Assembly: GCA_021823405.1 (NCBI GenBank)
Contig: JAKAOA010000007.1
Coordinates: forward strand, 1-48,875
Length of the DNA stretch: 48,875 bases
From: Bacteroidota bacterium
Lineage (GTDB): Bacteria; Bacteroidota; Bacteroidia; JABEUT01
Direction: 5' to 3'
Below the pieces are notes generated by a model. The model did no database searches, was not told the origin of the DNA, and was given only the letters and a program-made list of their open reading frames with translations. Positions within the stretch are counted from its first letter, which is position 1; each line of letters opens with the position of its first letter. Positions 1 to 48,875 of the stretch are shown here, one piece after another. A program made the translations under genes and the position numbers.

Positions 1-8
1 GATCTTTG
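1..8 (+). promoter_or_regulatory. Probable -7 box at the window edge for the metX-hom leader
   Basis: GATCTTTG differs at one base from TATCTTTG, the usual form of the Bacteroidota TAnnTTTG -7 element. It would start transcription at about 13-16 and give a leader of roughly 200 nt before metX-hom. The -33 region lies outside the window, so this is only partly testable here. Confidence 0.5.
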
Positions 9-49
9 CAATGACGAGTAAAGAAATCATATCCGCTTTTAACTGTATA

Positions 50-85
50 ATGCGTTGCTCCTGCTGCTGTATGCGGCAGTGCTGA
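50..85 (+). CDS. Candidate leader peptide, 11 aa, five Cys
   Basis: ATG at 50 opens an 11-codon ORF, MRCSCCCMRQC, ending at TGA 83-85. Five of the 11 residues are Cys and one is an internal Met, which fits a sensor of charged tRNA-Cys (and perhaps tRNA-Met) ahead of a methionine biosynthesis gene. The same frame extends up to ATG 11 (24 codons, six Cys), but that ATG would lie at or before the predicted transcription start, so the inner ATG is preferred. No clear Shine-Dalgarno is visible, which is usual in this phylum. The start and stop codons both lie in the arms of the 50-90 hairpin. Confidence 0.5.
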   Translation: MRCSCCCMRQC

Positions 86-129
86 CGCATCTCGTCTTTT
101 TTTCATTAATAAATAATTTTTAAAAGTAC

Positions 130-173
130 AAGATGCCTCTCTCAAAAGGAGACGTCTCTTTAATTTTTTTTTT
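130..173 (+). terminator. Intrinsic terminator in the metX-hom leader
   Basis: The arms 130-141 and 149-160 pair with two mismatches around a 7-nt loop. Ten T residues follow at 164-173. It lies 39 nt before the metX-hom start, so it would stop the message unless an alternative structure forms. Confidence 0.6.
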
Positions 174-211
174 ACCGACATACAAATCAACTTAACTTAC
201 CGTAAAAAGCC

Positions 212-2470
212 ATGAACAGTACCTTTAACCACCCTGCGGACTACAAACTCGAATCGGGAGAAACGCTGCCCGGGTTTACCCTTGCCTATAGCGCCTACGG
301 AACCCTTAACCGTGAGAAAAACAACGTGATATGGGTGTGCCATGCGCTAACAGCCGATTCTGACGCCGAAAGCTGGTGGGATGGTATGATAGGCAAAGAC
401 AAAATCTTCGACCCCGATAAGTTCTTTATCGTGTGCGCCAATATCATCGGTTCGTGCTACGGTTCTACAGGTCCGCTATCGGTGAACCCGGATACAGGCA
501 AGCCGTTTTACCACCATTTCCCTTTTATTACCGTCCGCGATATAGTAGGCACGCTCGACCTGTTGCGTCTTCATCTGGGAATAAAAGAGATACATACAGC
601 CATAGGCGGCTCGCTGGGAGGTCAACAGGCGCTCGAATGGGCTATAATACAACCTGATATTATCAAGCGCCTTATCGTTGTGGCTTCAAATGCGGTAAGT
701 TCCCCATGGGGCATTGCCTTCCGCGAGAGCCAGCGCCTTGCCATCGCCGCCGATCCTTCTTGGAAGGAGAACACGCCCGACGCAGGTAAGGAGGGAATGA
801 AAGTTGCGCGTTCAATCGCTCTGTTAAGTTACAGGAATTATCAAACATATCAAAGCGCGCAGAAAGAAAAAACGGATGAAAAAACAGACGGATTTAACGC
901 TTCTTCCTATCAACGTTATCAGGGTGAAAAACTGGCGAAGCGGTTCAACGCACATTCCTATCATCTGCTTACCAAAACAATGGACTCGCATAATATAGGG
1001 CGGGGCAGGGGCGGAGCATTGAAGGCGCTTGCCGCAGTTAAGGCGAGCGTGCTTGCCATAGGCATCAATTCCGACTTACTGTTTCCCGTCTCCGAGTCAA
1101 AGTTTATTGCGCAGAACGCTAACGGAGGAACCTACGAGGAGATAAATTCGCTTTATGGACACGACGGCTTTCTTATAGAAACTGCTAAACTAAACTTCAT
1201 CATCAAACGCTTTTACCAGAAAATAATGAAAACGCCTAAAATCGGCTTGTTCGGTCTGGGGTGCGTAGGACAGGGGTTTTATGAACTGTCGCGACTGCAA
1301 ACGCCTGCCGCCACGCCGGGCAAGATAGTGGTGAAGGACCCTATTAAAAGGAGGAACGCTGATGTGAACCTGTTAAGCTTTGATAAAGATGAAGTGCTGA
1401 ACGACGACGACACAAACCTTGTAGTGGAGGTAATAGATAATTCTGCCGATGCCTATCATATTGTTCGCACCGCCCTTTCAGCCGGAAAGAACGTGGTAAC
1501 CGCCAATAAAAAGATGGTGGTGGAGAATCTGCCCGAATTTTTAGAACTACAGGAAAAGAAAGGAGCATCTTTATTGTATGAAGCCGGCGTTTGTGCCAGT
1601 ATCCCTATCCTGCGCACCATCGACAGCTATTTCTCACAGGAGCCGATAAGCTCTATCAGAGGGCTGTGCAACGGAACGAGTAATTACATCTTAACCGCCA
1701 TTTACAACCGTGGGTGGGACTATACTGTTGCACTCGCCGAAGCGCAGCGGCTTGGCTTTGCGGAGTCCGACCCCACGCTTGATGTGGAGAGCTACGATGC
1801 GCTGTATAAGCTCATCATTCTTACCCTGCATGGCTTCGGCGTTCTGCTGAAACCGGCGGAGGTGTTTAATTACGGGATATCGAACATCCATTCGTCGGAT
1901 GTAAAATTTGCGAAAGGAGGCGATTATAAAATCCGTCAGGTGGCGCAGGCGTATAAGACATCGGAAGGCAGAATAAGCTTATGGGTTACCCCGCAGTTTG
2001 TAAGCCCGTCGGATCCGCTCTACCACGTGGAGAACGAATTCAACGGCATAACTATTGAGGCGGAACATTCCGGCACGCAGTTCTTTTCGGGCAGGGGTGC
2101 AGGCAGTTATCCTACAGGCGCGGCAGTACTGTCGGATGTGCACGCTTCGCTCGCCGGCTTTAAATACCGCTACGAGAAGTATAAAAGCAACGCCGGGCTT
2201 ACGCCAACCGACTCCACAGAGATAGGGGTTTACCTGCGAGCTCCGAACGGAAAGTTATTTGAGCAGATTCCGCTGCGAAACGGCGAGACGCATGGAAGCA
2301 ATTTTGTTACAGGTACGCTCACCATTGCTGAACTTAAAAAGCTGAAACCGTTGCTGGAAAAAGAAAAAGTGTTTCTTGCCTCGCTGCCTTTCAAGACCGA
2401 TAGTAAAGCAGATGCTGCTGCAAACGGGGAAAGTAACCGGGTAAAAGAAACGGCAACCGCCAACGTGTAA
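212..2470 (+). CDS. metX-hom: Fused homoserine O-acetyltransferase / homoserine dehydrogenase
   Basis: This 752-aa protein joins two consecutive enzymes of methionine synthesis. Residues 1 to about 335 are an alpha/beta-hydrolase acetyltransferase (MetX). The nucleophile elbow GGSLGG contains S134, and D288 (NSDLLFP) and H317 (YGHDGFL) complete the triad. From residue 339 a homoserine dehydrogenase begins: NAD site GLGCVGQG, ANKKMV, the catalytic stretch GLCNGTSNYI, and ESDPTLDVESYDA. Its C-terminus matches the shorter Bacteroidota form. I see no standard ACT domain, only a short C-terminal extension that may be a reduced one. The fusion point is an in-frame ATG (1226) within TAATGA, as if a metX stop and hom start once overlapped there. 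A gene convergent on it lies 25 nt beyond the stop. The two enzymes would consume aspartate semialdehyde and release O-acetylhomoserine. Confidence 0.93.
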   Translation: MNSTFNHPADYKLESGETLPGFTLAYSAYGTLNREKNNVIWVCHALTADSDAESWWDGMIGKDKIFDPDKFFIVCANIIGSCYGSTGPLSVNPDTGKPFYHHFPFITVRDIVGTLDLLRLHLGIKEIHTAIGGSLGGQQALEWAIIQPDIIKRLIVVASNAVSSPWGIAFRESQRLAIAADPSWKENTPDAGKEGMKVARSIALLSYRNYQTYQSAQKEKTDEKTDGFNASSYQRYQGEKLAKRFNAHSYHLLTKTMDSHNIGRGRGGALKALAAVKASVLAIGINSDLLFPVSESKFIAQNANGGTYEEINSLYGHDGFLIETAKLNFIIKRFYQKIMKTPKIGLFGLGCVGQGFYELSRLQTPAATPGKIVVKDPIKRRNADVNLLSFDKDEVLNDDDTNLVVEVIDNSADAYHIVRTALSAGKNVVTANKKMVVENLPEFLELQEKKGASLLYEAGVCASIPILRTIDSYFSQEPISSIRGLCNGTSNYILTAIYNRGWDYTVALAEAQRLGFAESDPTLDVESYDALYKLIILTLHGFGVLLKPAEVFNYGISNIHSSDVKFAKGGDYKIRQVAQAYKTSEGRISLWVTPQFVSPSDPLYHVENEFNGITIEAEHSGTQFFSGRGAGSYPTGAAVLSDVHASLAGFKYRYEKYKSNAGLTPTDSTEIGVYLRAPNGKLFEQIPLRNGETHGSNFVTGTLTIAELKKLKPLLEKEKVFLASLPFKTDSKADAAANGESNRVKETATANV

Positions 2471-2495
2471 ACGATGTAATCCGCTTTACAGGCAG

Positions 2496-2966
2496 CTATT
2501 TAGAATCAGGGAAACTTTCGGTTTTACCGGGTTGATTGTTGGTCCACGTGGTCTGGCTCTTCACTTTGCCGCTTTCATAATAGGTTTTCTGCACCCCGTT
2601 CAGGTTGTTGTCCTTAAAAGAGGTTTCACCGGTAAGCTTGCCCTTACTATCGTAATATTTGGCGGTACCGTTCAGCTTATCATCCTTGTACGGAAGCGAA
2701 CATATCAGTTTGCCGTTTTTGGAGAATTCATTTTCCAGTCCGTTTTTCAGTCCTTTCTTATATACTGTAAGATTGTAATAAGGGGCGGAAGTGTCGGGGA
2801 CAACTTTACCGGTACCGTCGCTATATTCAAGCCAGTTTCCGTTCTTAACGCCGTTTTTCATCTCATTTTTCGCCTGCGCTTTGCTTGTAAAGCCCTTCTG
2901 CGCCATGGCGGGAAGAACAAAGTATCCGAATGTGGCGAGGGTAATGGTTACTGTTTTCAGGTTCAT
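2496..2966 (-). CDS. Secreted YwqK/MORN-like repeat protein
   Basis: A 156-aa protein with a signal peptide (about residues 1-22, ending PAMAQ). It is followed by repeats of the pattern G-K-x-x-x-x-x-x-x-K-x-G-x-x-N-G, such as NGTAKYYDSKGKLTGE and NGVQKTYYESGKVKSQ. These are typical of the Bacteroidota proteins annotated as toxin-antitoxin YwqK-like or MORN-variant repeat proteins. The repeats form a beta-solenoid-like surface and the function is not established. No toxin partner is adjacent, so an antitoxin role is not supported here. It is transcribed towards metX-hom. Confidence 0.75.
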   Translation of the reverse strand: MNLKTVTITLATFGYFVLPAMAQKGFTSKAQAKNEMKNGVKNGNWLEYSDGTGKVVPDTSAPYYNLTVYKKGLKNGLENEFSKNGKLICSLPYKDDKLNGTAKYYDSKGKLTGETSFKDNNLNGVQKTYYESGKVKSQTTWTNNQPGKTESFPDSK

Positions 2967-3045
2967 ATGTTGTGTGTTTTGAGTGAACGAAAATAGATAT
3001 TTTTTCGATATGGTTACGCAAAATTACTCTGCACGAAAAGATTTG

Positions 3046-3053
3046 TATTTTTG
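3046..3053 (+). promoter_or_regulatory. -7 promoter box for osmC-metZ
   Basis: TATTTTTG is an exact match to TAnnTTTG and lies 48 nt before the OsmC start. It implies that OsmC and the sulfhydrylase are transcribed separately from metX-hom. Confidence 0.6.
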
Positions 3054-3101
3054 CGGTGCTCTCAACCTCCTACCGGAAAACTGATAAATTATCCCCCGTA
3101 A

Positions 3102-3518
3102 ATGAAAATCAATATTCACCGACTGGATAGCGGCTTTCACTTTGAGGCGAGCAACGCCGCCAACGTCAAGCTGCAGATGGATGCCTCGGCGGCAGCGGGC
3201 GGAAATAACAATGGATTCACCCCTGTAGAAGCTCTTGTCGCCTCGCTCGGCGGTTGCAGCGGTATAGACGTAATATCCATACTGAACAAGCAGAAACAGA
3301 AGATAGATGACTTTAATGTGGAGATAGAGGCGAACCGGGCGCAAGACCAAATTCCCGCCATAGTTACCGATGTACATCTGAAATTTATTTTGAAAGGCGC
3401 GATTGACGAGGGAAAACTCGACAGAGCCATAAAGTTGAGCTTGGATAAATACTGCACCGTAGCCAGAATGATTGGCGCAACAACCAAAATAACCTATTCA
3501 TATATTGTAAATAAATAA
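3102..3518 (+). CDS. OsmC family protein in the methionine cluster
   Basis: The 138-aa protein has the OsmC/Ohr fold signature: a conserved Cys in SLGGCSGID and a second Cys in LDKYCTVARMI. These form the peroxidase pair of the family, which reduces organic hydroperoxides with thiol donors. It lies 45 nt upstream of the sulfhydrylase gene on the same strand, probably in one operon. From memory, OsmC genes recur between hom/metX and the trans-sulfuration enzyme in Flavobacteriia, which suggests a link to sulfide or persulfide chemistry rather than general peroxide stress. The family call is firm; the link to sulfur metabolism is inferred from context. Confidence 0.85.
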   Translation: MKINIHRLDSGFHFEASNAANVKLQMDASAAAGGNNNGFTPVEALVASLGGCSGIDVISILNKQKQKIDDFNVEIEANRAQDQIPAIVTDVHLKFILKGAIDEGKLDRAIKLSLDKYCTVARMIGATTKITYSYIVNK

Positions 3519-3563
3519 TTTAATAGCGGGTAATTTATCCCATCGCCTATATTCACCAATCCC

Positions 3564-4730
3564 ATGCATCCGGAAACATTAGCCATACATACCCAGACAG
3601 AGCGAACCCGTTATAACGAACATTCGGTTCCGCTCTATCTTACCTCCAGCTTCATATACGATGACGCGGAGACCATGCGCGCCATGTTCGCCGACGAGAA
3701 GGATGGGTATATATACAGCCGTTTTACAAATCCGAACGTTACCGAGTTTGAAGAAAAGATACGTCTGCTGGAAGGCGCCGAGGCGGCGGCAGGATTCGCT
3801 TCAGGCATGGCTGCCGTTTTTGCGGTGTTCGCGGCGCTGCTGAACAGCGGCGACCGTGTGGTATGCTGTCATTCGGTATTCGGCGCAACGCATTCTGTGC
3901 TCGAAAAGCACCTGTCGCGATGGGGGATACATTTTAATTATGTGGATATCGGGAAGACGGAGGAATGGGAAAAATCGGTCAGCGGCGGCGCGAAAATCAT
4001 TTTTGTGGAGACCCCGTCAAATCCGGCGCTCGATATCATCGACCTTGACTGGCTTGGGAAATTATCGAAGAAATACAGCTGCATTCTTGTAGTCGATAAT
4101 TGTTTTGCCACCCCCATTCTGCAACAACCGATTCGTTTCGGCGCAGATATCGTTATACATTCCGCCACAAAGTATATCGACGGGCAGGGAAGGGTGTTAG
4201 GCGGTGCGGCTGCCGGAAAAAAGGAGCTTATATCGGCTGTAAAATTATTTGCCCGGCATACCGGACCCTCGTTGTCTCCATTTAACGCATGGATACTCTC
4301 CAAAAGCATTGAAACCCTTGCGCTCCGCATGGAACGCCATTCAGAAAATGCGGTAGAAATAGCCCGTTTTCTTGAAAAGCATAATGCCGTAGAACGGGTG
4401 ATGTACCCATTCCTGCCTTCCCATCCGGCGTATGCGATAGCCAAAAAGCAGATGAGCGCAGGAGGAGGTATGGTTTCATTTGTAATAAAGGGCGGATTAG
4501 ACCGCGGTAAAAGGTTTCTCGATTCCCTTAGCATGTCATCGCTTACGGCAAACCTCGGCGACACGCGAACGATAGTTTCGCATCCCGCCTCCACTACTCA
4601 TGCAAAGCTTACCGAAGAGGAGCGCGAGCGCACAGGCATAGCGCCCGGCCTCATCCGCATATCAGCCGGTATTGAGCATGTGAGTGATATTATAGCCGAT
4701 TTGGAACAGGCGTTTCAGAAAATCAGGTAG
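3564..4730 (+). CDS. metZ: Cys/Met-metabolism PLP enzyme, O-acyl-homoserine sulfhydrylase (MetZ-like)
   Basis: A 388-aa gamma-family trans-sulfuration enzyme. The PLP-binding lysine is K203 in HSATKYIDGQGR. Other family marks are YSRFTNPN near the N-terminus, GFASGMAAV, VETPSNP and VVDNCFATP. It most likely converts O-acetylhomoserine, the product of the fused MetX-Hom, plus sulfide to homocysteine. The length and the GQGRVLGG stretch resemble MetZ (O-succinylhomoserine sulfhydrylase) more than the longer MetY. The MetX upstream indicates the acetyl ester as substrate. Cystathionine gamma-synthase or lyase activity cannot be excluded by sequence alone. Confidence 0.85.
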   Translation: MHPETLAIHTQTERTRYNEHSVPLYLTSSFIYDDAETMRAMFADEKDGYIYSRFTNPNVTEFEEKIRLLEGAEAAAGFASGMAAVFAVFAALLNSGDRVVCCHSVFGATHSVLEKHLSRWGIHFNYVDIGKTEEWEKSVSGGAKIIFVETPSNPALDIIDLDWLGKLSKKYSCILVVDNCFATPILQQPIRFGADIVIHSATKYIDGQGRVLGGAAAGKKELISAVKLFARHTGPSLSPFNAWILSKSIETLALRMERHSENAVEIARFLEKHNAVERVMYPFLPSHPAYAIAKKQMSAGGGMVSFVIKGGLDRGKRFLDSLSMSSLTANLGDTRTIVSHPASTTHAKLTEEERERTGIAPGLIRISAGIEHVSDIIADLEQAFQKIR

Positions 4731-4760
4731 CTTGAGCAATATGTTAAATGGAATGGTTCA

Positions 4761-7010
4761 CTATACTCTTACCCCGATAACGCAGATGTCGTCCACCTGA
4801 TTCAGGTCACCCATCCAGGATTTGATTGTATTTTCCAGAACTAATTTTTGCTCTTTCATGGGTTGGCGATGTATCGATAACAGCAGTTCCTTCAGTTGAG
4901 ATTTTTTAAATTTCTTGCCGTCTGTTCCTCCGAATTGGTCTGAAAATCCGTCGGTGAACATATATATGCAGTCGCCTTTATAAATTTTTGTTTCATGGAG
5001 TGTAAATTGCCTGTTAAAGTCGCTTTCGCCGATGGGAATCTTATCCGACTTGAATTCCAGCAATTCGCCATTTCTTATAATCCAGATAGGATTATTTGCA
5101 CAAGCGGCGCTTATGATGTTTTTCTCAAAATTAATTGCGCATAGCACTGCATCCATGCCGTCTTTGGTATCTGTAGAGCCGTCGGGATTAAGCGCTTCCA
5201 CCAAACTGCTCCGAATATTGTTGAATATTTTGTCGGGTTGTACTATGCCTTTTTCTATTACCGCCTGGTGCAGAAAGGTGATGTTCAGAAGCGACATAAA
5301 GGCGCCCGGCACCCCGTGCCCTGTGCAGTCGCAACATGCAATGTAGAATAATCCGTTATGTTCGAGCGCCCAGTAAAAATCGCCGCTTACTATATCGCGC
5401 GGCTTAAAGAGGATGAAGTAATCGCCGAGGCGCTGGTCGAGATACCTTTTTGTGGTAAGAAGTGCGGTTTGTATGCGGCTGGCATATTGTATGCTGTCCG
5501 TCAGGTCTTTATGTTTTTCTTCCAGAAGCAGCTTTGCTTCTTCAAGCTGCGAGAACGCTTTGTCGAGATTCTCTTTCTGCTTTTCGATTATTGTTTTTTG
5601 CTGTCTGGTAATCCGCAGACGTTGAGCAATAATGAATGAGAAGAATCCGAGCATGATAAGACCGGCTATGGAAGCGTATATGATCAGTTGCTGACGTTTT
5701 CGCCGTTCCTCGTCTACTGCCAGCACCCTTTTTGTTTCTGCCACCGCTATGGCTTGTTTTTTCTCGTATTCGAACCTTGCTTCTTCGTGTCCTATTTCTT
5801 TCTGTTTTTCTCCGTTAAAGATGGAGTCCTTTACGTTTACAGCTTCTCTAAAATAGAGTAACGCGCTATCAGGCATTCCTACCTTCTCAAAACATTCCGA
5901 CATATCATCAAGCTGTTTGTAATATACGAACCTTGTGTTTATCAGCTTGGCAAGAGCCGCGCCCTCTCTAAAGTAATACAATGCCCCGGCATATTGACCG
6001 CGAAGTTGCAATATTTCGCCTATTTGCTGTAATACCTTGGCAAGGTTCTCCCGGTCGTCGAATGTTTTGAATATTTCAAGCGCCTTCTTCTCCATATCCA
6101 GAGAACTGTCAAGTAAATGCAGGTCTAAATCCTTCAATGTTGTTGCTGGGATGGTGTTTGCATAATACCTGGCAATCAACTTTTCTTTTAAGCTATCGTT
6201 TTCAGATATAAATACATGTAGTAATCTTCCCAGATTGTAATAAGAACTTGCTATAGGGTCAAGGTCGCCAACCTCTTTGCGCAATGCGAGGCTTTTTTGG
6301 TAATTATCCAATGCCTCCATTATTTTACCTGTGCTCTGATAAATAAGCGCCAGGTTATTAAATTCATTTGCAATTTCCGGTTTATTATCCAATTCCATCC
6401 ATAATTTCATGCCTTTCCGGTAATACATTATGGCATTGGCATAATCAGTTTGGTTTTCATAAATAATACCGAGATTATTATAAGCTCTGGCAGTTCCCAT
6501 TTTATCGCCTAAATTGCTCCATAAATTGAGTGCTGTGAAAAAGTAATCGAGCGCCGTAGGAAAGTCGCTCTGGTCTTCATATAACAGTCCGATATTGTTG
6601 TATACATTTGCCATACCGTTCTTGTCGCCTAATTCCTGTTTGAAACGCAGGGCTTTTTTATAATAAATGGAGGCGTTACCATAATCGGCGATAGATTCAT
6701 ACGAATTACCCAATCTGATGCAAAGTTTCGCATCAAGTGCCAGTGCTTCATTACGAATGGTTTTATCTGGTGAATTCAGTAGCCGGTCTGCCACACTCGC
6801 CGCCTTTATCCCGTAAGTTATACTTTCCTTAAATTGGTTGCCCAACAAGTATTGGAGACACAGTTCTGCAGAAATGTTCATCACGGCAGTATCTGCTTGT
6901 GCCTTGTTAAGCACGCGTTTCAAAGAGTCAATTACGGCTTGCGCCCGAAGGTTGTTCGAGACCAAGGTTGGTAACATTATGAGAAGAAAGATATATATAC
7001 GTTTTCTCAT
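4761..7010 (-). CDS. TPR sensor with C-terminal SpoIIE/PP2C-type phosphatase
   Basis: A 749-aa protein. It has a signal peptide (1-23), then about six to seven tetratricopeptide repeats to residue ~400 (for example GNASIYYKKALRFKQELGDK, NVYNNIGLLYEDQSDFPTAL). A transmembrane helix follows at about 445-465 (LIIYASIAGLIMLGFFSF), then a coiled coil, then a SpoIIE-type Ser/Thr phosphatase domain. The phosphatase metal-binding motifs are SGDFYW, CDCTGHGVPGA, DGMDAV and MFTDGFSDQ. The layout is a periplasmic TPR sensor with a cytoplasmic phosphatase. Such enzymes usually act on STAS anti-sigma antagonists in partner-switching systems. No kinase or STAS gene is adjacent, so the target is unknown. 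Confidence 0.88.
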   Translation of the reverse strand: MRKRIYIFLLIMLPTLVSNNLRAQAVIDSLKRVLNKAQADTAVMNISAELCLQYLLGNQFKESITYGIKAASVADRLLNSPDKTIRNEALALDAKLCIRLGNSYESIADYGNASIYYKKALRFKQELGDKNGMANVYNNIGLLYEDQSDFPTALDYFFTALNLWSNLGDKMGTARAYNNLGIIYENQTDYANAIMYYRKGMKLWMELDNKPEIANEFNNLALIYQSTGKIMEALDNYQKSLALRKEVGDLDPIASSYYNLGRLLHVFISENDSLKEKLIARYYANTIPATTLKDLDLHLLDSSLDMEKKALEIFKTFDDRENLAKVLQQIGEILQLRGQYAGALYYFREGAALAKLINTRFVYYKQLDDMSECFEKVGMPDSALLYFREAVNVKDSIFNGEKQKEIGHEEARFEYEKKQAIAVAETKRVLAVDEERRKRQQLIIYASIAGLIMLGFFSFIIAQRLRITRQQKTIIEKQKENLDKAFSQLEEAKLLLEEKHKDLTDSIQYASRIQTALLTTKRYLDQRLGDYFILFKPRDIVSGDFYWALEHNGLFYIACCDCTGHGVPGAFMSLLNITFLHQAVIEKGIVQPDKIFNNIRSSLVEALNPDGSTDTKDGMDAVLCAINFEKNIISAACANNPIWIIRNGELLEFKSDKIPIGESDFNRQFTLHETKIYKGDCIYMFTDGFSDQFGGTDGKKFKKSQLKELLLSIHRQPMKEQKLVLENTIKSWMGDLNQVDDICVIGVRV

Positions 7011-7082
7011 TTTACAGGCAAATCAATATAATCCGATGATAAACCGGTGAATATAAAACGAAATCAGGGGAGGTAAATTTAC

Positions 7083-7214
7083 TTACTCCTTCCCCGCATT
7101 GTTGGAGCAGTGCGGGCATTTCTCATTCTTTTTTTGCCGGATTATCCGGTATACCCGGAAAAAGGTGAATGTTAATGCGCCGCAGAAAATAACCAACACT
7201 GCAATATTTTGCAT
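7083..7214 (-). CDS. 43-aa single-span membrane protein with CxxC
   Basis: A short ORF starting at ATG 7214, 11 nt beyond the gltA stop and on the same strand. It has an N-terminal hydrophobic helix (about residues 3-20), a basic stretch RVYRIIRQKK and a small CPHC motif near the C-terminus. The layout (one helix, basic turn, cysteines) resembles the small FeoB-associated Cys-rich membrane proteins of Bacteroidota, although only one Cys pair is seen. The immediate spacing after gltA supports co-transcription. The function is unknown. Confidence 0.5.
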   Translation of the reverse strand: MQNIAVLVIFCGALTFTFFRVYRIIRQKKNEKCPHCSNNAGKE

Positions 7215-7225
7215 ATCTTTTACAA

Positions 7226-8539
7226 TCAGGATACGGCTATGCCGAATTTTTTTTGCAACATATTGGTGGTAGTCGAGCCTGGTCGTTCAATCGGGAAGCC
7301 AAGCACTCTATCCCATATCAACGATGCAAGAACCCCCAGCGCCCTCGACACACCGAACAATACAGTATAATAGTCGTATTCTACTATGCCGTAATGAATG
7401 AGTAATACTCCCGAATGCGCATCTACATTAGGCCACGGGTTCTTTATCTTACCGGTGGCTTGCAGTATAGGCGGCGCTACTTCATATATCATCTGAACTA
7501 TTTCGCATAGGTCGTCTTTTTTGATATACTTGGTGAAAAAATCCTGTTGGGCGGAAAAACGCGGATCTGTTTTGCGCAGTACCGCATGTCCGTAACCCGG
7601 TACCACCCTTCCGTCTGCAAGCGTTTTTTTAATATAGTCGGCAATCTGGTCTTTAGTAGGCAAGCCGCCGCCCAGATTCTGGCGTAATTCGAATATCCAT
7701 TTTACCACTTCCTGATTTGCCAGTCCGTGGAGCGGTCCCGCAAGTGCGTTCATACCTCCGGCAAAAGCGAGGTAAGGGTCGCTAAGTGTGGAACCAACCA
7801 GATGAGTGGCATGAGCCGAAGCGTTACCGCCTTCATGGTCGGCGTGTATGGTAAGATAAAGGCGCATTAGTTTGTAAACGTCGTTATCGTCGTACCCGAG
7901 CATGTGCGCCAGGTTGGCAGCCCAATCCAGTTTCGGGTCGGGCTCTATATGTTCGTTCTTTTTGTATTTCCTCCGGTAGATGTAAGCGGCAACGCGGGGC
8001 AGGCGGGCGATAAGGTTCATGGAATCTTCGTACACGTGGTCCCAATAATCTTTTTTGTTCATGCCTTTGGCGTAAGCAGAAGTGAACAGCGATTCGGTTT
8101 GCATGCTCATAACTCCTATGCTGAACTCCGTCATGGGATGGGTGGTAACCGGTAAGGAATCGAGGGTATCGAACACATGGCGCGGCACAATACTTCTTCT
8201 CGCCCAGTTATTGGTCAGCTCAACTACGTCTTCGGACGTGGGCAACTCACCCATGAGCATCAGGTAGAAAATGCCTTCGGGCAAGGGTTCAGTACCGTTA
8301 GGGGCTTTGGGCAGTTTAGCCCGCAGTTCAGGTATGGAGTATCCGCGAAAACGTATTCCTTCTTCGGGGTCAAGTTTCGACGTTTCAGTAATAAGTCCGG
8401 TAATGCCGTGCATACCGCCATAGATTTGAGCGATGGTGTATTCTCCGAATTTTTTGTCGCCGCTCTCTTTTATGAACTTTTTTACATTTTCCGCTTCGGT
8501 GCGGGCTTTTGCAATAAATTTTTCTTTCAGTTTATCCAT
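7226..8539 (-). CDS. gltA: Citrate synthase, eukaryote-like type
   Basis: A 437-aa enzyme that condenses acetyl-CoA and oxaloacetate to open the TCA cycle. The citrate synthase signatures are HADHEGGNASAHATHLVG, GPLHGLANQEV and VPGYGHAVLRKTDPR, which carry the catalytic histidines. An Asp in the C-terminal region is also expected but was not assigned. The N-terminal extension and motifs such as SLFTSAYAKGM resemble the mitochondrial-type enzyme, a form found in many Bacteroidota. It begins 2 nt after the enolase stop, so eno and gltA form one operon joining lower glycolysis to the TCA cycle. Confidence 0.95.
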   Translation of the reverse strand: MDKLKEKFIAKARTEAENVKKFIKESGDKKFGEYTIAQIYGGMHGITGLITETSKLDPEEGIRFRGYSIPELRAKLPKAPNGTEPLPEGIFYLMLMGELPTSEDVVELTNNWARRSIVPRHVFDTLDSLPVTTHPMTEFSIGVMSMQTESLFTSAYAKGMNKKDYWDHVYEDSMNLIARLPRVAAYIYRRKYKKNEHIEPDPKLDWAANLAHMLGYDDNDVYKLMRLYLTIHADHEGGNASAHATHLVGSTLSDPYLAFAGGMNALAGPLHGLANQEVVKWIFELRQNLGGGLPTKDQIADYIKKTLADGRVVPGYGHAVLRKTDPRFSAQQDFFTKYIKKDDLCEIVQMIYEVAPPILQATGKIKNPWPNVDAHSGVLLIHYGIVEYDYYTVLFGVSRALGVLASLIWDRVLGFPIERPGSTTTNMLQKKFGIAVS

Positions 8540-8541
8540 AG

Positions 8542-9840
<1,299 letters not shown>

Positions 9841-9877
9841 TCAGATTAAGTTGGGACTTTCCTCACTTTTCAGGCAT

Positions 9878-9885
9878 CAAAATTA
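9878..9885 (-). promoter_or_regulatory. -7 promoter box for eno-gltA
   Basis: On the minus strand this reads TAATTTTG, an exact TAnnTTTG match 50 nt ahead of the enolase ATG. No convincing -33 box was seen. Confidence 0.5.
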
Positions 9886-10096
9886 CAAATAAAGTTTAAC
9901 GGAAATAACGATTGGCTGTTAAAAAAATAGAAATAATGATTTTTGGGACAGAGCGCGGAAAATGAGGATTTTAAGGCGGTCATCCGGCGCTTGTTAAGGA
10001 ATGTTCCGCGGTAATGCCGTCATGAGCCGGAATAGAGGCGGAAAATAGGATAAATAAGCGCCGCTTGCCTCTATTTTGTATTTTAGTCAGCCGCTT

Positions 10097-11437
10097 ATGA
10101 AGCTATATCAATATATCAGTTCCATTCTGCAAATAAATACCGAGGAGGATAAGAACCGTTTTTATAAGGTGCTGTTGCCCACGTTTATGGTTCAGGTGGG
10201 CGGTACAGCCATTGCCACTCTCGTAAGCTTAGCTATGGGCAGAAGTATGGGTCCGGCTAAATACGGCATATACATCTATTGTTTTTCAATAGTAATGGGT
10301 ATAGTTAATTTTATGGTTTACGGGCTTAACCTGCTGTCGCTAAGAGAAACATCCGGACTTCTGGCAGTAGGGAAATTGCAACAGTGGAAGGGATTTATGA
10401 GGTGGAACAGCGCCACCCTTTTTGTTTTGTCGGCGGGAGGGAGCATACTTACAGTTTTAACGGTATATTTTTTCCCTGTGCTCCCGAACAGCGCCTATCG
10501 GGTGCCGATGCTGATTATGTGCAGCGCCATACCGCTTTATTCTTTCCTGCTTCTTTTCGCCTCTGTTCTGCGCGGTATGCATAAGATACTGCTCTCGCAG
10601 ATATCCGAAAAGATGGTTCGCCCCGCTTCTTTGCTCCTTATGCTTGTTGTTTTATATTTTTTTGAGCGGCATATTACTTTATACCCTGCACTGATATTCA
10701 ATTCGCTATCGTGCGCGGCAGGGTTGATTTTCGTGCTGATAAAGTACCGTAAAGCAGCCGCTCCCCTTGTAAAAAATCTCATTCCCGAATACGAAAAGAA
10801 CCGCTGGATAAGAGAGGTGTCGGGGCTTTTTCTGTTCGGAATACTGGTTGGCATCGACTCGCAGATAGATGTATATATGCTTGGTTATCTGAAACCGCCT
10901 GCCGACGTAGGGGTGTATAAAATTGCAAACAATGTGGCGCTGGTTACATCGTTTTTCCTTACCATTTCGAACATTGTGCTCGCTCCGTCTTTCGCACATC
11001 TTCATGTATTAAAGGAACGCGACCGTTTGCAACATCTCATTACCCAGACAATACGTTGGGTAATGTTGCTTACGGCGCCCATTGCCATTACGGTGATGGT
11101 TTTCAGCAGTCGGATTTTATCATTGTGGGGTCCCGGTTTCGAGAACGGCAGATATGCGCTGATAATACTCTGCACGGCTCATCTGATTAACTCTGCTTTC
11201 GGTTCTGTCGGCAACCTGGCGCTTATGAGTAAATTTGAAAAATATAACGGCATTGTTATAGCAATGAGTATTGTAATTAATATTGCGCTCAACTTAATAC
11301 TTACGCCCCGGTGGGGTTTCAACGGTACCGCGCTTGCATCGGGCATTAGCATTGTAAGCTGGAACGTTACCCTGTTCTTTATCATTAAGCGTAAAACGGG
11401 TATAAGGGCGTGGGTGTTTTCACCGGGTAAGAATTAA
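10097..11437 (+). CDS. Polysaccharide flippase (Wzx/MOP family)
   Basis: A 446-aa integral membrane protein with about 12-14 hydrophobic segments and little else, typical of the MOP flippase superfamily that moves lipid-linked saccharides across the inner membrane. The start is taken at ATG 10097. An upstream in-frame TTG (10076) would add 7 residues but overlaps a likely -7 region. The gene lies 11 nt upstream of galE, and an O-antigen-ligase-like gene follows on the other strand. This context supports surface polysaccharide export. The family call is firm; the substrate is unknown. Confidence 0.82.
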   Translation: MKLYQYISSILQINTEEDKNRFYKVLLPTFMVQVGGTAIATLVSLAMGRSMGPAKYGIYIYCFSIVMGIVNFMVYGLNLLSLRETSGLLAVGKLQQWKGFMRWNSATLFVLSAGGSILTVLTVYFFPVLPNSAYRVPMLIMCSAIPLYSFLLLFASVLRGMHKILLSQISEKMVRPASLLLMLVVLYFFERHITLYPALIFNSLSCAAGLIFVLIKYRKAAAPLVKNLIPEYEKNRWIREVSGLFLFGILVGIDSQIDVYMLGYLKPPADVGVYKIANNVALVTSFFLTISNIVLAPSFAHLHVLKERDRLQHLITQTIRWVMLLTAPIAITVMVFSSRILSLWGPGFENGRYALIILCTAHLINSAFGSVGNLALMSKFEKYNGIVIAMSIVINIALNLILTPRWGFNGTALASGISIVSWNVTLFFIIKRKTGIRAWVFSPGKN

Positions 11438-11448
11438 ATTTTGACGAC

Positions 11449-12504
11449 ATGGCAGATGCTGAATTTAAAATACTGGTAACGGGCGGAGCAGGGTATATCG
11501 GCTCGCATACCATAATTGATATTCTGGAGCATACATCATGGCAGGTCATCTCAACCGATAATTTCTCCAATTCGGCGCCTGACGTATTTGAACGGATAAG
11601 GAAAATAACCGGCAAAAAGGTTAAGAATTATAATGTGGACTTATGTAATCGCTCTTCAGTCGAAAAAATATTTACAGAAAACAGGGATCTGAAGGGCATC
11701 ATACATTTTGCCGCCTTTAAATCGGTACCGGAATCGGTTGAGAAGCCATTGCTCTATTATCATAATAATATTGAATCGCTGATAAATCTGCTCTCCTGCG
11801 CCGAAAAGAATAAAATACCCCATTTGATATTTTCCTCATCCTGTTCTGTTTACGGAAACATTAAACGGTTGCCTGTAAATGAAAGTACGCCTATGGGTAA
11901 CGCCGAATCGCCTTACGGGTTTACTAAACAGATAGGTGAGCGCATTCTTTCGGATATCGCCAATGGCGCGAAGGGATTTCATGCCATTGCATTACGTTAC
12001 TTTAATCCTGTGGGAGCTCATCCTTCCGGACTGACAGGCGAAATAAGCACCCTGAAGCCCAATAATCTTGTCCCGATGATTACGCAAACAGCCATTGGAA
12101 GACAGAAAGAGCTGACTGTGTTTGGCGACGACTACAATACCCGAGACGGGACCTGTATTCGCGACTATGTGCATGTGTGCGATATAGCAGCCGCACACAG
12201 GGCTGCGCTCCTCTATCTGAACAAAACCCGCGATGCGAAGGCATATTCCGTTATAAATTTAGGCAAGGGGAAAGGTGTAACCGTAATGGAACTAATACAT
12301 AGCTTTGAGAAGGTTAGCGGTAAAAAACTGAAATATAGAACAGGCAAGCGGCGCGAAGGAGACGTGGAAGCTATTTATTCCGACAGCTCGCTTGCAAAGC
12401 GGGTACTCGGCTGGGTTCCGCAATACTCGATAGAGGATATGATGAAAACCGCATGGCAGTGGGAGCAAAATCAGGCCGCATTAAACAAATGGCGCAAGCG
12501 TTAA
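11449..12504 (+). CDS. galE: UDP-glucose 4-epimerase
   Basis: A 351-aa extended short-chain dehydrogenase. The NAD-binding motif GGAGYIGSHT starts at about residue 11. The catalytic Ser lies in SSSCSVYG and the Tyr-Lys pair in SPYGFTKQIGE. RYFNPVGAHPSG and RDGTCIRDYVHVCD are specific to GalE-type epimerases. It interconverts UDP-glucose and UDP-galactose and is co-directional with the flippase, so it probably supplies sugar for the same polysaccharide. Confidence 0.92.
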   Translation: MADAEFKILVTGGAGYIGSHTIIDILEHTSWQVISTDNFSNSAPDVFERIRKITGKKVKNYNVDLCNRSSVEKIFTENRDLKGIIHFAAFKSVPESVEKPLLYYHNNIESLINLLSCAEKNKIPHLIFSSSCSVYGNIKRLPVNESTPMGNAESPYGFTKQIGERILSDIANGAKGFHAIALRYFNPVGAHPSGLTGEISTLKPNNLVPMITQTAIGRQKELTVFGDDYNTRDGTCIRDYVHVCDIAAAHRAALLYLNKTRDAKAYSVINLGKGKGVTVMELIHSFEKVSGKKLKYRTGKRREGDVEAIYSDSSLAKRVLGWVPQYSIEDMMKTAWQWEQNQAALNKWRKR

Positions 12505-12523
12505 CGGGCATCGTTCTTTGCAA

Positions 12524-14122
12524 TCAGAGGAAGAGAAAGAACGCATTAAAGAAGGCATAAAAAGTGGCGCCTGCCTGTGTTTCAAGGGTGTCTTCCGTTA
12601 GTATGGCAATCATGAAAATAAGCCAGAAGATAAAATAGGGATAGGTGTAAATCTTTCCTGTTTTGAATGCAGGATAATAGAGCGTAAGCAGAAACCAGAG
12701 CATTCCTATAACGCCGAAAGCGACTCCTATCTCAAGGTACTGGTCGTGGCTGCGTAACCGTGATTTTTCATCGAGGGAGGAGTTCAACCGGTTGTACATA
12801 TCTGCAAATGCTATTCGCACATCGCCTGTGCCAACGCCTGTCAACCAATGGTTTTTTATGATATGAACTGCTGCCCGCCAGAACTCGAAACGCTGTGTGA
12901 GCGAGTGTCCTGTTGCGCCTCCGCCATGCCTGTATTCGCGTAATTCCCAGAACACCTGATATATGCGGTAAGACATGCTTGTTAATGAATTAAAGCGATA
13001 GTTCGGTATGCCGTTCTCTATCGCTTGAATATCGCTTTGCGAAAGACGGCTTATGCCTGCGGAATCTTTACGAAGGTTTTTCGATGCAAGATAGCGCATC
13101 AGGGTGTACTTTATGCCGTTCCCTTTTATATCTGTGCTGTCGAACGGTATTTTACTGCGGCGGTTCCAGCCCTTTTTCATTTCGGGTTCGCATTGGTAGA
13201 TGGCTACATAATGACCGTTTTCGGTGTGATAGTCGGTTGTGTCATTCTGGTAGTTGTTCCCTTGAGCCGTTTTCTTATCAAGTTTGGAGAAGATGACCGA
13301 ATCGTGATGCGGAAAGTAGTGGCGTTCAAAATAGAAAACATACCCGGCGCTTCCCGCTATCGTAAGCGCGGAAAGAACGGTTAATATCGCACCGTGAGCG
13401 TATTTTCCATGCCTGAACCTGCGGTAGCCGTATATGAGGAATAAGACGGAAGCAATTACCACCAGCATAATTACGGCAGTAAGCGACTGCATGATGAACA
13501 GATAAACAACCATCCATGCCGCCCACAGCAGCAATAGCGTTGATAATAAGGTAAACTTATTGGACAATATATAGTGTATTAGCAGGTAGAATGACAGCAC
13601 GAGCATCATACCAACCCTTACAGGGTCTACAAATGTTGAGATTTCGCGAATGTCGGTGAACTGACGGGTTACCAAAAGATATACTCCGTAAAAAGTGGAA
13701 AAGGTGACCGACAGCATAAAGACGAGAAAGATAAAACGCTTTTCCTTTAAGGTAATTACACCCATGGAGGAGAACAAAAAAGGCAGCAGGAAAAGTGGGA
13801 TTTTTTTTCGTACATCCTCCAGCCCATAGTCCATTCCCGCCGGCGAGGTGTATAGTAAACCTATCAGGTGCATTACGAAGAAAGAACACAGCAGTAACGC
13901 AACAGGATTGGCAATGAACCGTTTCAGTTTCGCTAGTACGCTCCCCTCAATCAGCCAGTTACCCAAAAGAAGAAACTGCGGAACGCTTGTAAGGAATGTA
14001 GAGGTTGGCAAGCCGACCATGAGCAGGGCAAGAGCGCCTACGTATATATAATGATACACAGTCATTGGTATCCCCAGCGGGCTGCGCATTTTACCATTAT
14101 TCAAGGGGCTTATTTCATTCAT
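12524..14122 (-). CDS. O-antigen ligase / polymerase-like membrane protein
   Basis: A 532-aa protein with about 10-12 transmembrane helices. Near residue 410 there is a loop containing RFEFWRAAVHIIKNHWLTGVGTG, the hallmark of the Wzy/WaaL (O-antigen ligase, PF04932) family, where an N-H-x-x-x-G-x-G-x-G pattern recurs. It probably ligates or polymerises surface glycans in the periplasm. It is convergent with galE (19-nt gap) and forms one surface-polysaccharide locus with the flippase. Ligase and polymerase cannot be separated from the sequence. Confidence 0.8.
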   Translation of the reverse strand: MNEISPLNNGKMRSPLGIPMTVYHYIYVGALALLMVGLPTSTFLTSVPQFLLLGNWLIEGSVLAKLKRFIANPVALLLCSFFVMHLIGLLYTSPAGMDYGLEDVRKKIPLFLLPFLFSSMGVITLKEKRFIFLVFMLSVTFSTFYGVYLLVTRQFTDIREISTFVDPVRVGMMLVLSFYLLIHYILSNKFTLLSTLLLLWAAWMVVYLFIMQSLTAVIMLVVIASVLFLIYGYRRFRHGKYAHGAILTVLSALTIAGSAGYVFYFERHYFPHHDSVIFSKLDKKTAQGNNYQNDTTDYHTENGHYVAIYQCEPEMKKGWNRRSKIPFDSTDIKGNGIKYTLMRYLASKNLRKDSAGISRLSQSDIQAIENGIPNYRFNSLTSMSYRIYQVFWELREYRHGGGATGHSLTQRFEFWRAAVHIIKNHWLTGVGTGDVRIAFADMYNRLNSSLDEKSRLRSHDQYLEIGVAFGVIGMLWFLLTLYYPAFKTGKIYTYPYFIFWLIFMIAILTEDTLETQAGATFYAFFNAFFLFL

Positions 14123-14202
14123 CGGTTCTATTTTTCCGGAAGCGGCGAACGCAAGAGAGCGCTTTTGCCTGTGTGCATAACAAACGACTATTGACTAACC
14201 GC

Positions 14203-14210
14203 TATCTTTG
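14203..14210 (+). promoter_or_regulatory. -7 promoter box for purD
   Basis: TATCTTTG, an exact match, lies 19 nt before the purD ATG (14230). This position helps fix the start codon, because the longer reading frame would begin inside the divergent gene. Confidence 0.65.
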
Positions 14211-14229
14211 CACAAAAATAACGATTACA

Positions 14230-15504
14230 ATGAATGTATTATTGTTGGGTTCGGGTGGCAGGGAACACGCCCTCGCATGGAAAATAGCTCAAAGCCCTTT
14301 ACTGAACAATTTATTTATTGCGCCCGGCAATGCGGGCACGGCGTCTGTCGGAGTCAACCTTAATATTGATATTCTCAATTTTGATACGCTTAAGAAAATT
14401 GTTATTGAGAAAGAGATAGAACTTGTAATACCCGGACCGGAAGAACCTCTTGTAAGGGGCATTTACGACTATTTTCATGGCGACAAGGACCTTTCAGCAG
14501 TTGCCATACTCGGTCCATCGCGCATGGCAGCCAATCTGGAGGGCAGCAAGGACTTTGCCAAACAGTTCATGGCTAAATATAACATTCCCACCGCAGGTTA
14601 CGGCGTATTCGATAAAAACACGATCGAGAAGGGTGTGAATTTCCTGCGTTCGTTGCGTGCGCCCTATGTGCTGAAAGCCGATGGTCTTGCGGCGGGAAAA
14701 GGCGTTTTAATCGAACACTCCATCGAGGAAGCTGTAACTGCTTTAAAGGAGATGGTCATCGGGGAAAAGTTCGGCGCGGCAAGCAGGAAGGTTGTTATAG
14801 AGGAGTTTCTGTCGGGCGTAGAACTATCGGTCTTTGTTCTTACTGACGGCAAGAGTTATATTTTACTACCCGAGGCGAAGGACTACAAGCGGGTAGGGGA
14901 GGGCGATACCGGACCGAATACGGGGGGCATGGGAGCTGTTTCGCCGGTGCCATTTGCCTCCAAAGCGTTCATGGAAAAGGTTCGGAAGCAAATCATAGAG
15001 CCGACACTGGACGGGTTGAAAAAGGAAAAACTGGAATACAGGGGTTTTATCTTCTTCGGACTGATGAACTGCGATGGCATTCCGAAAGTAATAGAGTACA
15101 ACGTGCGCATGGGCGACCCCGAAACAGAGGTGGTGATACCCCGCATAAAGTCGGATATTCTTCCGCTTTTGCTTGCCGCCGCAAAGGGCGGATTCAATGG
15201 CACAACGTTAGAAATTGATGAGCGCCCCGCAATTACGGTAATGCTCGTTTCGGGAGGTTATCCGGGTGAATACGGTAAGGGAAAAGTTATCCATGGTTTG
15301 AATAAAACCCGCGACAGCATTGTGCTTCATGCAGGCACAGCAGCCGGTAACGGAAATATAGTAACCAACGGAGGCAGGGTGCTTGCCGTTACCTCTCTGC
15401 GAAATACCATGCAGGAGGCGCTGGATGCCTCTTACAATAATCTGAAAGAGATAGATTTTGAAAACAAATATTACCGCCGCGATATAGGCAAGGATCTGCT
15501 CTGA
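14230..15504 (+). CDS. purD: Phosphoribosylamine-glycine ligase
   Basis: A 424-aa ATP-grasp ligase for the second step of purine synthesis. It opens with NVLLLGSGGREHALAWK, the conserved PurD start. Other motifs are PGPEEPLVRG, the ATP-binding LKADGLAAGKGV, DGKSYILLPEAKDYKR, GPNTGGMGAVSP and RMGDPETEV. An in-frame extension of 55 codons upstream overlaps the divergent O-antigen gene and lacks homology, so ATG 14230, just after a -7 box, is chosen. Confidence 0.96.
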   Translation: MNVLLLGSGGREHALAWKIAQSPLLNNLFIAPGNAGTASVGVNLNIDILNFDTLKKIVIEKEIELVIPGPEEPLVRGIYDYFHGDKDLSAVAILGPSRMAANLEGSKDFAKQFMAKYNIPTAGYGVFDKNTIEKGVNFLRSLRAPYVLKADGLAAGKGVLIEHSIEEAVTALKEMVIGEKFGAASRKVVIEEFLSGVELSVFVLTDGKSYILLPEAKDYKRVGEGDTGPNTGGMGAVSPVPFASKAFMEKVRKQIIEPTLDGLKKEKLEYRGFIFFGLMNCDGIPKVIEYNVRMGDPETEVVIPRIKSDILPLLLAAAKGGFNGTTLEIDERPAITVMLVSGGYPGEYGKGKVIHGLNKTRDSIVLHAGTAAGNGNIVTNGGRVLAVTSLRNTMQEALDASYNNLKEIDFENKYYRRDIGKDLL

Positions 15505-15529
15505 CGGGTAACCGTACTTCAGGTATCGT

Positions 15530-15931
15530 TTAATAGCTAAGAGAGAACATTCCCAGAAGAGAAACTATGAAATAAGCCACCAGGGCTTGCGCCCCACCAT
15601 AATCCTTGGCTATCCGTTGTCCGAAAAAAAGACAGACAATGGTGCCGGCGCAAAAGAAATCGCCAAATAAAGGCACCGTATAATTATGCTGCCACAAAGC
15701 TACCAATCCTGCTGCCGACAATAAACCGGATAAAAGTTCCAGGACTGTCAGCTTGAAGAACAGCAAGGGAACCAGCGGTTTTAAAAAAGTTTTACTGAAA
15801 TGCTCTTTTGTAAACGCGAGTTCGCTTTTCCAGTTAAAAATTTTATCCAAGCCCGACTGTATGAAAAGAATCGCAAAGAATATACCGATAAAGGAATTAA
15901 TTATCTCAATTGAGCAGCTCAACCCCATCAT
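15530..15931 (-). CDS. DoxX-like membrane protein
   Basis: A protein of about 133 aa with four hydrophobic segments. It has the DoxX-type opening GIFFAILFIQSGLDKIFNW, with the SGLDK signature in the first helix. Members of the family sit in the inner membrane and are linked loosely to redox or thiol chemistry; the function here is unknown. ATG 15931 is preferred over an upstream TTG. It is convergent with purD. Confidence 0.7.
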   Translation of the reverse strand: MMGLSCSIEIINSFIGIFFAILFIQSGLDKIFNWKSELAFTKEHFSKTFLKPLVPLLFFKLTVLELLSGLLSAAGLVALWQHNYTVPLFGDFFCAGTIVCLFFGQRIAKDYGGAQALVAYFIVSLLGMFSLSY

Positions 15932-15956
15932 ACCATACAAGTTTTAGGGTGTTTTT

Positions 15957-17600
15957 TTAATTTTTTTCAAGCGTAATATCCTCGGTCATAGTATAGGTTC
16001 CGGTCGGCGATGATGGCAGTTTTACAGGGGTATTGCTTGTTTTATATCCTTTATATGCCACCCTTATCTTATATCTTGAGTTCGCCTTCAGCGTTATGAA
16101 ATAGTTGCCCTCACTGTTTGTTTTAAGCGACGCCACTTTAACGTTTGTACTATCGCTGATACTTACGGCGGCATCCTGTATCGGCTTGCCTTTTGGGTCT
16201 GATATTTTACCGCGAAGGATGGAAAGTCCTGTCGGTTTGCCTGTTCCGGCATTCGCGCCAAGCAGAGGGTACGACGATAAGTCAACCCTGTAAATATCCC
16301 GTCCTCCCAGTCCGCCTTTGCGGTTACTGGCGAAGTAGGCGTAGCGTGTATCCGCCGACATGGAGAAGCTAACGTCTGTATTGACGCTGTTAATAGGGTA
16401 GCCGAGGTTTACGGGTTCAGTCCACGACCCTGTGTCGTTCTTAACCGACTTGAAAATATCGTAAGAACCCATTGAATTATGCCCTGTGGAGCTGAAGAAC
16501 AATGTTTTTCCGTCGGGAGCCATCGACATGCCGCCTTCGTCGTAAGCAGTATTAATTACCGGTCCCAGATTTACAGGTTGACTCCACAGTCCTTTATCAA
16601 TCCTCTCGGAAGAATAAATATCCGCATTACCGTAGCCGCCAGGTTTTTCGCTAATAAAGAATAGCGTGTTGCCATCGGGCGAAAGGGTAGCGCAATCTTC
16701 GTAATAAGATGTGTTAATGGGTTTCCCTATCGGTTTGGGCTGTCCCCATCTGCCGGAACGTTCTTTTTTCGATAAAAATATATCCCCGCCCAAAGCGTCA
16801 GTGTTGTTATTCTTATAAAGGAACATGGTAAGCCCGTCTGGTGAAATGCTGGAACAAGCGGTTTTGTCGTTAGGGGAGTTTACAAATCCCTCTACCGGAT
16901 AGGATAGCCCCCATTTGTTATTTGCCGAATCCCAGCGTGATATATAGACGTTGTCGAGCAGGTCGTCGTTGCCGTTTTCGTCCTTTGGGACTTTTGTAAG
17001 GGGTCTTTGCGAAGTAAATATAAGCGTTTTTCCGTCGGCGGTTACCGATGGGCTTTTTTCATCGTAAGCGGTATTAATTGCGACACCGAGATTCTCTACC
17101 TGAACATTTACAGGATGAGCCATCAGGTCTTTTGCCGTATTGCATTGCTGTAGATATTGATCTACCCCGCTCTCATTTATTCTTGCTTCATTATTTTTTA
17201 CCAGTTCCCTGTATTTATTAAATTCCGAAATGGCGGAGTCCAGCTTAAGCGTTTGCTGGTAAGATAAGCCGAGTTTAAGGTGCAGGTAATCGTCGCATAC
17301 CGGATCCTCCTTTTCGGCTTTTTGAAAATAGCCCACCGACTGGTCGTAGTCGCCCTGTTCCTGGAAACACTCGCCTAAATGAAACGCCGCTTCGGCATCG
17401 TTTGGCTTAAGAGCCAGAATTTCGTTATAAATGCGTATTGCAGTCGGCAGGTCTCCGGAGAGATACGCCTGGCGGGCTTTGAATTTTTTTGCGTTCAGGT
17501 TCACATTATCTATAACCGATAATTTATCCGATTGGGCGAACCCTGCTGTGCAGCAGTGAATAAGAACCGATAAACATAAGCATTTGAAGATGATTTTCAT
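15957..17600 (-). CDS. Exported TPR / PD40 beta-propeller protein with CarboxypepD_reg-like C-terminus
   Basis: A 547-aa protein with a signal peptide (1-22) and TPR-like repeats (about 35-150). At least five PD40/WD40-like blades follow (S-x-D-G-K-T-L-x-F pattern: TADGKTLIFTSQRP, SPDGNTLFFISEKP, APDGKTLFFSSTG). The C-terminus is a carboxypeptidase-regulatory-like beta-sandwich (about 460-547, LRGKISDPKGKPIQDAAVSI). This is the domain order of PorE of the type IX secretion system, except that the C-terminal OmpA domain is absent and the stop follows the sandwich. It is probably periplasmic or outer-membrane associated. The role is unproven. Confidence 0.8.
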   Translation of the reverse strand: MKIIFKCLCLSVLIHCCTAGFAQSDKLSVIDNVNLNAKKFKARQAYLSGDLPTAIRIYNEILALKPNDAEAAFHLGECFQEQGDYDQSVGYFQKAEKEDPVCDDYLHLKLGLSYQQTLKLDSAISEFNKYRELVKNNEARINESGVDQYLQQCNTAKDLMAHPVNVQVENLGVAINTAYDEKSPSVTADGKTLIFTSQRPLTKVPKDENGNDDLLDNVYISRWDSANNKWGLSYPVEGFVNSPNDKTACSSISPDGLTMFLYKNNNTDALGGDIFLSKKERSGRWGQPKPIGKPINTSYYEDCATLSPDGNTLFFISEKPGGYGNADIYSSERIDKGLWSQPVNLGPVINTAYDEGGMSMAPDGKTLFFSSTGHNSMGSYDIFKSVKNDTGSWTEPVNLGYPINSVNTDVSFSMSADTRYAYFASNRKGGLGGRDIYRVDLSSYPLLGANAGTGKPTGLSILRGKISDPKGKPIQDAAVSISDSTNVKVASLKTNSEGNYFITLKANSRYKIRVAYKGYKTSNTPVKLPSSPTGTYTMTEDITLEKN

Positions 17601-17726
17601 ATAGGGGGTTTAGATTTATGCAAAGGTAGTTAAAAATCGGCTTAAATATGTTCATTCTATCGCCAAATAATTTATCACCTGCCAAGTTAAAAAAATATTA
17701 CCTTTATTCCCTGCTGAATATTGCTT

Positions 17727-19151
17727 ATGAACTCAAAAACAAAATATTTCCTCCTTTTTTTAGTATGTGCGGTACTTGCAACCCTGTCCGCATACCCACG
17801 CGCAGGAGGCGCAGGCGGTAGTTTATCTCATAGTTCGGGCGGTAGCGGTGGCGGAGGGCTCGGAAGCGCCATTGCTTGGTTTTTCCTGCTGCCCGGTCCG
17901 GTAAAGATTATCATTTTACTTGCTGTGGCAGGGTACTTCGTTTATAAGTATATGAACAAGGGAAAATCGGGAGGAACGGATATGGAAGGCGGCAGTTCCG
18001 CAGGTCCGTCGGGAGCGCCGGAGCCAATAAGCTCTGATTTTATAGCCGCCAACCCGGGGTTTGACCAACAGGCATTTATAAGGAAGGTAAATACCGCCTT
18101 TCTCGCCATACAGGATGCGTGGCAGAATAAAAATCTCGCCAAGGTGCGCAGGTGGATATCCGATGGGGTTTACCAGCGGTTTAATGCGCAGTTTACCATG
18201 ATGAACCTGCTTGAGCAGACAAATATTTTAAGCAATATAAAAATAAAGCAGATTCGCATTGAATCAGCCGCCCGGGAAGGGGATTACAGCATTATTACGG
18301 CATCGGTCTATTTCAGGATGGATGATAACTTTATTTGCAAAAGACATCCGGAATTCGATGAAAAATTTACCGGCGACGAGGCAACCGAGTACTGGACATT
18401 CATTAAAAAGTCGGGTGTAGCCGAAAAGGACTTATACAACAGCAATGTATGTCCTAAATGCGGGTTTCCGTCGAACGATAAGGGAGGACAAGTAAGCCAA
18501 TGCGAATCGTGCGGTACGGTTACCTATTTAGGCGACTATGACTGGGTATTATGCGAAATAACGCAGGAAGAGGATTACAAAAAGGACGCCGTCGCCAGAT
18601 TAACGCCCCAAAACCCATCACTTCAGCCGCTATATACCGATAAAGGAGCCGATTTTTCAATACAGTTAATGGAGGACAAGGCATCCAATGCAATAATGCA
18701 ATACTTTATATCGAGGGTAACGCGCGACCTGAAATATGTACGGCGTTTTACGAGCGACGAGTTGTTTAGCTCCATTGAAAGCAAACTGAAAGGAGAAGAT
18801 AAATTCATTTATAACCGTTTATATCTCAATTCAGTGAATCTGGTGGGATGTGTTGAATCGAATAACATATATTATGCCGTTTTCAAAATCAATTATTCAT
18901 CGATGCGGCTGAAGGAAGAGCCGGGCGGCAAACTTGTAAAACTCGACCAAACGGTTATTGAACGGGGCATGCAGCTTACCCTCGCTAAAAAAGCCGGAGC
19001 CGTGCAGAAAACCAAGCTATGGAGCGCCGCCTGCCCCGCTTGCGGTGCGCCCTTTACCGACACTACTCTTACGCAGTGCGATTACTGTGGCGCAAAAATA
19101 AATTCATCGGACAACGACTGGGTGATGACGCAGTTGAATCTTGAAGATTGA
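17727..19151 (+). CDS. Tim44-like membrane protein with two zinc ribbons
   Basis: A protein of about 474 aa. It has a signal-like N-terminus, a Gly/Ser-rich stretch (GGSLSHSSGGSGGGG), a transmembrane helix (about 48-66) and a Tim44-like domain (QAFIRKVNTAFLAIQDAWQNKNLAKVRRWIS). A first zinc ribbon (CPKCGF...CESCGT) and a second lipocalin-like or Tim44-like half follow. The protein ends with another ribbon (CPACGA...CDYCGA). Tim44-like domains bind membranes or hydrophobic ligands; duplicated ribbon-bearing versions are of unknown function. ATG 17727 is preferred to TTG 17721. Divergent from the PD40 gene. Confidence 0.75.
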   Translation: MNSKTKYFLLFLVCAVLATLSAYPRAGGAGGSLSHSSGGSGGGGLGSAIAWFFLLPGPVKIIILLAVAGYFVYKYMNKGKSGGTDMEGGSSAGPSGAPEPISSDFIAANPGFDQQAFIRKVNTAFLAIQDAWQNKNLAKVRRWISDGVYQRFNAQFTMMNLLEQTNILSNIKIKQIRIESAAREGDYSIITASVYFRMDDNFICKRHPEFDEKFTGDEATEYWTFIKKSGVAEKDLYNSNVCPKCGFPSNDKGGQVSQCESCGTVTYLGDYDWVLCEITQEEDYKKDAVARLTPQNPSLQPLYTDKGADFSIQLMEDKASNAIMQYFISRVTRDLKYVRRFTSDELFSSIESKLKGEDKFIYNRLYLNSVNLVGCVESNNIYYAVFKINYSSMRLKEEPGGKLVKLDQTVIERGMQLTLAKKAGAVQKTKLWSAACPACGAPFTDTTLTQCDYCGAKINSSDNDWVMTQLNLED

Positions 19152-19187
19152 GCAATATTGGCTGCGTAACGGGAGAGAAATGAGCGC

Positions 19188-19217
19188 TTTAGGGGAAGCA
19201 AAAAAAATGTATTTTTG
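19188..19217 (+). promoter_or_regulatory. Promoter for the lipoprotein operon
   Basis: The -7 box TATTTTTG (19210-19217) has a possible -33 box TTTAG at 19188-19192. It lies 60 nt before ATG 19278 and decides against the longer reading frame. Confidence 0.55.
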
Positions 19218-19277
19218 CACACGAATAGTGAAATTATATTAAATTGCGCGCTGTTTTTTAGTTATATATCTAGGAAA

Positions 19278-20144
19278 ATGAAGTGTAAATTTATTGCAGG
19301 TCTTATGTTTTTTGCCGGTTCTGTTGGCGTGATTCTTACTGCATGTAGACAGGGAGGAGTATCAGCAGGTGCAGCTGCGGTAGCCGATACCATACACAAC
19401 CAATCGGAAAATAACCAAAAGGAATCAGATACTGAAACATATATATTGCCTTCGCCCATGCAAATAGGCGTTATATTCAGAAGAGCAGGATTATCCTATC
19501 AACCGGGGCTTACTAACCAGTCAAGCGATATTGCCAGATACGACTCCAAATATGCACAGGCGTTAAACGTGGGTATTTACGGAGCAGACCTGACTTACTG
19601 CGTTCTTAACAAACAAACCGGCGATGCGCTCACCTACCTGAAGACCATTCGTTCCCTAGCGGATAAGTTGGGTTTTGGCAGTGTATTTGATGTAGATAAT
19701 ATGTCGAAGCGGTTTGAAAGTAATCTTAACTCACAGGACTCCCTTACCGAGATAACTTCAGACCTGCAGCTTGAAACAGACACCTATCTTAACGAAAATC
19801 AAGAAAAATACATAGGAGCCATCTCATTCGCCGGTGCATGGATAGAGAGCATGTATATCGGGTCTAAAGTGTTCGCCACCAGAGCGAACGAGAAGATAAG
19901 CGACCGTATTTCAGAACAGATGACCATACTTGATAATCTGGTAAAATGTTTAAATTTATATGTAGGGAAAGAGTCGCATATCAGTGAACTTGTTGGCTCG
20001 CTGAAGGATGTGGAAAACAGCTATACCACTTTTCCGGAGATTAAAGCCGCAGGCGAAAGCGAACAAAACCCTAAGCTCACCGATGAACATATTGCACAAC
20101 TTGGAAAAGAAATAGAAAACCTAAGGCAAAAATTCATATCATAA
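19278..20144 (+). CDS. Lipoprotein of unknown function
   Basis: A 288-aa protein. The start is placed at ATG 19278 because it gives a clean lipoprotein signal ending in the lipobox LTAC (Cys at residue 23), while the upstream extension overlaps the promoter. After a low-complexity linker the rest is predicted mostly helical, with regularly spaced charged and hydrophobic residues (for example the AQALNVGIYGADLTYC and LTYLKTIRSLADKLG stretches). From memory, similar helical lipoproteins of 280-300 aa occur widely in Bacteroidota without assigned function. A secreted protein follows after 25 nt. Confidence 0.65.
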   Translation: MKCKFIAGLMFFAGSVGVILTACRQGGVSAGAAAVADTIHNQSENNQKESDTETYILPSPMQIGVIFRRAGLSYQPGLTNQSSDIARYDSKYAQALNVGIYGADLTYCVLNKQTGDALTYLKTIRSLADKLGFGSVFDVDNMSKRFESNLNSQDSLTEITSDLQLETDTYLNENQEKYIGAISFAGAWIESMYIGSKVFATRANEKISDRISEQMTILDNLVKCLNLYVGKESHISELVGSLKDVENSYTTFPEIKAAGESEQNPKLTDEHIAQLGKEIENLRQKFIS

Positions 20145-20169
20145 GATAATCCCGAAAAAAATAAACTTT

Positions 20170-20658
20170 ATGAAACATCTTTCAACATTGCTGATTTCTC
20201 TGGCATTCGCTGCCAGCGCGGCTTCTCAAGCACCAGGCGCGTGCGATATACAGGTGCTCACCGATACCTGCAGGGGACGGCTGAAACCGTTCCACTATAA
20301 TGCCATAAATACGCTCCATATAAATCTGAAAAGCATAAAGCAGACGCCGGAGGTAAATCTAATCGCAATGCCGGGCATGATATACCGGATAATTGTGAAT
20401 ATTTCATCTATGCCCGAAGGTACGGAGGTATCTGTATATAATATGCCTAAGGGGTCGAAAAAAAGAAGCGCATTATATACCTACAATACCGATTCTCTTA
20501 AAAAATCGCATGCCGGTTCATTCGACTTTACTGAAGACGCCAACAGATGCGGCAGGATTTTTGTGGACTATACCATACCGGAGGCAAGCCCTAAATTATG
20601 CGCAACCGGTTGCGCCGTTATCCTTTCGGGTTGGGAGTCGAGCGACGAACAGGAGTAA
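20170..20658 (+). CDS. Secreted hypothetical protein
   Basis: A 162-aa protein with a signal peptide (about 1-19, AASAASQ). The mature part has six Cys, which may form disulfides in the periplasm, and a predicted beta-rich fold (GMIYRIIVNISSMPEGTEVSVY). Not recognised. It lies 25 nt after the lipoprotein and is followed by a strong terminator, so the two genes probably form one unit. Confidence 0.6.
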   Translation: MKHLSTLLISLAFAASAASQAPGACDIQVLTDTCRGRLKPFHYNAINTLHINLKSIKQTPEVNLIAMPGMIYRIIVNISSMPEGTEVSVYNMPKGSKKRSALYTYNTDSLKKSHAGSFDFTEDANRCGRIFVDYTIPEASPKLCATGCAVILSGWESSDEQE

Positions 20659-20684
20659 TCGTACGGTATAGTCCTGATTTATTG

Positions 20685-20716
20685 AATGACAGTTACTGAA
20701 GTACTGTCATTTTTTA
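20685..20716 (+). terminator. Intrinsic terminator
   Basis: AATGACAGT (20685-20693) and ACTGTCATT (20703-20711) form a perfect 9-bp stem that runs into a T tract. It ends the lipoprotein/secreted-protein unit and faces the convergent PPK2 gene. Confidence 0.8.
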
Positions 20717-20768
20717 TTTACAGGGCGCAGCAGAGACGGGATTAATTGCGGTATTCCATTATTGCCCT

Positions 20769-21518
20769 CTATTCCTGCCTATCGCTGCTTTCGGGGTATT
20801 TCATCTTAAGCCCTTTAAGGGTGCGTACCAACTGGTCGGCTATTATAAAATTTCTATACCATTTGTGGTCAGCGGGCACAACCGTCCAAGGAATGGCAGG
20901 GCTGCAACGTTCAAAAATCTTCTCATACTCTCTCATAAAATCATCCCAGTACATTGCTTCTCTTTTATCCGCCGGGTCGTATTTCCATTTTTTACGCGGG
21001 TCGGTAAGGCGTTCTTTTATGCGTTTGGTCTGTTCCTTTTTTGAAATATGCAGGAAGAATTTAACAATAATAGCGCCATTTTCCTTCAAATTCTCCTCAA
21101 AGGAATTAATGATATCATAACGTTTGGCGATTTTATCCTTATCGAGCGTTTTATGAACCGATGGCATTAGTATTTCTTCATAATGGGAGCGGTTGAATAT
21201 CTGAATCATCCCTCTGGCAGGGGTGTGTAAATGCACGCGGCGTAAAAAATCGTACGACCTTTCTTCGGCTGTGGGCACCTTGAATGCCTTAACCTTTATA
21301 CCCATCGGATTCATGGAAGAGAATACGTGCCTTATCGTGCCGTCTTTACCTGCCGCATCCATTCCCTGAAGTACAATGAGCAGCGAGCGTTTGTTCTCGG
21401 CGAAAAGCACATTTTGCAGGTCGAATAATTCCAGTTTCAAAATGTTTGTTTTCTCCTCAATGATCTTTCTGTCTACCTCTTGTTTTGGTTCAGTAGGTTC
21501 TTTTTCAAGGTTTATCAT
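20769..21518 (-). CDS. ppk2: Polyphosphate kinase 2 family protein
   Basis: A protein of about 249 aa with the PPK2 fold: Walker A-like GMDAAGKDGTIRHV, the lid and DRS-like stretch IFNRSHYEEIL, RIKERLTDPRKKWKYDPAD and YEKIFERCSPAIPWTVVPADHKWYRN. PPK2 enzymes move phosphate between polyphosphate and nucleotides; this length suits a one-domain class III-type enzyme that phosphorylates AMP and ADP. ATG 21518 is chosen over TTG 21545, because the latter overlaps the -7 box AATCTTTG (21535-21542, minus). It is divergent from a CHAD-domain gene. Confidence 0.9.
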   Translation of the reverse strand: MINLEKEPTEPKQEVDRKIIEEKTNILKLELFDLQNVLFAENKRSLLIVLQGMDAAGKDGTIRHVFSSMNPMGIKVKAFKVPTAEERSYDFLRRVHLHTPARGMIQIFNRSHYEEILMPSVHKTLDKDKIAKRYDIINSFEENLKENGAIIVKFFLHISKKEQTKRIKERLTDPRKKWKYDPADKREAMYWDDFMREYEKIFERCSPAIPWTVVPADHKWYRNFIIADQLVRTLKGLKMKYPESSDRQE

Positions 21519-21534
21519 AGTTGATAATTTATTG

Positions 21535-21542
21535 CAAAGATT
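21535..21542 (-). promoter_or_regulatory. -7 box for ppk2
   Basis: The minus strand reads AATCTTTG (one mismatch to TATCTTTG) 16 nt before ATG 21518. It excludes the upstream TTG as the start. Confidence 0.5.
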
Positions 21543-21570
21543 CAAAAAAAAATTTGTTCCCGCCTGAAAA

Positions 21571-21810
21571 TATTATACCGACTACAATTGAAACCGGTAG
21601 CTATCGGCTTGTTAAAACGCAGAAATTCAAAACATCGGTATAACTGCCCTTAGAGATGCACTGCCCCTATGTAATTTTGCGACCACAAAATACCTGTACG
21701 GGCAGTCATACCGACATGAATGTTTTACATTTTTTTCATTGTCGGTATATTTTGCTTTGCACCCCTGTCATAGCTATGGCGGCAAGCGCTTGCAAAATCG
21801 CTTACATGAG
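21571..21810. repeat. Complex intergenic repeat, copy A
   Basis: This 411-nt gap between ppk2 and the CHAD gene has no credible ORF but carries several repeat modules. The 22 bases 21571-21592 recur exactly, inverted, at 36764-36785. CCGGTAGCTATCGG (21594-21607) is a near-palindrome of the CCGATAGCTATCGG type. An imperfect hairpin (21660-21706) has a right arm matching 44646-44666 at 20 of 21 bases. ATACCGAC-type arms (21709-21722 and 21735-21748) form a second hairpin. GCAAAATCGCTTAC (21792-21805) recurs at 43875-43888. It is probably a mosaic of small non-autonomous repeats. Confidence 0.7.
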
Positions 21811-21956
21811 TATTATAAACGTTCAACTCCGATATTTTTAGAGGAAATCCTGCCGAAAATGAAACCGGTAAACCAAGCAGTATACAAACTTACGCATGAT
21901 ATAACTCATTTACATTCTCTCTTGAATTTTTTAAATTGCCATTATCGTGAAAAATT

Positions 21957-22802
21957 ATGGCATATAGGAAGAGATACCTGCGTACTTTTTATAATGATGG
22001 GCAGTATGCTTTCCGGCAAAGAATAAAAAAACTGCCTGAAGTGCTGAAGCCGGAAGATGTACATCGGCTGCGGCTTGCCATGAAAAAGCTAAAGTATGAT
22101 TACCGGTTGCTCGAATATATCAGCAGCGGAAAATTTGATGCTAAAAAGCAATTCAGTCATTACCAAAAGCTATTCCGCATTGCAGGCGAAGTAAGAGAAG
22201 ACGACGTAAACAGCAGATTGGCGGAGGAATTAGATATTCAGGCGGATTTGTTAACCCGTTATCGCCATTTTGTAAACCGAAATCATGATACCAACTACAG
22301 GTATTTAAAAAAAAGCATCGGAAGAATTGGGAGAAGAAACGCTAAAGTAGTTATACCGGACAACTCTGGTCTGAACAAAAGGATGAATAAAAGGAAATTT
22401 GTCCGCCAAATATACAGTGTAATAAAATGGAAGTGCAAAAGGATAAGAAAACTAAACCTGAAAAGTAAAAATACCATAGAAATTCACCGGCTGCGAAAAA
22501 ACCTTAAAATACTGCACCGTGCAATGAGGGTTTATTCCGAGGTGAATGAATCTAAAAGATTAGATAAGCCGGCAGGTGAGGTAAAGCAGGCGGAAAGGCA
22601 ACTGGGTGTAATTCACGATAGGGCTGTATTTGTAAGTTCCATGAATGATTTTTTGAAAAAGACAGGCATCGCAAGTATTAGAAGTAAAGAGACGGGGAAG
22701 GTGTTCGGGGTGCGGGCTGATTCAAAAAGCAACCGGCTTCCTACTGCTATAATAGATAAAATAGGCAGGGTATTGGAGGAAAGCAAAAACTTCCTGCATT
22801 AA
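21957..22802 (+). CDS. CHAD domain protein
   Basis: A 281-aa, very basic, helical protein with the conserved-histidine alpha-helical (CHAD) pattern in two copies: DVHRLRLAMKKLKYDYRLLEYI (about 34-55) and IEIHRLRKNLKILHRAMRVY (about 175-194). In each, a His and spaced Arg/Lys line one helix face. CHAD domains bind polyphosphate. Its position divergent to PPK2 supports a joint role in polyphosphate granules or turnover. No CYTH (triphosphatase) domain is present. The start is the ATG at 21957. Confidence 0.85.
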   Translation: MAYRKRYLRTFYNDGQYAFRQRIKKLPEVLKPEDVHRLRLAMKKLKYDYRLLEYISSGKFDAKKQFSHYQKLFRIAGEVREDDVNSRLAEELDIQADLLTRYRHFVNRNHDTNYRYLKKSIGRIGRRNAKVVIPDNSGLNKRMNKRKFVRQIYSVIKWKCKRIRKLNLKSKNTIEIHRLRKNLKILHRAMRVYSEVNESKRLDKPAGEVKQAERQLGVIHDRAVFVSSMNDFLKKTGIASIRSKETGKVFGVRADSKSNRLPTAIIDKIGRVLEESKNFLH

Positions 22803-22818
22803 ATCTGATAAATTTTAT

Positions 22819-22826
22819 CATCTTTG
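22819..22826 (+). promoter_or_regulatory. -7 box for tRNA-Lys
   Basis: CATCTTTG, one mismatch to TATCTTTG, lies 12 nt before the mature tRNA 5' end. Confidence 0.5.
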
Positions 22827-22838
22827 CAGCCCCAAATT

Positions 22839-22911
22839 GACTCCGTAGCTCAGTTGGTAGAGCAATTGACTCTTAATCAATGGGTCGGGAGTTCGAGCCT
22901 CCCCGGGGTCA
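22839..22911 (+). tRNA. tRNA-Lys(CTT)
   Basis: A complete cloverleaf. The acceptor GACTCCG pairs with CGGGGTC (one G.U). The D-arm contains AGCTCAGTTGGTAGAGC, the anticodon stem ATTGA/TCAAT encloses loop CTCTTAA (anticodon CTT), and the T-arm contains GTTCGAGCC. The discriminator is A22911 and no CCA is encoded. The last 12 bases of the gene (22900-22911) form most of the island's direct repeat, so the tRNA is kept intact after integration. Confidence 0.96.
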
Positions 22912-22912
22912 C
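22900..22912 (+). other. attL-like 13-bp repeat
   Basis: TCCCCGGGGTCAC covers the T-stem/acceptor end of tRNA-Lys. The identical sequence occurs at 28443-28455. The flanking bases differ on both sides, so the core is exactly 13 bp and contains the palindrome CCCCGGGG. Confidence 0.8.
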
Positions 22913-22915
22913 CTC

Positions 22916-22954
22916 AGTGGACTGGCAGTCAAATTTTAACGCCAGTCCACTTTT
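22916..22954 (+). terminator. Terminator after tRNA-Lys, supplied by the island
   Basis: AGTGGACTGGC (22916-22926) and GCCAGTCCACT (22941-22951) form a perfect 11-bp stem followed by TTTT. It lies inside the island, four bases after attL, and would replace the native terminator displaced to 28469-28507. Confidence 0.8.
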
Positions 22955-23581
22955 GTTTCGCCCAGAACTGAACCAAAAAACAGTTATTCCAAGCGTGAAC
23001 TTTCATTTATGGGAACCCTGCAACTTCCGTTGTCGGTTCTGCTTTGCATCCTTTCAGGTCTAAGTATTGACAGCTTAAATCCTGAAACGAATAGAAAGGC
23101 TGGAAGGTATAATAACCAAATATTATTTTCCGGGCTGGGTTATCTTGAAAAATGCCGGACAATTAAAGATGCCGGATTCCTGCTGAAAATAAATACTGTC
23201 GTACACATGCTGAATCAAAATGAAGTGCTATCTCATTTTATTGGACAAGCCAAACCTGAAAGATGGAAAATATTCAAAATTCTCCCGGTATTGGGTCAGA
23301 ATTCCGATGATATATCTGGTTTAGAAATAACTGATGCCGAATTCCAACATTTTCTTGATATAAATAAGGACCTTCCGCAGGGCATAGCAATTGTACCGGA
23401 AAATAACGATGCAATGACTGGCTCCTACCTGATGATTGACCCAGCAGGGAGGCTTTTTGACAATACTAAGGGTGTTTATACCTATGGTGAGCCAATCTTA
23501 AAGGCAGGAATTAATAGTGCTTTAAAAGGTATATATCAGGATTACGGCAAATTTATTGAAAGGAAGGGGCTTTATGTATAG
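22953..23581 (+). pseudogene. Disrupted prokaryotic viperin (pVip)
   Basis: Two frames carry the two ends of one radical-SAM protein. Frame 1 reads SVNFHLWEPCNFRCRFCFASFQ, with the CxxxCxxC cluster (Cys codons at 23019, 23031, 23040), and hits TAA at 23061. The next frame resumes at 23057 with GLSIDSLNPETN and continues through LLKINTVVHMLNQ, RWKIFKILPVLGQN, IVPENNDAMTGSYLMIDPAGRLFDN to a stop at 23579-23581. This C-terminal half closely follows viperin, including the human ILxxxGEN and VPESN...DSYLILD stretches. About 85-90 codons that should hold the GGEP-type SAM site are missing at the junction and the frame is shifted. Viperins make ddh-nucleotides that block phage transcription; this copy should be inactive. 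The 5' end is uncertain (TTG 22953 is possible). Confidence 0.82.
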
Positions 23582-23596
23582 ATGCTTAATTTTAGA

Positions 23597-23604
23597 TACT
23601 TTTG
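23597..23604 (+). promoter_or_regulatory. -7 box for the 199-aa island gene
   Basis: TACTTTTG, an exact match, lies 15 nt before ATG 23620. It rules out the in-frame TTG at 23602. Confidence 0.6.
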
Positions 23605-23619
23605 AACATTATAATTATT

Positions 23620-24219
23620 ATGGGCTTAACCATACATTATAGCGGTAGTTTCAATAAAAATGCTTCGTTATCTGAGATGATAGAGGAAGTAAAGGACATT
23701 GCGGAGATATATAAATGGAAATACAACATTTTTGAAAAGCAATTTCCAAAGAATGGCTTAGGGAAAGACGATTTTAACAATAAAATCTATGGAATTCATT
23801 TTACACCTCCAGAATGCGAGACCGTGTCCCTTACATTCCTTTCCAACGGTAGAATGAGTTGTCTGCCTAATTTAAGACATTTTGGAAATACTAAGGATGA
23901 AGAAAGAAGACAATTCATATACATGCTGTGGACTAAAACACAATTTGCTGGTGTTCAAACACACAAAGTAATTGTACATCTTTTAAAATACCTGAGCAAA
24001 AAATACCTTTCAGAGTTCAATGTTGATGATGAAGGACATTATTGGGAAACCGGGGATGAAAAAATATTGGAAAAAACCTTCCGTCAGTATAATGCTTTAT
24101 TAGATAATGTTTCCTCAGCAATACATAACTTCCCAATAAAACAAGGGGAAAACATTGAACAATATTTTGAAAGGGTTCTTAAAACAATACACTTGAAGAA
24201 GAAGAGAAACAAAAAATAA
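23620..24219 (+). CDS. Uncharacterised island protein, 199 aa
   Basis: It opens MGLTIHYSGSFNKNASLSEM and has no signal peptide or membrane helix, so it is cytoplasmic. Mixed alpha/beta, with conspicuous stretches IYGIHFTPPECETVSLTFLSNGRMS, MLWTKTQFAG, HLLKYLSKKYLSEFNVDDEGHYWETGDE and a very basic tail (HLKKKRNKK). From memory, proteins with a MGLxIHYSG opening recur as unknowns in Bacteroidota genomes; I cannot assign a domain or activity. It has its own promoter between the viperin remnant and the AlbA ATPase, so a defence role is possible only by association. Confidence 0.75.
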   Translation: MGLTIHYSGSFNKNASLSEMIEEVKDIAEIYKWKYNIFEKQFPKNGLGKDDFNNKIYGIHFTPPECETVSLTFLSNGRMSCLPNLRHFGNTKDEERRQFIYMLWTKTQFAGVQTHKVIVHLLKYLSKKYLSEFNVDDEGHYWETGDEKILEKTFRQYNALLDNVSSAIHNFPIKQGENIEQYFERVLKTIHLKKKRNKK

Positions 24220-24256
24220 TAATCATTTCTTTCTGTTCTTTCTGTTACTTTGCATT

Positions 24257-25825
24257 ATGAATAATATGGCACTCCCGATAAATATAAATGAACTTCTAAA
24301 TGGCCAAATAGTTGAATGGGAAAGGCTGGAATTTAAAGAGGGCTGGAACCCGGAAGCTATTTTGCATACCATGTGTGCTTTTGCCAATGACACAAATAAC
24401 TGGGGCGGCGGATACATTATTATTGGTATTAAAGAAAAAAACGGGCGACCTATTCTGCCTCCGTTAGGGCTTAAACCTGACCAAATAGATGCCATTCAAA
24501 GAAAACTGTTAGAGCTTTGCCATAAAATAACGCCTAATTATTTCCCGGCAGCCGCTCCTGTAATATTTCAGAAAAAACATATCCTGATATTATGGTGTAT
24601 AGGCGGAGAAACCCGCCCCTATAAGGCACCTGTTAAATTGGGAGAAAAACCACAACAGGCTTACTATGTTAGGCGTTTTTCCAGTACTGTTAAAGCAAAT
24701 CATTCAGAAGAACTACAACTATATCAACTTGCAGCAAAAGTCCCTTTTGATGACCGCATAAACCATAACGCACAGATAACAGACCTGAAATTGCCCTTAA
24801 TTCGCTCATTCTTATCAGAAATCAAAAGCGACTTATATAAAACTGCTGACACTATTCCATTTAAAGAGCTTTGTCAGCAAATGCAAATCGTTAGAGGGCC
24901 AAATGAATTTATTAAGCCGGTGAATGTAGGTCTGCTATTCTTTAACGATTCACCCGATAGATTTTTTAGGGGAGCAAAAATAGAAGTAGTGGAATATCAA
25001 GATGATGAGGGAGACAAGTTTACTGAAAAAATATTCACAGGCCCACTTAATACACAGCTTCAGAATGCACTCCAGTACATAAAGAATATTGTAATTAAGG
25101 AACAGGTAAGAAAAGTAGAAAGCAGACCCGAAGCGGATAGATTCTTCAATTATCCTTATCAAGCAATCGAAGAAGCACTGGCAAATGCAGTTTACCACAG
25201 GGGATATGATGACCAAAGCACTATTGAAGTCAATGTTCGTCATAACCGGATTGAAATCTTATCTTATCCTGGGCCTATTCCCCCGGTGGACAATAAGCAA
25301 CTAAAAAAGCAGCATGTACTTGCCAGGGCTTATAGGAACCGAAGAATAGGTGATTTCCTTAAAGAGTTACACCTCACTGAAGGAAGAAGCACTGGGATTC
25401 CTAAAATCAGGAGAGCCATGAAAAGAAACGGCTCACCTGCTCCTGTTTTTGAAACGGACACCGATAGAGCATATTTTCTGACCACCTTGATGATACATAA
25501 GGGATTTACAAATACTGTGAATCAAGAGGCTCAAATTGAACAAGAGCAGGACACAAGCGAGGTACAAGTGGGGGCTAACTGGGGGCTAAGTGGGGGACAA
25601 GTAGGGGCTAAGTCATTACAGATACTAAAAGCGTGTATTAAACCTAAACGGAGAGCAGAAATACTTGAAATGCTGGATATGGCAAATAAATATAAAAATT
25701 ATGAAAGGCATATTCTTCCATTGGTCGCAAGTGGATTGCTCGCACTAACTATTCCGGACAAACCCCGAAGCAGCCAACAACAATATTGTACAACAGAGAA
25801 AGGTAAAAAACTAATAAAGAAGTGA
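24257..25825 (+). CDS. AlbA_2 (Schlafen-like) DNA-binding, GHKL-type ATP-binding protein
   Basis: A 522-aa protein of the family often annotated RecG-like or ATP-binding. Residues about 12-150 are an AlbA_2/Schlafen domain (LEFKEGWN, CAFANDTNNWGGGYIIIGIKE, YYVRRFSST). Residues about 290-400 are a HATPase_c_4-like segment (AIEEALANAVYHRGYDD, EGRSTGIPKIRRAM). The C-terminus is a winged-helix (about 450-520). The linker is encoded by a degenerate tandem repeat of GGGGGCTAA units (25568-25612). ATG 24257 is only 5 nt beyond a -7-like TTACTTTG (24245-24252), so translation may be leaderless or start at the fourth codon (24266). It may act as a regulator or defence effector. Confidence 0.82.
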   Translation: MNNMALPININELLNGQIVEWERLEFKEGWNPEAILHTMCAFANDTNNWGGGYIIIGIKEKNGRPILPPLGLKPDQIDAIQRKLLELCHKITPNYFPAAAPVIFQKKHILILWCIGGETRPYKAPVKLGEKPQQAYYVRRFSSTVKANHSEELQLYQLAAKVPFDDRINHNAQITDLKLPLIRSFLSEIKSDLYKTADTIPFKELCQQMQIVRGPNEFIKPVNVGLLFFNDSPDRFFRGAKIEVVEYQDDEGDKFTEKIFTGPLNTQLQNALQYIKNIVIKEQVRKVESRPEADRFFNYPYQAIEEALANAVYHRGYDDQSTIEVNVRHNRIEILSYPGPIPPVDNKQLKKQHVLARAYRNRRIGDFLKELHLTEGRSTGIPKIRRAMKRNGSPAPVFETDTDRAYFLTTLMIHKGFTNTVNQEAQIEQEQDTSEVQVGANWGLSGGQVGAKSLQILKACIKPKRRAEILEMLDMANKYKNYERHILPLVASGLLALTIPDKPRSSQQQYCTTEKGKKLIKK

Positions 25826-25883
25826 AACTGATTGCCGTGGAAACACATATAAAGAAAAGGGGCAAATTCTATATATGTTTTTT

Positions 25884-25921
25884 CAATATGTAAAGAAAAG
25901 TGCACTTTTCTTTACATATTG
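25884..25921. repeat. Perfect 38-bp palindrome
   Basis: CAATATGTAAAGAAAAGTG (25884-25902) is followed with no spacer by its exact reverse complement (25903-25921). It lies between the convergent AlbA ATPase and HTH genes. It could serve as a bidirectional terminator, an operator or a cruciform-forming site. The low GC content and zero-length spacer are unusual for a terminator. Confidence 0.9.
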
Positions 25922-26012
25922 CATAAAATTGATTGGTTATCAATATTTTACATAAGAAAATAAACCAGAGTAGCCAAAACTATTAAAATTCAATTACTAT
26001 AGGAAGAGTACA

Positions 26013-26357
26013 CTAATACCTCCTCTTCCTACGAATCAGGTAGTTATCAGCTTCCCTTTCAATCTCCTCTATTATTTTCCTGCGCCCGGATTGAATCCAT
26101 TCATTTATTTCCTGCCGGGAGAAGTAAAGACGTTGGCCTCGCTTGTAATAAGGAATACTCATTTTTGATGTAAACCCGTAAATTGTTTGAACAGACAGGC
26201 ATAGTAGTTCTGCAACTTGCTTTACGGTTATATATTCATTCTCACTCTGCGGGGCATCCCTGTTAACAATTTCCCGCAGCATCTGCTCAATGCTATCAAT
26301 TTTCGCCCGGATTTCACCAACAGCTTTAGGAAGCTGCTCAAAAGTTAGTTCATTCAT
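26013..26357 (-). CDS. Excisionase-like helix-turn-helix protein
   Basis: A 114-aa protein. The N-terminal half is a short coiled coil (QLPKAVGEIRAKIDSIEQML). Residues about 43-90 are a MerR/Xis-type winged HTH (EYITVKQVAELLCLSVQTIYGF, then IPYYKRGQRLYFSRQEINEWI). The tail is rich in Arg/Lys. HTH_17 proteins of this kind act as recombination directionality factors or as regulators in Bacteroidota elements. It is divergent from the serine recombinase (88-bp gap), a good arrangement for an excision control gene. The role is inferred. Confidence 0.8.
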   Translation of the reverse strand: MNELTFEQLPKAVGEIRAKIDSIEQMLREIVNRDAPQSENEYITVKQVAELLCLSVQTIYGFTSKMSIPYYKRGQRLYFSRQEINEWIQSGRRKIIEEIEREADNYLIRRKRRY

Positions 26358-26382
26358 AGGTATTATATATTGGTTATTCCGG

Positions 26383-26390
26383 CAAAAATA
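26383..26390 (-). promoter_or_regulatory. -7 box for the excisionase-like gene
   Basis: The minus strand reads TATTTTTG, an exact match, 25 nt ahead of the ATG at 26357. Confidence 0.55.
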
Positions 26391-26445
26391 AAGTTAGTAA
26401 AATGATTGTTTTTAATTCAATAATTAATTATCAAAAACAATCAGT

Positions 26446-27948
26446 ATGAAAAACATCAAAACATTTGAGAGATTTGCCAAAGGGAAACCAGCAAACAAAG
26501 AAAGGAATAACACTTGCGTTATCTACACAAGAGTATCCACAAAAGAACAGGCAGTGCATAATATGAGCCTTGATACTCAGCGACGAGCCTGTGAAACGTA
26601 CGTTAGGAAACAGGGGTACCGGATTATGGCCTATTTCGTGGGCACGTATGAAAGTGCAAAAACAGATGAGCGCATTGAATTTAACAATATGCTCTCTTTT
26701 GTTCAGAAAAGCCGGGAGAAAATCTCATACATTATCGTCTATAGTGTTGACCGTTTCTCCCGCTCCGGGGCAAATGCCATTTATATTACCGAGCAACTTA
26801 AACTTGTAGGAATTAGTGTTATTTCCGTGAGCCAGCCGACTGATGTCAGCACACCAAGTGGATGCCTGCAACAGAATATCCAGTTTATCTTCAGTGAATA
26901 TGACAATCAATTAAGAAGAGAAAAGACAGTTGCAGGAATGAGAGATAAGCTATTACGCGGGGAATGGTGTGTAAAACCACCAATAGGATATGATTCCGTA
27001 ACCATTAATGGCAAACGTTCAATTGTTGCCAATAAAAGCGGAGAATTAATTCGCAAAGCATTTTTATGGAAATTCTATGAGCATTTATCACAAAGTGAAA
27101 TAAGTCGGCGCCTTCAGGCAATGGGAATGAAAATTGGCAAAAGCCACTTATCCTGCGTACTCAAAAATCCATTTTACTGCGGCATTATTTCAAATAAGTT
27201 GCTTGAAGGAAGAGTAATTCAGGGGAAGCATGAAAAGTTAATTTCACAGGAAATGTTTCTCGCAGTTAATGAGCTATTATTTGCTGCCCGAAAACCCAAC
27301 TCATGTTATTGCATTGATAATGAGGAATTACCTCTTAAGCAAACACTATTCTGTAATAAATGTGGTGCAAAAATAACTGGCTATGTTATAATAAAGAAAG
27401 GCATTCCTTATTACAAGTGCCCGACTCTGCATTGCTCATGTAATAAAAACGCAATGCAGCTTGGTATTTTATATTCGGAATTACTCAGTGCGATAAAAAT
27501 TGATGACAAGAAGTATCCTTCATTAAAAAAGGAATTTGCCCTCAATTTTATACAGGTAGAAAAAATCACTCATAATAGCTTAAAAACATACAAAGGATAC
27601 CTTACCTGTGTCAGGAAAAGAATAGAACTTATTGAAGAAAGATTCTCTCTTGATGAGATAAGGGAAAGTCTTTACAATAAGCAACTTGCGAAATTCCAGA
27701 AAGAAAAAGAAGAAATTGAAAAACAAATGGAGAAAATAAAGGCCGGGTTGGTTCCAAAAAAGGACATCAAAGAAGAAGCGGAAAAAATAATTAATAACCT
27801 GCCTGAGATATGGATGTCGGGCAACCTTCGCACCAAAAGATTAATTCAGGCACTTATTTTTCCTGAAGGAATTCACTATGATAAGGCGATGAATAAGTTA
27901 TTCGTCAAAAGACTTGCACCGGGCTTTTACTTATCTAAGTTAGCATAG
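26446..27948 (+). CDS. Large serine recombinase (integrase)
   Basis: A 500-aa site-specific recombinase. The catalytic domain begins CVIYTRVSTKEQ, with the nucleophile S31, and continues with DTQRRACETYV and IIVYSVDRFSRSG. The recombinase domain follows (about 190-290: KPPIGYD, LSQSEISRRLQAMGMKI, NPFYCGII). Next come a zinc ribbon (CNKCGAKITGY...YYKCPTLHC, about 302-330) and a coiled coil (about 380-430). All parts of the large serine recombinase family are present and intact. It is the likely integrase for the tRNA-Lys island, although tRNA sites are more commonly used by tyrosine recombinases. Confidence 0.93.
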   Translation: MKNIKTFERFAKGKPANKERNNTCVIYTRVSTKEQAVHNMSLDTQRRACETYVRKQGYRIMAYFVGTYESAKTDERIEFNNMLSFVQKSREKISYIIVYSVDRFSRSGANAIYITEQLKLVGISVISVSQPTDVSTPSGCLQQNIQFIFSEYDNQLRREKTVAGMRDKLLRGEWCVKPPIGYDSVTINGKRSIVANKSGELIRKAFLWKFYEHLSQSEISRRLQAMGMKIGKSHLSCVLKNPFYCGIISNKLLEGRVIQGKHEKLISQEMFLAVNELLFAARKPNSCYCIDNEELPLKQTLFCNKCGAKITGYVIIKKGIPYYKCPTLHCSCNKNAMQLGILYSELLSAIKIDDKKYPSLKKEFALNFIQVEKITHNSLKTYKGYLTCVRKRIELIEERFSLDEIRESLYNKQLAKFQKEKEEIEKQMEKIKAGLVPKKDIKEEAEKIINNLPEIWMSGNLRTKRLIQALIFPEGIHYDKAMNKLFVKRLAPGFYLSKLA

Positions 27949-27987
27949 GCGAGGTACAAGTAAAATTATCTGCCCGTTACTATTAAG

Positions 27988-28040
27988 TGTTCACTTGTTT
28001 TTACTGTTCACGAAACATGAACAGTATTTATCTGTGAACA
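27988..28040. promoter_or_regulatory. Cluster of four TGTTCA(C) half-sites
   Basis: Between the recombinase stop and the right boundary, TGTTCAC occurs at 27988-27994 and 28005-28011. Its reverse form occurs at 28018-28023 (TGAACA) and 28034-28040 (GTGAACA). The middle pair forms a perfect repeat, TACTGTTCA (28002-28010) and TGAACAGTA (28018-28026). It could be a protein-binding array for the recombinase, the HTH protein or a replication factor. The rest of 27949-28442 holds no credible gene, only a 17-codon ORF at 28113 whose upstream bases resemble those before the recombinase. Confidence 0.65.
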
Positions 28041-28283
28041 TGTGCTAATTCTGCTGCCACGCCATTGACATAATGAATAGTTATTTCGCACCCTAATCAA
28101 AAACAAATCAGTATGAACGAAAACGAGACAAAAGAAGAAGGGTATTTACCTAACACCTGTTGTTAACATAGTTATTAAAAATAAAATTTGGAAAAATCTG
28201 CTCATTTATATCGATGCAACATTATTATATTGAAATAATTTCATTATACTACAATATTGCATAAAGGTTGTTTATTTGAGGGG

Positions 28284-28337
28284 CTATACTAATGAGGCAC
28301 GTCATATTCCTAATTGATTTAAATCATATTAGTATAG
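28284..28337. repeat. Nested inverted repeats near attR
   Basis: CTATACTAAT (28284-28293) and ATTAGTATAG (28328-28337) are exact 10-bp inverted arms. Between them, TGATTTAAATCA (28315-28326) is a perfect palindrome. The structure lies about 105 bp inside the right end of the island. It may be a binding site for recombination or an old transposon end. Confidence 0.7.
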
Positions 28338-28442
28338 GCAATATAGTACTGCTTGGGATAATATAAAGGTAGATAGAGTTTAATTATATCCTTTAAAACA
28401 TATAATTCGCGTAAATCCTCGTAAATTTCGTTCGATATTGTG

Positions 28443-28455
28443 TCCCCGGGGTCAC
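28443..28455 (+). other. attR-like 13-bp repeat
   Basis: TCCCCGGGGTCAC is identical to the tRNA-Lys 3' end at 22900-22912. It lies outside any gene, with the displaced tRNA terminator just downstream, as expected for the distal junction of an island. Confidence 0.8.
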
Positions 28456-28468
28456 ATGGAAAAAGATA

Positions 28469-28507
28469 ATACCATTGTAAATCAACAATTTACTATGGTA
28501 TTTTTTT
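28469..28507 (+). terminator. Displaced native terminator of tRNA-Lys
   Basis: ATACCATTGTAAAT (28469-28482) pairs with ATTTACTATGGTAT (28488-28501) with one mismatch, and seven T residues follow. It lies 14 nt beyond attR, so before integration it would have followed the tRNA directly. Confidence 0.7.
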
Positions 28508-28704
28508 GGGTAAACAATAGGATCGGTTCTTATTTACAGGAGTTTAAAAAGGCCACTGTACCTTCATTGGCAAAGCATATTCAGGTGGAAAAGGGAAAAC
28601 TTGAATATTAGTAGCAATCTCCATGGTAAGTTGATTGTTTAAGTAATGGACTTGGAGCCGACTATATTGGCAATTTTTATTACCTTATTGTTATCCACAA
28701 AACA

Positions 28705-28730
28705 AAAAGCCCTGAATTAACAGGGCTTTT
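28705..28730 (-). terminator. Terminator of tRNA-Met (bidirectional)
   Basis: AAAAGCCCTG and CAGGGCTTTT form a perfect 10-bp stem with a 6-nt loop, with A and T runs on both sides. It lies 14 nt after the tRNA-Met 3' end on the minus strand. Confidence 0.8.
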
Positions 28731-28743
28731 ATGGCTTTCTTTG

Positions 28744-28815
28744 TAGCGGGGGCTGGATTCGAACCAACGACTTTTGGGTTATGAGCCCAACGAGCTACCT
28801 CTGCTCTACCCCGCA
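28744..28815 (-). tRNA. tRNA-Met(CAT), elongator type
   Basis: On the minus strand the anticodon stem TTGGG/CCCAA holds loop CTCATAA (anticodon CAT). The D-stem is GAGC/GCTC and the T-arm is GTTGG-TTCGAAT-CCAGC. The acceptor stem pairs GCGGGG with CCCCGC, while the outermost pair is T.T, so the 5' base is uncertain. A TATCTTTG box lies upstream (28832-28839). A degenerate copy of the gene and its promoter follows at 29168-29247. Confidence 0.9.
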
Positions 28816-28831
28816 ATATATTTTAGAGTTG

Positions 28832-28839
28832 CAAAGATA
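28832..28839 (-). promoter_or_regulatory. -7 box for tRNA-Met
   Basis: The minus strand reads TATCTTTG, an exact match, 16 nt before the mature tRNA 5' end. Confidence 0.65.
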
Positions 28840-28850
28840 CGCTAAATATT

Positions 28851-29117
28851 TTAGTGCTTGTTTATATAATTTAGGGTATAAATTTTCTGAAGAATAAATC
28901 CTCTCCCTTTGGAGCTCTTAAATTGATGTTCTCTACTTATTGCTTCCTGCTTATTTCCAAACTCTTATTTATAAATTAACTGCCAAGGTCTGTACCTGAC
29001 AGAATAACCATTATCAGATAAAAAATTATGTTGGTTTAACCTTTGCTCCAGATTTGAAGTGTAACCTATATATATTTTATCGAAGTCAATAGAATATAGG
29101 GCTTAAACCGTGTACAT
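28851..29117 (-). pseudogene. GIY-YIG nuclease ORF with two internal TAA codons
   Basis: Reading the minus strand from ATG 29117 gives 88 codons in one uninterrupted frame, except for TAA at codons 5 and 51. The peptide reads ALYSIDFDKIYIGYTSN, LEQRLNQHN, YSVRYRPWQLIYK, then EFGNKQEAISREHQFKSSKG. This is the full-length single-domain GIY-YIG (UvrC N-terminal-like) protein common in Bacteroidota, with the YIG triad, Arg and the metal-binding Glu in SREHQFK. No indel has occurred, so the gene was broken by point changes only (expected Tyr and Glu codons). Most likely a recent pseudogene lying between two tRNA-Met copies. Confidence 0.85.
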
Positions 29118-29167
29118 AGTTATTAAATAGTAATACTTTAGATTTTTTTTATCCTACGACCTCAAAA

Positions 29168-29247
29168 GGGCTGGATTCGATCCGCCGGCTGGCGGATATG
29201 AGCACCAAGTGTTCTATCCCGCAATATATTTTAGAGTTGCAAAAATA
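29168..29247 (-). pseudogene. Degenerate tRNA-Met copy with intact promoter
   Basis: The 26 bases at 29218-29243 repeat exactly the promoter-proximal flank of the intact tRNA-Met (28810-28835), and the -7 box TATTTTTG is kept (29240-29247). The body keeps GCGGG, TAGA, GCTCAT and TCGAATCCAGCCC, but the anticodon stem and variable region are replaced. The replacement is a perfect inverted repeat, ATCCGCC-N4-GGCGGAT (29180-29197), which looks like a small palindromic insertion. No functional tRNA can fold. The rest of the gap to 29346 shows no gene. Confidence 0.75.
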
Positions 29248-29346
29248 AGTTACTTTTTATGCGAGTGCTAATGATTTATAAATATAGAGTGCTCCGGTGT
29301 AAAGGATTAGTGCCACGAATAGTTTAATTTAATAGTTTTAACGCTT

Positions 29347-30306
29347 ATGAGAACGAAGAATTTACTTATCGTACTTACCTTCATAAATGTAAACTGCACC
29401 CAAATAGGTAATAGAGACCCAAATAAGTCAGTTTCTCTCCCAACGCCTTATATTGTTGTTTTAGGTATAGCACAGGACGCCGGTTACCCGCAAGCCGGAT
29501 GCCATAAGAAATGTTGCAACCTATATTATAGCGGTAAGGCAAGAAAACATTACGTTTCCTGTCTGGCGATTGTTGACCCGGCAGCTCATAAAAGATGGAT
29601 TTTTGACGCAACTCCCGACTTCGGTTATCAGTTGCATTACCTGGATAGTATAGCACCCGCACAGGATACCCTGCTGAATGGAATTTTTCTTACTCATGCC
29701 CACATAGGGCATTATACCGGACTTATGTATCTCGGCAGGGAAGCCATGAATACAAGTCATGTACCGGTATACGCTATGCCTCGCATGAAGGATTTTATAA
29801 CCGAAAATGGTCCGTGGAGCCAGCTCGTTTCACTTGGAAATATTGACCTGAAATCACTGAAACAGGATAGCGCGATTACCGTATCAGACGGAATCCATAT
29901 TATGCCTTTTACAGTTCCACACCGCAACGAATATTCCGAAACCGTAGGTTATAAGATTTATAATAACAAGAGAAGCGTTATTTTTATTCCCGATATTAAC
30001 AAATGGAATGAATGGAATAAGGATATTCTGAAAGTGATTCAGGAAAACGACCTGTTATTTCTTGATGGAACTTTTTTTAAGTCCGATGAGTTGCCTGGAG
30101 GTAGAATGAACAAAGTACCGCACCCATTCATAGAAGAAAGTATGAAGATATTTTCAAAATTTTCGGTTCAGGACAGGAATAAGGTCTATTTTATTCATTT
30201 CAACCATACTAATCCCGTAATTTATGGAGATAGCGCTACAATCAGCGAAATAAGCACGCAACACTTTCATATAGCGGAAGAGGGAATGATGTTTCCTTTG
30301 CGCTAA
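29347..30306 (+). CDS. PqqB-like metallo-beta-lactamase-fold hydrolase, exported
   Basis: A 319-aa protein with an N-terminal hydrophobic signal that may be a lipoprotein signal (Cys at residue 17). The fold is the metallo-beta-lactamase superfamily in its PqqB-like form: IVVLGIAQDAGYPQAGC, the metal motif THAHIGHYTG, FTVPHRNEYSETVGY, IPDINKW, LFLDGTFF and HFNHTNP. No PQQ genes are nearby and the organism need not make PQQ, so it is a PqqB paralogue of unknown substrate. The family call is firm. Confidence 0.85.
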   Translation: MRTKNLLIVLTFINVNCTQIGNRDPNKSVSLPTPYIVVLGIAQDAGYPQAGCHKKCCNLYYSGKARKHYVSCLAIVDPAAHKRWIFDATPDFGYQLHYLDSIAPAQDTLLNGIFLTHAHIGHYTGLMYLGREAMNTSHVPVYAMPRMKDFITENGPWSQLVSLGNIDLKSLKQDSAITVSDGIHIMPFTVPHRNEYSETVGYKIYNNKRSVIFIPDINKWNEWNKDILKVIQENDLLFLDGTFFKSDELPGGRMNKVPHPFIEESMKIFSKFSVQDRNKVYFIHFNHTNPVIYGDSATISEISTQHFHIAEEGMMFPLR

Positions 30307-30373
30307 GGACTATCATCGCCGCCCAATCCGATTATGCCGGAATCTGCTCGGCGCCCTTTGCTGCATTCAGGCG

Positions 30374-31048
30374 TTAATTTCCGCAATATTTTTTGCTACG
30401 GTCGTTAGGGATTGGCAGTGCGAATATGAAACGGTCCTTATCTGTCCAACTGTAAATATGTTTATCAAAGTCGGTTGCACAATACCCCAACATATATTCG
30501 CCTTTTTTGTGCGTTCCTTTGATGCAAAAGATATATTCAAATGAATTGTCGCTTCGTAACCCGGAGATGGTTCCGGTATTGTTTCGTATGGGGACGTGCT
30601 TTATCTTTTTCATGCCTATATATATCGGCTTGTTGTCAGACATATCGGTGGGTAAAAGGGGCTGTGCATGATGAACCATTTGAGACATTACTATTATCTC
30701 CGGGCCTACCTGCGGCAGGCAGGGTTTGTAGCCATGTTTTGCGGCACTGTCGAGAATATCGTTCCATGGTATGTTCTTCCAACCCGCAAACCCGAGGTCC
30801 TTTAGTGAGACAACAACCAGTTGAAGTTTAGAAGAACTATCATAATCCCGGATTTCGCTCACCAAGGTATCCACCATATCACAAACCGGTTTTTCGCCTA
30901 ACTCGCAACCGTAAAAAAGATTTGCCGAGAAGAGGATGCATTTGAGCGTAATGGTGTCTTTTTTATTATGGTTGCCTCTTGCGTTTGCTCCTATTACGAA
31001 GGCAGGGATTATCCAGCTTAGACCGATAATGAGTATCAGCTTTCGCAT
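30374..31048 (-). CDS. Secreted hypothetical protein
   Basis: A 224-aa protein with a signal peptide (about 1-22, AFVIGANA) and six Cys in the mature region. Not recognised. Its middle (about residues 109-115, PCLPQVG) is encoded by an imperfect palindrome at 30705-30723 of a kind often seen as dispersed repeats in this phylum. This suggests a small repeat has been absorbed into the coding sequence. It is followed on the same strand by two other unknown exported genes further upstream. Confidence 0.6.
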   Translation of the reverse strand: MRKLILIIGLSWIIPAFVIGANARGNHNKKDTITLKCILFSANLFYGCELGEKPVCDMVDTLVSEIRDYDSSSKLQLVVVSLKDLGFAGWKNIPWNDILDSAAKHGYKPCLPQVGPEIIVMSQMVHHAQPLLPTDMSDNKPIYIGMKKIKHVPIRNNTGTISGLRSDNSFEYIFCIKGTHKKGEYMLGYCATDFDKHIYSWTDKDRFIFALPIPNDRSKKYCGN

Positions 31049-31096
31049 GGGGTCATGAAATTATTAACAGTATAATAATAACCCGTAACAATGTAT

Positions 31097-31525
31097 TTAA
31101 CGTGTGTTCTCATTTTTCGTTACAGTTCTTCGGATAGAATCCGGCTTTGCGCTCTCATGAACCGTTTTTAATGGCATTTTTACCGGCAAGCCGGCGTATG
31201 CAGTTTGGAAGTGATTTACTTTTCCCCAGACGTCACCCGAAACTGCGAGATAATTATTCCGGATGGAATATATCTTTACATCGGTAAGGTATATCCCTCC
31301 CGGAACGCTGTTTAATGTGGAATCTATGGCTTGTTCTATGGTTACTGCTTTAGATTGCTTTAATTCCTTTTTGCTGCCGCCCCTGCCGATAAATAATCTT
31401 TCATAATTAGCCGTTGAATCAATTTCCCGGTCAGTCAAAAGGTCGAGCGAACCTATTTCGGTGTATGGACTGATACATGAGGTGATGCACAGACCTGCCA
31501 GATAGATAAAACTTCGTGGTTTCAT
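31097..31525 (-). CDS. Small lipoprotein, hypothetical
   Basis: A protein of about 142 aa. ATG 31525 is chosen because it gives a lipoprotein signal (MKPRSFIYLAGLCITSC, lipobox ending at Cys17), while the longer frame overlaps the next gene. The mature part is mixed alpha/beta (VTIEQAIDSTLNSVPGGIYLTDVKIYSIRNNYLAVSGDVWG), a pattern frequent in small Bacteroidota lipoproteins. The function is unknown. It lies 22 nt after the upstream membrane gene and is probably co-transcribed with it. Confidence 0.6.
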   Translation of the reverse strand: MKPRSFIYLAGLCITSCISPYTEIGSLDLLTDREIDSTANYERLFIGRGGSKKELKQSKAVTIEQAIDSTLNSVPGGIYLTDVKIYSIRNNYLAVSGDVWGKVNHFQTAYAGLPVKMPLKTVHESAKPDSIRRTVTKNENTR

Positions 31526-31547
31526 AATTAACAATTTTAGAATAAGT

Positions 31548-32195
31548 TTAATGAACAAGAAAGCCGACAATGCAAAACCAAATTACACTGATAATTATAT
31601 AACAGCCCCAGTTATCGCGTTTTCTTATTCTGTATGTCTCGTTCAAATAACCTCTTGTAAACGCCCTGTTGATTTCGGTGGCGTTGTTAGCGGTACACTC
31701 TGTATTCTTATTGGAAGTTTTAGTTGTAAATGCAAAAAGGGGTATAAGACCAAGCGCCGGAGTTCCTATAAGGGTTGTGACAATGATTAGTCCATTATCT
31801 AAACGCTTTGTTAAATATGATTCATCAGCATGAAAAACACCTCTGAAATAGGAATTGACCATCTCGCTAGCCTCCTCTTCATTGGAGTAAAACTTTTCAG
31901 AGTGGCGGAAATTGGCAATAAAAGAAACGGTTGAGGAGTTTATGGAACCTGTTCTCATATTATTAGAATCCTGATTTATAATATTCTCATGCAAGGCAGT
32001 TAAATTCATTGAAAGTAGAATCTTTTGCCCTTCTTTCTTATCTGTTGCGCCCTGCGAATGAACAGAATGGGCGAATATCAAAATTAAGAATGCGGGTAAT
32101 AAAACATCTATTGATTTTTGCTTTCTTAACTTAAAAAGTCCCTTGCGCTCACACCAATTTAGCGTAAGATATTGGTTGGAATTCTGACTTGTCAT
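31548..32195 (-). CDS. Hypothetical membrane protein
   Basis: A protein of about 215 aa from ATG 32195 (a GTG at 32258 would add 21 residues of low plausibility). The N-terminal basic stretch is followed by a signal or anchor (SIDVLLPAFLILIFAHSVHSQ). Two hydrophobic spans follow, at about 138-158 (LIIVTTLIGTPALGLIPLFAF) and at the C-terminus (GCYIIISVIWFCIVGFLV). A Thr/Asn-rich loop separates them. No known domain was recognised. It forms a likely two-gene unit with the small lipoprotein. Confidence 0.55.
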   Translation of the reverse strand: MTSQNSNQYLTLNWCERKGLFKLRKQKSIDVLLPAFLILIFAHSVHSQGATDKKEGQKILLSMNLTALHENIINQDSNNMRTGSINSSTVSFIANFRHSEKFYSNEEEASEMVNSYFRGVFHADESYLTKRLDNGLIIVTTLIGTPALGLIPLFAFTTKTSNKNTECTANNATEINRAFTRGYLNETYRIRKRDNWGCYIIISVIWFCIVGFLVH

Positions 32196-32450
32196 GGCTC
32201 TACACGATTTTGATTTGTAAATCAAAATTATTGCGAGGGAAGGGGGCTTATTATACACGCTGTTATTAATTGGGAATAGTCTGCTACAACATATAAAAAG
32301 ATTGTAATGAAGTGATAATATTAAAGTCGGACGCCGCCATAATTAATAAGTCATAAACTTTTCATAACTTTTCAACAGATATGGAAAAAATTAAACGGTG
32401 TTGCCTAAATTCGCAATCCCGAATTAAAAAATAAATATTCCTTACAAGTC

Positions 32451-35400
32451 ATGCCCGAATTCACACACCTTCACGTACATACCAAATACTCGCTGCTTGA
32501 TGGCGCCTCGCAGATACCTGCGCTGATGAAGAAGGTAAAGAATAATGGTATGAAAGCAGTCGCCATTACAGACCACGGCAACATGCTCGGCGTACCTGAA
32601 TTTTGCGCTGAAGCGGATAAGATGGGTATATTACCTATCGTTGGCTGTGAATTCTATATCGCCCCAAGAGGGAGATTTGAGAAAAGTAAGGCAGAAGGCG
32701 ATGACGAACGCAATTACTATCACCAGTTACTATTGGCAAAAAGTCCTCAAGGATACAAAAACCTCTCTAAACTATGTTCACTTGGCTTTCTTGAAGGGTT
32801 TTATTACAAGCCCCGCGTGGACAAGGAATTAATAAAGCAATACCGCGAGGGGTTGATAGCAACTACTTCCTGCCTTGCCGGCGAAATTCCGCGTACAATA
32901 ATTGCCAAAGGCGAGGAAGCCGGAGAAAAAGCTTTTAAGGAATGGCTTGATGTTTTCGGTGAAGATTATTATATAGAATTACAACGGCACGGAATTAGTG
33001 AACAAGACCATTGCAATGAATTACTTGTTAAATGGAGTAAGAAATATAGCGTGAAAATTATCGCCACTAACGATGTTCATTATGTTGATTTACAGGATGC
33101 ACAGGCGCAGGATATTTTACTCTGTATTCAGACCGGCAAGGATTTCGACGACCCAAAAAGAATGCGCTTTGATAACGACCAGTTTTTCCTGAAAACCAAG
33201 GATGAGATGAGTTCTATCTTCAGTGAACTTCCCGAAGCCCTTGATAACACAGAAGAAATTGTTTCAAAAATCGAACCCTTGAAACTGAAGCGTGACATAT
33301 TGTTACCGATATTTAAATTGCCTGATGGTTTTAATGATGCCGACGAATACCTGAAATATTTGACCATAAACGGTGCAAAGACAAGATACCCGGAAATGAC
33401 TGAAACGGTGCGCCAGAGAATAGAATTTGAGCTGGGGGTTATCCGAAAAATGGGATTCGCAGGGTATTTTCTTATCGTTCAGGATTTTGTTGAGGCGGCT
33501 AAAAAACTTGATGTGCGTGTGGGACCCGGACGCGGTTCAGCCGCAAGTTCTATTGTGGCTTATTGTACAGGTATCACGAATATAGACCCCATCGCTTACA
33601 ATCTTCTTTTCGAGCGATTCCTGAATCCAGAACGTATTTCCATGCCCGATATAGACATAGATTTTGACGATAAGGGACGCGATAAGGTAATTCAATACGT
33701 AGTGGATAAATATGGAAAGGAAAGAGTTGCCCAGATAGTTACTATAGGAACCATGGCTGCAAAAAGCGCCGTTCGCGATGTAGCGCGGACGCTTAAAGTA
33801 CCCCTGAAAGACGCTATGCGCCTTGCCAATCTTATACCATCTCGAGCAGCAAATCTTCAAGAAGCAATATCGCAGGTAAAGGAACTGTCTGATATTAGAA
33901 ACGAAGCTGGAACTCCTTTATCCAAAACCCTTGCCCTTGCCGAGGTACTTGACGGAACAGCACGCCAGACAGGTACCCACGCCGCAGGTATTATCATTGC
34001 TCCCGATGACCTAAAAGAGTATCTTCCGGTATTCACTCAAAAGGACTCACCCTTGCTCGTAACCCAATACGAGGGAAAGTACGTAGAGTCGGTCGGAATG
34101 CTAAAAATGGACTTTCTCGGGCTAAAAACTCTGACAATACTTAAAGACGCTATCGCTATTATTGAAAAAACACAAGGTATAAAAATCGACCTTGACCACC
34201 TCCCTCTTGATGATAAAAAGACCTTTGAACTATTCCAAAGAGGCGAAATGATTGGCATTTTCCAATTCGAATCGCAGGGAATGCAGCAATATTTAAAAGA
34301 ATTGAAGCCGACAAATATCGAGGACATAATAGCAATGAACGCACTATATCGACCAGGACCCATGGACGATATACCGGCTTATATATCCCGCAAAAACGGA
34401 AAAGAAAGGGCGAAGTCCTATCACCCCATAGCCGATAAAGTGCTTGAACCCACATTCGGTGTTATCGTATATCAGGAACAGGTGATGATAATATCGCAGG
34501 TAATGGCCGGATTTAGCAAGGGTCAGGCAGACGTGCTGCGAAAAGCGATGGGCAAAAAGGACATGGCTTTGATAGGAAAGCAAAAAGTGGATTTTATAAA
34601 GGGTTCGGTGGCAAATGGAGTAGATGAAAAAATCGCCTCGGAACTGTTCGATAAGATGGCGAAATTCGGCGGTTACGGTTTCAACCGTGCGCATGCCGCT
34701 GCTTACTCAATTCTTGCCTATCAAACTGCCTATTTAAAAGCCAATTATCTCCCGGCATTTATGGCTGCAGTGCTCACCAATAGCATGGGCGATATAGAGA
34801 AGTTGACATTCTTTATTGATGAATGTCGAAAAATGGGATTGACCGTTCTCGGACCAGATATTAATAAGAGTGAACATAGTTTCTCCGTAACCTCAAGAGG
34901 AGAAGTGAGTTTTGGACTGGGGGCGGTAAAGGGTGTCGGCGAAGCTGCAGTCGCCACAATTGTTGAAGAACGAGAAAAAAACGGACAGTTTAAAGACATA
35001 TTCGACCTAATGTGTCGCGTTAATCTACGCAGCGCAAATAAAAAAACGTTTGAAAACCTCATCATGTCGGGCGCTCTTGATACATTTGGAATTACACGGG
35101 CGCAATACTTCTTCGCCGAAAACGGAAGGGATACATTTCTTGAAATCTTGCTTAAGTATGGCGGCGCTTCACAAAGCATAAGCAGTGACAATCAGAATTC
35201 ACTGTTTGGAGACGATGCAGGTATGACGGTTTCGAAACCGAAAGCCCCCGACTGCCCGGCATGGAGCCGGCTTGAACTTATTAATAAAGAAAAGGAGGTT
35301 GCCGGATTTTATATATCAGGGCATCCGCTTGACGATTTTAAATTCGACCTGGAGCAATTTTGTAAAAATAAAATTTCCACCCTAAACGACTTGTCTCTAC

Positions 35401-35909
35401 TGAAAGGAAAGGAGGTTATCCTTGGCGGACTAGTGATTGGTGCGCAGCACCTCATTGCTCAAAATGGTAACTTTTGGGGAACATTTACTCTTGAAGATTT
35501 TACAGGAAGCATCGGACTTAAATTATTTAAAGAGAATTACCTGAAATGGAAACATCTGCTCGTACCCGGGACATTCCTTTATATAAAAGGTAAAGTTGAA
35601 TCTTATAAAAACGACGGACAGTTCGAAATAAAGCCAACCAATATCGAACTCCTTTCCGGAATCAGGGAAAAAATGACGCAGAGCATTACTCTTACAATCC
35701 CGTTAAACGGTGTAAAAGACGATTCCATTAGGAATATTTTCAATGTAGTTAGCGCTTATCCGGGTAATTGCTGTCTGAAAATAAATCTGTTTGACATTGA
35801 TGAGAATATGTCAGTCGAACTTGTGTCGCGGAAAATAAAGATACATTTAAGCAATGAGCTAATCAATCAATTGGAATCATTTAAGAGTATAAGCTATAAA
35901 CTTAGTTGA
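32451..35909 (+). CDS. dnaE: DNA polymerase III subunit alpha
   Basis: The 1152-aa replicative polymerase. The PHP domain opens FTHLHVHTKYSLLDG and keeps its His/Asp ligands (AITDHGNMLG). The polymerase active site has D400 and D402 in MPDIDIDFD and D554 in LKMDFLGLKTL, matching the E. coli triad spacing. GPGRGSAASSIVAYCTG, the tandem HhH region (GYGFNRAHAAAYS) and a C-terminal OB-fold (about 990-1070) are present. Length and domain order are normal. There is no exonuclease domain, as in other DnaE1 proteins. Confidence 0.97.
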   Translation: MPEFTHLHVHTKYSLLDGASQIPALMKKVKNNGMKAVAITDHGNMLGVPEFCAEADKMGILPIVGCEFYIAPRGRFEKSKAEGDDERNYYHQLLLAKSPQGYKNLSKLCSLGFLEGFYYKPRVDKELIKQYREGLIATTSCLAGEIPRTIIAKGEEAGEKAFKEWLDVFGEDYYIELQRHGISEQDHCNELLVKWSKKYSVKIIATNDVHYVDLQDAQAQDILLCIQTGKDFDDPKRMRFDNDQFFLKTKDEMSSIFSELPEALDNTEEIVSKIEPLKLKRDILLPIFKLPDGFNDADEYLKYLTINGAKTRYPEMTETVRQRIEFELGVIRKMGFAGYFLIVQDFVEAAKKLDVRVGPGRGSAASSIVAYCTGITNIDPIAYNLLFERFLNPERISMPDIDIDFDDKGRDKVIQYVVDKYGKERVAQIVTIGTMAAKSAVRDVARTLKVPLKDAMRLANLIPSRAANLQEAISQVKELSDIRNEAGTPLSKTLALAEVLDGTARQTGTHAAGIIIAPDDLKEYLPVFTQKDSPLLVTQYEGKYVESVGMLKMDFLGLKTLTILKDAIAIIEKTQGIKIDLDHLPLDDKKTFELFQRGEMIGIFQFESQGMQQYLKELKPTNIEDIIAMNALYRPGPMDDIPAYISRKNGKERAKSYHPIADKVLEPTFGVIVYQEQVMIISQVMAGFSKGQADVLRKAMGKKDMALIGKQKVDFIKGSVANGVDEKIASELFDKMAKFGGYGFNRAHAAAYSILAYQTAYLKANYLPAFMAAVLTNSMGDIEKLTFFIDECRKMGLTVLGPDINKSEHSFSVTSRGEVSFGLGAVKGVGEAAVATIVEEREKNGQFKDIFDLMCRVNLRSANKKTFENLIMSGALDTFGITRAQYFFAENGRDTFLEILLKYGGASQSISSDNQNSLFGDDAGMTVSKPKAPDCPAWSRLELINKEKEVAGFYISGHPLDDFKFDLEQFCKNKISTLNDLSLLKGKEVILGGLVIGAQHLIAQNGNFWGTFTLEDFTGSIGLKLFKENYLKWKHLLVPGTFLYIKGKVESYKNDGQFEIKPTNIELLSGIREKMTQSITLTIPLNGVKDDSIRNIFNVVSAYPGNCCLKINLFDIDENMSVELVSRKIKIHLSNELINQLESFKSISYKLS

Positions 35910-35961
35910 TTATCAATAATGAATTGTTATTTTCGCCAACAATAACCTTATAGATTTAACC

Positions 35962-36641
35962 ATGACACAAACATTGAAATGCTATTCCAGACGACTTGTA
36001 TTCTCCTTTATTTTCTGGATATCTTATATTGTCCTTACCGGAAGCGGCATTATGAAAGCCCAATGTCTAACCTAAGGAACCGACGTTTTTGGCCTCGGCA
36101 TACGTCTCGGTATTTATAATATTCAAACCACCTTATTGAATCCGCCCAGGGAACTACCTCCACTCCCAATAATGGACGAGCGGCAGATGTTATATACCCC
36201 TTTTCATTTGATAAGGCATTAAGCGATAGGATTACTGTGGGAGGGCAATTCAGGTATAATTCATTCATAATAGGTAAGGATAGTTCTGCACAACAACTCA
36301 ACGTTGCGTGGGGAATTGATTTCGGACCTGATGCGGCATTTCATTTTGTCCGAACGGGTCATACCGACCTTTATATACAGGCATTTGCCGGCTTTGCATA
36401 TCTTAAATTAGCCAATACCAACCTTGCCTATCAGGGAATATTTACTGCCGGCGGGCTAACTTACGGACTTGAGTTAGGTGCTCGCTTTTATATAGGCAAC
36501 CATATTGGTATCCTGTTAAATATAGCGTACTCCGGTTACGATTATCCTAATGGCACAGCTACCGGCGGCGGATCGTCTGAAAACCTGCGTCTGTTCTTTA
36601 CAGGTTCTACTTATGGGACGGGTTTATGCTATAGATGGTAA
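35962..36641 (+). pseudogene. Broken outer-membrane beta-barrel gene
   Basis: ATG 35962 opens a signal peptide (YIVLTGSGIMKAQC) that runs into TAA at 36073-36075. The same frame continues GTDVFGLGIRLGIYN, and after about 36130 the homologous reading moves to another frame: STPNNGRAADVIYPFSFDKA, LSDRITVGGQFRYNSFIIG, DFGPDAAFHF, to stop 36639-36641 after GTGLCYRW. Alternating hydrophobic strands with terminal aromatic residues indicate a small 8-stranded OmpA/PorT-like barrel. One nonsense change plus one frameshift are needed to explain it, so it is probably a pseudogene. Sequencing errors are the alternative. Confidence 0.7.
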
Positions 36642-36664
36642 TATACAGATTGTAGAAGGTATTA

Positions 36665-36790
36665 CGACCGCGTCCCGATAGTTATCGGGACGCCCAACTT
36701 CCACTCTTTACTAAACTGCGCTTAAATGGGTTTGCGAATTTTCGCAACCCGATAGCTATCGGGTTCAATTGTAGTCGGTATAATACGATG
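36665..36790. repeat. Complex intergenic repeat, copy B (inverted relative to A and C)
   Basis: It includes the palindromes CGTCCCGATA-GT-TATCGGGACG (36671-36692) and CCCGATAGCTATCGGG (36748-36763). The 22 bases 36764-36785 match copy A (21571-21592) exactly in reverse. On the minus strand, GCGCAGTTTAGTAAAGAG and GAAGTTGGGCG align with copy C. It lies between the broken barrel gene and the glycosyltransferase. Confidence 0.75.
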
Positions 36791-36802
36791 TAAAGAACCT
36801 GA

Positions 36803-37531
36803 TTAACTGAAAATATTGTATTTGAAAATGCACCAAAATGCGCGGATACCGTCGCGCCAGTTTATTTTTTTCCCTTCCTTATATGTTCTGCCATAATACG
36901 AGATACCGACCTCATAAATTCTAATACCGGGTATTCGGGCTATTTTGGCGGTTACCTCCGGTTCAAAGCCAAACCTGTTTTCCTTCAGGTTGACTTTCTT
37001 TATAATTTCTGACTTAAAAAGCTTATAACAGGTCTCCATATCGGTCAGATTCAGGTTGGAGAGCATATTAGAGAAGAACGTAAGTATTGCGTTTCCTATC
37101 GAGTGCCAGAAGAACAGAACCCTGTGTGGGTTCTCGCCCATAAAACGAGACCCGTAAACCACATCGGCAAACCCCTCCATAATAGGGGTAAGCAAACGAT
37201 TATATTCGCGCGGGTCATACTCGGTATCGGCATCCTGTATTATAATATAATCACCAGTTGCCTTTTTTATTCCTTCCCTTATTGAATAACCTTTGCCGCT
37301 GTTTTTAGTATTATTGAAAAGTAAAATTTCCGCCGAAGAAGATTTCTTTATATTCTCGGCAATATAATCTTCAACAATCTTTTGGGTATTATCATTCGAT
37401 GAATCGTTTATAACCACAATCTGTCGTTGCAGTCCAAAATTAAGTGGTACTGTAGTTACCTTATCCAGTATTACCCGTATGGTGGCAGATTCGTTGTAAG
37501 CAGGGATAACTATGGAGAGCGTTTGGTTCAC
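36803..37531 (-). CDS. Glycosyltransferase family 2 (dolichol-phosphate-mannose-synthase-like)
   Basis: A 242-aa GT-A enzyme. It opens LSIVIPAYNESATIRVILDKV, has the nucleotide-sugar loop INDSSNDNT, the metal-binding D-x-D region in IIQDADTEYDP, and YGSRFMGENP. The C-terminal part has a short hydrophobic stretch but no multi-helix anchor. This resembles DPM1-type transferases that load a sugar on a polyprenyl phosphate at the inner membrane. The start is GTG 37531. It stands alone, so its acceptor is unknown. Confidence 0.88.
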   Translation of the reverse strand: MNQTLSIVIPAYNESATIRVILDKVTTVPLNFGLQRQIVVINDSSNDNTQKIVEDYIAENIKKSSSAEILLFNNTKNSGKGYSIREGIKKATGDYIIIQDADTEYDPREYNRLLTPIMEGFADVVYGSRFMGENPHRVLFFWHSIGNAILTFFSNMLSNLNLTDMETCYKLFKSEIIKKVNLKENRFGFEPEVTAKIARIPGIRIYEVGISYYGRTYKEGKKINWRDGIRAFWCIFKYNIFS

Positions 37532-37602
37532 GGCATTTTAATTATTCTTGGGACAAAGATATATCAATTCCTAATGGCTCAATTCTGCTCTGCATAAATC
37601 CA

Positions 37603-37610
37603 TATCTTTG
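37603..37610 (+). promoter_or_regulatory. -7 box for tRNA-Ser
   Basis: TATCTTTG, an exact match, lies 15 nt before the tRNA-Ser 5' end. Confidence 0.65.
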
Positions 37611-37625
37611 CCGACTGAATTTTAG

Positions 37626-37712
37626 GGAGAGTTGTCCGAGTGGCTTAAGGAGCACGCCTGGAAAGCGTGTATACCCGAAAGGGTATCGTGGGTTCGAATC
37701 CCTCACTCTCCG
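37626..37712 (+). tRNA. tRNA-Ser(GGA)
   Basis: An 87-nt class II tRNA. The acceptor GGAGAGT pairs with ACTCTCC, with discriminator G37712. The anticodon stem CACGC/GCGTG encloses CTGGAAA (anticodon GGA). A long variable arm (ATACCC-GAAA-GGGTAT) and T-loop TTCGAAT are present. CCA is not encoded. Confidence 0.97.
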
Positions 37713-37715
37713 CTG

Positions 37716-37752
37716 AAAGGGACTTCCTTGATAAAAAGGGGTGAGTCCCTTT
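37716..37752 (+). terminator. Terminator-like hairpin after tRNA-Ser
   Basis: AAAGGGACT (37716-37724) and AGTCCCTTT (37744-37752) form a perfect 9-bp stem with a 19-nt loop. The T tract is short, so termination strength is uncertain. Confidence 0.55.
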
Positions 37753-37849
37753 ATCATTACCATGTAAACCCATTGCTAATTCACTTGTAAAAGGTTTTTA
37801 TGTAGATAAGAATGCTCATACCTTTAATTTGACGCACCTATCGGGTAAT

Positions 37850-38569
37850 CTATTTTGTTACATCTCTATTATAGGCATCCATTACAATATGGCTGTATTT
37901 TCTTCGGTTATAGCGAAGATATAAGGTTATCCCTTCGGCGGCTAAACCTGCAAGTACCAGGGACCTGCCTATGGTTCGGTTTTCCTCTAGCGAGGCAGAT
38001 GAATTGCCTGATACAAGCCCGCCACTATGGTATCTCACAGAACGATTTGTGGCAATAAGATAAAGTCCGTCTCCTAAAAAAAAGATACCTCCGAGTAAAG
38101 TAATTGTGTGCCATGTTCTTCGTTTTTCCACCTTGTCTATGAGTGTATCCAGATGTCTATCGTGCAAACGAGCGGCTATATCGAGCATATCGGGCTCTGT
38201 TATATAATCATTTTTATAATAATACCCCCACCCGCTCGGTTGAATTGTGAGGTCATTTTTACCGCCCGGATGGGTTGGCATAACAAATCCTGCAAAAGAT
38301 TCGCGGGCACCATTCGCGTAGAATACATAATTTATATCTGCTTTTGAGATGGTGAAAGTTGGACCTTCCTGATAGTCGAACCGCTTATATCGAATATTAT
38401 CAGGATTCACTTGCGTAAGCACAACAGCAAGTTTCTCTCCGTCCCTCTTCGCAATGGTATCGGCTTTTTTTATATTGGCATCTATTACCCGATGGAGAGC
38501 GCTATCTTGCTGGGCAACAGCTAAAAGCGATATCCAACAGAAAAACGCTATTGACAGATTTTTTTTCAT
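37850..38569 (-). CDS. Exported hypothetical protein with a membrane segment
   Basis: A 239-aa protein with a signal peptide (1-19, SLLAVAQQ). A periplasmic region follows, then one hydrophobic span at about 152-171 (TITLLGGIFFLGDGLYLIAT) and a weaker one near 205-220. The C-terminus is basic. No domain was recognised. It is 40 nt downstream of the BamA/TamA-like gene on the same strand, so the two may be co-transcribed and act at the envelope. Confidence 0.6.
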   Translation of the reverse strand: MKKNLSIAFFCWISLLAVAQQDSALHRVIDANIKKADTIAKRDGEKLAVVLTQVNPDNIRYKRFDYQEGPTFTISKADINYVFYANGARESFAGFVMPTHPGGKNDLTIQPSGWGYYYKNDYITEPDMLDIAARLHDRHLDTLIDKVEKRRTWHTITLLGGIFFLGDGLYLIATNRSVRYHSGGLVSGNSSASLEENRTIGRSLVLAGLAAEGITLYLRYNRRKYSHIVMDAYNRDVTK

Positions 38570-38609
38570 TTGGGTATTGAATTGTAAAATTAATAAAAAT
38601 TTCTGTTTA

Positions 38610-39851
38610 TTAAAAGACCTCGCCGATATTGAAAAAGAATCCCCGCGAACCTTGTGTTCCGAATCCGTAGTCGATACATAGGTTGGTATTGGAATATTTA
38701 TTTAGTTTTATACGTATTCCCGCTCCTTCACCGGGGCTGATAACACTGTTGCTTACCAAACTTACGGTTCTGGGCGTAGTTTCGGCATTGGCGAATATCA
38801 CACCGCCAAGCAATCCGTTCTTCAGAATGTTAAACCTCAATTCCGATTCCAGATAGAACATATTGTTCCCCCGGAACCTGCCTTGTATATATCCCCTGCC
38901 AGTGTTATTATAGGTATCCCAGCCAGTGCTGGGCAGGTCAAGGTATGGAGGTTTGCCTCCAAAGGTGAATACATCCCAGCTCCATAATGCCAGTTTGGTT
39001 GTTCCGCGCTCGTTTAGTTTTATATACTTACGCATTTCAATTTGCACCTCTTGCCAGTCGTCGTCGCTGCCAAGTAAAGTTGAATTCCACCGGTAAATTA
39101 TGCTGCCGTAAAATGCGCTAACAGGGTTATTGATATTTTCGCGGTTATCATATTTCAGATGCGCTACCAATCCTGATGATACGGTTTGCTTGTCATTATT
39201 GTCATAATAGTTGAAATCGGTCAAATCGCTGTAATTTTCAATATTCCAGTGGTAATCGAGATTGTAGCCCAGACCGCCATATAGGTTGGTTGCCAGTTTA
39301 ACCAATGCTTCCTGGTCGAATTTAAAGTAGGAGTAATCTATTGTATCCACCTGGTTCAAAAGAGAATGACTACCCAAACCATAGGTATATGAGGGATATT
39401 TGTAAAATCTCCAGTCGCTTAAAAAATTTATTTTGTTATTGGCTGTCCAAATACTACCAATAAGAGGCAATATTGCTTGCTGCATAAAGGAATATTCCGG
39501 ATTAAATGTAATTACGGAGAGATTGGTATTCTCGGCGGAAGTGTAGAATGATACATTGGTTGCCAGAATTGCCACACCTCCTGATTGAAGAGCATAACCG
39601 GCTACAGGGAATACCGACCAAAGCAATTTACCCGGTATTTTAGAACTGTCATCCCTGCCGGAGCGTTTTAATCTGAATGCCTTGACGATTAAATCGGGAA
39701 CATCCTTTTCCCCATGATCTATTAGCTGACTTTTTACTGTACCGGTGTCGCTCGCGTTAGTAATTGGGTTTTGAGCTATGTCCGTAAGCGGAAAAAGTAA
39801 GGTAAATGCCGTGACAAGATAGTTAGTTACTCTTATTTTTCTGTTTAACAA
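38610..39851 (-). CDS. BamA/TamA-like outer-membrane barrel (surface antigen domain)
   Basis: A 413-aa protein with a signal peptide (about 1-26). The barrel shows many amphipathic beta-strands and ends in GFFFNIGEVF, a typical C-terminal strand with a terminal Phe. The stretch RGYIQGRFRGNNMFYLESELRF matches the conserved RGY/RGF loop-strand of Omp85-family barrels (PF01103). No POTRA domain is visible, so it is a barrel-only Omp85 relative rather than BamA. The start is probably TTG 39851; the reading frame has no upstream ATG. Confidence 0.75.
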   Translation of the reverse strand: MLNRKIRVTNYLVTAFTLLFPLTDIAQNPITNASDTGTVKSQLIDHGEKDVPDLIVKAFRLKRSGRDDSSKIPGKLLWSVFPVAGYALQSGGVAILATNVSFYTSAENTNLSVITFNPEYSFMQQAILPLIGSIWTANNKINFLSDWRFYKYPSYTYGLGSHSLLNQVDTIDYSYFKFDQEALVKLATNLYGGLGYNLDYHWNIENYSDLTDFNYYDNNDKQTVSSGLVAHLKYDNRENINNPVSAFYGSIIYRWNSTLLGSDDDWQEVQIEMRKYIKLNERGTTKLALWSWDVFTFGGKPPYLDLPSTGWDTYNNTGRGYIQGRFRGNNMFYLESELRFNILKNGLLGGVIFANAETTPRTVSLVSNSVISPGEGAGIRIKLNKYSNTNLCIDYGFGTQGSRGFFFNIGEVF

Positions 39852-40119
39852 TTGTTTAACTGGTAATTGATGAACCTTAAATTGGATAATTTAAAGGGTT
39901 GAAGGTTTAACTAAATCCGGTTCTATACTTTTATTCGGGATTATTCATCCGTGTTTACTGCAATGTTATTAGAATGTTTCATTAATTAAAAAAGTACATA
40001 TCCACCTGTATTAAAAGCGGTTGTTCAGCAAAATAAATTGGCATTAGTTCTTTTCAATGAAAATAGCTACGCCTGAAAGTATGGATTTGAAAAAAAGCCC
40101 CGCAAGGAACCGAATATGG

Positions 40120-41373
40120 TCAGCTTTCGTATTTTTTTACAATTACCGAGGCATTATGCCCGCCGAATCCGAAGGTATTACTAAGGGCGGCACGTACTGT
40201 TCGCTTTTGCGCTTTATTGAATGTAAAGTTCAGTTTATTATCGAGCTCCGGGTCGTCGGTAAAGTGGTTTATGGTAGGGGGCACAATATCATTCTTTACG
40301 GAGAGTATGGCAGCTATTGCCTCTATGGCGCCGGCTGCACCGAGTAAGTGCCCGGTCATACTTTTCGTGGCGCTTATATTTAAGTTATATGCGTGGGCGC
40401 CGAATACTTTTAAAATGGCTTTTGTTTCGGCAATGTCGCCGAGAGGTGTGGATGTTCCGTGTACGTTGATATAATCTATTTCAGCGGGCTGCATACCGGC
40501 GTCGGCAAGAGCCGATTTCATTACGTTGATTGCGCCAAGCCCTTCGGGGTGAGGCGCTGTAATGTGGTAAGCGTCTGCGGTCATTCCAACTCCTGCCAGT
40601 TCTGCATATATTCTGGCTCCGCGCGCTTTGGCTTGTTCCATTTCTTCCAATATAAGTGCGCCTGCTCCTTCTCCCATTACAAAACCATCTCTGTCTTTAT
40701 CAAAAGGGCGGGAGGCGGTTTGAGGCGAATCGTTCCGTTCGGAGAGCGCTTTCATAGCATTAAATCCTCCGATGCCTGCCTGGTCGATGGCGGCTTCGGA
40801 GCCGCCTGCAACAATTATTTCAGCTTTGCCTAGCCGTATATAGGTTGAAGCGTCAATAAGTGCATTGGTTGATGAGGCGCACGCCGATACGGTGGTAAAA
40901 TTAGGTCCGCGCAACCCGTACTTTATGGCTATGTGCCCTGACAGTATATCAACAATCATCTTGGGGATAAAGAAGGGATTAAAGCGCGGTGTACCATCAC
41001 CAAGTCCATACCCGACGCATTCTTCGTAAAAGGTATCGAGTCCGCCGATACCTGAACCCCAGATTACACCTGCTCTGTCTCGGTTGATTTTATCAAGTTC
41101 CAATCCCGAATCCTTTATGGCTTCGGCAACGGCAACAAGCCCATATTGCGAGTAAGCATCCAGCCGGTGGGCTTCCTTTCTTTCAAAATAATTTTCGGCT
41201 TTAAAACCTTTCAGTTCGCAGGCAAATCTGGTTTTAAACTTAGCCGGGTCAAAACGTTTGATTGGCTGTGCGCCACTAACGCCAGCAATCAGGTTAGACC
41301 AATATTCAGGAAGTGTGTTTCCAAGAGGAGTAAGAGCTCCTATTCCGGTAACTACAACGCGTTTTAACTCCAT
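40120..41373 (-). CDS. fabF: 3-oxoacyl-ACP synthase II
   Basis: A 417-aa condensing enzyme for fatty-acid elongation. The active-site Cys is C165 in TVSACASSTN. The two histidines lie in NVHGTSTPLGD and KSMTGHLLGAAGA, and the C-terminus has NTFGFGGHNAS. Length and motifs are typical of FabF. It follows the acyl carrier protein gene by 16 nt on the same strand, the usual acpP-fabF order. The rnc gene that commonly comes next in this phylum is not present in the 268 nt downstream, where I see no gene. Confidence 0.96.
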   Translation of the reverse strand: MELKRVVVTGIGALTPLGNTLPEYWSNLIAGVSGAQPIKRFDPAKFKTRFACELKGFKAENYFERKEAHRLDAYSQYGLVAVAEAIKDSGLELDKINRDRAGVIWGSGIGGLDTFYEECVGYGLGDGTPRFNPFFIPKMIVDILSGHIAIKYGLRGPNFTTVSACASSTNALIDASTYIRLGKAEIIVAGGSEAAIDQAGIGGFNAMKALSERNDSPQTASRPFDKDRDGFVMGEGAGALILEEMEQAKARGARIYAELAGVGMTADAYHITAPHPEGLGAINVMKSALADAGMQPAEIDYINVHGTSTPLGDIAETKAILKVFGAHAYNLNISATKSMTGHLLGAAGAIEAIAAILSVKNDIVPPTINHFTDDPELDNKLNFTFNKAQKRTVRAALSNTFGFGGHNASVIVKKYES

Positions 41374-41389
41374 GAAGGTTCAAGGAGTA

Positions 41390-41641
41390 TTATTTTACGT
41401 TAGCTTCAATGTAGGCGATTGCCTCTCCAACGGTACTTATCTTTTCCGCCTGTTCATCAGGAATGGCAATATTGAATTCCTTTTCAAAATCCATAATAAG
41501 TTCCACTGTGTCGAGTGAATCGGCGCCTAGATCGTTCGTAAAACTTGCCTGGGGAGTTACTTCTTTTTCATCAACTCCTAACTTATCCACAATAATTTTC
41601 TTCAGGCGTGATTCGATGGAAGCGTCATTTTTAGTTGTCAT
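41390..41641 (-). CDS. acpP: Acyl carrier protein
   Basis: An 83-aa acidic helical protein with the phosphopantetheine attachment site S42 in [12 protein letters not shown]. It carries growing acyl chains in fatty-acid synthesis. The first gene of acpP-fabF, with the -7 box TATTTTTG at 41668-41675. Confidence 0.97.
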
Positions 41642-41667
41642 GAGTTCAATGTTTTTTAAATTGGCTG

Positions 41668-41675
41668 CAAAAATA
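41668..41675 (-). promoter_or_regulatory. -7 box for acpP-fabF
   Basis: The minus strand reads TATTTTTG, an exact match, 26 nt ahead of the acpP ATG. Confidence 0.6.
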
Positions 41676-41743
41676 ATAAAAATGACTTACAATAGTAAAA
41701 ATTAAGAATTATGTTTAAAAAAATGAATGTGGTCAATATATAT

Positions 41744-41751
41744 TACTTTTG
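41744..41751 (+). promoter_or_regulatory. -7 box for the DUF3467 operon
   Basis: TACTTTTG, an exact match, lies 76 nt upstream of ATG 41828, leaving a leader of about 70 nt. Confidence 0.55.
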
Positions 41752-41827
41752 TATTGCTCTTTTTTTTACTATGTTCAACAATCAGGTAAAATTGTAAAAA
41801 GCAATCAAATCCGAAATAACAGATAAT

Positions 41828-42145
41828 ATGGAAGACAAGAATAAGGCAGGGCAGGTGAATATCAATATTGAATTGCCTGAAGATGTTGCCGAGGGCATTT
41901 ACTCGAATCTCGCAATCATCACCCACTCCAATTCGGAATTTATCGTGGATTTTATCAGAATAATGCCCGGAGTTCCGAAAGCCAAAGTTAAAAGCAGAAT
42001 ACTTCTTACGCCTCAACATGCGAAACGGTTGCTTAAGGCATTGAAGGAAAATATGGCGAGGTACGAACAAATACATGGCGCTGTAGAAGATACTGAAGTG
42101 AATGCTATACCGATGAATTTTGGCGGTCCAACGGCGCAGGCGTGA
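41828..42145 (+). CDS. DUF3467 family protein
   Basis: A 105-aa protein matching DUF3467 as I know it: NIELPEDVAEGIYSNLAIITHS, EFIVDFIRIMPG, KVKSRILLTPQHAKRLLKALKENM. The family is small, soluble and widespread in Bacteroidota and some other phyla, without known function. The stop overlaps the GTG start of the next gene (GTGA), so it is translationally coupled to the prenyltransferase. Confidence 0.85.
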   Translation: MEDKNKAGQVNINIELPEDVAEGIYSNLAIITHSNSEFIVDFIRIMPGVPKAKVKSRILLTPQHAKRLLKALKENMARYEQIHGAVEDTEVNAIPMNFGGPTAQA

Positions 42146-43146
42146 ATTCAATTAAGCCGGCTTTCAAGAGCAAATATTTCTTTCGTCTTACCAGACCCCT
42201 CAATCTGCTAATCATTGTATTTACAATGTATGCGGTACGCTTCGGTTTCGTTTATCCTTCCTTTAGCGTTTACAATGAATCTCTGCATGTTAATGAATTT
42301 GTTTTTGCTTTATTTGCTTTTGCCTTTGTTTTAATGGCAGCGGGCGGCTATGTAATTAATGATTACTACGATGTGCAGATTGATACGATTAACAAGCCCG
42401 GTAAAGTTATAATTGGCAGGCATATATTGCCGAAAGATGCTTTAATTTTTTACCGGATATTAAATATTGCGGGCGTTATTGCAGGGTGCGCTTCGGCATT
42501 TTTAATGGGGCTGCCTCTGTTGGGTTTTATTTTCGCCCTCTACATTTCCGGCTTATGGTTTTATTCTTATTCTCTTAAACGGCGTTTGCTTACGGGTAAC
42601 CTGATTATCGCTTTTTTTGTCGCCCTTGTGCCATTGGTATCCGGTGTTACAGAATATTCTTCATTAATGAAGAGTATGGATTCTATTGCGTTGGTATTGG
42701 CTCCATGTTGGCTTTATGGACTTATCGGAATTTATAGTTTATCCATTTTTGCCTTACTTACTACCCTGGCAAGAGAAATTGTGAAAGATACGGAAGATAT
42801 GGACGGGGACAAGTCAGCAAACAGCCGCACCCTTCCGATTGTCTTTGGTACCAGAGCGGTTAAGATTACCGTTACCACGCTTTTATTGGTAGTTTTATTT
42901 TTTTTCTTGGGTCTGTTGCTATTTATATGGAATCAGTTCGGTTATAGTATTGCATTCCTTCTTTCCGCATTACCGGAGACGCTTATGATATTTATAGTCG
43001 TGAGTGTGATAAGGGCGCAAACAAATAGAGATTATCATAACATCAGCCAATGGATAAAATTTATGATGATTGGCTGTACTCTTTATCTGGCTTATATTTG
43101 TTATATAACGGAAGGATTATGTAAATACCATATACCATTAAAATGA
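42142..43146 (+). CDS. UbiA-family prenyltransferase
   Basis: A 334-aa integral membrane protein with about 8-9 helices. The first Asp-rich motif NDYYDVQID (about residues 72-80) and the second region DTEDMDGDK (about 215-223) bind prenyl diphosphate through Mg. Bacteroidota homologues are often annotated as geranylgeranylglycerol-phosphate geranylgeranyltransferase, but the true substrate is not known from sequence. The start GTG 42142 overlaps the DUF3467 stop, and its own stop overlaps the maf start (ATGA). A tight three-gene operon. Confidence 0.85.
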   Translation: MNSIKPAFKSKYFFRLTRPLNLLIIVFTMYAVRFGFVYPSFSVYNESLHVNEFVFALFAFAFVLMAAGGYVINDYYDVQIDTINKPGKVIIGRHILPKDALIFYRILNIAGVIAGCASAFLMGLPLLGFIFALYISGLWFYSYSLKRRLLTGNLIIAFFVALVPLVSGVTEYSSLMKSMDSIALVLAPCWLYGLIGIYSLSIFALLTTLAREIVKDTEDMDGDKSANSRTLPIVFGTRAVKITVTTLLLVVLFFFLGLLLFIWNQFGYSIAFLLSALPETLMIFIVVSVIRAQTNRDYHNISQWIKFMMIGCTLYLAYICYITEGLCKYHIPLK

Positions 43147-43709
43147 AAATTCTGCTCGCCTCCCAGTCCCTTCGCCGCAGGCAATTGCTTGAAGAAGCAG
43201 GGATTAGCTATTCGCTGTTATCGAAGGAAACCGATGAGTCCTACCCTGCGCATTTAAGATGTGAGGGTATTGCGCGTTATGTATCCAAAAAGAAATCGGA
43301 TGCTTTTGCAAACGAAGATATACCGGATAATACCTTAATCATTACTGCCGACACTATTGTGTGGCTGGAAAATGAGGCATTATTCAAGCCCAAGGATGAA
43401 CCTGATGCGATAGCCATGTTGGGCAAACTGTCGGGCAGAAGGCATACAGTGGCAACCGGGGTGTGTCTCCGTTCGCGCAGAAGACAAAAAGTTTTTCACG
43501 TTCTTACGGATGTGTTCTTCAAACCGCTATCGGTTGAGGAGAGAACCTATTATGTAGAACACTATAAGCCGTTTGATAAATCGGGCTCGTATGGCATACA
43601 GGAGTGGATAGGGCTTATTGGTATAGAACGGATTGAGGGTTCCTATACCAATGTGATGGGATTACCGATGAAGGAACTTTACGAAGAACTTTTATTGTGG
43701 AGGGAATGA
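43143..43709 (+). CDS. maf: Maf family nucleotide pyrophosphatase
   Basis: A 188-aa protein. It opens KILLASQSLRRRQLLEEAG, the Maf signature, and has ITADTIVWLENEALFKPKDEPDA, SGRRHTVATGV and DKSGSYGIQEW. Maf enzymes hydrolyse non-canonical or canonical nucleoside triphosphates (dTTP, UTP, CTP or m7GTP by subgroup) and affect septation. Its ATG overlaps the prenyltransferase TGA. Confidence 0.93.
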   Translation: MKILLASQSLRRRQLLEEAGISYSLLSKETDESYPAHLRCEGIARYVSKKKSDAFANEDIPDNTLIITADTIVWLENEALFKPKDEPDAIAMLGKLSGRRHTVATGVCLRSRRRQKVFHVLTDVFFKPLSVEERTYYVEHYKPFDKSGSYGIQEWIGLIGIERIEGSYTNVMGLPMKELYEELLLWRE

Positions 43710-43780
43710 AACCGAGAACTTTACATAATATACCTGCTACACTGCAGGATTAGGTAAACTGTCGGGGAAGAATATACGGA

Positions 43781-43897
43781 ATACAATTGAATTTGCTCCA
43801 ATTCATAAACTTCTTTAGGCGCTGTTTAGTGAAGAGGTTAAGTTGGGCGCTCCGATAGCTATCATAACGCGATAGCAAAATCGCTTACGAACAGTAT
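43781..43897. repeat. Complex intergenic repeat, copy C
   Basis: ACAATTGAA (43783-43791), GCGCTGTTTAGTGAAGAG (43819-43836), AAGTTGGGCG (43840-43849) and CCGATAGCTATC (43852-43863) occur in the same order as on the minus strand of copy B. GCAAAATCGCTTAC (43875-43888) matches copy A (21792-21805). The gap 43710-43937 between maf and the cytochrome gene has no other content that I can see. Confidence 0.7.
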
Positions 43898-43937
43898 GCA
43901 ATCCGGACTCTTGTTTATTCCCCTTTCCTTAATCCTT

Positions 43938-44522
43938 TTATGCCGTCTGGTCTTGTTTCTTCTCCGACAACGACTTGATGGAAGTTGCCAGAACCCATAT
44001 AACAAGAAGCAATATTATCATAAGGAACATCAATATATATTCGGTAAAACTGAACATGGAGAGCAAACCTCCCGACTCCTGTGCTTGCGCCTTTGCGGTC
44101 TTTTCAGTGGCAATAGTAACCTGGTCAATACCGTTATTTTGAACGCTTACCGCCGGTGCTGCAGCCGCTGCCGGTTGTTCCACGCTTTCCGACTTGATAT
44201 AAGCAAGGATAGATTTTATCTGGTCGTCGTTCAGCGGCTGGTCGGGCATCGGTATGCTGCTGTTATCATTAAATAGCTTAACTGCCGCGGGGTCTCCCGC
44301 TTTAACCATCGCCTGCGAACCCTTCACCCACTTCAATATCCATGCCTCCGGATGCCTGTCCTGAACGCCTTTTAAGTCAGGACCTACCAGTTTCCCTTTT
44401 CCAATTGTATGGCATGCGCCGCAAACTGTCTTGAAGAGGGTTGCTCCCGAATCATCGGCAAAGGATTGAACAAAAGGCGCTAAACTTAGCGCAGCGGTAA
44501 TAAAGAGAGATTTAGCTTTCAT
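43938..44522 (-). CDS. Membrane-anchored cytochrome c
   Basis: A 194-aa protein from ATG 44522. It has a signal peptide (1-21) and a class I cytochrome c domain with haem motif CGACH (C34, C37, H38). GKLVGPDLKGVQDRHPEAW and IPMPDQPLNDDQIKSILAYI, which provides the axial Met, follow. An Ala/Pro-rich linker leads to a C-terminal helix (FTEYILMFLMIILLLVIWVLA) that anchors it to the inner membrane. Similar cytochromes occur with nitrous-oxide reductase and terminal oxidases in Bacteroidota. A palindrome of Crp/Fnr type lies 69-84 nt upstream, next to a Crp/Fnr gene. Confidence 0.85.
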   Translation of the reverse strand: MKAKSLFITAALSLAPFVQSFADDSGATLFKTVCGACHTIGKGKLVGPDLKGVQDRHPEAWILKWVKGSQAMVKAGDPAAVKLFNDNSSIPMPDQPLNDDQIKSILAYIKSESVEQPAAAAAPAVSVQNNGIDQVTIATEKTAKAQAQESGGLLSMFSFTEYILMFLMIILLLVIWVLATSIKSLSEKKQDQTA

Positions 44523-44590
44523 AATTATGACTTTTTTAATCTTGGTATCTGAATTTGGTTTCAAAAATAAAATGGTTTGTGGGGGTAACT

Positions 44591-44606
44591 TATGACAAAA
44601 GTCATA
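44591..44606. promoter_or_regulatory. Crp/Fnr-type operator candidate
   Basis: TATGAC-AAAA-GTCATA is a perfect 6+4+6 inverted repeat upstream of the cytochrome c gene. Its geometry fits the TTGAT-N4-ATCAA class of sites, and a Crp/Fnr regulator gene lies 237 nt away. It may mediate redox or NO control; this is inferred. Confidence 0.55.
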
Positions 44607-44637
44607 TTATTTAACGATTGTTAAAAATAATATCGTT

Positions 44638-44735
44638 TCAGTATAACTGCCCATACAGGTATTTTGCACCGACGATGAAAAAATGCAAAAGATTAATGCC
44701 GGTTAACTGCCCGAACAGATACTTTTTTCTCGCAA
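44638..44735. repeat. Tandem pair of the ACTGCCC repeat module
   Basis: Two direct copies of the module lie about 60 bp apart (starting at 44640 and 44700): AACTGCCCATACAGGTATTT and AACTGCCCGAACAGATACTT. The first matches the right arm of the copy A hairpin (21686-21706, inverted) at 20 of 21 bases. No ORF is convincing here. Confidence 0.65.
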
Positions 44736-44842
44736 ATTCACTTACTGGCTGTATAAAAATGAAGGTTCAACCGGAACACATTGAAGATGAAATGCGGCAG
44801 TAACCGTTAATTACACTGCAATTGTCGCTATTCAATAGCTAT

Positions 44843-45544
44843 TTAACTGAAAAAATGTGCGACCTTAACGAGATAGTCGTGGTTAAGTATTTTTATCTTT
44901 TTGCCGGAGAGCGCTATGCTCTCTTCTTCGCTCAACTCCATTAATAACCTTGTGGCTGTTTCGCGAGCGGTGCCTATCAGGTTGGCGAGTTCCTCGCGTG
45001 TAATACTTACGTTAATCGTACCGTCTTTGCCTACTCCATATAGTTCTTTTAGTACAAGAATACCTTGCGCAAGACGCTCCTTCACGGATTTTTGCGCTAA
45101 ATCTGTTATGGTCTTCTCGGCTTCCTTTAATTCATTTGATAACAGTTCCATTAATTTTACCGCAAGCTTCGGTTCCTTTTCTACCATCATCTTAAAGGAT
45201 GCCAAAGGGTAGTAACAGATTAAGGAACGCTCAATAGCTATTGCCGAACAGGAATATTTATCGCTGCTCAAAATGGCTCTGTAGCCCATTACGTCTCCGC
45301 TTTTGGCAAGGTGAACTATCTGCTCCTTGCCGTCAACCCCTGTTTGGATTATTTTCACTTTACCGTCTCTTAAGCAAAAAAGGCCATGCGGATAAGCGCC
45401 TTCTTCAAATATTATTTCGCTTTTCTTTACTACAAGACATGACTTAGCCAGGTTAAGCTCATTAACGGAATCATGATTCAATTCGGAAAAAATGGAATTG
45501 ACTCTGACCGGGCAATTATAGCAATCAGTGTTTATGGCTTTCAC
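44843..45544 (-). CDS. Crp/Fnr family transcription regulator
   Basis: A protein of about 233 aa. The cyclic-nucleotide-binding-like domain runs from about 20 to 140 (EIIFEEGAYPHGLFCLRDGKVKI, KSGDVMGYRAIL). The dimer helix and the FNR-type HTH follow (SITREELANLIGTARETATRLLMEL). N-terminal Cys appear as DCYNCP; with only one close pair, an FNR 4Fe-4S cluster is unsure. GTG 45544 is preferred over TTG 45568 because the -7 box TAAATTTG (45566-45573, minus) covers the latter. It lies next to a cytochrome gene and the oxidase cluster, suggesting respiratory control. Confidence 0.85.
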   Translation of the reverse strand: MKAINTDCYNCPVRVNSIFSELNHDSVNELNLAKSCLVVKKSEIIFEEGAYPHGLFCLRDGKVKIIQTGVDGKEQIVHLAKSGDVMGYRAILSSDKYSCSAIAIERSLICYYPLASFKMMVEKEPKLAVKLMELLSNELKEAEKTITDLAQKSVKERLAQGILVLKELYGVGKDGTINVSITREELANLIGTARETATRLLMELSEEESIALSGKKIKILNHDYLVKVAHFFS

Positions 45545-45565
45545 CGCATCCGGGGGGTTGATGCG

Positions 45566-45573
45566 CAAATTTA
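45566..45573 (-). promoter_or_regulatory. -7 box for the Crp/Fnr gene
   Basis: The minus strand reads TAAATTTG, an exact TAnnTTTG match, 22 nt ahead of GTG 45544. It decides the start. Confidence 0.5.
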
Positions 45574-45614
45574 TGATAAAAGCCGTTAAGTATAAATTTT
45601 AGGATAATGTTTCC

Positions 45615-45836
45615 TTAATTTCCCTTTTCCATCTGCTTTCTCTTTGCGCGCATCCAGAAGAGTATGGCTCCCGTGCCGGTTATAGGAAGCAGCGCCATCA
45701 GCAGTGTAGATTGATTGTATGCCTTTTGGGTGCGCTTTGTTCCGCCCGCCTGACATAATGGGCATGCACCTGACATAAAAGGCAGCGCGAATATAGTAAC
45801 CAATAAAAGTACCGATTTTATCTGCTTGTTTCTCAT
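45615..45836 (-). CDS. Small membrane protein with CPLC motif
   Basis: A 73-aa protein with an N-terminal signal or anchor helix (SVLLLVTIFALPFMSG). ACPLCQAGGTKRTQKAYNQST and a second helix (LLMALLPITGTGAILFWM) follow, and the C-terminus is basic. Its start lies 1 nt after the haem O synthase stop, so it belongs to the oxidase operon. Not recognised as a named subunit. The CxxC suggests a metal or redox function in oxidase assembly, by inference only. Confidence 0.7.
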   Translation of the reverse strand: MRNKQIKSVLLLVTIFALPFMSGACPLCQAGGTKRTQKAYNQSTLLMALLPITGTGAILFWMRAKRKQMEKGN

Positions 45837-45837
45837 A

Positions 45838-46740
45838 TTACAAAAATTTAGCGATTATCAATACAATCAGAACGAAGGGTAAATATGCAAATGAACCGAA
45901 CATTAGAAAGAGCGCTGATTTTTGCGTAAGATTACGCCAGAGGCGGAAGGCAGAAAGAGCTAACCCGGAACCTGCAAGCGCAATAAGCCAGATAACCGTT
46001 TCACTTAAAGGATGATAAAGATGAAGCAGCAAACCGGCCGGAATAATCAGAAACGTGGAAACCATTATTATTATCGCCGACAGGCGGGTTCTGCCTCCTG
46101 CACTGGGCATCATTTTAATGCCCGCTTTGGCATATTCTTCGTCGAGAAGCCAGGCGATTGACCATGTATGCGGAAACTGCCACAAGAACTGAACAGCAAA
46201 TAAAAGAATGGCGCCGGCGGATATTTTTCCGGCAGCAGCGGTACAACCGATAACTACGGGCAGTGAACCGGCAATTGCGCCCGGTAATATGACAAGGCGA
46301 TTAACTTTCTTAAGGGGGGTATATATACCGGCATATAACGCCATTGCCGCGATACCCAACAGGGCGCATAACCCGTTAATTATGAGCAATAAGATTAATC
46401 CGGTACCTCCTGTAATAAAAGCAAAAGTTAATGCTTCGCTGACTTCCATTCTGCCGGATGACAGCGGTCGGTAACAGGTGCGTTTCATCAGTTTATCCGA
46501 ATCTCTTTCTATAATTTGATTCATTGTGTTCGCGGCGCCGGTTATCAGAAAACCGCCCACCGACAACAACCAGATGATGAGCGGATTGACTAATCTGTTA
46601 CACTCCCACAGATATGCCATAGCTGCCGAAAAGACAACGAGGAAGGACAACCGCAACTTCATTAATTGCGCATAGTCAGCCACTTTCGTTTTCAGTTGGC
46701 GGACGGGATAAATATCGAAGATTACGCTTTCCTTTTCCAT
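45838..46740 (-). CDS. ctaB: Protohaem IX farnesyltransferase (haem O synthase)
   Basis: A 300-aa UbiA-family membrane protein with about 8-9 helices. The prenyl-binding motifs are NTMNQIIERDSDKLMKRTCYRPL (about 90-112) and a second loop with WLLDEEYAKAGIKMMP. It farnesylates haem B to haem O for the neighbouring haem-copper oxidase. It is co-directional with the oxidase subunits. Confidence 0.94.
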   Translation of the reverse strand: MEKESVIFDIYPVRQLKTKVADYAQLMKLRLSFLVVFSAAMAYLWECNRLVNPLIIWLLSVGGFLITGAANTMNQIIERDSDKLMKRTCYRPLSSGRMEVSEALTFAFITGGTGLILLLIINGLCALLGIAAMALYAGIYTPLKKVNRLVILPGAIAGSLPVVIGCTAAAGKISAGAILLFAVQFLWQFPHTWSIAWLLDEEYAKAGIKMMPSAGGRTRLSAIIIMVSTFLIIPAGLLLHLYHPLSETVIWLIALAGSGLALSAFRLWRNLTQKSALFLMFGSFAYLPFVLIVLIIAKFL

Positions 46741-46777
46741 TTATAATTAACCATAAATTAGGTTGAGAAATACGGGA

Positions 46778-47371
46778 CTAAGATAAATAAACAAGCGCAT
46801 AAAGTATAGGCCATACCATAACTACAAAGTACCAATACATACTGCAAACCGCAATTTTGTTCCTTTTACTTTCATCTGATTTGAGTTTGCCGAGAGAGGA
46901 CAGAAGATAGGATAAAATGATTAATCCCGCAAGAACATGGATACCATGCATACCTATTAAAGTATAGAAGAATGCCCCATAGATGCTTGAATGGGTAGTT
47001 AAACCAAAGTTTAAAAGCTGTATCCATTCAGTTCCCTGTATTATGAGGAATATGGTGCCGAGGAGAAGGGTTATAGTGAGCAGGCGAGTATTGTTGCGCA
47101 CGTACTGTTGAGGCGCCCTGAATTGCCTGCCGAACAAATAAAGTGTTACTGCGCTGACAATAAGGATAAGAGTATTGAAGGCAGTTGCACCTACAGGTAG
47201 CCGCGGTTGCCCCGCCGGAGGCCATACCATAACATTTGCCCGATTAACGATATAGGCACTTATAAGTCCGGCGAAGAACATTGCCTCGGTTGCAAGAACG
47301 AAAATCATTCCGAAGACGCCATTGGAGGCAATTCTTCTTTCTGTTACCGGCGCAGTTATCGTTGATTCCAT
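46778..47371 (-). CDS. ctaE: Cytochrome c oxidase subunit III (second paralogue)
   Basis: A 197-aa membrane protein with five helices. It has the subunit III features GVFGMIFVLATEAMFFAGLISAY and LIGMHGIHVLAGLIILSYLL, with WYFVVMVWPILYALVYL at the C-terminus. This short five-helix form is common in bacteria. A second subunit III gene lies two genes upstream, a known pattern in Bacteroidota. 11 nt separate it from the subunit IV gene. Confidence 0.88.
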   Translation of the reverse strand: MESTITAPVTERRIASNGVFGMIFVLATEAMFFAGLISAYIVNRANVMVWPPAGQPRLPVGATAFNTLILIVSAVTLYLFGRQFRAPQQYVRNNTRLLTITLLLGTIFLIIQGTEWIQLLNFGLTTHSSIYGAFFYTLIGMHGIHVLAGLIILSYLLSSLGKLKSDESKRNKIAVCSMYWYFVVMVWPILYALVYLS

Positions 47372-47382
47372 TTCTCTTTTTA

Positions 47383-47727
47383 TTAACGGGGCAAGGTGAC
47401 ATCCCTTGGTACTGCTGTTATATCGGGATAAACGCCTAAAAAGAAGGCGAACAGGATGAGCAATACCGCAGCAATAACCATAAACAGAAATAAAGGTTCA
47501 TATCTTAAATGCATAAAGTTCCGCATTACAAGGGAAGTTTTCCAAACCGCTGTTGCGAATATGAAAAAAATAGCCCATGCAGGTGAGAAAATGTAGCCGA
47601 TTACCAAACTTAATGCAAGAAGAGCCAGTAATGATAGCAACACCTTTCCATAATGCGGGTGACCATGATATTCGTGCACTGCATCGGGATAAATAACATT
47701 GTCGTTATTCTGATTGATGGTTTCCAT
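47383..47727 (-). CDS. Cytochrome c oxidase subunit IV family protein
   Basis: A 114-aa protein. A soluble His-rich N-terminus (YPDAVHEYHGHPHYGKV) is followed by three helices. The middle part FIFATAVWKTSLVMRNFMHLRYEPLF matches the prokaryotic COX4-type (PF03626) pattern, where F-M-H-L and R-x-x-P recur. A small stabilising subunit of the oxidase, between the two subunit III genes. Confidence 0.85.
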   Translation of the reverse strand: METINQNNDNVIYPDAVHEYHGHPHYGKVLLSLLALLALSLVIGYIFSPAWAIFFIFATAVWKTSLVMRNFMHLRYEPLFLFMVIAAVLLILFAFFLGVYPDITAVPRDVTLPR

Positions 47728-47758
47728 AATTAAATGATTGGTTGTTAATTATTAGTTT

Positions 47759-48370
47759 CTATTTGGCTATATAGAGTAACGGGAACAGAAAAATCCAAAT
47801 TAAATCGACCATGTGCCAGTACATTCCTGCAAGCTCAACCCGGTGAAGGTTTTTGCCATTTTTTACCTGCATCATAATGATAAACATTACAATCATTCCA
47901 ACAAGTACGTGCGTTCCATGAAGGCCGGTCATAATATAATAGAACGACCAGAAGAGCGAACCTACATGGTCTCCTGCCTGCTGGAGCATTGGACTGGTAA
48001 AGGTGAAACCTTCATTTATCTCTCGGTAATATTCTATTCCTTTATCTACGAGAAACATTAACCCGCCGGCGATTGTGCAACTCATCCATGTAAGCACTTT
48101 AGGGATATCTCTTCGTTGGGCAGCTTCATGAGCCCTGACGATAGTATAGCTGCTGCATAGAAGCACCACTGTATTCAATGCGCCTATGAATGTTGACGTA
48201 TGGGCTGCCATGGCGCTCCATTGGGGATAACGCAGGCGGTATTCGAGATAACAACCAATAAGTCCGCCGAAGATTACAAGTTCACCGGCAATAAGTACCC
48301 ATAAGCCCATACGTCCCTCCGGCACTTTTTTAAGGTTCATTGAAAGATGGCTCTGATGTGTTGTATCCAT
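47759..48370 (-). CDS. ctaE: Cytochrome c oxidase subunit III (first paralogue)
   Basis: A 203-aa protein from ATG 48370; an upstream in-frame stretch of 71 codons overlaps the subunit I gene and is not credible. The motifs are GLWVLIAGELVIFGGLIGCYLEYRL, FYYIMTGLHGTHVLVGMIVM and GMYWHMVDLIWIFLFPLLY. It lies 7 nt after the subunit I stop. It has a longer, more complete set of subunit III residues than the paralogue at 46778-47371. Confidence 0.9.
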   Translation of the reverse strand: MDTTHQSHLSMNLKKVPEGRMGLWVLIAGELVIFGGLIGCYLEYRLRYPQWSAMAAHTSTFIGALNTVVLLCSSYTIVRAHEAAQRRDIPKVLTWMSCTIAGGLMFLVDKGIEYYREINEGFTFTSPMLQQAGDHVGSLFWSFYYIMTGLHGTHVLVGMIVMFIIMMQVKNGKNLHRVELAGMYWHMVDLIWIFLFPLLYIAK

Positions 48371-48377
48371 AACAGAT

Positions 48378-48875
48378 TTATTTATTTTGTTTGGTAGCCG
48401 ATTCCTTTCCGGGAACGTTTTGAGGCAGATAATCTTCGGCAACGCCCGGCAAACTGTATTCATAAGGTCCCCGATAAACCAGTGGATATTCCTTAAAATT
48501 ACCATGTGGCGGAGGCGATTCGGCAAGCCATTCAAGGGTGGTAGATTGCCATGGGTTTTTAACTCCTTCTTTAGCTTTGGCAAGGCTGGTCACAACATTA
48601 TAGATGAATATAAACTGACTTACTATTAGTGAAATTGCGCAAACGGTGGCTATTTTTTCAAAGGTCATATAGGGTTCTCTCATAACAAGGCTGAAATCGG
48701 AATAGTCGTTAATGCGGCGGTGCTGTCCTGCGAGCCCGTTAAAGAATAAAAGAAAAAAGGTACCGTTGAAAAAGAGGAAGGTGAGCCAGAAATGAATTTT
48801 GCCGAGTGTTTTATTTAGTGATTTGCCTGTAAATTTCGGAAACCAGAAATAAACGGCGGCAAAAAAACCGAAAAA
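48378..48875 (-). CDS. ctaD: Cytochrome c oxidase subunit I, C-terminal part
   Basis: Partial: the gene enters from beyond the window's right edge and the last 165 codons are visible. The readable portion begins FFGFFAAVYFWFPKFTGKSLN, then IHFWLTFLFFNGTFFLLF and LAGQHRRINDYSDFS, and ends with a helix and a Pro-rich tail (STTLEWLAESPPPHGNF). This is the normal C-terminus of haem-copper oxidase subunit I (helices XI-XII). The catalytic His residues lie outside the window. Confidence 0.9.
   Translation of the reverse strand, partial: FFGFFAAVYFWFPKFTGKSLNKTLGKIHFWLTFLFFNGTFFLLFFNGLAGQHRRINDYSDFSLVMREPYMTFEKIATVCAISLIVSQFIFIYNVVTSLAKAKEGVKNPWQSTTLEWLAESPPPHGNFKEYPLVYRGPYEYSLPGVAEDYLPQNVPGKESATKQNK

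Follow-up and report, generated by a model that had tools for sequence, protein, structure and literature searches.

The window, a 48,875-nt stretch of DNA from Bacteroidota contig JAKAOA010000007.1, starts at the first base of the contig. On its forward strand, positions 212 to 2470 hold metX-hom, whose 752-aa product joins MetX (homoserine O-acyltransferase) to homoserine dehydrogenase, and a sulfhydrylase of the MetZ/MetY type is encoded at positions 3564 to 4730. A short open reading frame (ORF) lies 5' of metX-hom on the same strand (positions 50 to 85, ATG50 to TGA85). It had been described in an initial annotation as a Cys-rich ORF of 11 codons with five Cys and an internal Met, and the sequence reads exactly so: the translation is MRCSCCCMRQC, with Cys codons at positions 56, 62, 65, 68, and 80. 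Of the 1,569 ORFs of 4 to 75 codons found on both strands of the whole window, no other reaches 5 Cys in 12 residues. The predicted ORF thus offers the run of pathway-related codons typical of an attenuator, and we presume that it is the sensor, since relatives carry comparable peptides.

The start of the leader ORF was considered together with the promoter. An in-frame N-terminal extension from ATG11 (positions 11 to 49, forward strand, MTSKEIISAFNCI...) would lengthen the peptide to 24 aa (MTSKEIISAFNCIMRCSCCCMRQC). Positions 1 to 8 of the forward strand form a −7-like promoter box, GATCTTTG, with one mismatch to TAnnTTTG, the consensus placed at −12 to −5 of Flavobacterium promoters in PMC9723704. 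A scan of the window showed no enrichment of the TAnnTTTG box upstream of genes; an identical ATCTTTGCA precedes the leader of a strain of the same genus (L003). Weak as the box is, its comparison with the consensus suggests that transcription starts near position 13. As ATG11 lies upstream of this putative start, the extension is probably untranslated.

We then evaluated the RNA structures of the leader by folding and by checking the pairs base by base. A trp-like geometry with three pairings had been proposed, and the mutually exclusive 1:2, 2:3, and 3:4 helices that define such attenuators are indeed present. Strand 1 (positions 50 to 55) forms six Watson-Crick pairs with strand 2 (positions 85 to 90), which overlaps both the stop codon and the antiterminator, and this is the outer helix of a 1:2 element (positions 50 to 91) that folds at −22.5 kcal/mol. 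A predicted intrinsic terminator stands 5' of the gene, with a hairpin at positions 130 to 160 and the expected ten T at positions 164 to 173, separated by a TAA at 161 to 163. The hairpin is of modest strength, with two registers at −8.4 and −7.8 kcal/mol, and a simple terminator scan did not pick it up because its stem is interrupted. The antiterminator had been assigned to positions 93 to 103 and 144 to 154. This pairing exists as written (11 pairs, including two G-U) but reaches only −7.0 kcal/mol, versus −10.2 kcal/mol for the pairing of 87-92 with 131-136 and 94-100 with 122-129. We thus amended the antiterminator to a 5' strand at positions 87 to 100 and a 3' strand at positions 122 to 136, all on the forward strand, the latter overlapping the 5' arm of the terminator; the individual pairs are 87-92:131-136, 94-95:128-129, and 96-100:122-126. 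The leader as a whole folded with a z score of −3.0 versus dinucleotide shuffles (2/200).

The choice between antiterminator and terminator was then computed as a function of ribosome position, by equilibrium folding of this single sequence with the bases under the ribosome masked. With the ribosome stalled at Cys5 or Cys7, the antiterminator represented 0.98 to 0.99 of the ensemble, whereas the terminator represented about 0.95 with the ribosome at the stop codon and likewise in untranslated RNA from base 13. A codon-by-codon profile placed the switch within the ORF, with Cys3 to Met8 favoring the antiterminator and Cys11 and the stop codon favoring the terminator. Masked folding thus yielded all three states of the proposed geometry: a ribosome at the stop codon permits termination, and a Cys-stalled ribosome blocks the terminator, although the freed strand pairs with 122-136 rather than with 144-154. 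An equally strong ribosome-dependent switch arose in 3/500 shuffles of positions 86 to 129 in which the ORF and the terminator were held fixed.

From these features, a ribosome-mediated transcription attenuator that reads the supply of cysteinyl-tRNA and controls metX-hom appears very probable, in support of trp-type attenuation by Cys codons with the antiterminator amended as above. When Cys is ample, the ribosome would reach the stop codon (positions 83 to 85) and cover the antiterminator strand 87-100, so that hairpin 130-160 would form and RNA polymerase would stop in the U-tract. Under Cys shortage, the ribosome would stall on the run at positions 56 to 70 and disrupt the 50-55:85-90 helix; the freed 87-100 strand would pair with 122-136, preventing the terminator and allowing transcription of metX-hom. 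In the absence of translation, the 1:2 helix would form, the terminator would follow, and transcription would stop. As for the physiological logic, MetX would supply acyl-homoserine, the acceptor for direct sulfhydrylation, a reaction by which, from pathway knowledge, sulfide would enter homocysteine, methionine, and then cysteine. Since MetX makes the sulfide acceptor, control by Cys would be sensible where homocysteine is an entry point of sulfur.

In order to evaluate how widespread such leaders are, we gathered MetX relatives from 84,980 species genomes and from the genus of the window, and we scored ORFs with a Cys run, defined as four or more Cys in 12 residues and looked for within 300 nt. 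Riboswitches of the relatives were confirmed with Rfam. Among metY leaders with a SAM-I riboswitch, a Cys-run ORF followed the aptamer in 42/62 by motif and in about 40/59 after the Rfam check, in which three metY leaders, two from among the 42 and one outside them, fell below the Rfam threshold. Loose-motif matches to SAM-I in L211, L232, and L240 were rejected by Rfam. SAM-I leaders of metX contained a Cys-run ORF in 2 of 13 cases within 300 nt and in 7 of 13 when 700 nt were scanned, with members of the window's genus among the seven. In contrast, at the same threshold, no Cys-run ORF was found in the SAM-I leaders of metH (0/69) or metB (0/14), and the difference between metY/metX (44/75) and metH/metB (0/83) gave a Fisher p of 4e-19 on motif counts, a value that ignores shared ancestry. 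Shuffled metY leaders contained such an ORF in 7 of 620 cases (about 1%). About one-third of the riboswitch-bearing metY leaders had no Cys run at this threshold, and additional metY searches in three families (f58, f66, and f88) yielded few further leaders. The leader peptides of the relatives are 23 to 55 aa long and often terminate on the Cys run (CCCCCCFN, MCCMCCCCCMC, CICMCCCCC), and Met codons are interspersed with the Cys codons in many of them. The first observation named as speaking against attenuation had been the lack of any Cys-rich ORF in the leaders of orthologues; for most we found the opposite, as Cys-run ORFs recur at metX and metY.

Two side observations were made in this survey. 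In four genomes (leaders L017, L021, L022, and L042), the stretch between the Cys leader and metX contains a small ORF encoding about 70 aa; the protein of L017 (...AYGFAQRGGT...) had no Pfam match. Separately, the metY leader of L281, where no Cys ORF was seen, has a long TCAA tandem repeat between about 150 and 45 nt ahead of the gene.

The recurrence also bears on whether chance alone might have placed a Cys-rich ORF next to an unremarkable hairpin that regulates nothing. The exact stems are indeed known from a single sequence: family- and order-level searches (11 genomes) found no second copy of the window leader, and none of the collected orthologues shared it. A pattern search with TGYTGYNNNTGYTGYTGYTGY in 396 genomes was discarded, as its matches were mostly repeat-like runs. 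When covariation was evaluated in the congeners and in a set of leaders with the riboswitch, the helices were conserved but had almost no compensatory changes, and a congener hairpin scored in three leaders had one compensatory pair, not above shuffles. Chance is nonetheless highly improbable in our view, given the phylum-wide recurrence at the same genes and the low frequencies in the shuffle tests (2/200 for the fold, 3/500 for the switch).

SAM-I was present in 285/395 genomes of a class-wide sample. In three congeners (L003, L004, and L005), a SAM-I riboswitch (RF00162) followed by a Cys ORF precedes metX; the Cys ORF is MKNKRHSPFSKSAKRISFNNSNNCCCMCMCMQVM in L004, contains CCC in L005, and shows only a weak CC in L003. 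These congener leaders have no U-tract terminator, and their expression platform is unlike that of the window. In the window and in its 99.2%-complete genome, RF00162 had no match at the Rfam gathering threshold. Regarding other members of the genus, a SAM-I riboswitch lies before a separate homoserine dehydrogenase gene in L045 (G004:C6), the window having the MetX-hom fusion, and two genomes (G009 and G010, 98% and 96% complete) showed no metX match and no SAM-I; these may be methionine auxotrophs or use another route.

As the contig begins at base 1, a SAM-I riboswitch could be hidden upstream in an assembly gap, in which case the window would hold the usual riboswitch arrangement with a 24-aa Cys leader from ATG11. 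The riboswitches of L003 to L005 and the similarity of the ATG11 ORF to the longer leader peptides would fit this arrangement. We consider it unlikely, however: the nearly complete genome lacks an RF00162 match, a promoter-like box occupies positions 1 to 8, and the U-tract terminator is unlike those congeners and like riboswitch-less leaders elsewhere. Moreover, the ORF of relatives begins about 30 to 45 nt past the aptamer motif; with no more than 10 nt available 5' of ATG11, the aptamer would have to sit wholly in the gap. Thus, apart from the small doubt left by the contig edge, the leader does not belong with the SAM-I leaders.

Cys leaders that lack an RF00162 match were also found in several other families of Bacteroidota. 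Upstream of metY, L222 (L286), L232 (L278), L233 (L279), and L235 (L280) encode tandem Cys/Met peptides, each followed by a GC-rich hairpin and in most cases by an unambiguous U run; in L213, at least the second peptide is arranged in this way. Together, these five leaders contain nine attenuators, in each of which a Cys/Met ORF is combined with an intrinsic terminator and with an antiterminator strand that a stalled ribosome releases. Equilibrium folding did not reveal the switch, owing to the high stability of these terminators; it appeared once transcripts ending short of the 3' arm of the terminator were folded. In these folds, a ribosome placed on the Cys/Met cluster leaves a strand available for pairing with the 5' arm of the terminator, and this strand is masked when the ribosome sits at the stop codon. 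Compared with shuffles, the nine ranged individually from 1/300 to 127/300, with a combined p of 8e-6. One family (L207, L282, L284, and L285) has paired Cys/Met leader ORFs in which no U-tract terminator is apparent behind the first ORF.

The riboswitch-less peptides contain more Met codons than the riboswitch-bearing ones (3.5 versus 1.9 per peptide; p = 0.001 to 0.003, ignoring shared ancestry), as though methionine sensing, too, had passed to them. By extension, the window peptide might sense methionine besides cysteine, via Met8 and the start region, and a computed stall at Met8 likewise favors the antiterminator. We regard this only as a tentative option, since the peptide has one internal Met against five Cys and shared ancestry weighs on the Met-codon comparison.

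The riboswitch-bearing relatives differ in what follows the Cys ORF, namely, two hairpins, generally with no U-tract; some of them have a first hairpin whose 5' arm can, by eye, also pair with the Met-Cys codons (AUGUGU with ACACGU). Given the general absence of a U-tract, the read-out in these relatives may be Rho dependent or translational. The same could hold for the window, as proposed for mycobacterial cys leaders, if the weak hairpin 130-160 were not a working terminator. Yet ten T follow this hairpin, the overlap of the antiterminator with its 5' arm is exact, and the other riboswitch-less leaders have strong terminators at the same place, so Rho or translational control of metX-hom seems quite improbable.

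Taking into account the recurrent Cys leaders behind SAM-I and the riboswitch-less metY attenuators of other families, we read the leader of the window, from its sequence, as one of a widespread kind of cysteine leader on methionine synthesis, in the form that lacks the riboswitch. For the phylum, it seems more likely than not that metX and metY, whose products provide the acceptor and fix sulfur into homocysteine, are read by SAM-I and a Cys peptide in series, that metH and metB are read by SAM-I with no peptide, and that stand-alone or tandem Cys/Met attenuators replace the riboswitch where it is missing.

We compared the leader with known systems. It shares with trp/his-type attenuators the codon-run ORF, the 1:2/2:3/3:4 alternatives, the U-tract terminator, and the ribosome dependence, here known from computation, but its regulatory codon is Cys and its gene serves methionine precursor synthesis. 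The cys operons of actinobacteria have Cys-run leaders with no conserved terminator hairpin (PMC1262725), and cysteine-responsive attenuators are reported in mycobacteria (Canestrari et al. 2020, as cited in PMC13236596). Actinobacterial cys leaders resemble the window leader in that a Cys run lies near the stop codon of a short ORF, upstream of sulfur amino acid genes; they differ in belonging to another phylum, in preceding cys rather than metX/metY genes, and in their control, which is ascribed to Rho or translation. In Rhodobacterales, uORFC-8-2 upstream of cysS likewise has Cys codons in tandem, accompanied by hairpins and ending in a U run (PMC8632094). Compared by description only, the window leader falls outside this group, which has two Cys codons, a cysteinyl-tRNA synthetase gene, and an alphaproteobacterial host. 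SAM-I stands before the orthologous gene and a Cys ORF in the congeners and most relatives, unlike in the window leader. Within the phylum, leader-peptide attenuation has been suggested for Bacteroides thetaiotaomicron small ORFs (PMC7366714) and for amino acid operons of Flavobacterium psychrophilum (PMC9723704); the latter shares the general mechanism, and the excerpted passages of that source name no cysteine or methionine case.

The initial annotation knew of no cysteine-sensing attenuator for methionine synthesis in this phylum, and neither did we find a Cys leader at metX/metY, alone or with SAM-I, described in searches of open-access article texts. Provisionally, the phylum-wide arrangement thus appears to be undescribed. 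If our reading is correct, methionine synthesis in a major phylum would respond directly, in cis, to cysteine supply, and signals from a metabolite (SAM) and from a charged tRNA (that for Cys) would converge on a single transcript. The same gene with riboswitch-bearing or riboswitch-less leaders would then offer a natural comparison, with metH as a built-in negative control.

What the first reader, a model, noticed from the sequence alone, without database searches (positions are those of the whole stretch)
22953..23581. A prokaryotic viperin broken by an internal deletion and frameshift
The N-terminal CxxxCxxC part and the C-terminal half are both clearly viperin-like, but about 85-90 codons including the GGEP-type SAM site are missing at 23057-23062 and the frame changes. 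The island thus once carried an antiviral gene. Its loss could reflect fitness cost, phage counter-selection or assembly error.
Basis: partly seen in the sequence, partly recalled or inferred. Interest (0 to 1): 0.75.

Follow-up and report, generated by a model that had tools for sequence, protein, structure and literature searches.

The report
Broken viperin gene in decaying island
A bacterial relative of the human antiviral enzyme viperin sits in a small mobile island next to a lysine tRNA gene, but it has lost its start codon and its central SAM-binding part, so it is a recently dead defence gene in an island that has lost several other pieces too.

Summary
22971-23057 and 23057-23578 are the two ends of one prokaryotic viperin (pVip/SAND) gene. 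A net 250-bp internal deletion, measured against an intact 287-aa copy in a same-genus genome, removed the GGEP part and shifted the frame. The TTG 'start' at 22953 lies antisense to an 18-codon remnant of a large serine recombinase fused to pVip. That remnant runs into tRNA-Lys; the recombinase's displaced tail lies 5.5 kb away (28376-28450) beside the second copy of a 13-bp repeat (22900-22912 / 28443-28455). So the island is a tRNA-Lys-integrated element that has lost most of its original recombinase, most of an HTH gene, and pVip's start and middle. Low dN/dS (0.23) and few changes at conserved sites indicate recent inactivation. General island decay explains this best; an assembly error cannot be excluded without reads. 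The pseudogene is ordinary. Its vehicle is more interesting: related recombinase genes run antisense into tRNA 3' ends in 25 of 30 loci examined, although a 2014 paper states that serine integrases were not known to target tRNA genes.

The parts
22839..22913 (+). tRNA-Lys (CTT), the integration target, intact
   Evidence: ARAGORN
22900..22912 (.). left copy of 13-bp direct repeat TCCCCGGGGTCAC (attL core region), in the tRNA-Lys 3' end
   Evidence: exact repeat search
22904..22960 (-). 18-codon remnant of a large serine recombinase (NKSGLALKFDCQSTEVTP), boundaries approximate
   Evidence: matches NKNGLALNFQRQSTEVTP of the G009 C32 recombinase beside tRNA-Lys
22968..22970 (+). CTG at the place of the pVip start codon (ATG in G009)
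   Evidence: DNA alignment
22971..23057 (+). pVip 5' piece with CxxxCxxC at 23019-23042; frame ends at TAA 23061-23063
   Evidence: NF038283 2-24, E 3.9e-9; 91% DNA identity to G009
23055..23059 (+). deletion junction CAGGT: 250 bp missing net against the intact gene
23057..23581 (+). pVip 3' piece, other frame, open to its stop
   Evidence: NF038283 111-280, E 6.8e-48; 77% DNA identity to G009
23602..24219 (+). 205-aa ORF of unknown family (island cargo)
   Evidence: no Pfam, NCBIfam or PADLOC match
24257..25825 (+). Schlafen/AlbA_2 protein with RecG-like C-terminal domain (island cargo)
   Evidence: PF04326 E 2.6e-15, PF13749 E 5.2e-13
26013..26357 (-). HTH_17 / excisionase-like protein
   Evidence: PF12728 E 3.5e-12, TIGR01764 E 7.9e-9
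26446..27948 (+). second, different, open serine recombinase (500 aa)
   Evidence: PF00239 E 5.4e-28, PF07508
28078..28148 (+). remnant of the start of an HTH gene that is whole in G009 C103 (5002-5334)
   Evidence: 79% over 71 bp; rest of the protein not found in the window
28376..28450 (-). displaced C-terminal tail of the original serine recombinase (PGDTISNEIYEDLRELYVLKDIIKL)
   Evidence: 72% over 25 residues to the end of the G009 C103 recombinase
28443..28455 (.). right copy of the 13-bp repeat (attR core region)

Best explanation
This is a recently inactivated prokaryotic viperin carried by a roughly 5.5-kb element that a large serine recombinase inserted at the 3' end of tRNA-Lys. Integration split the recombinase's own 3' coding end between the two island ends (shown by comparison with two sibling sequences). 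Later deletions removed most of that recombinase together with the pVip start codon, cut 250 bp out of the middle of pVip, and cut an HTH gene (shown as sequence differences; order and cause inferred). Without a start, the GGEP part and a continuous frame, pVip cannot make a working radical-SAM enzyme (inferred from the family's known motifs). The likely cause is ordinary deletional decay of an island that had lost the recombinase that inserted it (inferred).
For: Both halves match pVip families in order, in different frames. Intact sibling gene gives a 250-bp net deletion with GGEP in the missing part. ATG to CTG at the fusion point. Recombinase remnant and displaced tail at the two ends, next to 13-bp repeats; the body of that recombinase is absent from the whole genome at E 1e-60. 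HTH remnant. dN 0.23 and dS 0.97 in the 3' piece; departures at 52 conserved columns: window 3 (one at the junction), G009 2, so the break is late.
Against: No reads were available, so each deletion rests on one assembly. No close relative with the same flanks and an empty site was found. The order of events is not shown. A second, open serine recombinase inside the island means that it may still be mobile in another way.
Confidence: 0.82

Rival explanations
1. pVip was lost selectively, because it was costly or because phages that counter it favoured its loss.
For: Another truncated pVip was seen in an unrelated Bacteroidia MAG (L062). G009 has a kinase of only 67 aa behind its intact pVip, whereas related fusions carry about 180 aa of kinase.
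Against: Other genes of the same island, a recombinase and an HTH gene, are also cut, so pVip was not singled out.
Confidence: 0.12
2. The deletion is an assembly or binning error and the organism has an intact pVip.
For: The window is from a fragmented assembly, 183 contigs, and no reads could be inspected.
Against: The junction shares at most two or three bases, too few to mislead an assembler (inference); the lost start codon and the other cut genes are separate lesions; no second pVip copy or orphan middle piece is in the assembly.
Confidence: 0.05
3. The 190-aa ORF from the ATG at 23009 is a working shortened protein.
For: It is open from an ATG, and dN/dS is below 1.
Against: Its first residues are out-of-frame sequence; it lacks CxxxCxxC and GGEP; the low dN/dS can be shared history with an intact gene; no other genome was seen with this short form.
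Confidence: 0.02

Closest known systems
Prokaryotic viperins (pVip; also called SAND; NF038283, PADLOC PDLC02903-02905)
   Same: Both ends of the protein, including CxxxCxxC and the conserved C-terminal half, match; nearest intact relative is in the same genus
   Different: No start codon, about 83 central codons with the GGEP part missing, frame broken, no kinase next to it
Defence-system pseudogenes as recorded by PADLOC/PGAP (PMC9252829)
   Same: A defence gene broken by deletion and frameshift
   Different: Here the island's ends and further deletions can be traced, and an intact copy in a sibling dates the break as late
Genomic islands in tRNA genes (Islander, PMC4383910)
   Same: Insertion at a tRNA 3' end, short direct repeat at both ends, cargo with defence genes
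   Different: Ends belong to a serine recombinase; Islander's authors knew only tyrosine integrases at tRNA genes
Archaeal SSV-type integrases divided by integration (from general knowledge, not tested)
   Same: The integrase gene crosses the attachment site and is divided by integration into a tRNA gene
   Different: Here a bacterial serine recombinase, and only about 25 C-terminal residues are exchanged

Membership tests
Prokaryotic viperin (pVip/SAND), as a functional member | Sequence match to pVip profiles over both ends | tested here: met
Prokaryotic viperin (pVip/SAND), as a functional member | CxxxCxxC motif for the 4Fe-4S cluster | tested here: met
   CNFRCRFC at 23019-23042
Prokaryotic viperin (pVip/SAND), as a functional member | GGEP-type SAM-binding part | tested here: not met
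   within the missing 83 residues
Prokaryotic viperin (pVip/SAND), as a functional member | One continuous reading frame with a start codon | tested here: not met
   CTG for ATG at 22968; frameshift at 23055-23059
Prokaryotic viperin (pVip/SAND), as a functional member | Makes ddh-nucleotides and protects against phage | not testable with these tools
   needs expression and assay
tRNA-integrated serine-recombinase island | Direct repeat with one copy in a tRNA 3' end | tested here: met
   13 bp at 22900 and 28443
tRNA-integrated serine-recombinase island | Recombinase gene at the end of the island | tested here: not met
   only an 18-codon remnant and a displaced tail remain; whole in G009 C32
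tRNA-integrated serine-recombinase island | Empty site in a close relative | tested here: inconclusive
   relatives have tRNA-Lys in other surroundings

The most novel reading that the evidence does not exclude
The island belongs to a widespread Bacteroidia group of elements whose large serine recombinases target the 3' ends of many tRNA genes and whose recombinase gene crosses the attachment site, so that integration swaps the protein's C-terminal tail for one encoded antisense to the tRNA. The recombinase would thus differ between the circular and the integrated state, and such elements carry defence genes such as pVip.
Probability: 0.55. Interest if true: 0.6.

Novelty: new member of a known kind. 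Interest (0 to 1): 0.35.

Why it matters
It is a case of defence-gene turnover caught early: a viperin still nearly unchanged at conserved sites, broken inside an island that shows several lesions, with an intact copy in a sibling. PADLOC's authors note that many defence genes are annotated as pseudogenes and that such remnants could inform on defence-system evolution (PMC9252829). The vehicle may matter more: Islander's authors wrote in 2014 that serine integrases are not known to target tRNA genes (PMC4383910), yet relatives of this island's recombinase do so repeatedly.

Tried and rejected
Phages held only weak partial matches and viral contigs none; plasmids held only pVips of at most 42% identity. 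A native TTG start at 22953 was rejected: the upstream codons are antisense to a recombinase remnant. The hairpin after tRNA-Lys first looked like a plain terminator; its sequence matches the recombinase 3' end. Faster change at conserved sites on the window branch was tested and not seen. In nine related islands no second copy of 12 bases or more of the tRNA 3' end was found in the DNA searched, 10-40 kb each, and a pattern search for displaced recombinase tails found none, so the split is shown only for the window and G009. Structure prediction was not used: the fragment lacks the core of the fold and a model would not decide anything.

Full report
Observation. The stretch encodes the two ends of one prokaryotic viperin. 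The 5' piece matches NF038283 positions 2-24 and the 3' piece positions 111-280, in different frames; PADLOC pVip models give the same picture, and the 3' piece matches solved viperins. These matches are far beyond chance. It is the only copy in the assembly.

Size of the deletion. A genome of the same genus, G009, holds an intact 287-aa pVip. Aligned to it, the window lacks a net 250 bp between CCTTTCAGG and CTAAGT; 83 residues are missing, among them ITFVGGEPTLCPW and TMIVTNGS. 250 is not a multiple of three, hence the frameshift and the TAA at 23061. At most two or three bases can be shared at the junction (inference, since the ancestor is not known).

A second lesion. Homology to the G009 gene starts at TGAACC, one base into the start codon: G009 has ATG, the window CTG. 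The sequence just before it, including the TTG at 22953, is not pVip. Read on the minus strand it is NKSGLALKFDCQSTEVTP, matching the end of a 524-aa serine recombinase that sits beside the same tRNA-Lys in G009 C32 (NKNGLALNFQRQSTEVTP). The rest of such a recombinase is absent from the window's genome (no match at 1e-60).

The island. A 13-bp repeat, TCCCCGGGGTCAC, lies in the tRNA-Lys 3' end and again at 28443. Next to the second copy, on the minus strand, is PGDTISNEIYEDLRELYVLKDIIKL, 72% identical over 25 residues to the end of the G009 C103 recombinase, where both parts are still joined (...QSHKVSP-NDQISNQIYDDLRDLYVLKGIIKI). The DNA similarity of this end scores 78, against a maximum of 27 in 500 shuffles. 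The best reading is that the recombinase gene crosses the attachment site and integration split it. In between lie broken pVip, a 205-aa ORF, a Schlafen/AlbA_2 protein, an excisionase-like protein and a second, different serine recombinase. At 28078-28148 is a remnant of an HTH gene whole in G009.

Timing. In the 3' piece dN is 0.23 and dS 0.97 against G009. At 52 columns conserved in 95% of 44 other pVips, the window departs at 3 and G009 at 2; one of the window's three is the residue at the junction itself. The gene was therefore under constraint for most of its separation from G009 and was broken late.

Cause. Several deletions in one small island make ordinary decay the simplest cause. Selection against pVip is possible: another truncated pVip was seen (L062), and G009 has a shortened kinase behind an intact pVip. 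An assembly fault is unlikely but cannot be tested without reads.

Beyond the finding. Thirty recombinases (G009 C32 and 29 class relatives) were examined; 25 overlap the 3' end of a tRNA gene in antisense, across Lys, Glu, Val, Pro, Asn, Leu, Arg and Met (one of them by a single base). Some relatives of the window's second recombinase do so too. A 2014 paper states that serine integrases are not known to target tRNA genes; later literature was searched only briefly, so priority is not established. The exchange of the C-terminal tail is shown only by the window and G009; it was not found at the far ends of nine other islands.

Noticed in passing
L088, L116-L144; window 22904-22960 and 28376-28450: Large serine recombinases of Bacteroidia whose genes run antisense into tRNA 3' ends (25 of 30 loci, eight tRNA types); in G009 and the window the C-terminal tail appears to be exchanged on integration.
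   Followed up: partly
window 26446-27948; L102, L105, L108, L110: The island's second serine recombinase is open; four of the nine other matching loci examined overlap tRNA-Arg, -Glu, -Phe or -Lys in antisense. What it acts on in the window is unknown.
   Followed up: partly
L089 1025-2054: The intact G009 pVip is followed by a kinase of only 67 aa, about a third of the kinase part of related fusions; a TPR protein with a weak match to 'viperin-associated NERD' precedes it.
   Followed up: partly
L062 6001-6497: Another truncated pVip: similarity to the intact one ends after about 155 residues and unrelated sequence follows.
   Followed up: partly
window 29160-29240: A degraded repeat of the tRNA-Met region at 28743-28840 (shared CCCGCAATATATTTTAGAGTTGCAAA), seen by eye; perhaps a trace of another insertion.
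   Followed up: no
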